Shown here: piece by piece, positions 1 through 64,000 of the stretch | How positions within the stretch are numbered: the first letter of the stretch is position 1 | Layout: each line of letters opens with the position of its first letter | Origin: Veronia nyctiphanis | GTDB lineage: Bacteria > Pseudomonadota > Gammaproteobacteria > Enterobacterales > Vibrionaceae | Direction: 5' to 3' | DNA length: 64,000 nt | Assembly (NCBI RefSeq): GCF_004116385.1 | Contig: NZ_PEIB01000022.1 | Coordinates: forward strand, 1 to 64,000 | The notes under the pieces: model-generated | The model's database searches: none | Seen by the model: the letters and a program-made list of their open reading frames with translations, nothing else | What the model was told of the DNA's origin: nothing | Made by a program: the position numbers and the translations under genes

Positions 1-10
1 CTCTTCAATT
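1..10 (-). rRNA. 16S rRNA, first bases only
   Basis: The complement of the first ten bases reads AATTGAAGAG, which is the conserved 5' end of bacterial 16S rRNA. The gene continues off the left edge, so only its start is here. The assignment is supported by the boxA element and rRNA-type promoter found upstream on the same strand. Confidence 0.85.
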
Positions 11-21
11 AGAATTTTGTT

Positions 22-37
22 GTTACCCGAAGGTAAC
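22..37 (-). other. rRNA leader hairpin with UUCG loop
   Basis: On the minus-strand transcript GTTACC and GGTAAC pair around a UUCG tetraloop, about 12 bases before 16S begins. A second, imperfect stem lies at about 60-95. Such structures are normal in the rRNA leader, where RNase III and other enzymes process the precursor. The processing role is inferred. Confidence 0.6.
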
Positions 38-204
38 GGCTCAATGAAATACTGTTGTGTTTTGTCTCCGCTTTTAAAAAGCAGAAGCAAAACGAATTGA
101 CTGTGCCGATATAACTGAAGTTATCTCGTTTGGTCACTCAGTAAACATTGATAAATCTTTTTGTCTATCATTCACGAGTGCCCACACAGATTGCATAGGT
201 CAAA

Positions 205-217
205 TTGTTAAAGAGCT
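205..217 (-). promoter_or_regulatory. rrn boxA antitermination site
   Basis: The minus strand reads AGCTCTTTAACAA, nearly identical to the E. coli rRNA boxA TGCTCTTTAACAA, which recruits the NusB/S10 antitermination complex. It lies between the promoter at 284-311 and the 16S start, as expected for an rRNA leader. Confidence 0.88.
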
Positions 218-283
218 TGTCGCGGTGAGGTTAACTCTTGGCTCCTGAGCTTTCATGCTCTGTGCCCCGTCGACAGGAAGCGC

Positions 284-330
284 AGTATAGGGACTTCGAA
301 AAATGGCGCAACCCTTTTTTATGAAAAAAT
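284..330 (-). promoter_or_regulatory. rRNA operon promoter with UP element
   Basis: On the minus strand there is a -35 TTGCGC (306-311), a 16-bp spacer and a -10 TATACT (284-289) followed by the GC-rich discriminator GCGCTTCC. The 16-bp spacing, CCC before the -10 and the GC-rich start closely match E. coli rrnB P1, the class controlled by ppGpp and initiating NTP. The A/T-rich tract at 312-330 fits an UP element. Positions 331-560 hold no gene; they may contain Fis sites, which I could not define. Confidence 0.85.
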
Positions 331-560
331 CACGTTTTCCCTTTCAAGCGGTCAAAGATCAATCAAATGTTTAGGTTTTGGCTATTTCGCCACCAATAAA
401 ACAGTCAATAAGGGTTTTTTCATTCGCTTGCCTCAGCAGATCGAGTAAAGCACAAATTCACTGAGTTGCACATTTTTGTGATTTGAAAACGATGTTAATT
501 AGCCGATGACACGGTTATGAGAATAGTCATGCGTATTTTTTGTTTGGCTGGAGACACAAA

Positions 561-583
561 AAAGCCCGCGTAAGCGGGCTTTT
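561..583 (-). terminator. groEL terminator
   Basis: AAAGCCCGC and GCGGGCTTT pair around a short loop with A and T tracts on either side. It lies 25 bp after the groEL stop codon and could act on both strands. Confidence 0.9.
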
Positions 584-607
584 CCAAGCAATTTCGGTGA
601 GCGATGA

Positions 608-2266
<1,659 letters not shown>

Positions 2267-2286
2267 TTAGTTCGAGGTGAAATGAA

Positions 2287-2577
2287 TTACTCAACGATAG
2301 CCATGATGTCGCTTTCAGACAGGATCAGGACTTCTTTACCGTCAATCTTTTCGCTCTTTGTGCCGTAGCCTTCAGAGAAGATGACGTTATCACCAACTTT
2401 AACGTCCAGCGGTTGTACGTTGCCATTCTCGAGAATGCGGCCGTTACCGACTGCCAGAATCACACCGCGGGTTGATTTCTCTGCCGCAGAGCCTGTTAGT
2501 ACGATACCACCGGCAGATTTTGACTCTGCTTCCTGGCGTTCAACAATTACTCGGTCATGAAGTGGACGAATGTTCAT
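2287..2577 (-). CDS. groES: Co-chaperonin GroES (10 kDa)
   Basis: Forms the heptameric lid of the GroEL cavity. The 96 residues open with [14 protein letters not shown], the standard GroES start, and contain the [16 protein letters not shown] mobile-loop region. An AGGAG ribosome binding site precedes the ATG. It is the first gene of the groES-groEL operon. Length and frame are normal. Confidence 0.98.
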
Positions 2578-2656
2578 TGGTCGTCTCCTGAATATTGAAT
2601 GTTATTCCATGTGATAAGTAGTGGCGGTTTCGCACACTAACCATTTTGTAAACCGG

Positions 2657-2685
2657 ATGTGGGGATGGTTTTTTTCAATAACAAG
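2657..2685 (-). promoter_or_regulatory. Heat-shock (sigma-32-type) promoter of groES-groEL
   Basis: The minus strand has CTTGTT, about 15 bases, then CCCCACAT preceded by ACCAT. E. coli groE has CTTGAA and CCATCCCCATTT, so both boxes and the bases before the second box match well. It lies about 80 bp upstream of groES. Sigma-32 control is inferred from the motif. Confidence 0.75.
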
Positions 2686-2784
2686 TGGCGGAGGCAAAAA
2701 TTTTTTGATTTTTTCACGATACCTTTTGCTCCATCACACTCTATCTATTAGGGTAGCCACGCAATCTTTGCCTAAGGGAGCGAT

Positions 2785-4136
2785 ATGAGTGACAAGCATG
2801 GCTTGTTGGCAGGCCCGATTGACGAGACGCTGACCCGGATGACTATCCCCATGGTCTTTGGCCTGCTGGCTATCCTGATGTTCAATCTCGTTGATACGTT
2901 TTTTATATCTCTGCTCGGGACACATGCCCTGGCAGCTATCAGCTTCACGTTTCCGATTACGTTCGCCGTAACCAGCATCACTATGGGCCTAGGTGCCGGG
3001 TTATCCACCTCTGTTGCCCGCCTACTTGGACAAAACAAATCTCATGCCGCTGCAAGCATGACTGCACACGGCTTACTTCTCGCCGTGTTGCTGATTGTCA
3101 TCATGGTGTCTCTGGGTTATTTCACCATCGATCCCTTGTTCAAGCTGCTGGGTGCCGACGAGACATTACTGCCACTCATCCGGGAATATATGGTCATCTG
3201 GTATCCAACTATCCCACTGTTGGTGATCCCCATGGTAGGCAACGCATCATTACGCGCCTCTGGAGATACCAAAACACCCGCTAAAATTATGGTTGTCGCC
3301 GGAGTTATCAACGGCATATTGGATCCTCTGCTTATCTTTGGCTACGGGCCATTTCCTGAGCTGGGTATTCAGGGCGCTGCCATAGCGAGCGCCATTAGCT
3401 GGGCCGCAGCACTTGCCTGCTCGTTGTATATGTTGACGATAAAAGAAAAGCTACTTTCATGGCCGTCCTTACTAAGCTTGCCTGATGACTGGCGGGCAAT
3501 TTTATCCATCGGAACACCTGCGGCACTATCGAATGTACTGACCCCCATTTCCAGCGCAGTGTTGATGTGGCTTTTGGCATCTCAAGGAGCAGTTAGTGTC
3601 GCGGCCTATGGCGCAGCACAACGCGTGGAGTCGTTAATGCTTATTGTGATGATGGCACTGACGTCAGCGTTGACGCCAATGATGGCGCAAAATTTCGGTG
3701 CGGGTAATCCTGAAAGGGCATTTCAAACACTCTTCCGCGCGATACGCTTTTCGTTAATGTTTCAGTTCTTGATGTTTATCGCCATGGTGCCTCTGAGCCA
3801 TCCCATTGCGGTGATGTTCAGTCAAGAAGCCGGCGTACAGGAGAAGCTTTGGCATTACCTGCTGATTGTGCCTTTGTGTTATGGCTTGCAGGGTGCTTGA
3901 TGATGCTGGTGAGTGCGTTGAACGCAATGAAAAAGCCCATCATCTCGTTTGGTTTTAACCTGACAAGGCTTTTTCTTTTAGTCCTGCCACTGGCATGGCT
4001 TGGCAGTGAAATATGGCAAACCGAGGGGCTTTTCATTGGAATCGCGTTAGCGAACGGGATATCAGGAATTGTGGCGTATCTTACTGCCGTCCACTTTAGA
4101 CGGCAGGCGCTAGCAGAGTGGAGGAGCACCTTATAA
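2785..4136 (+). CDS. MATE family multidrug/sodium antiporter (frameshift at about 3897)
   Basis: Inner-membrane exporter of the MATE family, which expels cationic drugs or metabolites in exchange for sodium or protons. The first 371 residues hold most of the dozen expected membrane helices, starting MSDKHGLLAGPIDETLTRMTIP. A TGA at 3898 interrupts it, but the next frame continues at once (LMMLVSALNAMKKPIISF) to a stop at 4134. One added base near 3893-3897 (GGTGC from GGTTGC) gives a 450-residue protein, a normal MATE length. A sequencing error is more likely than a real break. The 3' end overlaps the convergent marR gene by 6 bp. The substrate cannot be told. Confidence 0.85.
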
Positions 4137-4592
4137 GGGCGACGGTGTGACGCCGTCAGCCTTCGCAAGCAGTAGATCCAGCGCTTTGAACAGGTCGCGA
4201 TATTGCGCAGCGCTCATGCCCGCGAGCATCTCACTTTCCCACTCCAGTGCTCTAGGCACGATACGTTGGTATAGCTCTTTCCCTTTCAAAGTCAGGTGAA
4301 GGTATGCCGCACGGTGGTCATTCTGATCTCTGACTCTGCACACATATCCTTTACTCTCAAGGCTTGCCAATGTGCGCGATACCCGCACTTTATCGAGACT
4401 GGTTTCTGCAGATAATTCTTTGGCTTTCACACCATCACGGTTTCCCAATGTCGCCAAGATACGCCACTCAGGACGAGTAATACCAAATTCTTCTTCATAC
4501 AATCGCGCTAGTCCACCCGCCACGTGCTCCGCCGTTTTAACCAGTTTGTAGGGTAAAAAGTTATCCAATGAAAAATCGATAGGTGCTGACAT
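4131..4592 (-). CDS. MarR family transcriptional regulator
   Basis: Winged-helix DNA-binding repressor family. The likely start is at 4592 (MSAPIDFSLDNFLPYKLVK), 16 codons inside the longest frame, giving 153 residues. The helix-turn-helix and wing lie around residues 50-105 (EWRILATLG, SLDKVRVSRTLASLESKGYV, DQNDHRAAYLHLT). It is divergent from the homogentisate operon and convergent with the MATE gene, so it could control either. MarR proteins often sense phenolic ligands, which fits homogentisate catabolism. The target is inferred. Confidence 0.88.
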   Translation of the reverse strand: MSAPIDFSLDNFLPYKLVKTAEHVAGGLARLYEEEFGITRPEWRILATLGNRDGVKAKELSAETSLDKVRVSRTLASLESKGYVCRVRDQNDHRAAYLHLTLKGKELYQRIVPRALEWESEMLAGMSAAQYRDLFKALDLLLAKADGVTPSPL

Positions 4593-4655
4593 AAATGCGG
4601 TTACCCCTTCATGGTTGTGTCGAATGCAGTGCCAAAACACTGTTCGACTTCATCA

Positions 4656-4674
4656 TTGAGAAATAGTTTCTCAA
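4656..4674. promoter_or_regulatory. Perfect inverted repeat, candidate MarR operator
   Basis: TTGAGAAA, three bases, TTTCTCAA: a perfect 8+3+8 inverted repeat in the divergent region between marR and hmgA, 64 bp upstream of the marR start and about 210 bp upstream of hmgA. Size and symmetry fit a dimeric winged-helix regulator. Binding is inferred. Confidence 0.55.
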
Positions 4675-4882
4675 GAAATCGTTACATCTTTAATTGTTAC
4701 TACGTCGAGCACAGCTCGCCAACGGTAACCCTTGAACTTAAGACATTTTCAATAGACCAGTCACAAATATGACTAAATTTCCGTCATTCTTGTTGTTGCC
4801 ATAGTGAACAATTTAGGGCTATCATAGCATATAGTTACAAATGAAACCAAATAAGGCCCGCAAGGCCAACAGGGAGACGAGT

Positions 4883-6018
4883 ATGCGCAAGTGGTTTTCA
4901 TTTCCAATCAAAGAGGGTGAAACCTCACGCCAGGCCCATTGTGATCTGCCTGAAGGAACATATGAGAGAGAATGTGGCAAAGAAGGCTTCTTTGGCCCGG
5001 CCACGCATATGTACCACCAGCATGCACCTACGGGTTGGTCTCATTGGGAAGGCTCACTACGCCCACATGCATTTGATACCAACAAGGTAGAGAATGCGGA
5101 AGGCAACCCAATGACTGCCCCTCTGCTGCTGACTAACCCGAACGTTAAAGTCCGTATCTGGAACTGCGACGAGCAGATGAATTATCTCGTGCGTAATGGC
5201 GATGGCGATGACTGTCTGTTTGTTCATGAAGGCAGCGGCGATCTTTACTGTGACTATGGCCACCTGTCATTCCGCGACGGTGATTACCTGATCATTCCAC
5301 GCTCGACCAACTGGCGTATCGTGCCGAAAGAGCCTGTGACTATGCTGATGATCGAGGCCACGCATAGCTCTTATATGAGTTCTGATAAAGCATCGTCGGT
5401 GATCACGCGGTCTATGACCCTGCCATCCTTGAGCACGCGTCAATCAACGACGCGTTTAAAGCACAGCAAAGCAGTAACGAGACTTGGCAGGTCTTCCTGA
5501 AATCACGTAACGAGATGAACTGCATTACGTATCCGTTCAATCCGCTAGATGCGAAGGGCTGGAAAGGTAATCTGACGGTATTCAAATTGAACTGGCGTGA
5601 CATCCGTCCGTTGATGAGTCACCGTTACCACTTACCACCATCGGCACACACCACCTTTGTTGCCAGCGGCTTTGTCATTTGTACCTTTGTTCCCCGCCCT
5701 ATCGAGAGCGATCCGGGTGCATTGAAGGTGCCGTTCTACCACAACAATGACGATTACGATGAGGTCATTTTCTATCACCGTGGCGAATTCTTCAGCCGTG
5801 ACAACATTCACCCGGGTATGGTGACGCACCACCCATGTGGCTTCCCTCACGGCCCACACCCGAAAGCCTTCGCTGCAGGCGCGAAACGCGTTAAAGCAGA
5901 AACTGACGAAGTGGCAGTGATGATTGATACACGTATGCCTTTGGATCTCGCTGAAGCAGCAGTGGCAACAGAAGACAAAGATTACGTGAAATCCTGGCAG
6001 ACACCACCGACAGCTTAA
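4883..6018 (+). CDS. hmgA: Homogentisate 1,2-dioxygenase (frameshift at about 5390)
   Basis: Iron(II) enzyme that opens the ring of homogentisate to maleylacetoacetate in tyrosine and phenylalanine breakdown. The ATG at 4883 follows AGGGAGA and gives MRKWFSFPIKEGETSRQAHC; an upstream in-frame ATG at 4841 lacks a ribosome binding site. Conserved stretches include RDGDYLIIPR, FYHRGEFFSRDNIHPGM and THHPCGFPHGPHP, the iron-ligand region. The frame shifts at about 5390, where AAAGCATCGTC needs one more G to read DKGIVGDHAVYDPAIL. With it the protein is 378 residues. Probably a one-base sequence error. First gene of hmgA-fahA-maiA-aacS. Confidence 0.92.
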
Positions 6019-6052
6019 GTTCATTAGGCCAAGGTAAAGTAAGGAGAAGACA

Positions 6053-7036
6053 ATGAAACTGGCATCTTTGAAACACGGACGCGACGGCAAACTCATTGTC
6101 GTCTCCCGAGATCTCAAACAGGCTGTTGAAGTATCTGACATTGCACCGACCTTGCAGGTCGCACTGGATAACTGGTCAGATTCAGCCCCTGCGCTCGAAA
6201 AGCGCTATCAAGCTCTCAATGACGGCCAATGCACCGATGCGTTCAGCTTTGATCCGGCGGCGTGCGCTTCTCCTTTACCCCGAGCCTATCAATGGGCTGA
6301 CGGTAGTGCTTATGTCAACCATGTCGAACTGGTCAGAAAAGCACGTGGTGCCGAGGTACCCGAAAGCTTTTGGACAGACCCGTTGATGTATCAGGGAATG
6401 TCTGATGGTTTTCTGGCACCACATGATGACATTGAACTTTGTGACGAAGCGTGGGGCTGTGACTTTGAGGCTGAAATTGCGGTGATCACTGACGATGTGC
6501 CCATGGCATCATCGGCAGAGCAAAGCGCGAAACACATTAAGTTACTGATGTTGGTCAACGATGTGTCACTGAGAAACCTTATCCCCGCTGAGCTGGCGAA
6601 AGGCTTTGGCTTCTTTCAGTCAAAACCTGCATCAGCGTTTTCTCCTGTCGCTGTGACACCGGATGAACTCGGCGATGTCTGGCAGAACAATAAAGTTCAT
6701 CTGCCTCTCGAAGTTAACCTCAACGACAAGCTGTTCGGCGCACCGAATGCAGGCGTTGATATGACCTTTGACTTCTCGCAGTTGGTTGCCCACGTGGCCA
6801 AAAGTCGTCATGTCGCAGCAGGCACCATTGTCGGCTCCGGCACAGTGTCGAACCTTGATCGCAGCAAAGGCTCTTGCTGTCTGGCTGAACGCCGTATGCT
6901 TGAAATTATTGAACATGGCGAAGCAAAAACGCCATTCATGAAGTATGGCGACAAAATAGAAATTGATATGCATGACAGCAAAGGCGATTCGATCTTCGGT
7001 AAGATCAGCCAGACTGTTGTGCCTTATACCCGCTAA
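6053..7036 (+). CDS. Fumarylacetoacetate hydrolase family protein
   Basis: Splits fumarylacetoacetate into fumarate and acetoacetate, the last ring-derived step of tyrosine breakdown. The 327-residue protein has the FAH fold: YVNHVELVRKARGAEVP, the acidic metal-site stretch DFEAEIAVITDD, the conserved KGFGFFQSKPASAFSPV, and VGSGTVSNLD near the C-terminus. AAGGAGA precedes the ATG at 6053. It sits between hmgA and maiA, so the substrate assignment is well supported by context. Confidence 0.93.
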   Translation: MKLASLKHGRDGKLIVVSRDLKQAVEVSDIAPTLQVALDNWSDSAPALEKRYQALNDGQCTDAFSFDPAACASPLPRAYQWADGSAYVNHVELVRKARGAEVPESFWTDPLMYQGMSDGFLAPHDDIELCDEAWGCDFEAEIAVITDDVPMASSAEQSAKHIKLLMLVNDVSLRNLIPAELAKGFGFFQSKPASAFSPVAVTPDELGDVWQNNKVHLPLEVNLNDKLFGAPNAGVDMTFDFSQLVAHVAKSRHVAAGTIVGSGTVSNLDRSKGSCCLAERRMLEIIEHGEAKTPFMKYGDKIEIDMHDSKGDSIFGKISQTVVPYTR

Positions 7037-7059
7037 TTCACGTGTAAATGGCAGAGATC

Positions 7060-7686
7060 ATGGAAAGAACGCTCTACGATTACAGCAAATCCTCGGCATC
7101 ATACCGAGTGAGAATTGCACTGAATCTAAAAGGCCTTGATTACGAGGCCATCTCAGTTCCGTTGCTGGAAAATGCCCAGCGAAGCGTCGACTACTTACAG
7201 AAAAATCCTGCTGGTTTGGTACCAAGCTTTATCGAAGATAGTGAGGTGATCACCCAATCGCTGGCGATCCTTGAGTATCTAGAAGAGAAGCACCCAGAAA
7301 CAGCATTGTTACCAGAAGGTGCAGTCGAACGCGCTCGCTGCCGAGCTTTGGCTCTCGATATTGCCTGTGATGTCCACCCTCTGAACAATCTAAGAGTATT
7401 GAAGTATCTCACCGGACATATGGGCCATAGTGAGCAAGAGAAACTGGATTGGTATCTGCACTGGCTGAAAGAAGGGCTGGCCGCGCTGGAAGCAAAACTG
7501 GCTCACAGTAACTCGCGTTTTTGCTGTGGTAACATCCCGACCATAGCCGATGTTTGTCTGGTGCCGCAGATGTTTAATGCACGCCGGTTCGAGCTTGATC
7601 TCAGCCCTTATCAAAGGTTAGTAGCGATCGATGCGGAATGTCAGTCCCTGCCTGCCTTTGAAAAGGCGCATCCAGCCAACGTTTAG
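7060..7686 (+). CDS. maiA: Maleylacetoacetate isomerase (zeta-class GST)
   Basis: Glutathione-dependent isomerase converting maleylacetoacetate to fumarylacetoacetate. I prefer the ATG at 7060 (MERTLYDYSKSSASYRVRIA), preceded by AGAGA, over 7048, which lacks a ribosome binding site; the product is 208 residues. The motif SSASYRVRIALNLKGL is the glutathione-site signature of zeta-class transferases, and the C-terminal helical domain carries CGNIPTIADVCLVPQMFNA. It follows fahA by 23 bp in the operon. Confidence 0.93.
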   Translation: MERTLYDYSKSSASYRVRIALNLKGLDYEAISVPLLENAQRSVDYLQKNPAGLVPSFIEDSEVITQSLAILEYLEEKHPETALLPEGAVERARCRALALDIACDVHPLNNLRVLKYLTGHMGHSEQEKLDWYLHWLKEGLAALEAKLAHSNSRFCCGNIPTIADVCLVPQMFNARRFELDLSPYQRLVAIDAECQSLPAFEKAHPANV

Positions 7687-7694
7687 GAGTAACT

Positions 7695-9662
7695 ATGGAT
7701 CAACAACCCCTATGGCGCCCCAGCGCCAAGCGTGTTGCCGATGCAAACATGACGGAGTTCATTCAGGCTGTTAACCAGCAGAATGATGTCAAATTAAAGG
7801 ATTATGCTTCGCTCTATCAATGGTCTGTGGCTGAGAGCGATGCTTTTTGGGCAGCACTGTGGGATTTCTCCGGAGTCATCGGTGATCGTGGGGACAGGAT
7901 CCGTTATACCGATGCTAACAGCCCGGCGAAAAACAGCCAGTGGTTTCCGGATGCCAAGATAAACTTTGCGGAAAACCTGCTGCAATGGGCTGACGAAATG
8001 GGCCCACAAGACGCCATTGTCTTCAGTGGTGAGCTGGAAACACCGCGCACGCTTAGCTGGACGATGCTCCGCAATCAGGTGGCCTATGTTGCTGAACTCC
8101 TCAAAGCACAGGGTATTGAAGAAGGAGATGTTGTCGCAGGCTACCTGCCAAACATTTCTGAAACCGTTGTGGCAATGCTCGCAGCCACCTCGCTCGGCGC
8201 GATTTGGACATCCACTTCTCCCGATTTTGGCGTTGAAAGTGTGCTCGACAGGTTCGGACAAACCGAACCAAAAGTCCTCTTCACTACAGATTGTTATCAC
8301 TACAACGGCAAGACGCACGATAGCCTGAGTAAAGCTCGTGATATTGCTGCCCGGGTCAACAGCATCCAACAACTGGTCGTGATCCCGTTTGCAGGTGACG
8401 GCTCACTGAGTCAACCGCTAAGCAATGACGAACAAAACTGGCGTGATCTTCTGGAAGGCGATGTCCCGACGCTGACCTTTACCAGAACCGATTTTAATGC
8501 CCCGCTTTATATCCTGTATTCATCAGGTACGACGGGTAAACCCAAGTGCATTGTCCACAGCGTAGGCGGTACCTTACTCAACCACCTGAAAGAGCACCAG
8601 CTTCATTCAGACGTGAAAGTTGGCGACCGTTTGTTCTACTTCACCACCTGTGGCTGGATGATGTGGAACTGGATGGTCACCGCGCTGGCGAGCGGCGCAA
8701 CACTGGTGCTGTTTGATGGCAGCCCGTCATGCCCTGACACAGGCGTACTTTGGCGTTTGGCTGAATCACAGAAAGTGACTCTATTTGGCACATCGGCCAA
8801 ATACTTGGAAGCGCTAGAAAAGCAGAACTATGTGCCGGGTAAAGAGCATAACCTCGAGAAACTGAGAACCCTCTGCTCAACTGGTTCAGTCCTTGCCCCT
8901 GAACAGTTTGATTACGTGTACCGCGATATCAAGCAAGATGTGCAGCTTAGCTCAATAGCCGGTGGTACCGATATCTGTGGCTGTTTCGTGCTGGGTAGCC
9001 CAATCAGCCCTGTCTACAAAGGGCAGGCTCAGGTTCGTGGCCTTGGTATGGATGTCAACGTATTCAACAGTGCCGGACAGCCTGTCGTAGAAGAGAAAGG
9101 TGAGCTGGTTTGTTGCAACTCGTTCCCGAACCAACCTGTTGGTTTCTGGCACGATCATGATGGTGCGCGCTATCACAAAGCCTACTGGGATAAAATTCAT
9201 GACGTCTGGTTCCACGGCGATTACGTGGAGCTCACGTCACAAGGTGGTATGACCTTCTTTGGCCGATCGGATGCGATCCTCAATCCAGGTGGTGTTCGAA
9301 TTGGTACCGCTGAGATCTACCGCCATGTCAATCAGTTGGAAGAGATCCTCGATTCTGTGGTGATTGGACAAGAATGGCAAAATGATGTTCGCGTGGTGCT
9401 GTTTGTGAAAATTCTGCCGGGTGTCGATCTGGATGATCAACTCGAAACACTTGTCAGAAAAGAGATCCGCACCCACTGCACGCCGCGTCATGTGCCTGCA
9501 AAAATCGTAGGTGTCACCGATATTCCACGAACCAAATCTGGAAAGCTGGCAGAGCTTGCCGTCAGGGATGTGGTTCACGGGCGGGAAGTCGCACAGCTTA
9601 GTGCACTTGATAACCCAGAGTCTTTGGCGCAATACAAAAACCGTCCTGAACTGGACGACTAA
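7695..9662 (+). CDS. Acetoacetyl-CoA synthetase
   Basis: Activates acetoacetate with ATP and CoA to acetoacetyl-CoA, so the acetoacetate made by the upstream enzymes can enter thiolysis. Adenylate-forming family, 655 residues, the usual length for acetoacetate-CoA ligase. It shows YSSGTTGKPKCIVHS (AMP-binding), the HGDYVELTSQGGMTFFGRSD hinge region, and PRTKSGKLAEL with the conserved catalytic lysine near the end. AGGAG lies 5 bases before the ATG and only 8 bp separate it from maiA. A terminator follows the stop. Confidence 0.94.
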   Translation: MDQQPLWRPSAKRVADANMTEFIQAVNQQNDVKLKDYASLYQWSVAESDAFWAALWDFSGVIGDRGDRIRYTDANSPAKNSQWFPDAKINFAENLLQWADEMGPQDAIVFSGELETPRTLSWTMLRNQVAYVAELLKAQGIEEGDVVAGYLPNISETVVAMLAATSLGAIWTSTSPDFGVESVLDRFGQTEPKVLFTTDCYHYNGKTHDSLSKARDIAARVNSIQQLVVIPFAGDGSLSQPLSNDEQNWRDLLEGDVPTLTFTRTDFNAPLYILYSSGTTGKPKCIVHSVGGTLLNHLKEHQLHSDVKVGDRLFYFTTCGWMMWNWMVTALASGATLVLFDGSPSCPDTGVLWRLAESQKVTLFGTSAKYLEALEKQNYVPGKEHNLEKLRTLCSTGSVLAPEQFDYVYRDIKQDVQLSSIAGGTDICGCFVLGSPISPVYKGQAQVRGLGMDVNVFNSAGQPVVEEKGELVCCNSFPNQPVGFWHDHDGARYHKAYWDKIHDVWFHGDYVELTSQGGMTFFGRSDAILNPGGVRIGTAEIYRHVNQLEEILDSVVIGQEWQNDVRVVLFVKILPGVDLDDQLETLVRKEIRTHCTPRHVPAKIVGVTDIPRTKSGKLAELAVRDVVHGREVAQLSALDNPESLAQYKNRPELDD

Positions 9663-9682
9663 AATCAAGCAACCCCTCATGC

Positions 9683-9715
9683 AATCAGCCCGGCATAAAC
9701 CGGGCTGATTTTTTA
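9683..9715 (+). terminator. Terminator of the homogentisate operon
   Basis: An 11-bp perfect stem AATCAGCCCGG / CCGGGCTGATT with a 6-base loop, followed by a T tract. It lies 20 bp after the acetoacetyl-CoA synthetase stop and just beyond the end of the convergent fxsA gene, so it may serve both. Confidence 0.92.
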
Positions 9716-9726
9716 TTTCTGCTTCG

Positions 9727-10235
9727 TTATTCGAGGCGATCTTTGTCTTTATCGTCTTTTCTCTCGAATTCACCTTCAAAGGTGTCACCGTCTCTGGCGT
9801 CAGGCTGTTGCTGACGAAACGAATCATGCTGCTGACGCTGCTCTGTGTAAGCTTGAAACCCCGCCGTTCCTCCGCCTTGTCTGAACTTCGTCAGGCAATA
9901 TTTCGCAATCATTGCGCGTGGGCCGGACAAGAGTACCGTCATTCCCATGGCATCAGTCATAAAGCTGGAGTCAGCAACAAAACACCCGCTACTGCCAGTA
10001 ATACACCTTCCATAATTTGTTGCGCAGGCAATTGCCCTTGTTGCATACGGCTTTGCGCAGTCATCAACGTTTGTAATCCCTGACTTCTGACCAAAGACGC
10101 ACCGACTACCGCTGTCACTAATACCAGTGCCAGTGTGGTCCATAACCCAAGAAACCCGCCGACCTGAATAAACAGACCAATTTCAATGATGGGCACAACG
10201 ATAAATAAAAATAAAATAACCGGAAACACGTTCAT
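9727..10235 (-). CDS. fxsA: FxsA family membrane protein (frameshift at about 9962)
   Basis: Small inner-membrane protein; in E. coli FxsA overproduction affects exclusion of phage T7. The N-terminus (MNVFPVILFLFIVVPIIEIG) and GASLVRSQGLQTL are typical. At 9962 the frame closes too soon (LLLTPAL), while the next frame continues FMTDAMGMTVLLSGPRAMI; one extra G (CCAGC to CCAGGC) joins them as LLLTPGFMTDA, the family pattern, giving 169 residues. The C-terminal tail is charged. It is divergent from aspA, with which fxsA is also linked in E. coli. Positions 10236-10531 hold no gene; they should contain both promoters. Confidence 0.88.
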
Positions 10236-10531
10236 CCTTTATTTACTGTGTTTTGCGTATGCTACCACTTTCGCCGCCTGATCCCAGCAGTAAGTCGATA
10301 AGTCACACACATGTTAACGTTAAGTCATATCCTGTTACACCATACCAACCGTTGCTCTTGGCAAGAAATTTTTTATGTTCCAGAAAAGTGATCAGAGAGC
10401 TTTTTTTGCTCTGACCAAGAGTAAAATCATCAACATAAAACATCGATATAGTGCCGATTAATCGAAAAATTAACCTTAAAAAAACTATAAGTGCAATTAA
10501 TTACACTATTCATAATAAGAAATGGCACACA

Positions 10532-11907
10532 ATGAGTCAGTTAAGCTCTACCCTTACCTCGATAGAAACTATGCCAACCATTACGCGCACTGAATACGAC
10601 CTGCTAGGACAAAGGCAAGTCCCCGCTGATGCGTATTATGGAATTCATACTCTACGGGCAGTAGAGAATTTTCGCATCTCCAATACCACCATTTCAGATG
10701 TGCCGGAGTTTGTGAGAGGCATGGTTTACACCAAAAAGGCCGCAGCCATGGCGAATAAAGAGCTGGGTGCCATTCCCGCTGACGTCGGTCAGTATATTAT
10801 TCAGGCATGTGACCTGATCCTTGAGTCCGGCAAGTGCATGGATCAATTCCCGTCTGATGTTTTTCAAGGCGGCGGGCACATCGGTCAACATGAACGCCAA
10901 TGAAGTTATAGCAAACCTCGCGCTTGAGTTAATGGGACATGAAAAGGGCGAATACGACATCATCAATCCCAACGACAATGTTAACAAGAGTCAGTCGACA
11001 AACTGCGCCTACCCAACAGGCTTTCGTATCGCCGTTTACAACAGCGTGTTAACGCTGGTCTCTTCAATTTTCCATTTGCAGCAGGCTTTCGAAGAAAAAG
11101 GGACTGAATTTAAAGATGTACTGAATATGGGGCGAACCCAGCTTCAGGATGCCGTGCCGATGACCGTGGGACAGGAGTTTCAAGCCTTTTCCACACTACT
11201 CAAAGAAGAAATAAAAAACCTGAAATACACCTCTGAGCTCCTGCTCGAGATTAACCTTGGCACCACAGCGATTGGCACCGGGCTCAATGCCGTTGAAGGT
11301 TATCAACATCTCGCGGTGCAGCGCCTTGCAGAAGTAACCGGCCTCGACTGCAAACCCGCGGAAGATTTGTAATGACTTACGTCTTTTGTCATCAGGGCCG
11401 CGCGCAGGACTGAACGAAATCAACCTGCCCGAAATGCAGGCAGGCTCTTCAATCATGCCAGCAAAAGTAAATCCAGTGATCCCTGAAGTCGTCAATCAGG
11501 TATGCTTCAAAATGATGGGCAACGACACCACAATCACCTTTGCAGCTGAAGCGGGACAACTGCAGCTAAACGTGATGGAGCCCGTTATCGGTTAAGCGCT
11601 GTTTGAATCCATTGATATTCTCTCGAATGCCTGTATCAATCTTTCCGATAAATGCGTCAGCGGCATCACCGTAAATAAAGACGCTTGTGAAGCCTATGTC
11701 TTTAATTCTATCGGTATTGTTACCTATCTCAATCCGTTCATCGGCCATCATGAGGGCGATATTGTAGGTAAAATTTGTGCCGAAACAGGTAAGAGCGTAC
11801 GTGAGGTGGTGATTGAGCGTGGCTTGCTGACAGCAGAACAGTTAGATGAAACCTTCTCGGTCGACAACCTGATGCGCCCGAAATATAAAGCTAAGCGCTT
11901 CATTTGA
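10532..11907 (+). pseudogene. aspA: Aspartate ammonia-lyase, decayed
   Basis: Remnant of aspartase (L-aspartate to fumarate and ammonia). Three separate lesions are visible. At about 10877, in QGG/GTSVNMN, two bases are missing. At 11371, after PAEDL, the sequence jumps to [13 protein letters not shown], losing a segment I estimate at 83 bp by comparison with E. coli AspA; the break falls in GATTTG, which would occur at both ends of the lost segment. At 11593 TAA replaces the codon for Q in PVIGQALFES. QSTNDAYPTGF also reads [11 protein letters not shown]. Adding back 2 and 83 bases gives an exact 487-codon frame. These lesions are not single-base drops, so I read this as a real pseudogene. 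Confidence 0.88.
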
Positions 11908-11929
11908 TAACAAAAAACACAGGTAACCA

Positions 11930-11955
11930 AAAAAGAGGTTTCAGCGCCTCTTTTT
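11930..11955. terminator. Bidirectional terminator between aspA and a lipoprotein gene
   Basis: AAAAAGAGG pairs with CCTCTTTTT around an 8-base loop. It ends in the stop codon of the convergent lipoprotein gene and follows the aspA stop by 22 bp. Confidence 0.85.
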
Positions 11956-12485
11956 CAATTTAAACATGTCTTGAGCTGCTGAACCGAAGCTGGCGAAAGG
12001 GTAAGCGTATTTTTCAGAGTCACAGGTATCGCTTGCTGCTCTCCCATAGTCAGTGTTCTGTCAAATCCCAATGCGACTGGATTGTTGCCGACCTGATTGT
12101 TCACAATCACCCCTGAGACACGTGAACGGTGGCTACCAGATACTCGCGTCACGCTGATGGTTTGTGTCAATCCGATATCAACGGGTATTGAAACTCTCTC
12201 GCCTCCACTGTCTATATTCAGCAAGCTGATATCAGATGTCGAATCATCAAAAATCATTCTGCTGCATGCAGACAAGCCGTTTTTCAGCTCAAAGGTCGGC
12301 AGCATCATTGCATTGGAAATATCGCCGCTTTCATCTTCACGGTAAAGCATCGTTTCGACTTTCACCGTGTCAGCATCAACTGACATGACAGACATTAGCA
12401 ATATCTCGTTATCATATTTTGGTGTTAAAGAAGGAACAGAAGAACAACCCGTCAGCAGTATCATGAGTCCAATGAGGCGTTTCAA
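11955..12485 (-). CDS. Predicted lipoprotein, unknown function
   Basis: A 176-residue protein with a lipoprotein signal: MKRLIGLMILLTGCSS has a basic start, a short hydrophobic stretch and a lipobox LTGC, so residue 14 should be lipidated. The rest is beta-rich and polar, with a second cysteine pair candidate (SACSRM, KTCLN). I recognise no family. Its stop lies in the terminator shared with aspA, and it is preceded by a long hairpin at 12539-12585. Confidence 0.75.
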   Translation of the reverse strand: MKRLIGLMILLTGCSSVPSLTPKYDNEILLMSVMSVDADTVKVETMLYREDESGDISNAMMLPTFELKNGLSACSRMIFDDSTSDISLLNIDSGGERVSIPVDIGLTQTISVTRVSGSHRSRVSGVIVNNQVGNNPVALGFDRTLTMGEQQAIPVTLKNTLTLSPASVQQLKTCLN

Positions 12486-12538
12486 GGTATTCAGTCTCCA
12501 GATGGTGTCACCGTTAAATTCTGAAGGCAGAGCCTAAC

Positions 12539-12585
12539 ACACTGCACAGCACAAATGAACAGTGTACATTTGTGCTGTGCAGTGT
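12539..12585. repeat. 19-bp perfect inverted repeat
   Basis: Left arm 12539-12557 and right arm 12567-12585 are perfectly complementary over 19 bp with a 9-base loop. It lies 23 bp past the stop of the small gene ending at 12608 and about 55 bp before the lipoprotein start, both on the minus strand. There is no T tract on either side, so a plain intrinsic terminator is not clear; it could stabilise or process the transcript between them. Confidence 0.8.
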
Positions 12586-12607
12586 TCACCTAAGAATCAT
12601 TTTTCAG

Positions 12608-12769
12608 TTATCCCATAAAAAACTGCGTGATGTAGACACCCACGATTGAGATGACAACCAAAGATCGACGTGTCGCTCTTTTTGAATTCCTTTCCGGTGA
12701 CAACACCTCTTTACGAGGCTCTTCGTGATAGCTCTTTTTGTAAAGTTCTGGGGAGTAAACAGGATACAT
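12608..12769 (-). CDS. Small C-terminal-anchored membrane protein (53 aa)
   Basis: Start chosen at 12769 (MYPVYSPELYKKSYHEEP) because AAGGAG lies 9 bases upstream; ten more codons are open upstream without a binding site. A charged N-terminal half is followed by one hydrophobic helix, RSLVVISIVGVYITQFFMG, at the very end. It resembles the upstream neighbour at 12796-12951: both start MY..YS.(E/D)L..K..H and end in a membrane helix. Function unknown. Confidence 0.7.
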   Translation of the reverse strand: MYPVYSPELYKKSYHEEPRKEVLSPERNSKRATRRSLVVISIVGVYITQFFMG

Positions 12770-12795
12770 AATGGCATCTCCTTTTGGGCAAGTGA

Positions 12796-12951
12796 TCAAA
12801 CGATGAAAAGATAGTTAATGAACAAACCAGCAATTGCGCCTGCTGCTGCCAGCGCACCCAATGGAGAAAGCTCTTTCTTCCTGTTGTATTGCTCAACAAG
12901 TGCCTGATGGTGGGCTTTAATGTGAAGATCGGTTGAATAATATTGATACAT
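12796..12951 (-). CDS. Small C-terminal-anchored membrane protein (51 aa), sister of the next gene
   Basis: A 51-codon frame starting MYQYYSTDLHIKAHHQALV at 12951, with AAGGA 7 bases upstream. It ends LGALAAAGAIAGLFINYLFI, one hydrophobic helix next to the C-terminus. The N-terminal pattern matches the gene at 12608-12769, which starts 26 bp downstream, so the two look like a diverged tandem duplication in one operon. No known family recognised. The divergent dsbD gene begins 213 bp upstream. Confidence 0.7.
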   Translation of the reverse strand: MYQYYSTDLHIKAHHQALVEQYNRKKELSPLGALAAAGAIAGLFINYLFIV

Positions 12952-13164
12952 AATCTGTTCCTTGATGTTGTTGTCTCATTGGTTTCCACTCTAAAACCTC
13001 AACTTAACTTCAGGAAAAGTGTTTTTTCATAAAAAACTAATAAAAGCTTTGCTTCATAAACAAAAGGGAAAATGGGCAATTGGTGATGAAACATTATTCA
13101 GTCATATCCGGTCTGGGTGATATAGTGGGAATTAACGAGTAACAATGGGTATCTGTTAACAACA

Positions 13165-14991
13165 ATGTTTTCTAAACTTTGCCGTTTGATGGCGCTGATA
13201 GCTGTCTTAGGTTGCATGCCTCAGGCTGCCAATGCTGAATTCAGCTTATTTGGCCAAACTTCGACACCAAGTAACGATGTTTCGTTTATTCCTGTTGATC
13301 AGGCTTTTCCCTTTAATTTTTCACAGCAAGGGAATTTGCTCTATCTGGATTGGCAGGTCACCCCTGGGTACTACCTCTATAAAGATAAAATGAAAATCAC
13401 AGGGAGTGACGGCATAGAACTCGGTCGTGTTGACCTGCCTGCTGGCGAACCTCATTACGATGAGTTTTTCGGTGAGGTGAGTGTTTACAAACAGCCCGTT
13501 ACACTGAGTGCCATTATTCATTCGGCAACTGAAAACGCGACACTGAATGTCAGCTATCAGGGCTGCGCTGAAGCAGGCTTTTGCTACCCGCCGGAAACCA
13601 TCAGTGTTCCTCTGACAAAAGTAGTAGCGGGTAATCAATCTTCAGGCAAGAAAGAGAATGCCACGTCAGCAAGTACTGACTTATTACCCGCTGTTGATGC
13701 TGATGCTACCGACAGCATGCAGCAAACCGATCAGGCACCGGAAGTCAGCAGTCTGGCGGATAACTGGTGGCAGCCTCTTCTGTTCCTTGGGTTGGGGATC
13801 GGCCTTGCGTTTACACCTTGCGTCTTGCCTATGTACCCAATACTGACAGGGATTGTTTTGGGCGGGGGGCGAAAAGGACACGCCACCACCTTCAAACTTT
13901 CCATACTGTATGTTCAGGGTATGGCACTGACCTACACCTTATTGGGTTTGGTCGTTGCGTCTGCGGGCTTGCAGTTTCAGGCGGCTTTGCAACACCCGTA
14001 TGTTCTCTTGGGGATGAGTGTTGTGTTTATTCTCTTGGCATTGTCAATGTTTGGGGTCTTTACGCTGCAACTCCCCGCCGGTGCGCAAACTTGGTTGAGC
14101 CAAATCAGTAATCAGCAAAAAGGCGGTACTAACGCGGGCGTATTTACCATGGGGGCTATCTCAGGCCTGATTTGCTCCCCATGTACCACAGCGCCTTTAT
14201 CCGGCGCTCTGATTTATGTAGCAAAAAGCGGCGATTTACTCACGGGGGCGGTAACCTTGTACGCACTGGCTCTCGGTATGGGTATTCCTTTGATTGCCGC
14301 GGCGATGTTCGGTAACAAGCTGCTACCAAAAGCGGGCGGTTGGATGGACGGCATCAAAGTCTTTTTTGGCTTTATCCTGCTGGCTGTTCCTATTTTCTTG
14401 CTTGAGCGTCTGATACCGGAGTTTTGGGCGTCGGTACTCTGGTCTGTCTGGTTACTAGCAGCGCTGGGTTGGCTCTATCACACCAGCAGACAAATGACGC
14501 CGGGCAAGCTCTCTAGCATCTTGGGTATTGCCGCGATTATCGGAATGAGCGCCGGCGCAGTGAATCTCTATCAAACCATAGGTTTACCGGGGGCTACCCA
14601 CGCAAAAGAGGCGACGCACCTTGAATTTATCCGCGTCAGCTCTGCGAGTTCCCTTGAGAATGAGTTAGCCAAAGCAAAAGCAGCAGGTAAGCCTGTGATG
14701 TTGGACTTCTATGCTGACTGGTGTGTGGCGTGTAAAGAGTTCGAAAAGTATACATTCCACAACCCGTCAGTATCGCCAAAGCTGCAAAACTTTGTGCTGC
14801 TTCAGGCCGATGTGACTGAAAACCGACCGCAAGATGTGATGCTGCTCAGTGAGATGGGCGTCTTGGGCTTACCGACCCTCGAGTTTTGGGACAGCCAAGG
14901 CAATAAACTGCCTGCGGCCCGCTTAACGGGCTTTGTTGAAGCCAAACCGTTTCTTGAGCACCTCAATAAATACAAACTTGCTCCTCAATAA
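13165..14991 (+). CDS. dsbD: Thiol:disulfide interchange protein DsbD
   Basis: Inner-membrane protein that carries electrons from cytosolic thioredoxin to periplasmic DsbC, DsbG and cytochrome c maturation proteins. The 608 residues show all three DsbD parts: a signal peptide (cleaved near AANAEF) and periplasmic immunoglobulin-like domain with the pair in CAEAGFCYPP; an eight-helix core with the cysteines in TPCVLPMYP and CSPCTTAPLSGAL; and a C-terminal thioredoxin domain with DFYADWCVACKEF. The ribosome binding site is weak. Frame intact. In E. coli dsbD also lies near aspA and fxsA, though cutA is missing here. Confidence 0.96.
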   Translation: MFSKLCRLMALIAVLGCMPQAANAEFSLFGQTSTPSNDVSFIPVDQAFPFNFSQQGNLLYLDWQVTPGYYLYKDKMKITGSDGIELGRVDLPAGEPHYDEFFGEVSVYKQPVTLSAIIHSATENATLNVSYQGCAEAGFCYPPETISVPLTKVVAGNQSSGKKENATSASTDLLPAVDADATDSMQQTDQAPEVSSLADNWWQPLLFLGLGIGLAFTPCVLPMYPILTGIVLGGGRKGHATTFKLSILYVQGMALTYTLLGLVVASAGLQFQAALQHPYVLLGMSVVFILLALSMFGVFTLQLPAGAQTWLSQISNQQKGGTNAGVFTMGAISGLICSPCTTAPLSGALIYVAKSGDLLTGAVTLYALALGMGIPLIAAAMFGNKLLPKAGGWMDGIKVFFGFILLAVPIFLLERLIPEFWASVLWSVWLLAALGWLYHTSRQMTPGKLSSILGIAAIIGMSAGAVNLYQTIGLPGATHAKEATHLEFIRVSSASSLENELAKAKAAGKPVMLDFYADWCVACKEFEKYTFHNPSVSPKLQNFVLLQADVTENRPQDVMLLSEMGVLGLPTLEFWDSQGNKLPAARLTGFVEAKPFLEHLNKYKLAPQ

Positions 14992-14997
14992 GAGCAC

Positions 14998-15027
14998 TGC
15001 CCGGCTGCAACGCCGGGTAGTTTGTCG
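14998..15027 (+). terminator. Possible dsbD terminator
   Basis: CCCGGC and GCCGGG pair around TGCAAC right after the dsbD stop. Only a broken T tract follows, so it is a weak terminator at best. Confidence 0.5.
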
Positions 15028-15127
15028 CTTTGCGCCCCGATCCATCTCTTACTTCCCCGTGCAATAAATTGATCCTCCTTCACACCAGTGCTAGCGTATC
15101 GATAAAAAAGGACAGATAAAACCTGAC

Positions 15128-15757
15128 ATGGACGCTCAATATTCAATAGTCATAGCAGATGATCACCCTCTGTTTCGCAATGCCCTGTTTCAGTCAGTGC
15201 ATATGGCGATAAGTGGTGCGACCTTGCATGAGGCTGACAGCTAAGCAGCTTGCTTGCTCTGCTTGATAAAGACGCTGATATCGATCTGTTACTGCTGGAT
15301 CTTAAAATGCCAGGTGCAGACGGCATGCTAGGCTCATTCAATTACGCAGTCAGTACCCTGACCTGCCGATTGTGGTGATCTCCGCGAATGAAGAGCCGAA
15401 TGTCATTCGTCAGGTCAAATCTCATGGTGCGTTTGGTTTCATACCAAAATCTAGCGATATGCGTGAGTTGATGCGTTCACTGAACCAAGTACTCGCAGGT
15501 GAACCTTGTTTCCCGGAAGGCATCGATGACCATCAGGAAAGCGATGGGCTCCACGATAAGATTGCCTCACTAACACCTCAGCAATATAAAGTGCTTCACA
15601 TGCTGGCCGAAGGCTGCTGAACAAGCAAATTGCCTTCGAGCTCGACGTGTCGGAAGCAACAATTAAAGCCCACATGACCGCTATTTTCCGCAAGCTTGGT
15701 GTCAAGAGCCGCACCCAAGCCGTTATTCTCCTTCAGCAGATGGATATTAATGCCTGA
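15128..15757 (+). CDS. crbR: LuxR/NarL-type response regulator CrbR (three single-base gaps)
   Basis: Receiver plus LuxR-type DNA-binding regulator, the partner of the CrbS kinase; in vibrios CrbSR switches on acs for acetate uptake. Pieces in three frames join into one 210-residue protein if one base is restored at about 15243, 15331 and 15616, each time doubling a neighbouring base. It then reads IADDHPLFRNAL, LLLDLKMPGADG (phosphorylated Asp), PIVVISANEEPNVI, LTPQQYKVLHMLAEG and NKQIAFELDVSEATIKAHMT (recognition helix). Three dropped bases in 630 bp could be sequence error, or a real loss of this regulator; the sequence alone cannot decide. The crbR name rests on domain order and neighbours. 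Confidence 0.8.
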
Positions 15758-15913
15758 ATGCCCAGCTTTCAGGCTACTCCATTACCGCTTCAGCTCTCAT
15801 TTTCCTTTAATTCTCATTTCTAGCATTAGACCTTCGGCTAATGGTAACATTTCATTAACATTCCCAATCCGCACCACTTTCCTTTAAATTCAGATGCTTA
15901 GCCACCAAAACCG

Positions 15914-15925
15914 CTAGACTAAAGT
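15914..15925. promoter_or_regulatory. TAGACTAAAG motif upstream of the symporter genes
   Basis: CTAGACTAAAGT lies 75 bp upstream of the small symporter subunit start. Nearly the same decamer, TAGACTTTAG, occurs on the opposite strand at 23896-23905 upstream of acs, with TAGACTAGGC at 23938. Since both genes should answer to CrbR, this is a candidate site for that regulator. Binding is inferred. No gene is seen in 15758-15999. Confidence 0.35.
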
Positions 15926-15999
15926 TGCAATGTCAACTTGTCATCCTGCTGTTATGTTCAGAATGCAACAGTCTGAAAAATAGACAAGGAGAACAATCA

Positions 16000-16269
16000 A
16001 TGGCATTTGAAAGTAAGGAACAATCAAAAGCCTACTGGGACAGAAACGTGAAACTGATGACAGTCTTACTGGTTATCTGGTTCGTGGTTTCTTTTGGCTG
16101 TGGGATCTTGTTTGTTGACGCCCTGAATACCATTCAGATTGGCGGATATAAACTTGGTTTCTGGTTCGCCCAGCAAGGCTCGATTTACGTCTTCCTCGGT
16201 ATCATTTTCGTGTATGCACGTGAGATGCGGAAACTCGATCGTGAGTTTGGCGTCGATGATGACGATTAA
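16000..16269 (+). CDS. Sodium:solute symporter small subunit (DUF4212)
   Basis: An 89-residue membrane protein with the DUF4212 / TIGR03647 pattern: a YWDRNVKLM start, helix LLVIWFVVSFGCGILF, and a second helix GSIYVFLGIIFVYAREM. The ATG at 16000 follows AAGGAGAA; the open frame extends upstream without a binding site. Such proteins always lie just before a large symporter subunit, as here (21 bp gap). The pair probably takes up acetate or another short carboxylate, judging by the CrbS, CrbR and acs neighbours. Confidence 0.92.
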   Translation: MAFESKEQSKAYWDRNVKLMTVLLVIWFVVSFGCGILFVDALNTIQIGGYKLGFWFAQQGSIYVFLGIIFVYAREMRKLDREFGVDDDD

Positions 16270-16290
16270 TAACGGCAAGGTGGAATTAAG

Positions 16291-18017
16291 ATGGATCTAA
16301 AAACAATTACCTACTTGTGGTTGGCGCAACATTTGCTCTCTACATAGGTATCGCTATCTGGGCAAGAGCCGGAACGACAAAAGAGTTTTATGTCGCCGGT
16401 GGCGGTGTAAACCCGATTGCTAACGGTATGGCAACCGCTGCGGACTGGATGTCTGCTGCTTCATTTATCTCAATGGCAGGTCTGATTGCTTTCATGGGGT
16501 ACGGTGGCTCTGTATTCCTGATGGGCTGGACAGGCGGCTATGTCTTACTTGCACTCCTTCTCGCACCCTATCTTCGCAAGTTCGGCAAATTCACCGTTCC
16601 TGAGTTTGTTGGTGAACGCTTTTACTCCAATACCGCAAGGGTCGTTGCCGTTGCCTGTCTGATCATCGCCTCGGTCACCTATGTTATCGGGCAAATGAAA
16701 GGTGTCGGCGTGGCATTTGGTCGCTTCCTCGAAGTTGACTACGCAGACGGTCTTTACATTGGTATGACGATTGTATTCATTTACGCTGTACTGGGCGGAA
16801 TGAAAGGGATCACCTACACCCAGATTGCGCAATATTGTGTATTAATTCTGGCATACACTATCCCTGCGGTTTTCATCTCGCTGCAACTGACAGGTAACCC
16901 GTTCCCGCAGCTCGGTCTCGGCAGCACCATGGTGGGCACCGATCAGTACCTGCTCGACAGGCTGGATCAGGTGGTCACAGAAATTGGGTTTACCGAATAC
17001 ACCACCGCCGTTCGTGGCGACACACTCAATATGTTTGTCTACACCATGTCGCTGATGATTGGTACGGCAGGCCTGCCACACGTCATTATCCGTTTCTTCA
17101 CCGTGCCTAAGGTTCGTGATGCAAGAAGTTCAGCGGGTTGGGCATTGGTGTTCATTGCCATTCTCTACACAACGGCACCAGCTGTTGCAGCCATGGCACG
17201 ACTGAATCTGATGGATACGGTAAACCCACCATCGGGTCAGAGCCTTGCTTATGACGAGCGTCCGGTATGGTTCAAAAACTGGGAGAAAACTGGCTTATTG
17301 GGCTTTGAAGACAAAAACGGTGATGGCCGCATTCAGTACACGCCGAGCAACGAAACCAATGAGCTGAAAGTTGACCGTGACATCATGGTACTGGCGAACC
17401 CGGAAATCGCGAACCTTCCAAACTGGGTGATTGCGCTGGTTGCCGCAGGCGGACTGGCTGCTGCACTGTCAACGGCAGCAGGCTTGTTGCTGGCGATATC
17501 ATCCGCGGTCTCACATGACCTGATTAAAGGTGTGATTAACCCGAATATTTCCGAGAAAAATGAGCTGTTGGCCAGCCGACTCTCCATGGTTGTGGCTATC
17601 GGTGTCGCCGGATATCTGGGACTTAATCCGCCCGGTTTCGCGGCCGGAACGGTGGCACTCGCCTTTGGTCTTGCAGCCTCATCCATCTTCCCTGCATTGA
17701 TGATGGGCATATTCAGCAAGAACATAAACAAAGAAGGCGCCATTGCCGGGATGATTGCAGGTATCAGTATCACCCTGTTCTATGTATTCCAGCACAAAGG
17801 CATTCTGTTTGTGTCTGACTGGAAATATCTGGAAAGCTGGGGCTCGAACTGGTTCTTCGGTATCGAACCGAATGCCTTCGGCGCGATCGGTGCAGTGTTT
17901 AACTTTGCTGTTGCCTTTGGCGTATCGAAAGTGACGGGCGAAACACCGCAGGAAGTGAAAGATCTGGTCGAGCACGTCAGGGTTCCTGCTGGCGCGGGCG
18001 AAGCGGGTGCTCACTAA
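16291..18017 (+). CDS. Sodium:solute symporter large subunit, VC_2705 type (frameshift at about 16317)
   Basis: Transporter of the sodium:solute symporter family, close to the acetate permease ActP. The true start is ATG 16291 (MDLKTITYL); after nine codons one G is missing in TTGTGGTTGGC, and the frame resumes VGATFALYIGIAIWARAGTTKEF. Restored length is 575 residues, with about 13 helices and family motifs GMATAADWMSAASFISMAG and GLAAALSTAAGLLLAISSAV. It includes a soluble loop with an acidic DKNGDGRIQYTPS stretch resembling a calcium-binding EF loop. Translation starts after AAGGTGGAATTAAG. A clear terminator follows. The frameshift is probably sequence error. Confidence 0.9.
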
Positions 18018-18050
18018 GAAATGAGGGTTGAACCTGCTCACGTAACAATG

Positions 18051-18078
18051 AAAAAGCCCCACACCGGGGCTTTTTTTA
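18051..18078 (+). terminator. Terminator of the symporter operon
   Basis: AAAAAGCCCC and GGGGCTTTTT pair around ACACC, followed by more T. It lies 34 bp after the symporter stop codon. Confidence 0.93.
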
Positions 18079-18132
18079 TCAACGGCCTGAGTTAGGCTTT
18101 AATCATAGAAAGGGATAGCATCAGAAGTCACT

Positions 18133-18621
18133 ATGTTTACTAATAAGCACGTTGTTTTGGCGATGATTGTCGCCCCAATACTCGCCATCATCGCCTATTT
18201 CGGTATTGATGCCGCACTCAGTGAAAAGCCAATGGTCGCGGAAAAAGGAGAAACCTATCAGCTGGCCGCGCGCTCTAACTGCCGATACACCAGTGGCCTG
18301 TGTTCTTTAGAAAACGGCGACTTTAAACTAAAGCTCAAATCTGAATCACTGACAGAGACCACGCTATCGCTGACACTCACCTCCGAGTTCCCGTTACAGG
18401 GCGCAAGAATGTCACTCGGTGAGTCTGAAAGTGCTGAGCCAATTGCCATGTCGTCGACAGATAATAATGGAATGGAATGGGCCATCGAGATGCCCGCACC
18501 TCAAGGGCCAGAAAGCATGGTGAGATTAGTAGTGAAATCGAATGACAGTCTCTACTACGGGGAATCAGAAACTACGTTTGTTGAATACAAGACCTTCTTT
18601 ACGGAAAGTCAGGACAAATAA
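18133..18621 (+). CDS. Membrane-anchored periplasmic protein, unknown
   Basis: A 162-residue protein with one N-terminal helix (VVLAMIVAPILAIIAYFGIDAAL) and a polar, beta-rich rest that should lie in the periplasm. Two cysteines in NCRYTSGLCSLENG could form a disulfide. I do not recognise a family. It lies between the symporter terminator and the crbS operon on the other strand, so it may belong to the acetate module, but only position supports that. Confidence 0.75.
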   Translation: MFTNKHVVLAMIVAPILAIIAYFGIDAALSEKPMVAEKGETYQLAARSNCRYTSGLCSLENGDFKLKLKSESLTETTLSLTLTSEFPLQGARMSLGESESAEPIAMSSTDNNGMEWAIEMPAPQGPESMVRLVVKSNDSLYYGESETTFVEYKTFFTESQDK

Positions 18622-18662
18622 ACAGTCACAACAAACACGATGTGAACTAAAAAAACAGGCTA

Positions 18663-18881
18663 TCAAGCGGTCAGCAAGTACTCGCGGACCGCAGCCATGA
18701 CCGCGACAATTTGATTTTCATATTCCTGTTCTGTCAGCCAAAAGCTGATATCAGACCAACCATCAGTACCCATTCGATCAAGCTCTGTCAGTTCCATCTC
18801 ATTGCTTACAGGGTTCCACTGCCCCGCTACACGCATCAGGCCATACTCAGTATCCAGACGCGGAATTGCAAACGGCTCCAT
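18663..18881 (-). CDS. Small protein coupled to crbS, unknown
   Basis: A 72-residue acidic protein (MEPFAIPRLDTEYGLMRVAG ... AAVREYLLTA) without membrane segments. Its ATG begins one base after the restored crbS stop codon (TAA at 18883-18885), so it is almost certainly co-translated with the kinase. The tight junction also supports the corrected crbS frame. Function unknown; a role in CrbS signalling is a guess from the coupling. Confidence 0.75.
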   Translation of the reverse strand: MEPFAIPRLDTEYGLMRVAGQWNPVSNEMELTELDRMGTDGWSDISFWLTEQEYENQIVAVMAAVREYLLTA

Positions 18882-18882
18882 C

Positions 18883-21800
18883 TTACTTCACTCCTCGTTG
18901 AATCAGGGATCGTAACTTCAGTGGCTTAACCGGTTTACTCACATGGCTATAGCCTCAGCTTTGATCTGTTCACGTACTTCGGGGCTTTTATCTGCAGTGA
19001 CAATAGCACCTATAAACGTATCACCGATACGTTGTCGGCAGGTTTGGAGGATATCAAGCCCCGTGAGCGATTTTGCTATGTGATAATCACTCAGTACTAC
19101 AGTAGGCTGCCACCCTGTCCCCAACACACGCTCGATTTCATCAAGGCTGTCGGCAAGTTTGACGTCACACTCCCAGCGCGAGAGTAAACTCTGCATACCT
19201 GCCAGTATTTCTCTCTCGTTATCGATACACAGCACTCTAACATCACGCAGCGGGGCTATACCTGTATCGTTGCTTGGAACATAGGAAGATGCCGCGTTTT
19301 GGTTAGGCGTGAAGTCGTCAAGTTTCGGTGTACGAATGGCGAAAACTGTACCTTGCCCGTACCACGATTTTAGTGTCAACGGATGATCGAGAATCTGGCT
19401 GATACCCTTCGCAATAGCGAGCCCGAGACCAAGGCCAAGCTCCGCCCCCTCATGATCAATGCGGGTAAATTCATCGAAAATATCTTGCTGTCTGTCAGAC
19501 GGGATACCAGGGCCGTTATCCCACACTTCAATCTGACAAGACTCACCAACACGCCGAACACCCAGCACCACCTTTCCTTCCGGATTATAGCGAAACGCAT
19601 TGGTCAAAAAGTTCTGTAATACCCTGCGCAATAAACGTTTGTCTGAACGCACCAAAAGGCTCGTGGTCACGACCCGAAAGTCGACACCCTGTTTTTTGGC
19701 AATCACGCCGAATTCAGCCTCAAGTGTCGAGAACACATCATCCAGTGCGAATTCACGTATCCGGGTATTAATCTTGCCCGATTCCAGACGGGAGATATCC
19801 AGTAAATCCCCAATCAAATCTTCGGCAGCGCCCAGCGCACTGTGAATATGATTCGAAATTTTGCTGACTTCACCACCCGGTGCCATTTCCTCTAAAGAAG
19901 AGGCAAAGAGTCTCGCCGCATTCAACGGTTGCATCAGATCATGACTCACAGCGGCAAGCAACTGGCTCTTTGAGTTCGAGGCTTTTTCTGCTTTTTGTGT
20001 GGCGTTGACCAACTGGGTGTTGAGCAACTCCAGTTCACGGGTTCGCTCAGTGACGCGCGCTTCCAAGTCTTCATTTGACGCTTTCAGCGCTTTTTCTGCG
20101 TCTCGGAAGGCGGTGATATCGGCAAAGCTCATCACAAAACCACCGCTTGGCATTGGGTTTCCTTGCACTTCAATGACTTTGCCATCTTTGTGCACCCGCG
20201 ACGACGTATGCGGAGAGCCTTCCCTCAGAAACACCACCCGTTTCGCAACATGTTCCTCAATGTCACCCGGGCCGCAAAGCCCACGCTCCGCGTTATAGCG
20301 AATAACATCCGCAATCGGCCGTCCGACCTGAATAAAGTCACGGGGAAACCGGAAAAGCTCGATGTAGCGTTGGTTCCAAGCCACCAGCCGAAGCTGCTTA
20401 TCAACCACCGAAATCCCCTGACTGATATGCTCTATCGCCCCTTGCAGTAATCCTCGGTTGAAATCAAAAAACTCTGAAGCCTCATCGACAATAGTGGCGA
20501 TTTCCTCCAACTGCATATTTCGGCCCTGAAGGGCCGATGAAAGGACCAGTTTCGCCGACGATGCACCAAACACCCCTGCCAATACTCGCTCAGTATGGCG
20601 AATCAAACTCGATTTAGCTTGCCCGGTCGGATTGAGTACTTCGCCCCGTGTTCGGGCATAGCTATCCATACTGGTTCTCATTCGCTTGCGCCCAACAAAG
20701 CGCGACGCCAGCTCTTCAAGCTCGGCAACTGTGACACGGCTGTAGTACAGGCTGCTGTCATCCTCTTCAGGGATGGGATTCCCCACGAAGTTACTGGCTT
20801 GAAGCCTCTCTGCCAGAGAAGGGCGGCTTGCCAGTGACACAACAAAGATGCACACCGCGTTGGCCATCACGCTTAACAACATTCCCCAATCAGCCAAACT
20901 CAACTCGCGAAGAAGCGGCACTTCAGGCGGTGTCAGCAGCCAAAGAATAAGGTTGGTTTCTGAACTGCCAGCCATCATGCCGGTCTGTTCCATCAAGGTC
21001 ATTAACCAGATCGTGAAGCCAACAAAAAGCCCGGCATACACCCCTTTTTTGTTGGCCTGACGCCAGTAAATACCTGCAACTAACGGTGGCGAAAATTGTG
21101 CAACCGCCGAAAAAGACAAAAAGCCAATCGCAGACAATGAGGGCACGTTGAGGATCAACTGATAAAAGCCCCATGCCCCCAATAGCAATAGGGCAATCAA
21201 GCCACGCCGGACGTTCAGAAGTAAATCAGAAAGCTCAACGAAACTTCGATTTTCGACCCGCATTCGGCGAAGCAACATGGGTAACACCAGATCATTTGAG
21301 ACCATGGTCGCCAGCGCCGTGGTCGATACAATCACCATACCGCTCGCTGCTGACACACCGCCAATAAACGCTAGTGTTGCAATGAAGGTATTTCCCTCCG
21401 ACAGCGGCAGGGCAAGAACATAGGTATCGGCTGAAACATCCGGTGCCAGCATGGCCTGCCCGGCATAGGCGATCGGCAAAACAAAGATTCCCATTAACAG
21501 CAGGTAGATAGGGAAAACGCGTCGGGCGGTATGCAGGTCTTCAATGTGGGTATTTTCAACCACCATGGTATGAAACTGGCGGGGCAGACAAAATATCGCT
21601 GCCATGGTCAGAATCGTCTGAATGATCAGGCTACCCCACTGCGGCTCACCGACAACGTTCGTATCAGTCAGCGATGGCAATGTTTTATCGGTTTCAAATA
21701 ACAGGTCAACAACAAAAAAGCCCACCAGCATAAAGGCGAGCAGTTTAACGATCGATTCAAAGGCAATCGCCATCATCAAACCACGATGATGCTCTGTTGA

Positions 21801-22334
21801 ATCGATATGACGACTGCCGAACAGCACGGTAAAAATGGCCAGTGAGACACACACCAACCAGGCGACCTTAGACTCATTCATTGTCTCGAAGGTATCGGGT
21901 GACAAAACGCCTAAACCCATGGTGATACCACGAAGCTGCAGCGCGATATAAGGCAAGATACCAATCACTGCAATCAGGGTGATCACTACCGCTAACCCCT
22001 GCGACTTGCCATAACGGGCCGCAATAAAATCAGCAATAGAGGTAATGTGCTCGCGTTTGGAAATCAGAATAATCCGGGCCAGAAAACGCCAGCCGACGGT
22101 AAAGACCAAAATCGGCGCGAGGTATATCGGGAGGAAAGACCAGGGCTCGCTCGATGCCTGACCAACAGTGCCAAAAAAGGTCCAAGAGGTGCAGTAGACA
22201 GCAATAGACAGGCTATATATCCAGGGACGCCATCCAGACAACCATTCAGAGCGTTTGTCACCGTACCAGGCGATAGCAAAAAGTACCCCCAGATACACAA
22301 GCGATACGACGACAATCATCCATCCCTGAAACAT
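18883..22334 (-). CDS. crbS: Hybrid sensor histidine kinase with symporter domain, CrbS-like (frameshift at about 18955)
   Basis: Sensor that in vibrios and pseudomonads (CrbS, MxtR, CbrA class) controls acetate metabolism with CrbR. The order is: sodium:solute symporter domain (residues 1 to about 490, starting MFQGWMIVVVSLVYLG), PAS domain (about 600-720), coiled coil (DLEARVTERTRELELLNTQ), kinase with AAVSHDLMQPLN (phospho-His), NFLTNAFRYNP, DNGPGIP and GLGLGLAIAKG, then a receiver with LCIDNERE and LSDYHIAKS. The frame stops early at 18939; one G restored in GAGGC (to GAGGGC) gives GYSHVSKPVKPLKLRSLIQR, the normal receiver end, and 1150 residues. Probably a sequence error. Confidence 0.93.
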
Positions 22335-22435
22335 AATACCTTCCCTGACAACACGTTATAACGTCTGTTTATCACTTAGCTTCAGTAAGCTCAACGCTCC
22401 CTTGTTTGTTTACCTATCAACGTGACGCACTTCCA

Positions 22436-23614
22436 TTACTGCTTCTTCTCCGTTTTCATTGTCTTGTCATTTAACGTCGACGCACTGAACAACAGAACAA
22501 CAGCGGCGAGAACGCCGGTGCCAGCCATGACAAAAAATGCCTGTCCTAATAAAGCATCATAAAGCGGACCGCTTGCCATCGTCATAACAGCCAACACCGC
22601 ACCCATTGGGATAGCGCTATACAGTGCCTGCAAGGCCAACACCTTTTCCGTAGGTTGTTGACGGATAAACTGCATCGCAGCCAGATGAGTAACACCAAAG
22701 GTGATGCCATGTAGCGACTGTGCTGCGAATAGCCAGAGTATATCGGTCGTCATCGCCGTCATTAGCCATCGAATTGTGACAGCCAGAATCGACAACCACA
22801 AAAGACCGACAATTGACCAATCGCGAAAAAGCCGCTGACTGAAAGCAAAAATAATAATCTCGACACCAACGCCAATACTCCACAGATAACTGACTGTCGA
22901 CTCACTCATACCAGCCGACCCCCAGTAAATTGCACTGAATGCATAATAGGTGGCGTGACTGCCGTGAATAAGCGACAAGATCGCCATCAGAAGTAACACT
23001 CGCTTTTCTAACAGCACCTGTCTGAGCTTTGGTCTCGGTGTTGATGCTTGGTTACTCGTCACCGGAAGGGTCTGAGGCGTGACCATCACCCAGCATGAGG
23101 CTACCACCAGCGCCACCACCGCAAGAGGAACAATCACACCCGGACCATGTTGGTCTGCCAGCAGACCTGCTGATGTTGTGCCAAGAATAAATGCTGCCGA
23201 CCCCCAAAGTCGGACTTTGCCGTAATCAAGCAAGCCTGCCCGGCCATAGTGGCTGGCAATGGTATCGGTGACCGGAAAAGAAGGGCCAAGCATGGCGTTG
23301 ACCAAGACTGACAGCAACAGCAGCCAGCCAAGATCAGGGCCAGCAGTCAAGTGCCATGCAGCAAAAACCGTGCTGCCAATGGTAATCACACGCAGCATTG
23401 GAATCAGTTGGCTGTGATGGTGGAAGCGGGGTAACACGAAAAGATTCACGATGCAGCGAGTCACAACACCCGCACCAATTACCAGCCCAATCTTATCTGC
23501 AGACAAGCCCAGCCAGTGCATCCAAACGGCCCAGAAGGGGACGTAAATACCAAACACAAAGTAAAAACTGCCGTAGTAACAGGACAGCCATGTCATCGGA
23601 GATGGGGAAATCAA
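22436..23614 (-). CDS. MFS transporter, HcaT (3-phenylpropionate) family
   Basis: A 392-residue, twelve-helix major facilitator protein of the NucH/HcaT branch. The N-terminus (SCYYGSFYFVFGIYVPFWAVW) and LLDYGKVRLWGSAAFILG match E. coli HcaT closely. Real substrates of such proteins in marine bacteria are unknown, so the phenylpropionate role should not be assumed. It is divergent from acs with 420 bp between, and downstream of nothing but crbS on the same strand (100 bp gap), so it may belong to the acetate module. Confidence 0.88.
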   Translation of the reverse strand: MISPSPMTWLSCYYGSFYFVFGIYVPFWAVWMHWLGLSADKIGLVIGAGVVTRCIVNLFVLPRFHHHSQLIPMLRVITIGSTVFAAWHLTAGPDLGWLLLLSVLVNAMLGPSFPVTDTIASHYGRAGLLDYGKVRLWGSAAFILGTTSAGLLADQHGPGVIVPLAVVALVVASCWVMVTPQTLPVTSNQASTPRPKLRQVLLEKRVLLLMAILSLIHGSHATYYAFSAIYWGSAGMSESTVSYLWSIGVGVEIIIFAFSQRLFRDWSIVGLLWLSILAVTIRWLMTAMTTDILWLFAAQSLHGITFGVTHLAAMQFIRQQPTEKVLALQALYSAIPMGAVLAVMTMASGPLYDALLGQAFFVMAGTGVLAAVVLLFSASTLNDKTMKTEKKQ

Positions 23615-24035
23615 ACTACACCCAGAAGATTATTGCCGTCCCATCAGTTTGGCCGTTCAGTCGCAATTTATCCGTCTTTTTTACACAACTAACACCCAGT
23701 ACTTAGAGGTCACTTTGGCGTCATCATTTCTTTAGCCTTCATAACTGGTCACCACTTATGACTAAAGCAGCAGAAAGGTAGTCATTCCCTTTTTTCAAAG
23801 TACATGTAAATCAATAACAAATGAGAGAAACGGGAGATAGCCTAATTGTCGTACGAGTATTTGTCAGAAGTGTGGATATAGCCCGTTACCTCATCCTAAA
23901 GTCTAATTGCCGCGTATTCGCACTTATTGGAAGTTAGATAGACTAGGCCAGCGTTTACTTTTTCTACACTAAATCTAACTGGTCAACTCAAATCGAAGTG
24001 TCACGCATCCTGCAGGAACACAAGGAGAATTAAAG
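23615..24035. promoter_or_regulatory. Divergent regulatory region of acs and the MFS gene
   Basis: No gene is seen in this 420-bp stretch. It holds CTAAAGTCTA (23896-23905, complement TAGACTTTAG) and TAGACTAGGC (23938-23947), both like the motif at 15915 before the symporter operon, and an 8-bp palindrome TCGTACGA (23849-23856). AAGGAG at 24022 is the acs ribosome binding site. CrbR or CRP control of acs is known in vibrios; which of these sites is used is inference. Confidence 0.5.
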
Positions 24036-25984
24036 ATGAGTGAGATCCACCTGCATCCGGTTATGCCAGAGATCGAGCTAATGCACACGCAGACAACGCC
24101 AAATATCTCGAGATGTACGAGCATTCAGTGAAAGATCCGGAAGCATTCTGGTCTGAACATGGTCATATCGTCGACTGGATTGAGCCCTTTACTCAAGTCA
24201 AAAATACCAGCTATGCCCCGGGTAACGTGAGCATCAAATGGTTTGAAGACGGAAAGCTTAATGTCTCCGCAAACTGTATCGACCGTCACCTTGAAACCAA
24301 AGGTGATCAGGTTGCGCTGATCTGGGAAGGTGACAACCCTGAAGACGACTCAACCCTTACTTACAAAGAGCTTCACGCAGAAGTCAGCCGTTTCTCAAAT
24401 GCACTGAAAGCACAAGGCGTTAAAAAAGGCGATGTGGTTTGTCTTTATATGCCAATGGTATTGGAAGCTGCTATCGCGATGCTGGCATGTACCCGAGTAG
24501 GTGCCGTACATACCGTTGTCTTCGGTGGCTTCTCTCCAGAAGCACTGGCCGGTCGTATTGTCGACTCCAACGCCAAAATCGTGATCACTGCTGATGAAGG
24601 CGTTCGTGGTGGACGCTCTGTCCCGTTGAAAGCCAACGTTGATGCCGCATTAGATAACCCTTCAGTTAAAAATATCGAAAAAGTAATCGTTTATCGTCGC
24701 ACTGGCGGTGATGTTACTTGGAACAATGAGCGCGATGTTTGGTGGCATGACGCCACGGCTGATGTTTCTGACCACTGTGACCCTGAGCCAATGAACGCAG
24801 AAGATCCGTTGTTCATTCTTTATACCTCTGGCTCAACAGGGACACCAAAAGGAGTGCTTCACACCACAGGTGGCTATCTGGTTTACGCGACCATGACCTT
24901 CAAATATGTCTTCGACTATCAAGAAGGTGAAGTATTCTGGTGTACCGCGGATGTAGGCTGGATCACTGGCCACAGCTACCTGATCTACGGACCGCTTGCC
25001 AACGGTGCTAAAACTATCGTGTTCGAAGGTGTACCTAACTATCCAACGACAGCGCGTATGAGTGAAGTCGTAGACAAACACCAGGTCAACATCCTTTACA
25101 CCGCACCGACCGCTATCCGCGCATTGATGGCAAAAGGTGACGAAGCAGTACAGGGAACCAAACGTGATTCTCTCCGCGTGATGGGCTCGGTAGGTGAACC
25201 TATCAACCCTGAAGCATGGGAATGGTATTACAAAACGATTGGTGATTCGCGCTGCCCTATCGTTGATACTTGGTGGCAAACAGAAACCGGTGGCATCCTG
25301 ATCACCCCTCTGCCAGGTGCAACGCAACTGAAAGCAGGCTCAGCAACGCGTCCATTCTTCGGTGTACAACCTGCACTGGTTGATAACATGGGTAACATCA
25401 TTGAAGGTGCCACAGAAGGTAACCTCGTGATGCTGGATGCATGGCCGGGTCAGATGCGTACCGTTTATGGTGACCACGAGCGCTTCGAACAAACCTATTT
25501 CTCGACGTTCAAGAACATGTATTTCACTGGCGACGGTGCGCGCCGTGACGAAGACGGTTACTACTGGATCACAGGCCGTGTTGATGACGTACTGAACGTT
25601 TCCGGTCACCGTATGGGTACCGCAGAGATTGAGTCAGCGCTGGTTGCGTTTGACAAGATTGCCGAAGCCGCCATCGTCGGTGTACCGCACGATATCAAAG
25701 GTCAGGCGATTTACGCCTATATCACCCTGAATGCAGGTGAAGTACCGAGTGCAGAACTTCATAAAGAAGTGAAAGACTGGGTACGCAAGGAAATTGGCCC
25801 CATCGCAACGCCAGATTTCATGCACTGGACTGATGCGCTGCCGAAGACCCGCTCAGGTAAAATTATGCGCCGTATTCTGCGTAAGATTGCCACGGGTGAC
25901 ACAGGTAGCCTCGGTGATACCTCGACACTGGCAGACCCGAGTGTTGTCGACAAACTTATTGCTGAAAAAGAAAACCTAAGCTAA
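24036..25984 (+). CDS. acs: Acetyl-CoA synthetase (frameshift at about 24076)
   Basis: Converts acetate, ATP and CoA to acetyl-CoA, the high-affinity route for acetate use. The ATG at 24036 follows AAGGAG ([14 protein letters not shown]). After about 14 codons one base is missing in GATCGAGCTAATG; restoring GG gives [26 protein letters not shown], the family start, and a 649-residue protein, close to the usual 652. Motifs: [42 protein letters not shown] and [11 protein letters not shown] with the acetylatable lysine. End point of the CrbS-CrbR acetate switch whose genes lie just upstream. The gap is probably a sequence error. Confidence 0.95.
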
Positions 25985-26010
25985 CCGCTTAGATCTTTAT
26001 CTCAATCTCC

Positions 26011-26037
26011 AAAGGCCGCAGATGCGGCCTTTTTTAT
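26011..26037 (+). terminator. acs terminator
   Basis: AAAGGCCGCA and TGCGGCCTTT pair around a short loop, followed by a T tract, 26 bp after the acs stop. The rest of 26038-26336 holds no gene; it should carry the aroQ promoter, with CACTATAATTGG near 26220 as a possible -10. Confidence 0.92.
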
Positions 26038-26336
26038 TCATCTTGAGTAATAATCCAGACAGCCATATTATGTGATTCGGTTAACGTTGTGATAACAAAA
26101 AACACGGTTAATCGGACCTTTTTATCCTTTGAGGACTCTACTTTTCTAAGTCACCGTTACGCAGTAATGAGAAATATCTGGAGATTAGACCAGTATTTTG
26201 CTGCCATTTGTTGTGAATTCACTATAATTGGCGGTTAGAAAAGAAAACACACTCCCGCACTCGTGCGTCACACTCGAAATGGACGTTCGTGAATTTTGAT
26301 GAAGATTCACAGCAATAAAAGGAAAAGTTAGACAAT

Positions 26337-26792
26337 ATGGCAACAAATCACCGCATCTTGCTGCTCAATGGCCCTAACCTTAACCTGCTGGGTACCCGGG
26401 AGCCCGGTCATTATGGTCAACTCAGCCTCGACCAGATTGTGACCAACCTGACCACTCAGGCCAACGGCCTTGGCATTACCCTCGAACACGTGCAGTCAAA
26501 CTCTGAAGCCACACTGATAGACACCATTCATCAGGCCTACGGCAAAGTGGACTTCATCATTATTAATCCGGCTGCCTATACCCACACCAGCGTCGCACTA
26601 CGCGATGCCCTTCTGGGAGTGAGCATACCGTTTATCGAGGTGCACTTATCTAACGTTCATGCCCGTGAGCCCTTCCGTCATCACTCTTACTTCTCAGATA
26701 AAGCAGAAGGCGTGATTTGTGGACTTGGCCCATCCGGGTATGAATTCGCACTAATGGCGGCAGCGAGAAAGCTGCAATCAGACGCCAAATGA
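26337..26792 (+). CDS. aroQ: 3-dehydroquinate dehydratase, type II
   Basis: Third step of the shikimate pathway: removes water from 3-dehydroquinate. The 151 residues have the type II pattern: [19 protein letters not shown] with the flexible-loop Arg and Tyr, [17 protein letters not shown], and [17 protein letters not shown] with the catalytic His. It lies 25 bp before accB, the same order as in many gammaproteobacteria, and is likely co-transcribed with accBC. Confidence 0.97.
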
Positions 26793-26817
26793 AAACAAAT
26801 TAGAAGAGAACAACACC

Positions 26818-27273
26818 ATGGATATTCGTAAGATCAAGAAGCTTATTGAACTGGTTGAAGAGTCAGGCATTGCCGAGCTGGAAATTGCTGAAGGCGAGGA
26901 GTCAGTGCGTATCAGCCGTGCCACTGCACCGATTGCCACCGTTGCCGCAGCACCTGTCGCTGCTGTAGCCGCGCCTGCTCCTGTTGCCGCTGCTGCGCCT
27001 GCTGCTGAAGCTGCGCCAGCACCTGCTGCGGAAGATGCGGGTCATAAAGTTCTGTCGCCGATGGTAGGTACTTTCTACCGTTCACCAAGCCCTGAAGCCA
27101 AAGCTTTTGTTGAGATTGGCCAGTCAGTAAGTGAAGGCGACACACTGTGTATCGTTGAAGCAATGAAAATGATGAACCAGATCCAGGCTGACAAATCAGG
27201 TAAGGTCAAAGCTATCCTGTGTGAAGACGGCCAGGCTGTAGAATTTGATGAACCTCTGATCATTATCGAATAA
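26818..27273 (+). CDS. accB: Biotin carboxyl carrier protein of acetyl-CoA carboxylase
   Basis: Carries biotin between the biotin carboxylase AccC and the carboxyltransferase in the first committed step of fatty acid synthesis. At 151 residues it has the N-terminal [20 protein letters not shown] region, a flexible Ala/Pro-rich linker (about residues 40-75), and the biotinyl domain with [11 protein letters not shown], whose lysine is biotinylated. AGAAGAGAA precedes the ATG. accC follows after 12 bp. Confidence 0.98.
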
Positions 27274-27285
27274 CCGAGGGTACCC

Positions 27286-28628
27286 ATGTTAGACAAAATT
27301 GTGATTGCAAACCGAGGTGAAATTGCACTGAGGTTTTGCGCGCATGTAAAGAGCTGGGTATTAAAACGGTAGCGGTGCACTCCACTGCTGACCGTGACCT
27401 TAAGCACGTGCTGCTGGCAGACGAAACTATCTGTATTGGTCCAGCCCCAAGCCCACAAAGCTACCTGAACATTCCGCGCATTATCAGTGCAGCGGAAGTC
27501 ACAGGTGCAGTGGCTATTCACCCTGGCTATGGTTTCTTGTCAGAAAATGCTGACTTCGCTGAGCAGGTTGAACAGTCTGGCTTCATTTTTGTTGGCCCTA
27601 AAGCCGAGACCATCCGTGTTATGGGTGACAAGGTGTCAGCGATCAACGCGATGAAGAAAGCCGGTGTCCCTTGTGTACCGGGTTCAGACGGCCCACTTGA
27701 CGACGATGAGTCGAAGAACAAAGCCTTCGCAAAACGCATCGGATATCCCGTGATCATCAAAGCCTCTGGTGGTGGTGGTGGCCGCGGTATGCGTGTTGTG
27801 CGCTCTGAAGCTGAACTGACCGAAGCCATTGCAATGACCCGCGCTGAAGCGAAAGCGGCCTTCAACAATGACATGGTTTACATGGAGAAATTCCTTGAAA
27901 ACCCGCGTCACATTGAAGTTCAGATTTTGGCTGATGGCCAGGGCGGTGCTATTCACCTTGGTGAACGTGACTGTTCAATGCAGCGCCGTCACCAGAAGGT
28001 TGTGGAAGAAGCACCTGCGCCGGGCATTACCGCAGAAATGCGTAAATACATCGGTGAACGCTGCTGCCGTGCCTGTCTTGAAATTGGCTACCGCGGTGCG
28101 GGTACTTTCGAGTTCCTGTACGAAAACGGTGAGTTCTACTTCATTGAGATGAACACCCGTATTCAGGTTGAGCACCCAGTGACCGAGATGGTGACGGGCG
28201 TAGACTTGATCAAAGAGCAACTGCGCATTGCAGCGGGTCAGCCACTGTCATTCACGCAAGATGATATTCAAATCCGTGGTCATGCTGTGGAATGTCGTAT
28301 CAATGCCGAAGACCCTGTTCGCTTCCTACCAAGTCCGGGTACCATAGATCGTTTCCACTCTCCGGGTGGCATGGGCGTTCGTTGGGAGTCACATGTGTAC
28401 ACAGGCTACACAGTGCCACCGCATTACGATTCCATGATCGGTAAGCTGATTTGTTTCGGTGAGAACCGTGACGTGGCGATTGCCCGCATGCGTAATGCTT
28501 TGGGTGAAATCATCATTGACGGGATCAAAACTAACATCCCGCTCCAGCTGGAAATCATGAAAGATGAAAACTTCCAGCATGGTGGTGCTAACATCCACTA
28601 TCTGGAGAAAAAGCTGGGCTTACAATAA
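27286..28628 (+). CDS. accC: Biotin carboxylase AccC (frameshift at about 27334)
   Basis: ATP-dependent carboxylation of biotin on AccB; essential for lipid synthesis. The ATG at 27286 follows CGAGGG and reads [16 protein letters not shown], then one base is missing in AGGTTTTGCGCGC (AGG-GTT-TTG or AGG-ATT-TTG expected) and the frame resumes [16 protein letters not shown]. The restored protein is 447 residues, normal for AccC. Motifs: ATP-grasp [43 protein letters not shown]. Since the gene cannot be lost without an external source of fatty acids, the gap is almost certainly a sequence error. Confidence 0.95.
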
Positions 28629-28645
28629 GTAACCCTGCATTAACA

Positions 28646-28670
28646 AAAAGGTCGCAATTGCGGCCTTTCT
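28646..28670 (+). terminator. accC terminator
   Basis: AAAGGTCGC and GCGGCCTTT pair (one G-T pair) around AATT, followed by CTTTG, 18 bp after the accC stop. Confidence 0.8.
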
Positions 28671-28799
28671 TTGTATTTAAAGAACGAAAATCCCCTCTTA
28701 TGCTTCGATATTCACTTTTGCCACAATAGCGCCCCTTTTAATTCTCTACACTGAAAACGCCAGAAATGGCGACATCAACACAAGCAGTGGAACCTCTCA

Positions 28800-29063
28800 A
28801 TGAACACGCTTCGTTCGCGATACCGACAGGCTCACAAAGAAGCCCACTGGTCGATTGGGCTGGCCATCGCCTATTTTATTTGGTGGTATGCCTCCGCCTA
28901 CCTCTTCACACCTTCTCACACCGACGATACCGCACTGCTCCTCGGTTTACCCCTATGGTTTGTCTTCGCTTGTGTGATTGGGCCGCTCGTATTTACTATT
29001 TTCTGTGGCCTGATGGTGAAGTTTGTCTTCAAAGACATGTCGCTGGATGTGGCATCAAGGTAA
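28800..29063 (+). CDS. yhdT: YhdT family membrane protein (DUF997)
   Basis: An 87-residue protein with two helices (IGLAIAYFIWWYASAYLF and LWFVFACVIGPLVFTIFCGL), the YhdT/DUF997 pattern. It always precedes panF, and here its stop is 5 bp before the panF start. In E. coli this pair follows accC, as here. Since panF is broken, yhdT has lost its usual partner. Its exact role with PanF is not known. Confidence 0.92.
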   Translation: MNTLRSRYRQAHKEAHWSIGLAIAYFIWWYASAYLFTPSHTDDTALLLGLPLWFVFACVIGPLVFTIFCGLMVKFVFKDMSLDVASR

Positions 29064-29068
29064 CAAGG

Positions 29069-30504
29069 ATGAACCTTGAGTTACTGTTACCTCTCACGAT
29101 GTATCTTGCCGCTGTATTTGCGCTGGCTCTTTTCAGCAAGCAAAAGCCCGCCAAAAGTGACGGCTTTCTCAGTGATTATCTCCTGGGTGGCCGCAGTATG
29201 GGCGGCAATGACGCTCGCAGCCACCTACGCCAGTGCCAGCTCCTTTATCGGCGGTCCGGTTGCTGCCTACAAAATGGGGCTGGGATGGGTGCTACTTGCG
29301 ATGATCCAATTGCCCGCCGCTTGGCTGACACTTGGGGTACTCGGTAAGAAATTCGCCATTGAAGCCCGTCGCCATGGCGCACTAACGCTTAATGACATGT
29401 TGTACGCCCGTTATAAAAACCGCGCCGTCGTGATCTTAGCGTCGCTGTCGTTACTCATGGCATTCTTCGGCATCATGGTCGTGCAATTTGTCGGTGGCGC
29501 GCGCTTACTGGAAACCGTGACGGGCCTCAGTTACCAACAAGGACTCACCATTTTTGCATAGACTGTTGGCCTCTATACCACCATTGGAGGATTTCGTGCC
29601 GTGGTCATGACAGATGCTCTGCAAGGCGTAATGATGATATTGGCACCATTGCGTTGCTGACAGGCATTATTCACGCCGGAGGTGGGCTTGGGGAGATGAT
29701 CCAAGCACTCAAAGACATTGACCAGGCACTCATCACGCCTTATGGACCGAACAATTTTCTTAGCCAGCCTTTCATGTTGAGTTTCTGGGTACTGGTGTGT
29801 TTTGGTGTTATCGGACTGCCTCATGCAGCCATTCGCTGCATATCCTACAAAGACAGTCAGTCTTTGCACCGCGCTATGGTTATCGGTACCGCGGTGATGG
29901 CTTTTCCGATGCTGGGAATGCATATGGCGGGAGCACTAGGCCGGGCCATTATCCCAGATATCAGCAGCCCGATAAGATTATGCCCACACTGATGGTCACC
30001 GTCTTGCCACCAGCCGTTGCCGGTATTTTCCTCGCAGGCCCCATGGCAGCCATCATGTCGACGATAGACTCGCAGCTCATTAAGGCCTCCGCCACCATGC
30101 TGAAAGACCTGTATCTCAACTACATCAACCCAGCCGACGCCGATTTCGACGCCGTCGAGAAAAAGCTTCCTACGTTATCACTGTGGGTAACGGGCATCTT
30201 TTCAGCGCTGGTGTTTGTTGCTGCCATCCATCCCCCCGACATGATTATTTGGCTCAACCTTGTCGCGTTTGGTGGCTTGCAGGCCGTTTTTCTCTGGCCG
30301 TTAGTGCTCGGCCTTTACTGGAACCATGCCACTGCCGAAGGCGCTATCGCCTCTATGGTGTGTGGTGCAGGAAGCTACCTTCTGTTGGCGGTGACAAAGC
30401 CTGATATGGGCGACATGCAGGCTATAGTGCCGTCACTGATCATCGGATTGCTGGCATTTTTCTACGTCAGTCAATGTCAAAAGTACCGTGTAAAACACCG
30501 CTAA
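29069..30504 (+). pseudogene. panF: Sodium/pantothenate symporter, decayed
   Basis: Remnant of PanF, which imports pantothenate. Family sequence is clear throughout (SASSFIGGPVAAYKMGLGW, MQLPAAWL-like region, FWVLVCFGVIGLPHAA, MAAIMSTIDSQLIKAS). Lesions: about 11 bp missing at 29206 between LLGGRSMGG and AMTLAATY, where E. coli has four more residues and GGC flanks the break; an in-frame TAG at 29559-29561 (IFA-stop-TVGLYTT); one base missing near 29634; one C missing near 29975. Adding 13 bases gives exactly 483 codons, the PanF length. The stop codon and 11-bp loss are not simple read errors, so this is probably a true pseudogene. Confidence 0.85.
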
Positions 30505-30520
30505 TAGCACTTCATCTCCC

Positions 30521-30552
30521 GCATAAAGCAGTGTGAATGCGCTGCTTTATGC
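30521..30552 (+). terminator. Hairpin after panF
   Basis: GCATAAAGCAG and CTGCTTTATGC form a perfect 11-bp stem with a 10-base loop, 17 bp after the panF stop. There is no strong T tract, so it is a weak terminator or a transcript-end hairpin. Confidence 0.6.
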
Positions 30553-30664
30553 TTCAACCTCCCGACCCAGCGTACAACCAACAATCTTATTCGGGCTGCC
30601 TAAAATTTATGCTAGACTCCGCCTCCTTAATCAGAAACGCCAAGCAAGCTAAGCGGAATTAACC

Positions 30665-31549
30665 ATGCCCTGGATTCAAATCAAACTGAATGCGACGGAA
30701 ACGAATGCAGAAACAATCGGTGACATGCTGATGGAAGACGCAGGCGCCCTGTCTGTGACTTTCCTTGACGCCAAAGACACGCCGGTTTTCGAACCACTGC
30801 CCGGTGAGACGCGACTTTGGGGAGATACCGACATCCTCGCTCTCTATGATGCAGAAGCCGATATGGACGAGGTAATGGCTATCCTAAAAGCCAGCCCGCT
30901 TCTGGATGACGATTTCGCCTACAAGATTGAACAGCTTGAAGACAAAGACTGGGAACGCGCTTGGATGGACAACTTCAAGCCGATGCGTTTTGGCGAGCGT
31001 TTGTGGGTTTGCCCAAGCTGGTGTGATGTGTCTGATGAAAACGCCGTCACCGTGATGCTTGATCCGGGTCTTGCATTTGGTACTGGTACTCACCCAACCA
31101 CAGCACTGTGCCTTGAGTGGCTCGATAGCCAATCATTGGAAGGCAAAACTGTGATCGACTTTGGTTGTGGCTCCGGCATTCTGTCTCTTGCCGCCCTTAA
31201 ACTGGGCGCGAAAAAGGTTATCGGTATCGATATCGACCCCCAGGCACTTCAGGCATCGAAAGACAACGCCGAGCGAAATGGCGTTGCTGACCGTCTGGCA
31301 CTTTTCCTGCCTCAGGATCAGCCTGAAAATATTCAGGGCGACATCGTCGTGGCTAACATTCTGGCTGGCCCGCTTCGTGAGCTGGCACCCGTTATAAAAA
31401 GCCTGATTGCACCTCAGGGCCGCCTTGCCATGTCGGGCGTGTTGGACACTCAGGCAGAGTCAGTCGCCGATTGTTATCGTGACGAACTCAGCGTCGAGCA
31501 AATCATTGAGCGCGAAGAATGGTGCCGTATCACGGCACATCGCGTATAA
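30665..31549 (+). CDS. prmA: Ribosomal protein L11 methyltransferase
   Basis: Trimethylates ribosomal protein L11 with S-adenosylmethionine. The 294 residues show the PrmA start [17 protein letters not shown], the substrate-recognition domain, and a class I methyltransferase fold with [34 protein letters not shown] and [13 protein letters not shown]. The position after panF and before dusB-fis is the same as in E. coli. Frame intact. Confidence 0.97.
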
Positions 31550-31636
31550 ATCAATCTTTTTTGGCCATTTTTTGTACTAAAACCATGAATTCTTTGTTTT
31601 TTTATAAAATCAAGGTGAAACGCTCAAATAATGGCC

Positions 31637-31673
31637 TTTTCAGGTCGCCAAAAAATGCGTAAAATGCGCGCCC
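31637..31673 (+). promoter_or_regulatory. dusB-fis promoter with GC-rich discriminator
   Basis: TTTTCA (31637-31642), 17 bases, TAAAAT (31660-31665), then GCGCGCCC before the start region. A GC-rich discriminator is the hallmark of ppGpp-repressed promoters such as E. coli fis. A/T-rich DNA upstream (about 31560-31620) could hold Fis autorepression sites. Assignment is by sequence and position only. Confidence 0.6.
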
Positions 31674-31697
31674 TTGCTGGTTTTAGAAGGTAGCCCT

Positions 31698-32663
31698 TTG
31701 AAGATTGGACCTTATACATTGAAGAACTCACTGATCGTTGCTCCCATGGCGGGTGTGACTGATCGACCGTTCCGTGAATTGTGCCTGCGTTTTGGGGCAG
31801 GAATGGCCGTGAGTGAAATGATGTCGTCGAATCCGAAGATGTGGAACACTGACAAGTCGAAGAACCGTATGGTTCACCTCGATGAAAAAGGCATTCGTTC
31901 TGTACAGATTGCTGGCGCTGAGCCAGACATGATGGCAGAAGCTGCCCGCTACTGTGTTGAGAATGGCGCGCAAATCGTCGACATCAACATGGGGTGTCCA
32001 GCGAAAAAGGTAAACAAAAAACTGGCTGGTTCAGCCTTGCTGACCCGACCGGATTTGGTCGAGCAGATCCTGACTGCCGTGGTCAACGCAGTGGATGTGC
32101 CTGTTACGCTGAAAACGCGTACGGGCTGGGACACCGAAAACAAAAACTGTGTCGATATCGCAAAAATGGCCGAGCAGTGTGGCATACAGGCACTGGCCCT
32201 TCACGGCCGGACTCGTGCGTGTATGTACAAAGGTGAAGCGGAATACGACAGCATCAGAGCGGTAAAAGAGGCAATATCCATTCCCCTGATTGCCAATGGG
32301 GATATAGATTCACCTCAGAAAGCCCGTCATGTACTCGATTATACGGGTGCAGATGCATTAATGATTGGCCGCCCAGCGCAGGGGCGTCCCTGGATCTTTC
32401 AGCAGATTCAGCACTATCTCAATACAGGCGAGGAGCTCGCTCCACCGCCTGTGGATGAGGTACAAGAAATTTTATTGGGTCATGTTCAAGAGCTTCATCA
32501 ATTTTACGGTGAACTCAAAGGGCTGCGAATTGCACGTAAACACGTGGGTTGGTACCTAAAAGAGCATGAGCAATTTGGTGATTTTCGCCAGACTTTCAAC
32601 GCTATCGAAGACGCTCAAATGCAACTCGATGCGCTGCAAGATCATTTCGAAAACGTTGCATAA
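31698..32663 (+). CDS. dusB: tRNA-dihydrouridine synthase B
   Basis: Flavin enzyme that reduces uridine in the tRNA D-loop. I choose the TTG at 31698, giving [20 protein letters not shown] read as M-KIGPY, because AGAAGG lies 7 bases upstream and other DusB proteins start at this point; the product is 321 residues. Motifs: [11 protein letters not shown] (FMN site), [19 protein letters not shown] with the catalytic Cys, [11 protein letters not shown], and IANGDIDSP. It is the first gene of the dusB-fis operon (22 bp gap). Confidence 0.96.
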
Positions 32664-32685
32664 ATACGAGAAGAGCTAACAGAAT

Positions 32686-32982
32686 ATGTTCGAACAAAAC
32701 CTGACTTCAGAAGCACTAACAGTGACAACTGTAACTTCACAAGATCAAATTACCCAGAAGCCACTGCGCGACTCGGTAAAGGCTTCTCTGAAAAACTACC
32801 TTGCTCAGCTGAATGGCCAGGAAATCAATGATCTGTATGAGCTTGTACTCGCAGAAGTTGAGCAACCGCTTCTGGACACTATCATGCAATACACCCGTGG
32901 TAACCAAACCCGCGCGGCAACCATGATGGGTATCAACCGTGGTACGCTCCGTAAGAAACTGAAAAAATACGGCATGAACTAA
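32686..32982 (+). CDS. fis: DNA-binding protein Fis
   Basis: Nucleoid protein that bends DNA and activates rRNA promoters such as the one at 284-330 in this window. It has 98 residues, the same as E. coli Fis, with the C-terminal helix-turn-helix [20 protein letters not shown] and the N-terminal beta-hairpin region. It follows dusB and is followed by a strong terminator. Confidence 0.98.
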
Positions 32983-33007
32983 TTTAAGTTTTTACCTGAT
33001 TTTTTGG

Positions 33008-33042
33008 AAAAGGCTCTGCAGGCAACTGCAGAGCCTTTTTCT
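33008..33042 (+). terminator. fis terminator
   Basis: A 13-bp stem (AAAAGGCTCTGCA / TGCAGAGCCTTTT) with a GGCAAC loop and a T tract, 25 bp after the fis stop. Confidence 0.95.
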
Positions 33043-33060
33043 TTTGAAAAGAGAAGTTGG

Positions 33061-33813
33061 CTATAAATCAATACGAATTTCTTTGATCTTACTGACACTG
33101 ACATTCAGTGGCCCATCGCGATACTGGCTAGCATTTTCTAGCCTAGACGCTGAAACAGTAAAATCCACATGGCATTCATCAAAGCGTTGCAATAGTTCGC
33201 TTTGCGTGGAGTCAAACGCAGTCTTCAAGCTCTGTTGATAGCTCCCATTTTCATCGAGGGAACTATGTACTGCTGTGGTGAGTGATTCACGCTCAGAGAA
33301 ACAGTTCAAAGCCATCCATGGAATACTGTAAAAGTGTCCGGCTTCTCGCGACACATTAATTGATATAACTTCACCAGCAAATGAATGGGTAAGCGACATG
33401 GGGACGGGAAGAGCGTCTTGATTAAAGAGCACGGAGTAAGAGGCATTATTACTTTCCCGTGAGAACGTAAGTACATATTCTGAAGCGTCTGATACAGTAT
33501 CGAGTGAATAACTGGCGACGTCGGTGTTCTCTTCACGAGACAACACCTGTTTCACGCCATCAACCGTCACCCCGATAGCATCTCCCTTGCCCAATGTAAG
33601 AAGTGTATTGTTGACTGCGGTCTTTGGAATACTACTTGCCCTTGCTTTTTTGCCGCCCATGGACTGAAACATGACAAAAATATCTAGCTTGTCATCGCTA
33701 TACGCCGTTGTTGAAGATGAAGACACAGAGGCGTTTTCACCACCAGCATCACCGCCCCCTCCACCGCATCCAAGCAAACTCAACAAAATACCCATGGCAC
33801 AATAATTCTTCAT
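33061..33813 (-). CDS. Predicted lipoprotein with glycine-rich tether, unknown
   Basis: A 250-residue protein with lipoprotein signal MKNYCAMGILLSLLGC and then five glycines and a Ser-rich linker (about residues 17-38), the usual pattern for a lipid-anchored domain held off the membrane. The rest is beta-rich. Two cysteines (ALNCFSER, DECHVDF) might pair. I recognise no family. It is convergent with dusB-fis and stands alone. Confidence 0.72.
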   Translation of the reverse strand: MKNYCAMGILLSLLGCGGGGGDAGGENASVSSSSTTAYSDDKLDIFVMFQSMGGKKARASSIPKTAVNNTLLTLGKGDAIGVTVDGVKQVLSREENTDVASYSLDTVSDASEYVLTFSRESNNASYSVLFNQDALPVPMSLTHSFAGEVISINVSREAGHFYSIPWMALNCFSERESLTTAVHSSLDENGSYQQSLKTAFDSTQSELLQRFDECHVDFTVSASRLENASQYRDGPLNVSVSKIKEIRIDL

Positions 33814-34296
33814 CTGGCTCCCTCCCGATTAACCCTCACTATTGCACAGAGGCAGCGAGCAATCTATTTAACTGCTGAGAGTGAGGAGGCACATCTCTCG
33901 ACACTGTAAAGACGAAATTAGTCACTACACAATCGTTAGAAATAAATAAGATAACCTGAACATCCAGCAATATTGAGACAGCCTTATCGGTCAGGTTTAT
34001 CAACAATATCCTCACGCTCTTTGTTCAAAAAAGTCAGCACACAATCAGGTCGATTTGCCCGTTAGGGGAGCTTGTGGACGTCAATATCGGCGTCAGGTGA
34101 GCGAGCCTTTACTCTATGGCTCAATGATGAAACGCCTCATACGAAACCGCCTTGCTATGTTAGAAGCTGATAAATAATGCTTAGCGAAAATACGCAACGA
34201 GGTTGGTAGGGAAACACAATAGTTTCAACCCCGTAGCTATTGCTAACAAAGTATTGCCAACAAAGACATCAAAAAATAAAACAAGAGGGAACGAAC
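33814..34296. other. Long intergenic stretch, nothing recognised
   Basis: About 480 bp between the lipoprotein gene and the MAPEG gene. I see no convincing reading frame, RNA gene or repeat. AGAGGGA at 34281 is the ribosome binding site of the MAPEG gene, and promoters for both neighbours must lie here. Confidence 0.5.
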
Positions 34297-34683
34297 ATGG
34301 AGACAGAGAGTGTTTTCGTGCAGCCAGTGCTGGCACTGGTTGTATGGTCGATGGTGATGTGGCTTTGGATGTATGTCACCCGGTTACCTGCCATCGCAAA
34401 GATGGAAATGAAGATGGACTCGCATGTGCCATCCGGGATCCAAATGTCACAACTCCCCGCAAAAGTCCGGTGGAAAGCGGATAACTACAATCACCTGATG
34501 GAGCAGCCTACGCTGTTTTATGCCGTGGTGTTGTCTCTGGCAGTGTTAGGGCAAGCTTCTGAGCTTAATATCTATCTCGCATGGGCCTATGTGGGGCTGC
34601 GTATCGTGCACAGTCTGGTTCACGCAATGACAAACATTGTTGAAGTCCGTTTTGTGCTGTTCATTCTCTCCAATATCCACTAG
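34297..34683 (+). CDS. MAPEG family membrane protein
   Basis: Membrane-associated protein of the eicosanoid/glutathione metabolism superfamily, about 128 residues with four helices. The start at 34297 (METESVFVQPVLALVVWSMV) follows AGAGGGA; the frame is open further upstream without a binding site. It shows the family pattern RWKADNYNHLMEQPTLFYAVV (Glu, Gln, Pro near helix 2), and YVGLRIVHSLVHAMTN near helix 3-4. Its substrate in bacteria is unknown; many relatives bind glutathione. Confidence 0.88.
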   Translation: METESVFVQPVLALVVWSMVMWLWMYVTRLPAIAKMEMKMDSHVPSGIQMSQLPAKVRWKADNYNHLMEQPTLFYAVVLSLAVLGQASELNIYLAWAYVGLRIVHSLVHAMTNIVEVRFVLFILSNIH

Positions 34684-34746
34684 CAGCCTTGACAGCTAAC
34701 ACTGCCATCAGTGCCTTTCTATAGCGAATTAAACTGGCTGGAATGT

Positions 34747-34780
34747 AAAAAGCTCACTGGCCAGTGAGCTTTTTTATTTT
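34747..34780. terminator. Bidirectional terminator
   Basis: AAAAAGCTCACTGG joins directly to CCAGTGAGCTTTTTT, a near-continuous palindrome with A and T tracts, between the MAPEG gene and the convergent GMC oxidoreductase gene. Confidence 0.92.
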
Positions 34781-34793
34781 GGCGAGCTTACTC

Positions 34794-36483
34794 TTATCCG
34801 CCCGCCTGACGCATGGGCACAACATTGTCATTCTCGTCCGGGATCGTCATCGGGAGGTTATATTTGCTGGCGATAAAGTCTGCGCACCTCTCACCGATCA
34901 CCATGGTCGGTGCATTGGTGTTTCCGCCAATGATCAGCGGCATAATCGACGCATCGGCAACTCGAAGCCCTTCAACACCGTAAACACAAAGCTGTGGGTC
35001 GACCACCGCCATGTCATCGTCAACGCCCATTTTACAGGTACCGACAGGGTGGTAGATGGTTTCTGCATTGGAGCGAACAAACTTGGCCAAGTCTTCATCG
35101 CTTTGCACCTCAGCGCCAGGGGCAATTTCTTTGCCTCGATAGGCATCAAACGCAGCCTGCATCATCTGGTTACGGCCATTTTTGACTATCTCGACCATAT
35201 TTCTTAAATCAATGCCCTCGGGGTCAGTTAGGTAACCCGTTTCAATCAAAGGTCTGTCGTCTGGATCCGCAGACTTCAGATAGATGCGACCTCGACTCTT
35301 GGGCCGCAGGTCGGTCAGGTGAAGAGAGAAACCGAAACGAAAATCGAGTTTCCGCCCATGGTTGTGAAGCACAATAGGGAGAAAGTGGGTCTGTAGGTTC
35401 GCGCGCTCAAAGGATGAGTCGGTCTTGGTAAACGCCGCTCCCTCTGCCGCAACAGAAGCCATCAAGCCACGATTTTTGCGTAAATAAACGAATACTTCTT
35501 TGATGATTTTCGGCAACCCGAAAGGACCAAGGTTAATGGAGGTACGGCTTTTATCGCAATACTTTATGGTCGTCGTAAGGTGGTCCTGCAAGTTCTCGCC
35601 GACACCAGGTAAATCCTGAACCACGGGAATATTGTGTTTCTCAAGCTCCGCTTTAGGGCCAATACCGGACACCATTAAAATATGCGGCGTCTGAACAGCA
35701 CCAGAAGCGAGAATGACCTCTTTCTCAGCGAAAATCTGCTTCGTTTTGCCTTTTTGCACATATTCCACGCCAATCGCTTTGTTTCCATCAAAAAGGATAC
35801 GGGAAACCTTGGCTCGGGTTTCGACACGCAGGTTGCTGTCATCCCCTAAGGGCTCAATATACGCTCGATTGGCGTTGAAACGGCACCCATCCAACTGAGT
35901 GACCTGATAATAGCCGACGCCTCTTGTTCTTCTCCATTAAAGTCATCAGTGAGTTTGATACCCGCCTGCTGACCCGCTTCGAGATACACCTTCGTCAGGC
36001 TGTGGATATGACACTGGTCAGAGACGGCCAGCTTCCCCTCATTACTGTGTAAAGGGTCGCCCTCAAAACGTTCATTCTTTTCATTCTTGAGGAAATAAGG
36101 GAGCATCTCATTCCAGCTCCACCCCGTATTACCGAGCTCAGCCCACTCGTCATAGTCTTTTTTGTGGCCACGGATGTAGAGCATCGCATTGATGTTTGAA
36201 CTGCCGCCCATGCCCTTACCTCTGGGCCAAAACAATTTGCGCTTGTTAAGCTCTTTGTCTCTGTCAGTAAAAAACCACCAGTTATAAATGTAGGGGATCC
36301 AGTTATTCAGCAGCATACTAACGACAGGTGTTCTCACTCCCCAGAGCTTAAAACCCAGAAAGGTTTATCGCTTGGTCCAGCCTCCAACACACACACTTTT
36401 TGGCCTTTTTCGACCAGACGCCCAGTCACAGCGCAGCCTCCTGAGCCGCCGCCAATCACAATAAAATCTACTTTATCTGACAT
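34794..36483 (-). CDS. GMC family flavin oxidoreductase, choline/alcohol dehydrogenase type (two single-base gaps)
   Basis: FAD-dependent oxidation of an alcohol. It starts at 36483 (MSDKVDFIVIGGGSGGCAV, the FAD-binding loop) and runs through three frames. One G is missing near 36346 (SSG-GVRTPVVSML) and one near 35917 (EQE-GVGYYQVTQLDG); both are in G runs. Restored length is 563 residues. Other motifs: WPRGKGMGGSSNINAMLYIRG, ASGAVQTPHILMVSGIGP, and NAETIYHPVGTCKMG with the catalytic His, then GNTNAPTMVIGERCADFI. Closest in pattern to AlkJ- and BetA-like enzymes; the exact alcohol is unknown. A ferredoxin gene lies 165 bp upstream. Gaps look like sequence errors. Confidence 0.88.
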
Positions 36484-36648
36484 CCCTACCTCATTTTCTG
36501 GCCAATCCTGAGCCTTACAGTCACATTTATGTAGTTAAGCTAGTTATTATTTATAAAGTTGCACTGCGTTTTGCTCGGAAAACCGATGATTATTGCGATT
36601 GAGACACGTGAACATTCATGCCGATGGCTGAGATTGTCATCATAAGTT

Positions 36649-36933
36649 TCATCCGAGCGATCGAATGGTAATGTCACCGTTTAAGCGGCACTGGCAGGCA
36701 AGCCGACAATTAGGGCCGTTGATATCAAGCCTGTCGAGCATGTCTTCTTCGTCCTCATTTTTAGGGTTGAGATTATGCAAGCCTGCCACGACTTCTATCG
36801 CACAGGTCCCACACCCTGCCGCGCGGCAGCCAAAATCAAGCTCACACTGATCAGTATTTTCGAGGTCGAGCAACTCACTGTTCTGGTTCAGCTCGACAGA
36901 TTTTCCAGACTGATAAAAGGTCACTGTTGGCAT
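36649..36933 (-). CDS. 2Fe-2S ferredoxin
   Basis: A 94-residue plant-type ferredoxin fold. Three cluster cysteines lie in FGCRAAGCGTCAIEV (CxxxxCxxC) and the fourth in NCRLACQC near residue 80. Tight, with no extra domain, so a soluble electron carrier. It lies just upstream of the GMC oxidoreductase on the same strand, but GMC enzymes normally pass electrons to quinones or oxygen, so a link between them is not certain. Confidence 0.9.
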   Translation of the reverse strand: MPTVTFYQSGKSVELNQNSELLDLENTDQCELDFGCRAAGCGTCAIEVVAGLHNLNPKNEDEEDMLDRLDINGPNCRLACQCRLNGDITIRSLG

Positions 36934-37151
36934 GGTAAATTCCCCCTGTCTTTCAGCTTAGTGCGTTAGAAATAAGATGCACAAGCCAAAGGAATGGCTA
37001 CCATCATAGCGGGCTGAAAAATCAAGACAGGAATTGAAGGGTGAATCAGATGTAGAGGATCAATAGGGGGAAATAAATAGCGGTCAGAAACGCCAAAATG
37101 AGTGGCTTGTCTGCGGCGTATTGTGGTTTAACACGCCAGCAGACAGACGCA

Positions 37152-37430
37152 TTATAGATAATCGCAACGATAAGCAGCAGGTTGAGCGATTTGTAGCTTA
37201 AATGAAGACTCGCCCGGCACCTCAAACTTGTCGCCTGTAGAGAAGGTTTGCCATTCGGTATTGCCTGGCAGTTTGACGGTCATTTCGCCCGCCACCACGG
37301 TCATTCTTTCTGGTGCGGCGGTATCAAAGGTGTATTCACCTGTGTCCATGACACCCACACTGCTTCTCTGGCCTGACGACTCGAAGCCTATCGACATGAC
37401 TTTGCTGTCGAAATATTCATTTACTTTCAT
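37152..37430 (-). CDS. ppnP: Pyrimidine/purine nucleoside phosphorylase PpnP
   Basis: Small cupin-type enzyme (formerly YaiE/DUF1255) that splits nucleosides with phosphate. The 92 residues match the family from end to end: MKVNEYFDSKVMSIGFES, GVMDTGEYTFDTAAPERM, GEMTVKLPG and GDKFEVPGESSFKL. The start is preceded by AAGGAAGACGG. Free-standing gene; the 218 bp on its downstream side hold nothing I recognise. Confidence 0.95.
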   Translation of the reverse strand: MKVNEYFDSKVMSIGFESSGQRSSVGVMDTGEYTFDTAAPERMTVVAGEMTVKLPGNTEWQTFSTGDKFEVPGESSFKLQIAQPAAYRCDYL

Positions 37431-37522
37431 CCGTCTTCCTTAACTTTTATCCCAAAGACGGACACGCTATCACATTTTTATCGTCGTTATGGTAAAAATA
37501 TTATTCGTCTAATCAACATGTT

Positions 37523-38953
37523 TTACAGCTCTGCGCAGGCAACTCTGTTGCGTCCTCTGCTTTTTGCCTCATAAAGTGCATCATCCGCCGCGTTAATAAT
37601 ATCGAAAAACTGATCGTATTCGCGGCACAAACCCGCCACACCAAAACTGGCTGTGAGTTTGATGACCTCACCTTGATGTTCAATTCTGGCGTCATCCAAA
37701 CAGGTACGAAAACGCTCGGCAACCCGCTCGGCAGCAGCGATTTCCGTTCCCGGCAGTAGAACGGCGAATTCTTCGCCGCCAAGGCGTCCCAGCTGGTCCT
37801 GCTGGCGCAGAATTGTTGAGAGAATGGCGACCATTTCTTTGAGCACCGCATCCCCTGCAGCATGGCCGAAGTTGTCATTGATGGTCTTGAACCAATCAAC
37901 ATCCATCACCACCAGGCTCAATGCCTGCCCGTGACGGCGGGCGCTGTTGACTTCTCTCTCCGCGTTCAACAAGAACTGACGTCGATTCAAGGCACCTGTT
38001 AGCGGATCGGTTGAGGCAAGAATACGCAGTTCTGATTCAAGGCGTTTTCGTTCAGTGATATCCGCAAAGGTATGAGCTAGCCACGGCCTACCCATGTAAA
38101 AAATGCGCGAGAAACCTACCTCTGCCAGAAAGCGTCGTCCTGTTGGAGTTCTCACTTCAATGTCAGCATGAACACCTATGTATCCCATGTTATTCAGGTC
38201 GCCAGTGAGAACCTGCTCTGCCAGATCGCGGTAACGGGGAAGGGATGCAGGAGAAATCAATGCTTCCGCGGTTTTACCTATCAACTGCTCGGCCATCAGG
38301 CCATAGTGGGCCTCGGCATAGGTATTGACCATGGTGATCTCGCCTTGCTCATCACAGACCATCATGGCAACGGGGGCAGAAGAAAAGACCTGCATCAATT
38401 GTTCTTGGGTGTTTTTAGCACGCTGATAGCTGTCGCGGCGCAGTGATTCTGCCAGCCGAAGTTCTGACACATCACGCAATACCGCCACCGTACCACCCGG
38501 GTACGCATAAATGCGCGCTTCGATATGTTGCTTACCCTCACTTGACTCTAATTGATAGTCAAAGCTCAGAATATCTTCACTGGATACCGCTTTATTCAAG
38601 ACCTCGGTAAACACAGTGGCATCGTGGACAAACGGCACGACTTCAAGAGGCTGCTGATGGTATTCACGATCAGCAAACGATTCAAAGCCCTTCCCGAGAG
38701 AACAGCACAGTATATTGTTGTCTGCATCAAAGAGAAGAAGAGTGTCAGGAAATGGCAGCGGAGTGACTGATTTAGCCTTTTCTTTTTTCGGCCCTTGGCA
38801 ACAGGAATCCGGCACCCATTCCTCGGGCGTCACCACTTGCTCAAGGTTGTTATAAGTCTCAGAGACATTAAATAGAAACTGACGCAATTGTTCATTATCC
38901 GGAAGGCCACCCGGAAACGACTGATTAACCTGATCAAGCAGCAGATGGTGCAT
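37523..38953 (-). CDS. Diguanylate cyclase with PAS domains
   Basis: Makes the second messenger cyclic di-GMP. I prefer the ATG at 38953 (MHHLLLDQVNQSFPGG), six bases after AAGAGGG, giving 476 residues. An N-terminal region with a PAS-like fold (to about 180), a second PAS domain (about 185-310, VFSSAPVAMMVCDEQGEITMV, ending FADITERKRLE), then a GGDEF domain with the active motif GGEEF and an upstream RQQD, which fits the product-inhibition site. No EAL domain, so it should only synthesise. A CCQGP cysteine pair near residue 56 is unusual. Signal sensed unknown. Confidence 0.93.
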   Translation of the reverse strand: MHHLLLDQVNQSFPGGLPDNEQLRQFLFNVSETYNNLEQVVTPEEWVPDSCCQGPKKEKAKSVTPLPFPDTLLLFDADNNILCCSLGKGFESFADREYHQQPLEVVPFVHDATVFTEVLNKAVSSEDILSFDYQLESSEGKQHIEARIYAYPGGTVAVLRDVSELRLAESLRRDSYQRAKNTQEQLMQVFSSAPVAMMVCDEQGEITMVNTYAEAHYGLMAEQLIGKTAEALISPASLPRYRDLAEQVLTGDLNNMGYIGVHADIEVRTPTGRRFLAEVGFSRIFYMGRPWLAHTFADITERKRLESELRILASTDPLTGALNRRQFLLNAEREVNSARRHGQALSLVVMDVDWFKTINDNFGHAAGDAVLKEMVAILSTILRQQDQLGRLGGEEFAVLLPGTEIAAAERVAERFRTCLDDARIEHQGEVIKLTASFGVAGLCREYDQFFDIINAADDALYEAKSRGRNRVACAEL

Positions 38954-39112
38954 TATCATCCCTCTTCTAGCGTGGCTGTCAGTGTCAGCCTGCTCTGATG
39001 GCAAATCAATCTGCTGTCAGCGATAGCTTGATCCGCTGCCGGAAATTTACGCACCTTGTTGACGGCTTTGTGATGCTAAGTCAGGGAATTGACCCACTAA
39101 AAAGACCGGAGA

Positions 39113-39535
39113 TCATTCATCTTCAGGATGATCGGCCAGCGCACCGAGGATCGAACAATGACTGGCGTCGTCGTCAATATGGCCACAACACGCATCATTG
39201 AGTTTTTTCAGCGCCTTACGAATTCGGGTCAGTTCGGCAATCTTACTGTCAATCTGGTCGAGCTTATTCTGGGTGATCCCTTTCACTTCAGCACAACTAT
39301 GGTCACTAGCCTCAAGCCGGATATCCAACAGTTCCTGAATCTCTTCCAGCGTGAGCCCAATAGCTTTACCCCGAATAATGAAATGAACACGGGACAGCGC
39401 CTCTTCACCGTAAAGCCGATAACCACTGTCACTGCGGGCTTCTGGCTCCAATAACCCAGTCTTCTCATAAAACCTTAGGGTATCGCTGGTAACACCCGCT
39501 TTTTTCGCCAACTGGCCTATTTGGAGTAATTTCAT
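39113..39535 (-). CDS. zntR: Zn(II)-responsive regulator ZntR
   Basis: MerR-family activator of zinc export genes. The 140 residues have the MerR helix-turn-helix (LLQIGQLAKKAGVTSDTLRFYEKTGLL), a dimer coiled coil, and zinc ligands in DHSCAEV and ACCGHIDDDASHC near the C-terminus, the ZntR pattern. Such regulators bind between over-spaced -35 and -10 elements of zntA, which is not in this window. Divergent from purH. Confidence 0.93.
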   Translation of the reverse strand: MKLLQIGQLAKKAGVTSDTLRFYEKTGLLEPEARSDSGYRLYGEEALSRVHFIIRGKAIGLTLEEIQELLDIRLEASDHSCAEVKGITQNKLDQIDSKIAELTRIRKALKKLNDACCGHIDDDASHCSILGALADHPEDE

Positions 39536-39639
39536 TTGTCTGAGTGCTCATTTAACTGACAATACATAAAAGCAATCGATTGCGTCGACATTTTAGGGTA
39601 GAATACGCGCCATTCCACTGAGGCAGTTGCCTTAGGGTG

Positions 39640-39674
39640 TTTGGCAAAACTGCAGGGACTGCGCTTTTGCCAAA
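39640..39674 (+). promoter_or_regulatory. Stem-loop in the purH leader
   Basis: TTTGGCAAAA (39640-39649) and TTTTGCCAAA (39665-39674) form a perfect 10-bp stem with a 15-base loop, ending 33 bases before the purH start. It is not a PurR operator (no ACGCAAACGTTTGCGT-like pattern). It may be a leader hairpin affecting purH expression. Function inferred. Confidence 0.5.
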
Positions 39675-39707
39675 TATCCTATCCCCTTAATGAAAGAGAT
39701 GGTAGCA

Positions 39708-41300
39708 ATGGAAAACGCTCGTCCTATCCGCCGCGCACTGATTAGCGTATCTGACAAAACTGGTATCGTGGAATTTGCCACAGCACTTGCCAAGCAAGGT
39801 GTCGCCATTTTATCAACTGGTGGCACCGCAAAACTGCTACTGGAGCAAGGTTTAGACGTCACTGAAGTGTCTGAGCACACAGGTTTCCCTGAAATGATGG
39901 ATGGCCGTGTTAAGACACTGCACCCGAAGATCCACGGTGGCATCTTGGGACGCCGCGATCAGGACGGTGACGTGATGGACGAGCACGGTATCGCGCCTAT
40001 CGATATGGTCGTCGTGAACCTGTACCCATTTGCAGAAACCGTTGCTAAGCCGGGTTGTACGCTGGAAGACGCAGTAGAGAACATCGATATCGGTGGCCCA
40101 ACAATGGTTCGCTCTGCGGCGAAAAACCACAAAGATGTGACTATTGTGGTTAACGCATCAGATTATGACCGCGTACTGGCTGAACTGAGCCAGAATAACG
40201 GTTCACTGACCCACGCTACCCGTTTTGACCTCGCCATTGCAGCCTTTGAACATACTGCTGCCTATGACGGCATGATTGCCAATTACTTCGGTACCATGGT
40301 ACCTGCTTACGGCGACTCAGAAATCAATGATGAAGACTCGCGTTTCCCACGCACCTTCAACCAACAGTTCATTAAGAAGCAAGACATGCGCTATGGCGAA
40401 AACAGCCATCAGGCCGCTGCGTTTTATACCGAAGCCAAGCCAGAGGAAGCCTCTGTATCGACGGCGACTCAGCTTCAAGGTAAAGCGCTTTCTTACAACA
40501 ACATCGCAGATACCGATGCCGCACTTGAGTGTGTGAAAGAATTCGACCAGCCAGCATGTGTGATTGTTAAACACGCTAACCCATGTGGTGTAGCGCTGGG
40601 TGACAACATCCTTACCGCTTACGACCGCGCGTATCAGACGGACCCAACCTCTGCCTTTGGTGGCATCATCGCATTTAACCGCGAGCTGGATGCTGACACC
40701 GCATCTGCTATCGTTGAGCGTCAGTTTGTTGAAGTCATCATTGCACCAGCTGTGAGTGATGAAGCAGCGGCTGTGGTTGCCGCGAAGAAAAATGTTCGCC
40801 TGCTGGTATGTGGTGAGTGGCAACAGAAAACGACCGGTTATGACCTCAAGCGCGTCAACGGTGGTCTGCTGGTTCAGGAGCGCGATCAAGGCATGGTCTC
40901 TCTCGATGACCTGACTGTGGTATCTAAGCGCAAGCCAAGTGATGAAGAGCTGCGTGATGCGCTGTTCTGCTGGAAAGTTGCCAAATACGTGAAGTCTAAC
41001 GCCATCGTTTACGCGAAATGCAACATGACTATCGGTGTAGGCGCAGGCCAGATGAGCCGTGTTTACTCAGCGAAAATTGCTGGCATTAAAGCGGCGGACG
41101 AGAATTTGGAAGTTGCAGGCAGCGTGATGGCATCTGATGCCTTCTTCCCATTCCGCGACGGCATCGATGCAGCCGCTGAAGCAGGTATCACCTGTGTGAT
41201 CCAGCCGGGCGGTTCAATGCGTGATGACGAAGTCATTGCAGCCGCTGACGAGCATGGCATGGCGATGGTATTTACAGGCATGCGTCACTTCCGCCACTAA
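39708..41300 (+). CDS. purH: Bifunctional AICAR transformylase/IMP cyclohydrolase
   Basis: Catalyses the last two steps of IMP synthesis. I use ATG 39708 ([19 protein letters not shown]), which matches other PurH starts, over 39690; the product is 530 residues. The N-terminal cyclohydrolase part has STGGTAKLL and [17 protein letters not shown]; the C-terminal transformylase part has KHANPCGVA and the catalytic Lys-His region. The C-terminal motif [10 protein letters not shown] is typical. Frame intact. purD follows after 132 bp. Confidence 0.97.
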
Positions 41301-41372
41301 AAACGTCGTTAGTGTAAGAAATTCAAGGTATTCTCGGCTCTGACATTGTCAGGGCCGGATTCCGTTTCCTGA

Positions 41373-42721
<1,349 letters not shown>

Positions 42722-42746
42722 GCAAGCGAAAAAACGTTCAGAAACC

Positions 42747-42775
42747 AAAAACGCGCATAACGCGCGTTTTTTTAT
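42747..42775 (+). terminator. purD terminator
   Basis: AAAACGCGC and GCGCGTTTT pair around a short loop, followed by T, 26 bp past the purD stop. Confidence 0.9.
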
Positions 42776-42820
42776 TTTATTGTCTGATGAAGCATGACAG
42801 CCTTCACCCACCACCGCTGG

Positions 42821-43507
42821 TCAACTGAAATCGATGACAGGTCGCTCAATGCAATCACGCCCATCATCATCCAGTGCCACAATACCGGACACCAGATTCC
42901 GTTCACTACCGACCGAGCCGACTGCTGCAAGAAAGTTATCTTCCATTTCCAGTCGCTGTTTTACAAAGCGTGGGAAATTAGGAAGAAACTTCAGTGATTT
43001 GGTTTTATCCGTCTCGCATTCAGTGAGCTCGCCGTCGCTCCAATATCCCTGAAAGAAACGCACACCGGCTTCAGCTGATGTACGCGCAGATTCCAAAGAG
43101 AATGTCGCTTCACGGGCAAACGTCACCAGTTCCGTTGTTCGCAGCGGTAACACATCGCCATCAAGACGATATTTTTGGTACACCGCCCGCCCACTGGTGT
43201 CATAACGAATATGGACAGAAAGAGGCACCAGTTGCGCATTTTTCAGCGTCTGGCCTGTGAGTAACAGTTCCCGCAAAACGCCAGAACGCCATCGGTAATC
43301 GGCATCGTACCAACCAAGCTTACCCCGCGAGACTTTTTCAGTGAGCTGATAAGGCTCATCATTAATGGTATCAAGCCAGTAGATGCGAGTCGCCTGATCG
43401 CTAACACTGCCAGTCACTGTGGTGCGCTTGCCGGGAATGGTATCGCTGCTGCTGCAGCCAAACAGGAAGGTGAAGATAAGAAGTGTGAATATGTATTTTC
43501 TGATCAT
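42821..43507 (-). CDS. yjaH: DUF1481 lipoprotein (YjaH family)
   Basis: A 228-residue lipoprotein with signal MIRKYIFTLLIFTFLFGCSSS (lipobox FLFGC). It matches the DUF1481/YjaH group, which lies beside hupA in E. coli as it does here. The body is soluble and should lie in the periplasm or on the outer membrane's inner side. Function unknown. It is convergent with purD. Confidence 0.85.
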   Translation of the reverse strand: MIRKYIFTLLIFTFLFGCSSSDTIPGKRTTVTGSVSDQATRIYWLDTINDEPYQLTEKVSRGKLGWYDADYRWRSGVLRELLLTGQTLKNAQLVPLSVHIRYDTSGRAVYQKYRLDGDVLPLRTTELVTFAREATFSLESARTSAEAGVRFFQGYWSDGELTECETDKTKSLKFLPNFPRFVKQRLEMEDNFLAAVGSVGSERNLVSGIVALDDDGRDCIERPVIDFS

Positions 43508-43566
43508 AACCGTACGCTAGAGATAAACCGCCAAAGCCAGAATAGCTTCAGCGGTTTGAGATACGA

Positions 43567-43839
43567 TTACTTAACCGCGTCTTTCAGTGCTTTACCTGCA
43601 ACAAACGCTGGTACATTCGCCGCAGCGATTTGGATTTCTGCACCAGTTTGAGGGTTGCGACCAGTGCGCGCTGCACGGTGGTTAATTTTAAACGTACCGA
43701 AACCAATCAGTTGAACCTGATCACCGTCTTTCAGTGCACCCTCGATTCCTGACAGGGTCGCTTCCAGAGCAGCTTTAGCCTGAGTTTTAGACAGATCCGC
43801 TTTTTCAGCGATCAGGTCGATCAAGTTGGTCTTGTTCAT
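43567..43839 (-). CDS. hupA: DNA-binding protein HU, alpha type
   Basis: Nucleoid protein that binds and bends DNA without sequence preference. The start at 43839 ([18 protein letters not shown]) is the standard HU start, with AAGGGAAGAC just upstream; the frame is open 11 codons further. 90 residues, the exact HU length, with the DNA-arm sequence [22 protein letters not shown] and GKALKDAVK end. Between yjaH and yjaG as in E. coli. Confidence 0.98.
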
Positions 43840-44132
43840 TATGTCTTCCCTTCTAGGTTTTCTTTGAGACACCGCAACTCTAATTCAAAAGAAGCCCGGC
43901 TGGCAAAGGTTTGTGAGGGTTCGAGTGACTGTATGCAGAGGGTTTAACCACAAACTGAGCGCATCCTCACAAAACATTGGGTTGCCTGAAGCAGAAAAAC
44001 ACGCCTAGTTGGAGGCTAAACCCCTTATAAAGTGGGCGGTAAAACGTCTTTCAATGCATATTCGCTTCGTTTTTCCGCCCTTAGAGAGAAGATTTTCACC
44101 AATGATATACATGGCTTCATCTTGTTTTCTGG

Positions 44133-44723
44133 TCAGCCAAGAGAAAGGCCAAGGTTGCTGACACCTTCTTCACGCAATTCAGTTCTAATACCTTTGATAA
44201 GCTCGATGTCTCGACTCTCACAATCTTTCAACGCACGGAAGATGGCCCATTGCACATCCCACTCCATACATACCGATTCAATCTCTTTCTGGTTGTTGTC
44301 GGTCACCTCGATATCATTTTGTGCCAGTTCAAGGTGGCACACTGTCGCAACAGACTGCTGACTAATTTTAAGTACTGACTCCAGCATAAGATCTCTATCT
44401 AACAGCATGTGCAGCAGTGTCGACAGAGAAATACACGCATCGATAGCAGGGTAAGTCAGGTAAAGTTCGTACTCTTCCTCTGAAGGGATCAGCTCCTCAA
44501 GCTTTTCAAGCTGACGTTCAAAGTCGATTTTAGCGCTCTTCACGGTCAGTATTTCCCAGACACTGTCGAGGATCTGACGAAACGCCTGAGGGTCAGAAAA
44601 TTCAGTCTGCTGGCAAAATACTGCGTAGTTTGGATACATACGCTCCACCAGCGCGGCCATAAACGTGATGTGCTGCCAAGGCTCAAGTTTCTCAAGCCTC
44701 AGCTGGATAGGATTTCTTAACAT
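44133..44723 (-). CDS. yjaG: DUF416 family protein YjaG
   Basis: A 196-residue soluble protein starting MLRNPIQLRLEKLEPWQHI at 44723, the family start, rather than the ATG 8 codons upstream. It matches the YjaG/DUF416 group: FMAALVERMYPNYAVFC, YPAIDACISLSTLLHMLLD, EWDVQWAIF. No known biochemical role. It precedes hupA by about 290 bp, as in E. coli. Confidence 0.92.
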   Translation of the reverse strand: MLRNPIQLRLEKLEPWQHITFMAALVERMYPNYAVFCQQTEFSDPQAFRQILDSVWEILTVKSAKIDFERQLEKLEELIPSEEEYELYLTYPAIDACISLSTLLHMLLDRDLMLESVLKISQQSVATVCHLELAQNDIEVTDNNQKEIESVCMEWDVQWAIFRALKDCESRDIELIKGIRTELREEGVSNLGLSLG

Positions 44724-44818
44724 GATAGGCTGTCTGCGTTGAGACACCGCCCGTGCGGTGTCAGGGGGAAATTGTGGGTAAGTTTACCCCAACAGCGACA
44801 GCATAAAAAGGAACAGCC

Positions 44819-45724
44819 GTGAACAGAGTATTTATCCTCTCAGACCATAGTAAGCGCTATCGTGAACTGTTAAACAAACACGCCCTGCCACAGTTACAGC
44901 CTTGCGATGATATTCGTGACGCTAACATTGTGCTTGCAGACCCACCGAAAGTTGCGTCTTTACTGCACTCAGCATCGTCGCTTGAGTGGCTGCAATCGAC
45001 CTTTGCAGGCTGCGATGCTGTGCTTGCCCATACCAAACGCGATTACACCCTGACCAATGTGCGGGGAATATTCGGCCCGCTCATTGCCGAGTATGTGCTT
45101 GGACACCTCCTCAACCATACTCGCCACCTAGCAATCTACCGGAAACAACAGCAACAAGCAGAATGGCAGCCACACGCTTACTCAAGCCTTGCTGGTAAAC
45201 ACATGCTGATATTGGGTACGGGCTCAATAGGCAGTCACCTTGCTGAAACAGCCAAGCTCTTTGGCATGACCGTGAGCGGACTCAGTCGTTCGGGTAACCC
45301 GACAGCACCATTTGATACCGTCTATGCAACGTCGGCGCTAGACAGTGCGTTGGCACAAGCAGATGTGGTGGTTTCTACCTTGCCTTATACTCCGGAAACA
45401 CATCATCTACTGAATGAAGAGTCACTGGGCCAATGTCAGCAGGCACTGCTTTTTAATGTTGGTCGAGGCGGGGTATTGTCGGAACAAGGGCTTATTAAAG
45501 CACTGGATGATGGCGCGGTGGAACACGCCTTTCTCGATGTCTTTGCTACTGAGCCACTTTCCGAAGCGCATCCTTTCTGGGATCACCCGAAAGTGTCCGT
45601 CACACCGCACATTGCCGCAGTCAGCTTCCCCGATGATGTTTTCGCCTGCTTCAGACAAAACTACCTCAATTGGTATCACGACAAACCACTCGACAGCATC
45701 GTCGATTTTGAGCGTGGTTACTGA
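44819..45724 (+). CDS. D-isomer-specific 2-hydroxyacid dehydrogenase
   Basis: NAD(P)H-dependent reductase for a 2-oxoacid such as glyoxylate or hydroxypyruvate. It starts at GTG 44819, with AAGGA six bases upstream, and has 301 residues. Rossmann motif LILGTGSIGSHLAE (GxGxxG), then the catalytic Arg in FNVGRGGVLSE, Glu in FATEPLS and His in VTPHIAAVS. The motif pattern fits the GhrA-like branch. Its stop overlaps the start of the next gene by one base, so the two are co-translated. Confidence 0.92.
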   Translation: MNRVFILSDHSKRYRELLNKHALPQLQPCDDIRDANIVLADPPKVASLLHSASSLEWLQSTFAGCDAVLAHTKRDYTLTNVRGIFGPLIAEYVLGHLLNHTRHLAIYRKQQQQAEWQPHAYSSLAGKHMLILGTGSIGSHLAETAKLFGMTVSGLSRSGNPTAPFDTVYATSALDSALAQADVVVSTLPYTPETHHLLNEESLGQCQQALLFNVGRGGVLSEQGLIKALDDGAVEHAFLDVFATEPLSEAHPFWDHPKVSVTPHIAAVSFPDDVFACFRQNYLNWYHDKPLDSIVDFERGY

Positions 45725-46302
45725 TGAAGACGCTGGAAACGCTGCTTGAAAAGGTCAGAGCCTGTCGTCACTGCGAGGCCTCTTTACCTTTAGGCCCTCG
45801 TCCTGTTGTGCAGGCAGAGACAACCGCAAAGTTGCTGATTATCGGACAAGCGCCGGGCACTCGGGTGCATGCCAGCGGCATACCGTGGGACGACCCGAGC
45901 GGTGACAGGCTGCGAGGCTGGTTACAAATGGACAAAGATACCTTTTATGACCCCGCCAGCGTTGCCATCATGCCGATGGGCTTTTGCTATCCCGGCAGAG
46001 GAAACAGCGGTGATTTACCGCCTTTGCCTGATTGCGCACCTCTTTGGCACAACCAAATCAAAGCGCATCTACCGGACGTTCAACTGACATTGTTGATTGG
46101 GAACTATGCTCAGAAGTGTTATCTCACTGACAAACCGAAAACACTGACCCAAACCGTGCAGAGCACATGTAGATGGCTACCAGAATTTATCGCGCTTCCC
46201 CACCCCAGCCCTCGCAACAACCTTTGGCTTGCCAAGAACCCTTGGTTTGAAGCAGAGATCTTACCGACGCTGAGAAAGCATCTTGTTCAGCTTTTCGATT
46301 AA
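45724..46302 (+). CDS. Uracil-DNA glycosylase family protein
   Basis: A 192-residue protein of the uracil-DNA glycosylase superfamily (COG1573-like). It has LLIIGQAPGTRVHASGIPWDDPSGDRL, the active-site loop of the family, MGFCYPGRGNSGDLPPLPDCAPLW, and LPHPSPRN, which fits the DNA-intercalation loop. Cysteines in CRHCEA near residue 14 are reminiscent of iron-sulfur members, but a full set of four is not clear. One-base overlap with the upstream dehydrogenase. Real DNA repair activity is not proven. Confidence 0.85.
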   Translation: MKTLETLLEKVRACRHCEASLPLGPRPVVQAETTAKLLIIGQAPGTRVHASGIPWDDPSGDRLRGWLQMDKDTFYDPASVAIMPMGFCYPGRGNSGDLPPLPDCAPLWHNQIKAHLPDVQLTLLIGNYAQKCYLTDKPKTLTQTVQSTCRWLPEFIALPHPSPRNNLWLAKNPWFEAEILPTLRKHLVQLFD

Positions 46303-46460
46303 ATAAGACCTTTTTGATGAGCAATATTTGAAATAGAACCAGTGACATTCCTTTAATAGTTGAAATATATCAATATTATTTACTCGTTCAGCTTTCTTAG
46401 CTTTTTTCATGATGAGCATTTAAGTCAAAATTTGATGTAAATAATACTTAAAGTCAGCCA

Positions 46461-46600
46461 TGTACAGCAATTAACGGAAAATACAGCTTTTAGGTGTAAT
46501 AAATTACAAGTATTTAGGTGGCGACAATAAAAATACATACTAATCATAAGCTTAATTGTACGTACAGCTTTTCCAGGTATTTTCCCTGTCTACCCTGTAT
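46461..46600 (+). repeat. TGTACAGC repeat element, copy 1 (diverged)
   Basis: TGTACAGCAATTAACGG at 46461 and CGTACAGCTTTTCCAGG at 46561 lie 100 bp apart, the spacing also seen in copies 2 and 3 (101 bp). The second motif leads into CAGG...CCCTG inverted bases. The whole stretch 46303-46681 is AT-rich and holds no gene. A third, weaker ATACAGCTTTT is at 46481. Confidence 0.6.
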
Positions 46601-46681
46601 AAGGAACTTAAGCTAGCAGGGAGAAGATCAAGATACGTGATAGAGTCAGACGTAGAACCACCGGCCAGAGGCCGATGGTAT

Positions 46682-46888
46682 TCAATCAAGCAGTTCGAAG
46701 ATTTTCTCAACAGGCAATTCAAAATGCCGGGCCAGTTTCAGCGCGATGACCACAGACGGCGTAAATCGTCCAGTCTCAATCGTGCTTATCGTTTTTCTGG
46801 AGACTCCAATTGCATCAGCCAACTCCTGCTGCGACAACTTGGTGCGACTGCGCAGTTTAGCAATATGGTTATCAAGTTCTTCATTCAT
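46682..46888 (-). CDS. XRE-family (Cro/CI-like) regulator, 68 aa
   Basis: A 68-residue protein that is one helix-turn-helix: SQQELADAIGVSRKTISTIE is the classical motif at about residues 19-38. No other domain. It overlaps the upstream membrane-protein gene by 8 bp (46881-46888), so the pair is translationally coupled. It probably binds the four phased GATACCT repeats upstream of the pair (47428-47503). Similar two-gene sets of an XRE-type regulator and a small membrane protein are widespread, and their roles are mostly unknown. Confidence 0.9.
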   Translation of the reverse strand: MNEELDNHIAKLRSRTKLSQQELADAIGVSRKTISTIETGRFTPSVVIALKLARHFELPVEKIFELLD

Positions 46889-47372
46889 CGTTTTCGCGTA
46901 ACCCCAATAGTACCGTGATCGAAAAACATAGGAGCATTAACCCCAGTAAGATAGTGATGCCATTACTGAGAAGGTCAATCGGTAGGGCCTCAATATCATC
47001 TGGTAAATACTTTGTTAAAATCAGCGCCAGAGTCAAAACCAGCATGGTTGCATAGCCGCTAATTACATAACCTTTGTGTGAGACCTGCGAAACATACTCG
47101 TCCTTGTGACGGTGCAGTATTCTGAAGTGCAGGCTTCTTGGAGCTGACTTGAGATAACTAAACAGATAAAACAACACCACAAAGCCACTGATCACTCGAA
47201 TACCGCCTAAGGTAAGTACAAACCAGTTAAGACCAGACCAGAGATTCAGCCAGTATCCCACCTCCGTGCTGCCGTAAAGAAGCAAATATAGCCCCACGAA
47301 CAAGCTCATTAATGCCTCTTTTCTTAATAACAAAAATTCCTTTTGTGCATTCGTCATTGTTGCTGTGTTCAT
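46881..47372 (-). CDS. Four-helix membrane protein coupled to the XRE gene
   Basis: A 163-residue protein starting at 47372, with AGAGGGA eight bases before the ATG. Four hydrophobic helices can be seen (SLFVGLYLLLYGS; WFVLTLGGIRVISGFVVLFYLF; GYATMLVLTLALILTKYL; GITILLGLMLLCFSITVLLGL), joined by a basic cytosolic-looking loop, SAPRSLHFRILHRHKDEY. I recognise no family. It is first in a two-gene operon with the regulator, so it may sense something and pass it to the regulator, or be its target. Confidence 0.78.
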   Translation of the reverse strand: MNTATMTNAQKEFLLLRKEALMSLFVGLYLLLYGSTEVGYWLNLWSGLNWFVLTLGGIRVISGFVVLFYLFSYLKSAPRSLHFRILHRHKDEYVSQVSHKGYVISGYATMLVLTLALILTKYLPDDIEALPIDLLSNGITILLGLMLLCFSITVLLGLRENDE

Positions 47373-47427
47373 TGCTTTTCCCTCTCAGTCAGAGTCTATT
47401 GAATTGTTATATCAACACAAGTTTTTT

Positions 47428-47503
47428 GATACCTTTAATTCCCAAATGATACCTAAAGCACTCATTTGACACCTTAGATACACAAAAGATACCTTAAGGT
47501 ATC
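47428..47503. promoter_or_regulatory. Four operator-like repeats with a 20-bp period
   Basis: GATACCT begins at 47428 and 47448, GACACCT at 47468, and GATACCT at 47488: exact 20-bp steps, about two helix turns, so all sit on one DNA face. The last is part of a perfect 16-bp palindrome GATACCTTAAGGTATC (47488-47503). They lie 56-131 bp upstream of the membrane-protein start, next to a possible -10 (TATAAC on the minus strand near 47407). They probably bind the XRE protein encoded downstream. Confidence 0.7.
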
Positions 47504-47615
47504 AACACGTTCAACTACACCCGCAATGTAAATCGCCAAAAAATAAACATAAATTAATGATTTAAATCGTAAATATTTACACTCCACTGAAATATCCATA
47601 TTTTGGCGTCAAACT

Positions 47616-47760
47616 CGTACAGCTTTTTTATAACTGAGCAGCAAAAAGATGAACTCACTTTGATCTAAAAAGAGAACCAATAGGTAAGACATTGAATAAT
47701 CGAGAATTAAAAAAGGTGTACAGCAATTCGAGGAATCTTCCTGATGAAGCTACCTGCCTT
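47616..47760 (+). repeat. TGTACAGC repeat element, copy 2
   Basis: Starts CGTACAGCTTTTTTAT and ends with TGTACAGCAATTCG (47717) plus the near-palindrome AGGAATCTTCCT. It aligns with copy 3 through CAGC-AAAAGATGA and ATTGAAT...AATTAAA. No reading frame spans it. The surrounding bases 47504-47893 hold no gene. Confidence 0.72.
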
Positions 47761-47893
47761 CTTCGATACGAAGATTGGTATCGATTAAGCCCTAGATTCC
47801 ATCACTCAGATGAGCATATTTACAACGTAGCTAAATCAAACCTGTCGTAATTATCTATTACTACATGGCTTAACCATTACGTATCAGTACGGA

Positions 47894-48034
47894 TGTACAG
47901 CTTTTTTATTGATAAACAGCGAAAAGATGAGCGGAATTTGGAAGTGATTTGAGATATGAAGATAAGGTATTGAATTTTATAAAATTAAAGCACATGTACA
48001 GCGATTTAAGGAATTTCCCCGGTAAAGGTATTCG
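47894..48034 (+). repeat. TGTACAGC repeat element, copy 3
   Basis: Starts TGTACAGCTTTTTTAT, 15 of 16 bases as in copy 2, with CAGCGAAAAGATGA next, and ends TGTACAGCGATTTAAGG (47995) followed by GGAATTTCC. The two TGTACAGC sites are 101 bp apart, exactly as in copy 2. It abuts the 3' hairpin of hemE. Confidence 0.72.
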
Positions 48035-48057
48035 CCACTCACACTTGCGAGTGGCGA
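48032..48057 (-). terminator. Hairpin after hemE
   Basis: TCGCCACTC and GAGTGGCGA form a perfect 9-bp stem with an 8-base loop, just past the hemE stop. On the minus strand the next bases (ATACCTTTACC) are only partly T, so it is a weak terminator. Confidence 0.6.
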
Positions 48058-48064
48058 CAGGGAA

Positions 48065-49128
48065 TTACTGATGGTATGGCTTTGAGAGCTCATGTACGGC
48101 ATCAACAAAGACACCCGCATTTTCAGGCGGTACATCAAGATGAATGCCGTGACCAAGATTGAACACGTGGCCTGTCCCTTCGCCATAGCCTTCCAAAATG
48201 GTTGCGACTTCCTCACGGATACGTTCTGGCGAGGCATAAAGCATGGATGGGTCCATATTCCCCTGCAGCGCGACTTTGTCACCGATACGGTGACGAGCAT
48301 CAGCGATATTAATAGTCCAATCGAGACCCACCCCATCACAGCCCGTATCGGCGATTTTCTCCAGCCACATACCACCGTTTTTGGTGAATAACGTCACAGG
48401 GACACGGCGGCCGTCATTCTCACGGATCAGACCATCGACAATCTTGTGCATGTATTGCAGCGAGAAATCGTTGTAGTCTCGAGGCGTCAGCACCCCGCCC
48501 CAGGTATCAAAGACCATCACTGACTGCGCACCTGCTCTGATTTGTGCGTTCAGATAATCAATGACACTGTCAGCGAGCTTATCCAGCAACAGATGAAGCG
48601 TCTGCGGATCGGCATACATCATTTTTTTGATTTTGGTGAACGCTTTGGAGCTGCCACCTTCAACCATGTATGTTGCCAGTGTCCATGGGCTGCCAGAGAA
48701 GCCGATCAAGGGGACATCACCATTCAGCCTTTACGGATGGTACGTACAGCATTCATGACGTACTGCAGTTCACCTTCAGGGTCTGGGTTACCTATTTTCT
48801 CAACGTCAGCCTTACAGGTAATAGGACGCTCAAACTTTGGCCCTTCACCAGTCTCAAAGTAAAGGCCAAGACCCATTGCATCAGGGATAGTGAGAATATC
48901 TGAAAACAAGATGGCGGCATCAAGCGGAAAACGACGCAAAGGTTGTAAGGTCACCTCACAAGCCAGTTCAGCGTTTTTACACAGTGACATAAAGTCGCCA
49001 GCCTGTGCGCGGGTCGCTTTGTACTCTGGCAGATAGCGGCCAGCCTGACGCATCATCCAAACGGGCGTGCAATCAACAGGTTGTTTAAGCAGAGCGCGCA
49101 GGTAGCGATCATTTTTCAGTTCAGTCAT
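48065..49128 (-). CDS. hemE: Uroporphyrinogen decarboxylase (frameshift at about 48728)
   Basis: Heme pathway enzyme converting uroporphyrinogen III to coproporphyrinogen III. It begins [20 protein letters not shown], with signature [15 protein letters not shown] and the catalytic Asp region [13 protein letters not shown]. The frame breaks after VRTIRK, where AAAGGCTG lacks one base; the next frame continues [25 protein letters not shown]. With one base added the protein is 354 residues, the E. coli HemE length. Also seen: FDTWGGVL and GNMDPSML. A single dropped base in an essential gene points to sequence error. Confidence 0.95.
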
Positions 49129-49504
49129 TGTTTCCTTCCTGGCAAAAAATTACAGCTATTGTAACACCCTCCCGGTATCTCGTAGAGGCACCTGTGCGGG
49201 GGGGATCATAAATATTTCACGTCAAATACCGGATAGTTTGCCCGGTGTTTACACACGTGTTAAAAATTTAAGTCTTACAATAACGATGTCTGAAAGACAA
49301 AAATCCATATTCGCATCTTGTCCCGCCTCCCTACGGCGGGTTTTTTCTTTTATTTTGTTTTTATTCGAAACTAAATAGACACTTACCTCAAACCCCTTGC
49401 TCAAAATTTGCTCAATTATGTGATCTTAATCAAAGTTTAATTCCATGATCAGGCGTAGCCTGCTTTCTCGGTCTCAACTTTGATGAAATGTATAGGAATT
49501 GAGT
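49129..49504. other. Intergenic region upstream of hemE
   Basis: No gene is seen. It holds the hemE promoter (not resolved), an imperfect ACCGG...CCGGT hairpin near 49227-49243 and a plus-strand terminator at 49322. What transcript the terminator ends is unclear, so a short RNA on the plus strand is possible. Confidence 0.45.
49322..49347 (+). terminator. Plus-strand terminator with no obvious gene
   Basis: CCCGCC and GGCGGG pair around TCCCTAC, followed by TTTTTTCTTTT. It is a strong plus-strand terminator but the nearest upstream plus-strand gene is 3 kb away, so it may end a small RNA or antisense transcript starting in 49129-49320. Confidence 0.8.
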
Positions 49505-49672
49505 ATGAATATGAAAGTAACTATAGAGCTTCTTGAGGCAGGCATTTACAAAGACCGTTGCTGGCAACCCGCATTCAAAGCAGACAAATCGCAGGTATGC
49601 CGTGTTTCTCCGTCTTACGCTGCACATCTGATCAAAGAGAAGAAAGCGGTGCTTCACTCAGTCACGAGATAA
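49505..49672 (+). CDS. Small protein (55 aa), unknown
   Basis: A 55-codon frame, MNMKVTIELLEAGIYKDRCW ... AVLHSVTR, preceded by AGGAATTGAGT. It is basic, with two cysteines and no membrane helix. The codon pattern is orderly and the start signal fair, which supports a real gene, but I recognise no family. It could also be a remnant of a larger accessory protein. Confidence 0.5.
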   Translation: MNMKVTIELLEAGIYKDRCWQPAFKADKSQVCRVSPSYAAHLIKEKKAVLHSVTR

Positions 49673-49951
49673 CCCCGCACAACATCAAACCGTACTGCCT
49701 CGATCTCACCTGCTTAGCGGCATCAGGGCAGTGTGGTTTGATAGCGTCTTAGCATCACTTTTCTTTCCTCTTTTTTATACCTTCCGCCCTCTATTAAACG
49801 TCTTATTGAGAAATGAACGTAAAGTGAAACTGGCAGAAATATTTTGCCTCGATCCATTTCTACCCATCACACATTTACCATAGTCATTATGCTCTCGCGT
49901 TAACTTTGAAACACGTGCTTCTAAAGGTATTAATTATTTAGTAATGGCCGA

Positions 49952-49967
49952 TAAGGCTATAGCCTTA
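49952..49967. promoter_or_regulatory. 16-bp perfect palindrome
   Basis: TAAGGCTATAGCCTTA lies about 100 bp upstream of the lipoprotein gene at 50070, in an AT-rich stretch (49673-50069) that has no gene. Its symmetry suits a dimeric regulator. Function inferred. Confidence 0.4.
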
Positions 49968-50069
49968 ATTCTGAATTAGTGCTGACATTCTATTTCGCTA
50001 CGAAGTGCAACAAAAACATAACAAGCACGCGAATACATGGATTTCCTTTCTACATAAAGGGTATGCGCT

Positions 50070-50825
50070 ATGAAGATACGAACAATATGCTTAATGACAG
50101 CCTCAGTAATAATGCTTGGCGGCTGTTTCAGTACTACAGATTCTGACAACATTGCCAGCAAAGGTGTTTGGTCAAGAATGACCGCGCAATCTGACGGAAA
50201 AAACACAGAGATCACCGTTGAATTAAACGTGGAAAATGATGTTGGAACGAATATCCAGCTCGCCAACAACGAATCTCTGATAGCTCAACTGGGGCAACAG
50301 CAAAAAGAGTTAAATGAGAGCAATGTACTGGCTAATGTCAGCTATTCAACCAACTTTGCCACTAGCCAAGATGGCTCTGTCGCTACCGTCACCTTTAATC
50401 GAGATGATGGTTCTGTACTGACCTCAACGGCAACGATTCCAGACAGTTTTACCATCAACCAACCGCTTGAAAACCAGAGTGCAGGGAAAAATGACAGAGT
50501 AAACGTTGATTGGACAACAACAAGTGGAGAAACCAATATCGATATTCGATTAACGGCCACTTGTACGTTCAAAAGCTCGGGCCTTCCCCGCACAATAACG
50601 CAAGATTTTAATAGCGTAGGAGATACCGGGGCTTACAGTATTAATCTTAGTAATATTTCGGGCCTTCAAAGCGCGGATCTTGATCAAACAAAAGACTGTT
50701 CATCCACGGTTACGCTATGGCGAAAAATGAAAGGTAAAGCGGACAGTAAGCTCGCTGCTGGCAGTCTGGCGACAGGCATACAGAAGCGCCAATCAAAGAC
50801 ATTTCTAATCAAGCTAGACCGCTAA
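50070..50825 (+). CDS. Predicted lipoprotein, unknown
   Basis: A 251-residue protein with signal MKIRTICLMTASVIMLGGCFS (lipobox LGGC), then a long polar, Thr/Ser/Asn-rich, probably beta-strand region with two further cysteines (ATCTF, KDCSS) that could pair. The C-terminus is basic (QKRQSKTFLIKLDR). No family recognised. Free-standing, with the palindrome at 49952 upstream. Confidence 0.7.
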   Translation: MKIRTICLMTASVIMLGGCFSTTDSDNIASKGVWSRMTAQSDGKNTEITVELNVENDVGTNIQLANNESLIAQLGQQQKELNESNVLANVSYSTNFATSQDGSVATVTFNRDDGSVLTSTATIPDSFTINQPLENQSAGKNDRVNVDWTTTSGETNIDIRLTATCTFKSSGLPRTITQDFNSVGDTGAYSINLSNISGLQSADLDQTKDCSSTVTLWRKMKGKADSKLAAGSLATGIQKRQSKTFLIKLDR

Positions 50826-51140
50826 ATACTCAATTGGCAGTATATGTCGCTGTTCATGATATAGCGGCATATACTTTCTAAGACAGGCGTACAAGAAATA
50901 AAAAATAACATCTTGTTCAACATCTTATATTTTGCGTTTGCTACGTATTTTTTGCCAAAATTTGACTTTGTTTTCCCAACGTCATAGTGAGTCACCGCTA
51001 ACATATTTAACGGGCAAAACGAGATTAAATTGGGCAATTTCAATCACTTCTGACCATAATATACAAGTAGAAGACTAGGGGTGCTGATCTGCTTCGTCTT
51101 TTCGGTCTTGTTGTGACCTGACATAAACAAAGGATGAATC
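50826..51140. other. AT-rich intergenic stretch
   Basis: No gene, RNA or clear repeat seen. The ORFs that span it look accidental: they lack binding sites and recognisable protein sequence. Confidence 0.5.
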
Positions 51141-51168
51141 TGTACAGCTGGAATTGGATGCCAATTCC
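51141..51168 (+). repeat. TGTACAGC motif joined to a hairpin, upstream of rsd
   Basis: TGTACAGC (51141-51148) is followed at once by GGAATTGG-ATG-CCAATTCC, a perfect 8-bp stem. The right ends of the repeats at 47717 and 47995 have the same layout, TGTACAGC then a short GGAA/TTCC palindrome. It lies 153 bp before rsd. Another member of the same repeat family seems likely. Confidence 0.5.
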
Positions 51169-51320
51169 CATACCTTGATAAACAGGTGTTTTACTGGCAA
51201 TCTGTTTTTCGGTATCAATACCGGTGAATTTGCAAACCTGAATAAAACAAAGGTATTACCTTGCATAAAAACCCGCAGAGGAATTACTCGGGTTAGCTTA
51301 TTCAATGATGGGGACATGTC

Positions 51321-51806
51321 ATGCTTAACAAGGTCGAACAGTTACAGCAACAGTGGGGCGGCTACAGCGATATTATCGATTACTGGCTCAACCTCAGGCA
51401 GGAACTGCTGCTAGAATATTGTAAAATTGCTGGTCTCTCTGCTAAAAACAATGCGACATTACCGACACAAGAAGAACTGAATCGTTTCTGTGAAAACTTG
51501 GTCGATTACATCTCTGCTGGTCATTTCAAAATCTATGACATGGTCATGGATCGCTGGAAACAAAATAAGTTCTCCACCAATGAAGAGATTGACCAACTGT
51601 ATCAGCGCATTGTCGATACCACCGAACCCCTTCTCGACTTCAACGACAAATACAGCAAGATAAAAATGGAAGACGTTGAGGATGACGTTGAAAAGTTCGA
51701 TGGCCATATATCAAGGGTGGGTGAGTTAATGGAACTCAGGTTCGAGTTCGAAGATTCACTCATTTCTATGATAGCTGACAGCCTAGCCGCGAAAGAACAG
51801 GCATAA
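51321..51806 (+). CDS. rsd: Regulator of sigma D (Rsd/AlgQ family)
   Basis: Anti-sigma factor that binds the housekeeping sigma-70 in stationary phase. The 161 residues show the all-helical Rsd pattern: MLNKVEQLQQQWGGYSDIID, LNLRQELLLEYCKIAGL, ELNRFCENLVDYISAGHF, and EFEDSLISMIADSL at the end. rsd lies close to hemE in E. coli too. Its 3' end overlaps the convergent LysR gene by 24 bp. Confidence 0.95.
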   Translation: MLNKVEQLQQQWGGYSDIIDYWLNLRQELLLEYCKIAGLSAKNNATLPTQEELNRFCENLVDYISAGHFKIYDMVMDRWKQNKFSTNEEIDQLYQRIVDTTEPLLDFNDKYSKIKMEDVEDDVEKFDGHISRVGELMELRFEFEDSLISMIADSLAAKEQA

Positions 51807-52703
51807 GCTACCATTGCTACAGACAGCCAACACTAGTTGCTGTTTGAGACTCGCCAGTAAACGACCCACCAAACCTGTCCCAGCGCGCTGCTTCACAGCC
51901 ACTGCACACAAGGTGTGATTTTCTGAAAACTCTTCGATTGCAATGCACACCAAGCCTTTCTGAGGAGAAATTGACTGCCTCAAGGCAATAGAAACACCCA
52001 ACCCCTGCCTGACTGCATATTGCATCATTTCATAGTTCGCCAGAATATTGTGTGTCGGGAAATCTACCTTATACTCCAGACATTTTTTGTCTACCCACTG
52101 CCGGGTATAGCTTTCCTCGTGAAAACGAATAAAAGTCTCACCTTCTAACTCTTTCAGGCGTATCTGCTTTCGTAAAGAAAGTGGGTTGGTCTCAGGCAAT
52201 ACAGACACAAATTGATGCTGTTCAATTGGAATACAGGCCAATCCTGAGCAGTTTTCAGGCGCCATAAATATTCCCACATCCACTTCCCTATTCCTCAGTA
52301 ACGAGACGCCGATTTTCCAAGGTGCCATTCGAATATTGATGCAGGTGTCGGGTACTTCTGCCTGAAAAGGGGCCAGCATTCTCATTGCCGGATAAGACGT
52401 ACTGATAAAGACGTTCAGCATCCCGCCTTTGCCTGACATGTACGCTGTGGCTCTTTCGTTGAATCTGTTTTCCAGACTCTGTAATTGGTCTGCCACTTCG
52501 AATAAGTCACGTCCAGCGGCCGTCAGTTCAGTACCTCGGGAACTTCTGACAAAAACATCGATGCCGAGAGCCTCCTCCATTGCCTGTATATGCTGTGTGA
52601 CAGTGCTTTGGCTAACACCCAGCGCACGCGCGGCTTTAGAAAAACTTCTCTCTCTGCCAACCGCGGCAAAAGCAATGATCTGGTAACGGCTTATTTTCAT
52701 CAT
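51783..52703 (-). CDS. LysR family regulator
   Basis: LysR-type regulator with start at 52703 (MMKISRYQIIAFAAVGRERS); four more codons are open upstream. About 306 residues. The N-terminal helix-turn-helix is SFSKAARALGVSQSTVTQHI; the rest is a type 2 periplasmic-binding fold for the inducer. It is divergent from the ABC transporter operon and presumably controls it. Since that operon is broken, the regulator may now have little to do. The last 15 residues (VCSNGSLCLFFRG) read over the rsd end and look unusual for the family. Confidence 0.9.
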   Translation of the reverse strand: MMKISRYQIIAFAAVGRERSFSKAARALGVSQSTVTQHIQAMEEALGIDVFVRSSRGTELTAAGRDLFEVADQLQSLENRFNERATAYMSGKGGMLNVFISTSYPAMRMLAPFQAEVPDTCINIRMAPWKIGVSLLRNREVDVGIFMAPENCSGLACIPIEQHQFVSVLPETNPLSLRKQIRLKELEGETFIRFHEESYTRQWVDKKCLEYKVDFPTHNILANYEMMQYAVRQGLGVSIALRQSISPQKGLVCIAIEEFSENHTLCAVAVKQRAGTGLVGRLLASLKQQLVLAVCSNGSLCLFFRG

Positions 52704-52864
52704 CGAAAGTCCCACATCGCAAAAAATCAGCTGAAATCGGTCTAACTAATCACTCTATTATCCAGAGTAATATGACGCCTTAATTGATTCATCAATTCTT
52801 CCCCCTCTTGTTTGTGGTCTTAATTACTATTTTGACGATCTTATCAGTCATCAGGAACCGACAA

Positions 52865-54031
52865 ATGACAGGTATCACGTTAGATGGAATTTCAAAACAC
52901 CATGGGGAAACTCAGGTTCTAAAGGACTTGTCGCTGACAGTAAAAGACGGTGAATTTCTCACTCTGGTCGGTCCTTCTGGTTGCGGAAAGTCCACACTGT
53001 TAAAGCTAATAGCAGGACTCGATACGCCGACCGGTGGCCAAATCAAAATCGGCGATGTTCGTGTAGAGCAATCACCGCCAAGTGCACGCAATATTGCAAT
53101 GGTTTTTCAGTCTTATGCGCTTTACCCACACCTCAGCGTGGAAGGAAACATTAGCGTCCCATTGGAAATGCGCTGGTTGACTGCTTGGCAACGATTTCCG
53201 TTTATTGGGTGATTTCTTCCGGGTGCAGCGTCATGCCGACAAAACATCAAAGATAAAGCACATGAGGTCGCTACAAGCCTTGGACTTGAATCTCTGCTGG
53301 ACAGAAAACCGGGACAGCTCTCCGGTGGTCAACGACAACGGGTCGCGTTAGCGCGTGCAATGGTCAGAGAACCCGCGGCATTCCTTTTTGATGAGCCTCT
53401 GTCCAACCTTGATGCCAAACTCAGGGTGGAGATGCGTGCTGAGATCAGTCAGCTCCACCAGCAACTGGGAACCACATTTATTTACGTCACACACGATCAA
53501 GCCGAAGCCATGACAATGTCTGATCGTATTGCCGTGATGATGGAGGGGGAAATCGTCCAGATTGGTTCACCCGATGACCTCTATCATCAACCAAAGGATA
53601 TCCGTGTCGCACGCTTCATTGGCTCTCCACCAATGAACCTTCTCAATGCTGAAATAGTTTCGAATACCCTTATGCTGCTCAGTCAGCAACGCCGGATAGA
53701 AAGTGAGTTGAGTGACGGGCATGTACAGGTTGGTATCCGCTCAGAAGATATCTTTCTCGTTGAAACTGTCGAACACCCAAAACCAGATTTTATCACCCAC
53801 GGCATAATCACTCATATCGAAAATCTGGGTGCAGAGTATTACCTCACGCTTAATAATGAAAACAGTCACCATTCCTCCATCACATTAAGGCTGCCTTACC
53901 AGCAGGCAAAAGGTAAGCAACGAGGACAGAGAGTCCACGTCGGTTTTATGCTTTCCCACTGCCATGTTTTTAACGAACAAGGCAAGCGCACGGATGTACA
54001 TCAGACACCTCTAGAGGTGGTACATGGCTAA
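52865..54031 (+). pseudogene. MalK/UgpC-type ABC transporter ATPase, internal stop
   Basis: ATPase of a carbohydrate or glycerol-phosphate uptake system. It starts at 52865 (MTGITLDGISKHHGETQVL) and has Walker A GPSGCGKSTLLKL, Q-loop VFQSYALYPHLS, signature [15 protein letters not shown], Walker [12 protein letters not shown] and VTHDQAEAM, plus the regulatory domain. In-frame TGA at 53210-53212 (IG-stop-FLPGAA) cuts it after 115 residues; Arg CGA would fit there (C to T). Everything else is in one frame over 389 codons. The nonsense change, with lesions in the other operon genes, suggests a real pseudogene. Confidence 0.85.
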
Positions 54032-54994
54032 CAACGTGCACTATCGACACCAAAGAGCGGGATGGCTGCTGAGTCTGCCTGCCTCATAATGATGGCTCTT
54101 CTTTTGCTGGCCCCTGTCGTTATTGCCGTCATTTTATCTTTCACCCAGTACAGTCTTGGCAGTGATCATTTCTCTTGGGTGGGCTTTGATAACTATCTAA
54201 AAGTCTTTAACCATAGTCGTTATCAGAAGATGTTCGGTGCAACCCTCGGTTACGTAGCCATTGTTGTCCCTATTTCGATGATATTGGGGCTGGGTACGGC
54301 GATGCTGATTAACTCACTAAGAGTTGGAAAGGACATCTACAAAACCATCTATTTTCTCCCTGTCATGGCATCTCTTTTAGCGATAGCCATTGTCTGGGAG
54401 TTTACCCTTCACCCCACCGTCGGCATCATCAACGATACCTTGGCATCAGGTTGTAATAGTGGCTTCTGGTATCCCTTCCTGACAGGCAGCTGGTATGGCA
54501 ACCCGGTTAACGAAAGCTGGTACGGGAACGCCTGTGCGGACAGTTTCCCGCTATGGCTAGGCGACCGAGACTTCGCGTTACCGACATTGGCATTTATTGG
54601 TATTTGGCAAACCTTCGGTTTCAACATGGTGTTATACCTCGCAGGCTTAATGTCTGTACCTCAACACCTCTATCAAGCCGCAGCAATCGATGGCGTAAAC
54701 TCAGTCTAGTCACGATTTAGCCTAGTAACATGGCCAATGCTTGGTCCTACCACCGTCTTTGTTGTCACCATCACTATCATCCGCTCCTTTCAGGTCTTCG
54801 ACAGTGTTGAAGCCCTCACACAGGGTGGCCCAGTGAAAAGTACCTACGTGATGATGTATGCGGTATACGAAAAAGCCATACAGCAAAACCTAGTGGGTAT
54901 GGGAGCCGCCGTCACCGTGTTGTTCCTGCTCTTTGTCATGTTGCTGACCACTGTGCAGCGCTGGTATACCGAACGTAAGGTGCACTACTCATGA
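54024..54994 (+). pseudogene. ABC transporter permease, UgpA/MalF type, broken
   Basis: First inner-membrane permease of the same system. The ATG at 54024 overlaps the ATPase end by 8 bp. After 20 codons (HYRHQRAGWLLSLPA) one C is missing near 54090, then the frame continues IMMALLLLAPVVIAVILSF. A TAG at 54707-54709 replaces the Trp expected after AAIDGVNSV, within the EAA-type loop that contacts the ATPase; the rest (SRFSLVTWPMLGPTTVFVV) continues in frame to 54994. The nonsense codon makes this a likely real pseudogene. Confidence 0.85.
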
Positions 54995-55830
54995 TCTCAT
55001 CCAGCCCAACACGCGAAGCTATCAAGCATCTGACACTTTTCCTCGGTGCACTTATTGTTCTGTTGCCGTTTTACGTGATGCTCAGTTATTCCTTTAAATC
55101 GCCTAAAGAGATTGAAACCAATACTGGTGGCTTTTTCGGTGCGCAGGCAATGATGGTTGACGAGCACTGTGTCGCCCTTGGTAATCCGAGAAAAGACTGC
55201 GAGCAACGCCCTGTGGTATTCAATTATACGCAGGCATTTAAAGAATCGCCGCTTCTTCGTTACATGCTCAACGGGGTAATTGTCACAGCCTCTATCTTCT
55301 TCTTTCAGGTGTTGATCAGCGTGCCCGCTGCTTATGCTCTCTCCAAGCTGCAATGGTGGGGGCGAGATACGGTTTTCCAGCTTGTGTTGTTTTCCTTATT
55401 GATCCCTATCCACGCCATCGCTCTGGTGATCCCATGGACGATTTCTGTTTTCGGTATCTTCCTGATGCGGCAGTTCTTTAAAACCGTCCCTGACGAGCTG
55501 CTTGATGCGGCACGCTTGGATGGCATGAGTGAGTTCTCAATTATTTGGCGCGTCATGCTTCCAACCGCTATTCCCGCCTTGATGGCGTTTGGCATTTTCT
55601 CGGTTGTCGCACACTGGAATGACTACTTCTGGCCAAAAATCGTCATCACGGGAGACAGAGAACTGTTCACGCCACCGCTCGGGCTGCGCGAATTTAAGGG
55701 AGATGCCGACGGCTCTGCATGGGGGCCAATGATGGCAACGGCCACCGTGATTGTTATGCCGCTTATCGTTGCTTTTCTCCTTGCCCAGAAGAAGTTTATC
55801 GAAGGAATTACTTTGTCTGGATTCAAGTAA
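54991..55830 (+). CDS. ABC transporter permease, UgpE/MalG type, with internal deletion
   Basis: Second permease, 279 residues, starting MISSSPTREAIKHLTLFLGA and overlapping the previous gene by 4 bp. It keeps SVPAAYALSKLQWWG, the EAA loop DELLDAARLDGMSEFSIIWRV, and LSGFK at the end. Between LIPIHAIAL and VIPWTISVFGIFLMRQFF about 17 residues that permeases of this type normally carry are absent, an apparent in-frame deletion removing part of a helix. The open frame is therefore intact but the protein is probably not functional. Comparison is from memory of the family. Confidence 0.75.
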   Translation: MISSSPTREAIKHLTLFLGALIVLLPFYVMLSYSFKSPKEIETNTGGFFGAQAMMVDEHCVALGNPRKDCEQRPVVFNYTQAFKESPLLRYMLNGVIVTASIFFFQVLISVPAAYALSKLQWWGRDTVFQLVLFSLLIPIHAIALVIPWTISVFGIFLMRQFFKTVPDELLDAARLDGMSEFSIIWRVMLPTAIPALMAFGIFSVVAHWNDYFWPKIVITGDRELFTPPLGLREFKGDADGSAWGPMMATATVIVMPLIVAFLLAQKKFIEGITLSGFK

Positions 55831-55893
55831 GTCAGACAGTTAACACCCGGCAGAGGGTCTGCCGGATAACCCAAGATCGAGTGAAAGGAAACA

Positions 55894-57165
55894 ATGATGA
55901 AACGTGCAATGCTCTGTGTCTCTGTGTCTCTTTGTCATCAATGCTCGCTTTTTCCGCGCAAGCGGTAGAGATTGAAGTCGCTTACCCGTACTCACACCTG
56001 TTTGATGTGACATACGAAAAGATCATGAAAAGATCATGAAAGGATTCGAAGCGGATCATCCTGAGATTAAGGTGAAGTTCCGCGCTGTTTATGACAGCTA
56101 TGAAGATGGTACCAACACCGTTCTTCGAGAGTCACTGTCTGGCAACCTGCCTGACGTCACCATGCAAGGCCTGAATCGTCAGGCAAATCTGGTCGAAAAA
56201 GGTATCGCTCAGTCCCTGGAACCGTTTATCGCTAAAGAAGCACAGTTTGAAAAAGACGGTTACCACGAGGCCATGCTGTCTCTGGGCACTTTCGATAATC
56301 AGGTATACGGCCTGCCGTTCTCCGTGTCACTCCCCGTTGGTTACTACAACATGGACCTGATGAAAAAAGCCAACATCAACAAGATGCCAGAGACATGGGA
56401 AGAAGTCGTGGGTGCCTGCCGCTCACTACGCCAAGCCGGCGTAAAAAACCCGGTTTTCTGGGGCTGGAACATCACGGGTAACTGGTTCATACAATCAATG
56501 TTGTGGAGTCAGGATATGCCGATCATTCAGGATAAGAAACTGAATATCGACAATCCTCAGGGTCTTACCGCACTGAAAACCATTCGCTCTATTTTCCGTG
56601 ATTGTGAAATGAAAAACCTGTCATGGAAAGACGCGCTGGCGTCTTTCTCTGCCGGTGAAATTGCCATGATGTACTGGTCTACATCGGCACTGGGTGCGAT
56701 AGAGCGTGCAAAAGGTGACTTTGTATTGAAGACACACGAATTCCCGGGAATCAAGACGGCACCTCTGGGTCTGCCAGCCGGCGGTAACTCTGCGATGATG
56801 GTCTCTCAGTCGAAAGACCCTGAGCGCCGAGAGGCAGCATGGACCTTCATTAAATACATTACGTCAGGTCAGGTCAGGGCGCTGCGGCAGTGGCACAAAC
56901 CACGGGCTACATGCCACCCAACAAAGCTGCGAATGAAATCATTTTGAAAGATTTCTATCAGCAAAACCCCAACAAGGAAACCGCTGTTCGTCAATTGCCT
57001 CTGCTACGCGAGTGGATTGCATACCCCGGTGATAACGGCCTTGCTGTCACTCAAGTTATCTACGACGGTCTTGAAGCGCTGTTAGTGGGTGAGTCGGATG
57101 ACGTGGAAGACCTCCAGCAAGAACTGCTCGATGAGGTTAACGGCCTGCTCACGGTTAGAAACTAA
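55894..57165 (+). pseudogene. ABC transporter substrate-binding protein, decayed
   Basis: Periplasmic binding protein (family 1, UgpB/MalE-like), with signal peptide remnant MMKRAMLCVSVS...MLAFSAQAVEIEVAYPYSH. Lesions: one T missing near 55937; an 11-bp tandem duplication (AAAAGATCATG at 56017-56027 and 56028-56038) that shifts the frame after YEKIMK; and a 5-bp tandem duplication (AGGTC, 56866-56875) before GAAAVAQTTGYMPPNKAA. Between them the sequence is well conserved (TMQGLNRQANLVEKGIAQSL, PFSVSLPVGYYNMDLM). Short tandem duplications are replication-slippage marks, so this is a real pseudogene. Confidence 0.9.
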
Positions 57166-57183
57166 TCATTTGTAAAACATCCT

Positions 57184-57206
57184 AGCGGCCACAGGGCCGC
57201 TTTTTT
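57184..57206 (+). terminator. Terminator between binding-protein gene and phosphodiesterase gene
   Basis: AGCGGCC and GGCCGCT pair around ACAG, followed by TTTTTT. It overlaps the ribosome-binding region of the next gene (TTGGAG), so some read-through is needed for that gene unless it has its own promoter. Confidence 0.85.
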
Positions 57207-57219
57207 GGAGCATCATGTC

Positions 57220-58034
57220 ATGATGAAACTGATCCACCTGACCGACCCACATATTGTCCCAGAACACGAAACCTTGTTTGGCCTAAAACCTTACCAACGT
57301 TTACGTCTCGCCATAGACAGTATCAATCGCGAGCATGGCGATGCAGATTTGGTCGTCATTACTGGTGACCTTACCCACAAAGGCCAGCCCGAAGCGTATC
57401 AACTCCTCAAACAGGAGCTGAGCAATCTGTTACCACCGCTCGCGTTATTGCCCGGCAACCATGATGATAATGGTTACTTATGTGAATACTTTCCAGAATT
57501 ACAAACGGACTCTGAGGACTTTATACAGCGCCGTTTAACCTTACCGGCAGGCGAATTGATATTGCTTGATACCACAATTCCGGGGACCCATATCGGACAC
57601 TATGGCGAGCAAAAACGTAAGTGGTTGGAGGCTGAGTTAAAAGCGAGTCATGGCCGCGATGTTTACCTGTTTGCACATCACACTCCATTTGATATGGGCC
57701 TCAAGCCACTGGATAATCTCCGGATCCCTGATGTTGACGCAGCGCCTTTTATTTCATTGCTACGCCAGCATTCTAACATTAAGCACTACTTTTTTGGCCA
57801 CCTGCATAGGCCGCTGAGTGGGTCTTTCCACGGCATTCCATTTAGCACTCTTCGTGGCACAGCGCATCAGGTCTGGTTAGATTTTACCTCTCAGACAGAG
57901 ATCCCAGGCAGTCATGAACAAGCCGCTTTTGTGTTGTCTTTATCGACAAGAACAATGTCATTGTTCATACCCATGACTTTATGGACGACTCTGAGAAATT
58001 CAGCCTCAATGATGGCGTTTCAGCAGCCGAATAG
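57220..58034 (+). CDS. Metallophosphoesterase, GpdQ/CpdA type (frameshift at about 57940)
   Basis: Class III phosphodiesterase with a two-metal site; relatives split cyclic AMP (CpdA) or glycerophosphodiesters (GpdQ). The start at 57220 (MMKLIHLTDPHIVPEHETLF) is nine bases after GGAG. Motifs: LTDPH, VVITGDLTHKG, LLPGNHDD, LFAHHTPF and FFGHLHRPLSG, the complete metal-ligand set. After AAFVLSL one base is missing; the other frame gives IDKNNVIVHTHDFMDDSE and stops at 58032, 271 residues. Position beside the Ugp-like operon supports a glycerophosphodiester role. One-base gap is probably sequence error. Confidence 0.85.
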
Positions 58035-58080
58035 CGACGAAAGTCATCATTCAACAGCTCATAAAGCAGAAACTGAAAAT

Positions 58081-58108
58081 AAAAAAGGCACCCGCTTGGG
58101 TGCCTTTT
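58081..58108. terminator. Bidirectional terminator after rpoC and the phosphodiesterase gene
   Basis: AAAAAAGGCACCC and GGGTGCCTTTT pair around GCTT. It lies 21 bp after the rpoC stop (minus strand) and 46 bp after the phosphodiesterase stop (plus strand). Confidence 0.9.
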
Positions 58109-58128
58109 CGATTCAGTCTGGAGACGAA

Positions 58129-61100
58129 TTAGTTATCGTCGTTCAGGCCTGCATTAAGCAGCGCTGCCAGATCCTGTGATGCCTGCTCAGCATCGATTTG
58201 AGGAACCACTGGCTCTTCAACATCTACACGCTTAACTTGGCGATCTTTGTGGTACGCGAAGCCGGTACCCGCAGGGATCAGACGACCAACGATGACGTTC
58301 TCTTTCAAACCACGCAGTTCATCACGCTTACCAGAAACTGCAGCTTCGGTAAGTACGCGCGTCGTTTCCTGGAACGATGCGGCTGAGATGAACGACTCAG
58401 TAGCCAGCGATGCTTTGGTAATACCCAGCAGATCGCGCTCGTAGCCCGCTGCCACTTTGCCTTCAGCTTCAAGCTTACGGTTAGCGATGGTCACGCGAGA
58501 GTATTCTACCTGCTCACCTTCTAGGAAGTCAGAGTCTCCCGATGACATGATAGTTACCTTGCGAAGCATCTGACGAACGATAGTCTCGATGTGCTTGTCG
58601 TTAATCTTAACGCCTTGCAGACGGTAAACGTCTTGCACTTCGTTAGTGATGTACTCAGTAACCGCACGCACGCCACGGAGACGCAGGATATCGTGCGGTG
58701 CTTCTGGGCCATCAGCGATTACGTCACCTTTATCGACCTTCTCACCTTCAAATACGTTGAGCTGACGCCACTTAGGAATCATTTCTTCGTATGGGCTACC
58801 TTCGGTCGGGGTGATGATCAGACGACGCTTACCTTTGGTTTCTTTACCGAAGGATACTGCACCCGTGATCTCAGCAAGAATCGCAGGCTCTTTTGGCTTA
58901 CGTGCTTCGAACAGGTCAGCAACGCGTGGCAGACCACCCGTGATATCTTTCGTACCGCCAGATTCCTGAGGGATACGCGACAGCGTGTCACCGATACCAA
59001 CCAGCGCATTATCTTCCAACTGAACAATCGCTTTGCCCGGCAGGAAGTATTGTGCAGGCATATCAGTACCTGGGATCATGACATCGTTGCCCGCAGCATC
59101 AATCAGCTTGATGGTAGGACGCATGTCTTTACCAGCACTGGTGCGCTCTGCAGCGTCCAGAACAACCATTGAAGACAGGCCAGTCAGTTCATCAGTTTGA
59201 CGCTGAACGGTCACGCCATCAACGAGGTCAACGAAGGTAACACGACCTTCCACTTCGGTGATGATTGGCATTGTGTGCGGGTCCCAGTTTGCGACGGTCT
59301 CGCCCGTTGCAACCTGATCGCCATCCTCTTTCGCTAGGATAGTACCGTAAGGCAGCTTATAGCTCTCTTTCGTACGACCGAACTCATCAACGATGGTCAG
59401 TTCAGAAGCACGTGAGGTGATTACCAGCTTGCCGTCGTTGTTCTTAACGAACTTCGCGTTGTGCAGGTGTAAAGAACCGTTGTTCTTGACCTGAATGCTG
59501 TTCTCAGCAGCCGCACGCGATGCCGCACCACCGATGTGGAACGTACGCATGGTAAGCTGTGTACCCGGTTCACCGATTGACTGCGCCGCGATAACACCGA
59601 CCGCCTCACCATGGTTAACCATGTGGCCACGAGCCAGATCACGACCGTAACAGTATGCACAACAACCGAAGTCAGTCTCACAGGTTACGACAGAACGTAC
59701 TTTCACTTGGTCAACAGAGTATTGCTCCAGAATGTCACACCACTTCTCATCAAGTAGGGTGTTACGTGGGGCAAGGACTTCTTCTGTACCCGGCTTAAGC
59801 ACATCTTCCGCGACAACACGACCCAGAACACGCTCACGCAGTGCTTCTTTAACGTCACCACCTTCGATAACTGCCATCATGTTGATACCTTCTTCGGTAC
59901 CACAGTCAGTTTCGGTAACAACCACGTCCTGAGCAACGTCAACCAGACGACGAGTCAGGTAACCCGAGTTCGCAGTCTTCAGTGCGGTATCCGCAAGACC
60001 TTTACGCGCACCGTGCGTCGAGATGAAGTACTGAAGTACGTTCAGACCTTCACGGAAGTTCGCCGTGATTGGCGTTTCGATGATAGAGCCATCCGGCTTC
60101 GCCATCAGACCACGCATACCCGCCAACTGACGAATCTGTGCAGCCGAACCACGAGCACCTGAATCGGCCATCATGTATACGCTGTTGAACGATTTCTGCT
60201 CTTCTGGCTCACCGTCACGGTTGATAACTGTCTCGTTAGACAGGTTATCCATCATCGCTTTGGCAACCTGCTCATTCGCAGCAGCCAGATATCGATAACT
60301 TTGTTGTAACGCTCACCAGCAGTAACCAGACCAGACTGGAACTGCTCCTGAATCTCAGCAACTTCAGCTTCTGCTGCTTCGATCAGGTCATATTTAGCCT
60401 GTGGAACAACCATGTCGTCGATACCAACAGATACACCAGACAGTGCCGCGTATGCGAAACCGGTGTACATGATTTGGTCAGCGAAGATAACAGTATCTTT
60501 CAGACCCATGGTACGGTAACAAGTGTTCAGCAGGTTAGAGATCTGCTTTTTACCCAGTGCTTGGTTAACAATGCTGTAAGGCATACCTTCAGGTACAATT
60601 GCCCAAAGCATGGCACGGCCAACAGTAGTATCTACCAGCTCAACTTTCTCAGTACGATTGCCCATGTCGTCAATCTGTACTTCTCTCACACGCACTTTAA
60701 CGCGTGCGTGAAGTTCAGCGCTGCCAGTACGGTATGCTTTCTCAGCTTCCGCTGGGCCAGCCAAGTAAAGGCCTTCACCTTTGGCATTTACTTTTTCACG
60801 GGTCATGTAGTAAAGACCCAGTACAACGTCCTGAGAAGGTACGATGATTGGATCACCGGACGCAGGAGACAGGATGTTGTTGGTAGACATCATCAGCGCA
60901 CGTGCTTCAAGCTGTGCTTCCAGTGTCAACGGTACGTGTACCGCCATCTGGTCACCATCGAAGTCGGCGTTATATGCCGCACAAACGAGTGGGTGAAGCT
61001 GAATAGCTTTACCTTCGATCAACACAGGTTCAAACGCCTGAATACCCAGACGGTGAAGTGTTGGTGCACGGTTCAGCAGTACTGGATGTTCACGGATAAC

Positions 61101-62342
61101 TTCATCCAGAATATCCCATACAACCGCTTCTTCGCGCTCAACCATTTTCTTAGCTGCTTTGATTGTAGTCGCCAGACCACGGGTCTCAAGCTTGCCGTAG
61201 ATGAATGGTTTGAACAGCTCAAGTGCCATCTTCTTAGGAAGACCACACTGATGCAGACGAAGGTATGGACCTACGGTGATTACCGAACGGCCAGAATAGT
61301 CTACACGTTTACCAAGTAGGTTCTGACGGAAACGACCTTGCTTACCTTTGATCATGTCAGCGAGCGATTTCAGTGGGCGCTTGTTAGAGCCCGTGATCGC
61401 ACGACCACGACGACCGTTGTCCAGCAGTGCATCCACTGACTCTTGCAGCATACGTTTTTCGTTACGTACGATGATGTCAGGTGCTGCCAGATCCAGAAGG
61501 CGTTTCAGACGGTTATTACGGTTGATGACGCGACGGTACAGATCGTTAAGATCAGATGTAGCGAAGCGGCCACCGTCCAGTGGTACCAGCGGACGAAGAT
61601 CCGGCGGAAGTACTGGCAGAACAGTCAGGATCATCCACTCAGGGTTGTTTCCAGACTGCAGGAATGCTTCAACAAGCTTCAAACGCTTGGTGATTTTCTT
61701 GCGCTTAGTTTCAGAGTTGGTTTCTTCCAGCTCTTCACGCATCAGCTCAGTTTCAGCTTGCAGGTCCATGTTTGACAGCAAGGCTTTAACTGCTTCGGCA
61801 CCCATGCGAGCGTCGAATTCGTCGCCCCATTGCTCAAGCTTGTCAAGGTACTGCTCTTCAGTCAGCATCTCGCCACGCTCAAGATCGGTCATGCCTGGCT
61901 CGATCACAACGTATGATTCGAAGTACAGCACGCGCTCGATGTCACGCAAAGGCATGTCCATCAGCAAACCGATACGGGACGGCAGTGACTTCAGGAACCA
62001 GATGTGGGCAACAGGTGAAGCCAGCTCAATGTGACCCATACGCTCACGGCGTACTTTGGTCTGAGTAACTTCTACACCACATTTTTCACAGATCACGCCA
62101 CGGTGCTTGAGGCGCTTATATTTACCGCAAAGACATTCGTAGTCTTTTACCGGGCCAAAGATACGTGCACAGAACAGGCCGTCACGCTCAGGCTTAAAGG
62201 TACGGTAGTTGATGGTTTCTGGCTTTTTCACTTCACCAAACGACCATGAACGGATCATGTCTGGCGAAGCAAGACCGATTTTGATTGCATCAAATTCTTC
62301 GGTCTTGTGTTGTGCTTTCAGAAACTTAAGTAAGTCTTTCAC
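58129..62342 (-). CDS. rpoC: RNA polymerase beta-prime subunit (frameshift at about 60285)
   Basis: Catalytic subunit of RNA polymerase. The first 690 codons hold the zinc-ribbon cysteines ([20 protein letters not shown]) and the active-site loop [15 protein letters not shown] with three Asp holding magnesium. After YNKVIDIW the frame shifts, because TGGCTGCTGC should read TGGGCTGCTGCG ([14 protein letters not shown]); the second frame runs [16 protein letters not shown] to the end. With one G restored the protein is 1404 residues, close to the E. coli 1407. The gene is essential, so the gap is almost certainly a sequence error. Confidence 0.96.
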
Positions 62343-62429
62343 ATTCGGCTCCTGTGAGGAGTTGACCCACGAAGGCGCTGACAGGCAGCGCCTTCATATT
62401 CATACCGGAATTAACGGTTAAGCGTTCGC

Positions 62430-64000
62430 TTACTCGTCTTCCAGCTCGATGTTGATACCCAACGAGCGGATCTCTTTCAGCAGTACGTTGAAAGATTCCG
62501 GCATACCCGGTTCCATGCGGTGATCGCCATCGACGATGTTCTTATACATCTTCGTACGGCCGTTCACGTCATCCGACTTAACTGTCAGCATTTCCTGAAG
62601 GGTGTATGCTGCGCCATATGCTTCAAGCGCCCACACTTCCATCTCACCGAAACGCTGGCCACCGAACTGAGCCTTACCACCCAGCGGCTGCTGAGTAACT
62701 AGGCTGTAAGAACCGGTAGAACGGGCGTGCATCTTGTCATCAACCAAGTGGTTCAGTTTCAGCATGTACATGTAACCGACAGTTACAGGACGCTCAAACT
62801 TCTCACCAGTGCGGCCATCAAACAGGTTAAGCTGACCAGATTCTGGCAGGTCACCCAGTTTTAACAGCTCTTTGATTGCGCCTTCTGGCGCACCATCGAA
62901 CACTGGTGTTGCGATCGGTAGACCACCACGCAAGTTCGAAATCAGGGTACGAACTTCATCATCAGACAACGTCGCAATATCGACGTTCTGACGTGTATCG
63001 CCCAGATCATAAACCTTCTGCAGGAACTCGCGGAATTTAGCCAGCTCTTGCTGTTCTTTGAGCATCTGGTTGATCTTGTCACCGATACCTTTCGCCGCAA
63101 GGCCAAGGTGAGTTTCCAAGATCTGACCGATGTTCATACGCGATGGTACACCCAGCGGGTTAAGTACGATGTCGACAGGCTGACCTTTCTCATCGTAAGG
63201 CATGTCTTCAACAGGGTTAATCTTAGAAATTACACCCTTGTTACCGTGACGACCTGCCATCTTATCACCAGGCTGGATACGACGTTTAACAGCCAGATAG
63301 ACCTTAACAATTTTAAGGACACCTGGTTGTAGGTCATCACCCTGAGTGATCTTACGACGCTTGGTATCAAACTTCTTATCGAAGTCAGCTTTCAGCTCAT
63401 CGTACTGTTCAGCCAGTTGCTCCAGCTGAGTTTGTTGTGCTTCATCGTCAAGCGTCTGTGACAACATGGTCTGACGATCCATGTTCATCAGCTTGTCTTC
63501 GCTATAACCCGCTTGACCAAGCAGAGTGCGAACACGTGCAACCAGACCACCTTCCAGAATCGCGAACTCTTCTGTCAGGTCTTTCTTGGCTTCTTTCAGC
63601 TGCATCTCTTCAATTTCGAGAGCACGCTTGTCTTTTTCAACACCGTCACGGGTGAAGATCTGAACGTCGATAACAGTACCCGAAACACCATTTGGTACAC
63701 GAGTAGACGAATCTTTAACGTCAGATGCTTTCTCACCAAAGATCGCACGCAGCAGTTTCTCTTCTGGCGTCAGCTGAGTTTCACCTTTCGGTGTTACCTT
63801 ACCAACCAGAATGTCGCCGCCTTTCACTTCAGCACCGATGTAGACAACACCAGACTCATCCAGTTTTGACAGCGCAGATTCACCCACATTAGGGATATCT
63901 GCCGTGATTTCCTCGCTACCCAGCTTGGTGTCACGTGCTGTACAGGTAATTTCCTGAATGTGAATCGTGGTCAGACGGTCTTCCTGAACAACACGTTCAG
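62430..64000 (-). CDS. rpoB: RNA polymerase beta subunit (C-terminal part, truncated by window)
   Basis: C-terminal 523 codons of the beta subunit; the frame is open to the window edge, so the gene begins outside. Family stretches include [81 protein letters not shown] and [20 protein letters not shown]. The protein ends [11 protein letters not shown]. rpoC follows after 87 bp in the same operon. Rifampicin-site residues are not in this part. Confidence 0.98.

Follow-up and report, generated by a model that had tools for sequence, protein, structure and literature searches.

Here we present a two-gene operon of Veronia nyctiphanis that places a small XRE regulator and a four-helix membrane protein behind a row of putative operators, and whose sequence leads us to favor, with reasonable though far from full confidence, a membrane-sensing operon that represses itself. 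The operon was found in the window, that is, the whole stretch of 64,000 nucleotides analyzed (contig NZ_PEIB01000022.1, positions 1 to 64,000). With its relatives it probably makes up a family of membrane-sensing switches that has not been described before and whose design resembles that of a few known systems. A membrane-sensed switch had been suggested by the initial annotation of this DNA, and we infer the same.

Both genes lie on the minus strand, between a uracil-DNA-glycosylase-like gene and hemE, in a host genome of 5.29 Mb. The first gene of the operon (46881-47372), delimited by its open reading frame, by alignment and by an AlphaFold2 model, encodes the membrane protein of 163 residues. 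The second (46682-46888) encodes the 68-residue XRE regulator, a CylR2-like protein of the HTH_3 family (Pfam E-value 8.9e-13) with the recognition region VSRKTISTIE. The two frames overlap by the 8 bp ATGAATGA (46881-46888, minus strand), an overlap that recurs in 40 of 80 related loci and is likely to couple translation of the membrane gene to that of the regulator. The earlier description of a 68-residue XRE protein and a four-helix membrane protein sharing 8 bp is thus confirmed, the helices by AlphaFold2. The model (pLDDT 87.4, pTM 0.79) shows four long helices at residues 8-41, 49-76, 92-122 and 132-160. The loop between helices 2 and 3 carries a DEY motif and is basic, which by the positive-inside rule places it on the cytoplasmic side, and the C-terminal tail is acidic. 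A Pfam-type profile search with the membrane protein gave no family match above the cut-off, and a Foldseek comparison of the model with solved structures gave none at E < 1; the best VIA-align Z score was 5.2, a value of little meaning for a helical bundle, and no solved structure is clearly alike.

Upstream of the operon lie four predicted operators, all read on the minus strand and each an 18-bp palindrome, mostly imperfect, with 2 bp separating neighbors. The outermost site, which falls at the predicted promoter, is near-perfect (TGATACCTTAAGGTATCT, 47487-47504) and contains the perfect palindrome GATACCTTAAGGTATC (47488-47503). It is followed toward the gene by TGTGTATCTAAGGTGTCA (47467-47484), TGAGTGCTTTAGGTATCA (47447-47464) and TGGGAATTAAAGGTATCA (47427-47444). 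Of the two half-sites, the right one, AGGTATCA, is strict, and the left one is degenerate in the second to fourth sites. GATACCT at 47428, 47448 and 47488 and GACACCT at 47468 set an exact spacing of 20 bp. Scored against four copies of AGGTATCA at this spacing, the array differs at 2 of 32 positions, and none of 300 local Markov shuffles comes closer than 11 mismatches. Across the 64-kb window and spacings from 9 to 60 bp, no other four-fold row with at most 4 mismatches was found, except the same array shifted by one unit, and GATACCT-N13-GATACCT occurs a single time in the 5.29-Mb genome. The row is far beyond chance, and both sequence and shuffles uphold the four evenly stepped GATACCT-type sites, the last with a perfect 16-bp palindrome, that had been reported. 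As a side observation, GATACCT occurs 19 times in the whole window, where shuffles predict 3.9. Outside the array lie 15 of the copies; codon usage may explain the excess.

Relatives were sought with the XRE protein as query, since the membrane protein finds none by blast-type search, whether among 247 same-family and 369 same-class genomes or in genome contigs, plasmids and phages. Eighty XRE relatives with 58-88 % identity were fetched from genome contigs of more than 20 genera, mostly of marine bacteria: Alteromonas, Bowmanella, Colwellia, Rheinheimera, Alkalimonas, Arsukibacterium, Pseudoalteromonas, Idiomarina and its allies, Thalassotalea, Psychrosphaera, Kangiella, Marinicella, Wenzhouxiangella, Kordiimonas and others. 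In 78 of the 80 the regulator gene is directly preceded by a membrane gene some 160 codons long, truncated or frameshifted in a few. The two exceptions are solo XRE genes of Aliidiomarina iranensis and A. maris, which have the same operators and no membrane gene (L054 2703-2762, L085 2928-2966); both genomes also hold a complete second pair. At three other loci, two or three different membrane genes stand in tandem before one XRE gene and the operators precede the first of them (L035 1548-3008, L059 1996-2992, L075 1958-3001).

The blast-type search misses the membrane partners because they diverge too fast: across 76 loci the median pairwise identity is 66 % for the regulator and 16 % for its partner. 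The recognition segment VSRKTIS of the regulator is nearly invariant in these loci. Profile comparison nevertheless finds the partners homologous, the main group matching the Kordiimonas/Kangiella and Rheinheimera groups with probabilities of 97.9 % and 98.3 %. A DE[YFW] motif (DEY/DEF) is present in 62 of the 76 partners and absent from 14, chiefly in the Kordiimonas/Kangiella/Wenzhouxiangella group.

The operators are conserved too. The 18-bp palindrome TGWWACCTNNAGGTWWCA precedes the operon in 77 of 78 non-redundant loci, usually in two or three copies. In 72 of them a site with 15 or 16 of 16 scored positions falls within a fixed upstream window; in five of the remaining six the sites lie outside it, before the tandem membrane genes (L035, L059, L075) or before the solo XRE genes (L054, L085), and only L056, where the membrane gene seems to be frameshifted, has no site. 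Retention of the operators before the solo genes indicates that they follow the regulator, not the membrane gene. At the two strictest thresholds, site density upstream is 334 to 352 times that of the flanks. Ninety-five neighboring spacings within 80 bp were collected; Rayleigh statistics on them call for caution, as the loci share ancestry and sites of 18 bp cannot overlap. Of these spacings, 73 measure 19-21 bp, ten 31-33 bp, ten 40-42 bp, one 35 bp and one 68 bp. Thus 93 of the 95 correspond to two, three or four helical turns, and the argument for phasing lies in the 31-33 and 40-42 bp classes, which keep the phase, and in the lack of any spacing of 22-30 bp. The initial annotation had proposed to look for homologous pairs with phased upstream repeats, and its reading would have fallen had the pairs in relatives lacked these sites; pairs that have them are the rule. 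Separately, two such palindromes occur in a Sphingomonas plasmid pair whose XRE is 53 % identical (L128). They lie some 35-55 bases before the gene at 1085, and their spacing of 18 bp departs from the usual phase.

In the window, the operator farthest from the gene coincides with a predicted sigma70 promoter (47486-47514, minus strand), composed of a -35 box TTGAAC (47509-47514), a 17-bp spacer and a -10 box TATCTT (47486-47491). The operator spans the -10 box and most of the spacer. The same layout, with the -10 box beginning at operator base +13, occurs in 19 relatives, and when the loci are aligned on their first operator many have TTG 7-10 bases upstream and a right half GGTATCAT that reads as a -10 box. 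With a strict definition (TTGNNN, 16-18 bp, TANNNT, at least 4 matches), a sigma70-like promoter overlaps the operator in 35 of 72 loci, compared to 1.1 % of random flank places and 3.7 % of shuffles; about half of the 72 have no recognizable promoter at the operator by this test. The relatives from Kordiimonas and Kangiella are arranged differently: their TTGACA-like box stands at a greater distance upstream, and the site falls at or just past the -10 box. Both layouts fit occlusion of RNA polymerase, from which we infer that the operon would be autorepressed. With sites conserved in 77 of 78 loci, 93 of 95 spacings in phase and operators overlapping the promoter, the earlier proposal of a helically phased row under autocontrol is strongly supported.

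By a strict search, which degenerate sites would escape, the regulator seems to act chiefly on its own gene and that of its partner. Sites with zero mismatch were found in 14 of 15 relative genomes, all at the promoter of the pair except at one place (G625 C5:48334), and in the V. nyctiphanis genome the operon is the only strict match. A wider regulon in this genome was considered and set aside: one-mismatch sites are few, they do not clearly outnumber those of a reversed-pattern control, and at contig ends several turn out to be one and the same sequence. Nor does any neighboring gene recur across genera at the 80 loci as a candidate shared target.

Such near-confinement of strict sites to the operon's own promoter would also suit the main rival reading, that of a plain autorepressor with its effector, which we consider unlikely all the same. 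Here the XRE protein would only hold the level of the membrane protein constant, and the latter would act itself without any signal to the regulator, for instance in tolerance to a membrane-active compound, in the manner of an immunity protein. A similar XRE (42 %) from the lacticin 3147 cluster overlaps a gene of 116 codons (L134), known in the literature as the immunity gene ltnI. A membrane protein that diverges this fast would fit an effector exposed to varied targets, and the operons in which one XRE follows two or three membrane genes in tandem (L035, L059, L075) point the same way. However, the regulator is kept beside so divergent a partner, in frames that often overlap, and the partner retains an acidic motif in its loop, which together suggest direct contact between the two proteins; moreover, the XRE/membrane pairs that have been characterized do signal.

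The pair is found within a low-GC interval, from the glycosylase-like gene to hemE (46303-48064), that also holds TGTACAGC-type repeats. None of the other 246 genomes of the same family, one congener included, has the XRE protein (E 1e-14) or the membrane protein (E 1e-5), so its earlier designation as accessory stands. The congener has the same interval without the pair, full of TACAGCTTTT repeats. The TGTACAGC/TACAGCTTTT cluster, which fills the interval before hemE (46399-48013 in the window, 1552-2684 in L121), looks like a genus-level intergenic repeat family. The TGTACAGC copies do flank the pair, as had been noted; given their presence in a congener that lacks it, they belong to the insertion site and are unrelated to the pair, which, judged by these surroundings, is an accessory insertion in a repeat-rich site.

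Accessory status and a patchy distribution, along with a C1/RstR-type fold, could also describe an immunity switch of a phage or other mobile element. This is very improbable and mostly refuted by the flanks: no phage genes recur beside the pairs, and the XREs in phage records and viral contigs are all distant (42-48 %) and lack tandem operators. A toxin-antitoxin-like module, in which a membrane-acting toxin has the XRE protein as its repressor and antitoxin, under the kind of tandem operator row that many such modules have, would likewise be small, autoregulated and accessory, with two overlapping genes, and the XRE fold is common among antitoxins. We regard it as improbable and, like the phage reading, as poorly supported. 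The XRE protein is a bare helix-turn-helix that lacks a toxin-binding extension, it scores well below the cut-offs of the best antitoxin models (couple_hipB 40 bits versus 71.65, HigA 26.7 versus 47.7), and solo XREs exist. No membrane gene lacking an XRE came to light, though the relatives were collected by way of the XRE, a route that would not reveal one. PADLOC returns generic helix-turn-helix matches only, on which ground a defense system was also rejected.

We return to the membrane-sensing, autorepressed operon and outline how it may work. A dimer of the XRE protein would bind the abutting 18-bp palindromes cooperatively along one face of the helix and, by covering the -10 box, would repress its own promoter. 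The membrane protein would present two parts to the regulator, the cytoplasmic loop and the acidic tail. A change in the state of the membrane, or a ligand, would lead the membrane protein to sequester or alter the regulator, releasing the promoter so that both proteins rise, and the main output would be more membrane protein. Against this reading stand the loci with no recognizable promoter at the operator and the partners that lack the DEY motif. AyrRA and CylR control effector genes (a transporter and a toxin operon, respectively), and with no conserved extra gene here a sensor without output would be odd; the membrane protein may thus be the effector. Tentatively, we extend this to an undescribed and widespread proteobacterial signaling family in which the own operon might be the sole target, the membrane protein both sensor and output, and the phased row a means of converting sequestration of the regulator into a sharp, self-limiting pulse, as in a membrane homeostat.

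Several known systems share parts of this design. The nearest characterized relative of solved structure is CylR2 (1utx), which the XRE profile matches over residues 3-62 (E-value 4.2e-18). In the cytolysin system of Enterococcus faecalis, CylR2 represses and CylR1 is required for induction by a mechanism that is unknown (PMC3709268). The 66-residue CylR2 belongs to the same sequence family and is likewise paired with a membrane protein, but CylR1 has three predicted helices compared to four here, and the CylR pair acts, from overlapping promoters, on a toxin operon that diverges from it, whereas here the operators are in tandem and there is no effector operon: no divergent cytolysin (lantibiotic) operon lies beside the pair in the window, and no neighbor recurs in the 80 loci as a possible shared target.

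In Staphylococcus aureus, AyrR represses its own operon and the polytopic DUF3169 protein AyrA is required to relay a membrane signal or stress, an arrangement that the authors put forward as a general two-component design (PMC5727409). Shared with our pair are a Cro-like repressor, here predicted to act on its own promoter as AyrR does, a polytopic partner and the D-E motif in an interhelix loop that is a feature of AyrA, seen here as DE[YFW] in the 62 of 76 partners and, in the window protein, in the helix 2-3 loop. AyrA differs in its six helices, in gene order and in having an ABC transporter in the operon, and DUF3169 was matched neither by the window protein nor, among the 25 families listed, by 38 partners. 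Six of these 38 touch DUF6442 weakly (best E-value 0.0072) and one matches DUF3796 (best E-value 5.6e-6), a family with no match in the V. nyctiphanis genome itself. In pairs of XRE with DUF2178, DUF6442 or DUF3796 from actinobacteria, firmicutes and archaea, a small XRE of 45-50 % identity overlaps a small membrane gene, and plasmids from Streptomyces and from a haloarchaeon carry smaller annotated XRE/DUF2178 pairs. Those examined are without the TGWWACC operator, except for the Sphingomonas plasmid pair, and in hhalign the window-type partners match the mixed partners of these pairs with a probability of 22.8 %.

The LytTR regulatory systems (HdrRM, BrsRM) are a widespread two-gene operon of a regulator and a membrane inhibitor, autoregulated through promoter repeats (PMC6193735). 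Their regulator is of the LytTR type, their repeats are direct and lie upstream of the -35 box, and their feedback is positive, whereas here the regulator is of the HTH_3 type, the sites are palindromes over the -10 box and the feedback is most likely negative.

No Pfam model covers the exact family, the main text of a survey of XRE motifs does not mention the motif (PMC12565409), and a literature search found no paper on the family, which is no proof that none exists. To this extent the system is undescribed, as had been suggested; pairing an XRE with a polytopic membrane protein is already known from CylR2/CylR1 and AyrR/AyrA, and the window pair has the design in common with the systems compared but does not carry the features that define any single one of them. 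With its relatives, isolated examples such as CylR and Ayr become a testable family in culturable marine bacteria, one whose regulator has an operator predicted to the base and whose partner diverges far faster than the regulator. Having few other strict sites, it reduces to a minimum the question of how a repressor that is no more than a helix-turn-helix comes under the control of a membrane protein, a question that CylR1 and AyrA raise as well.
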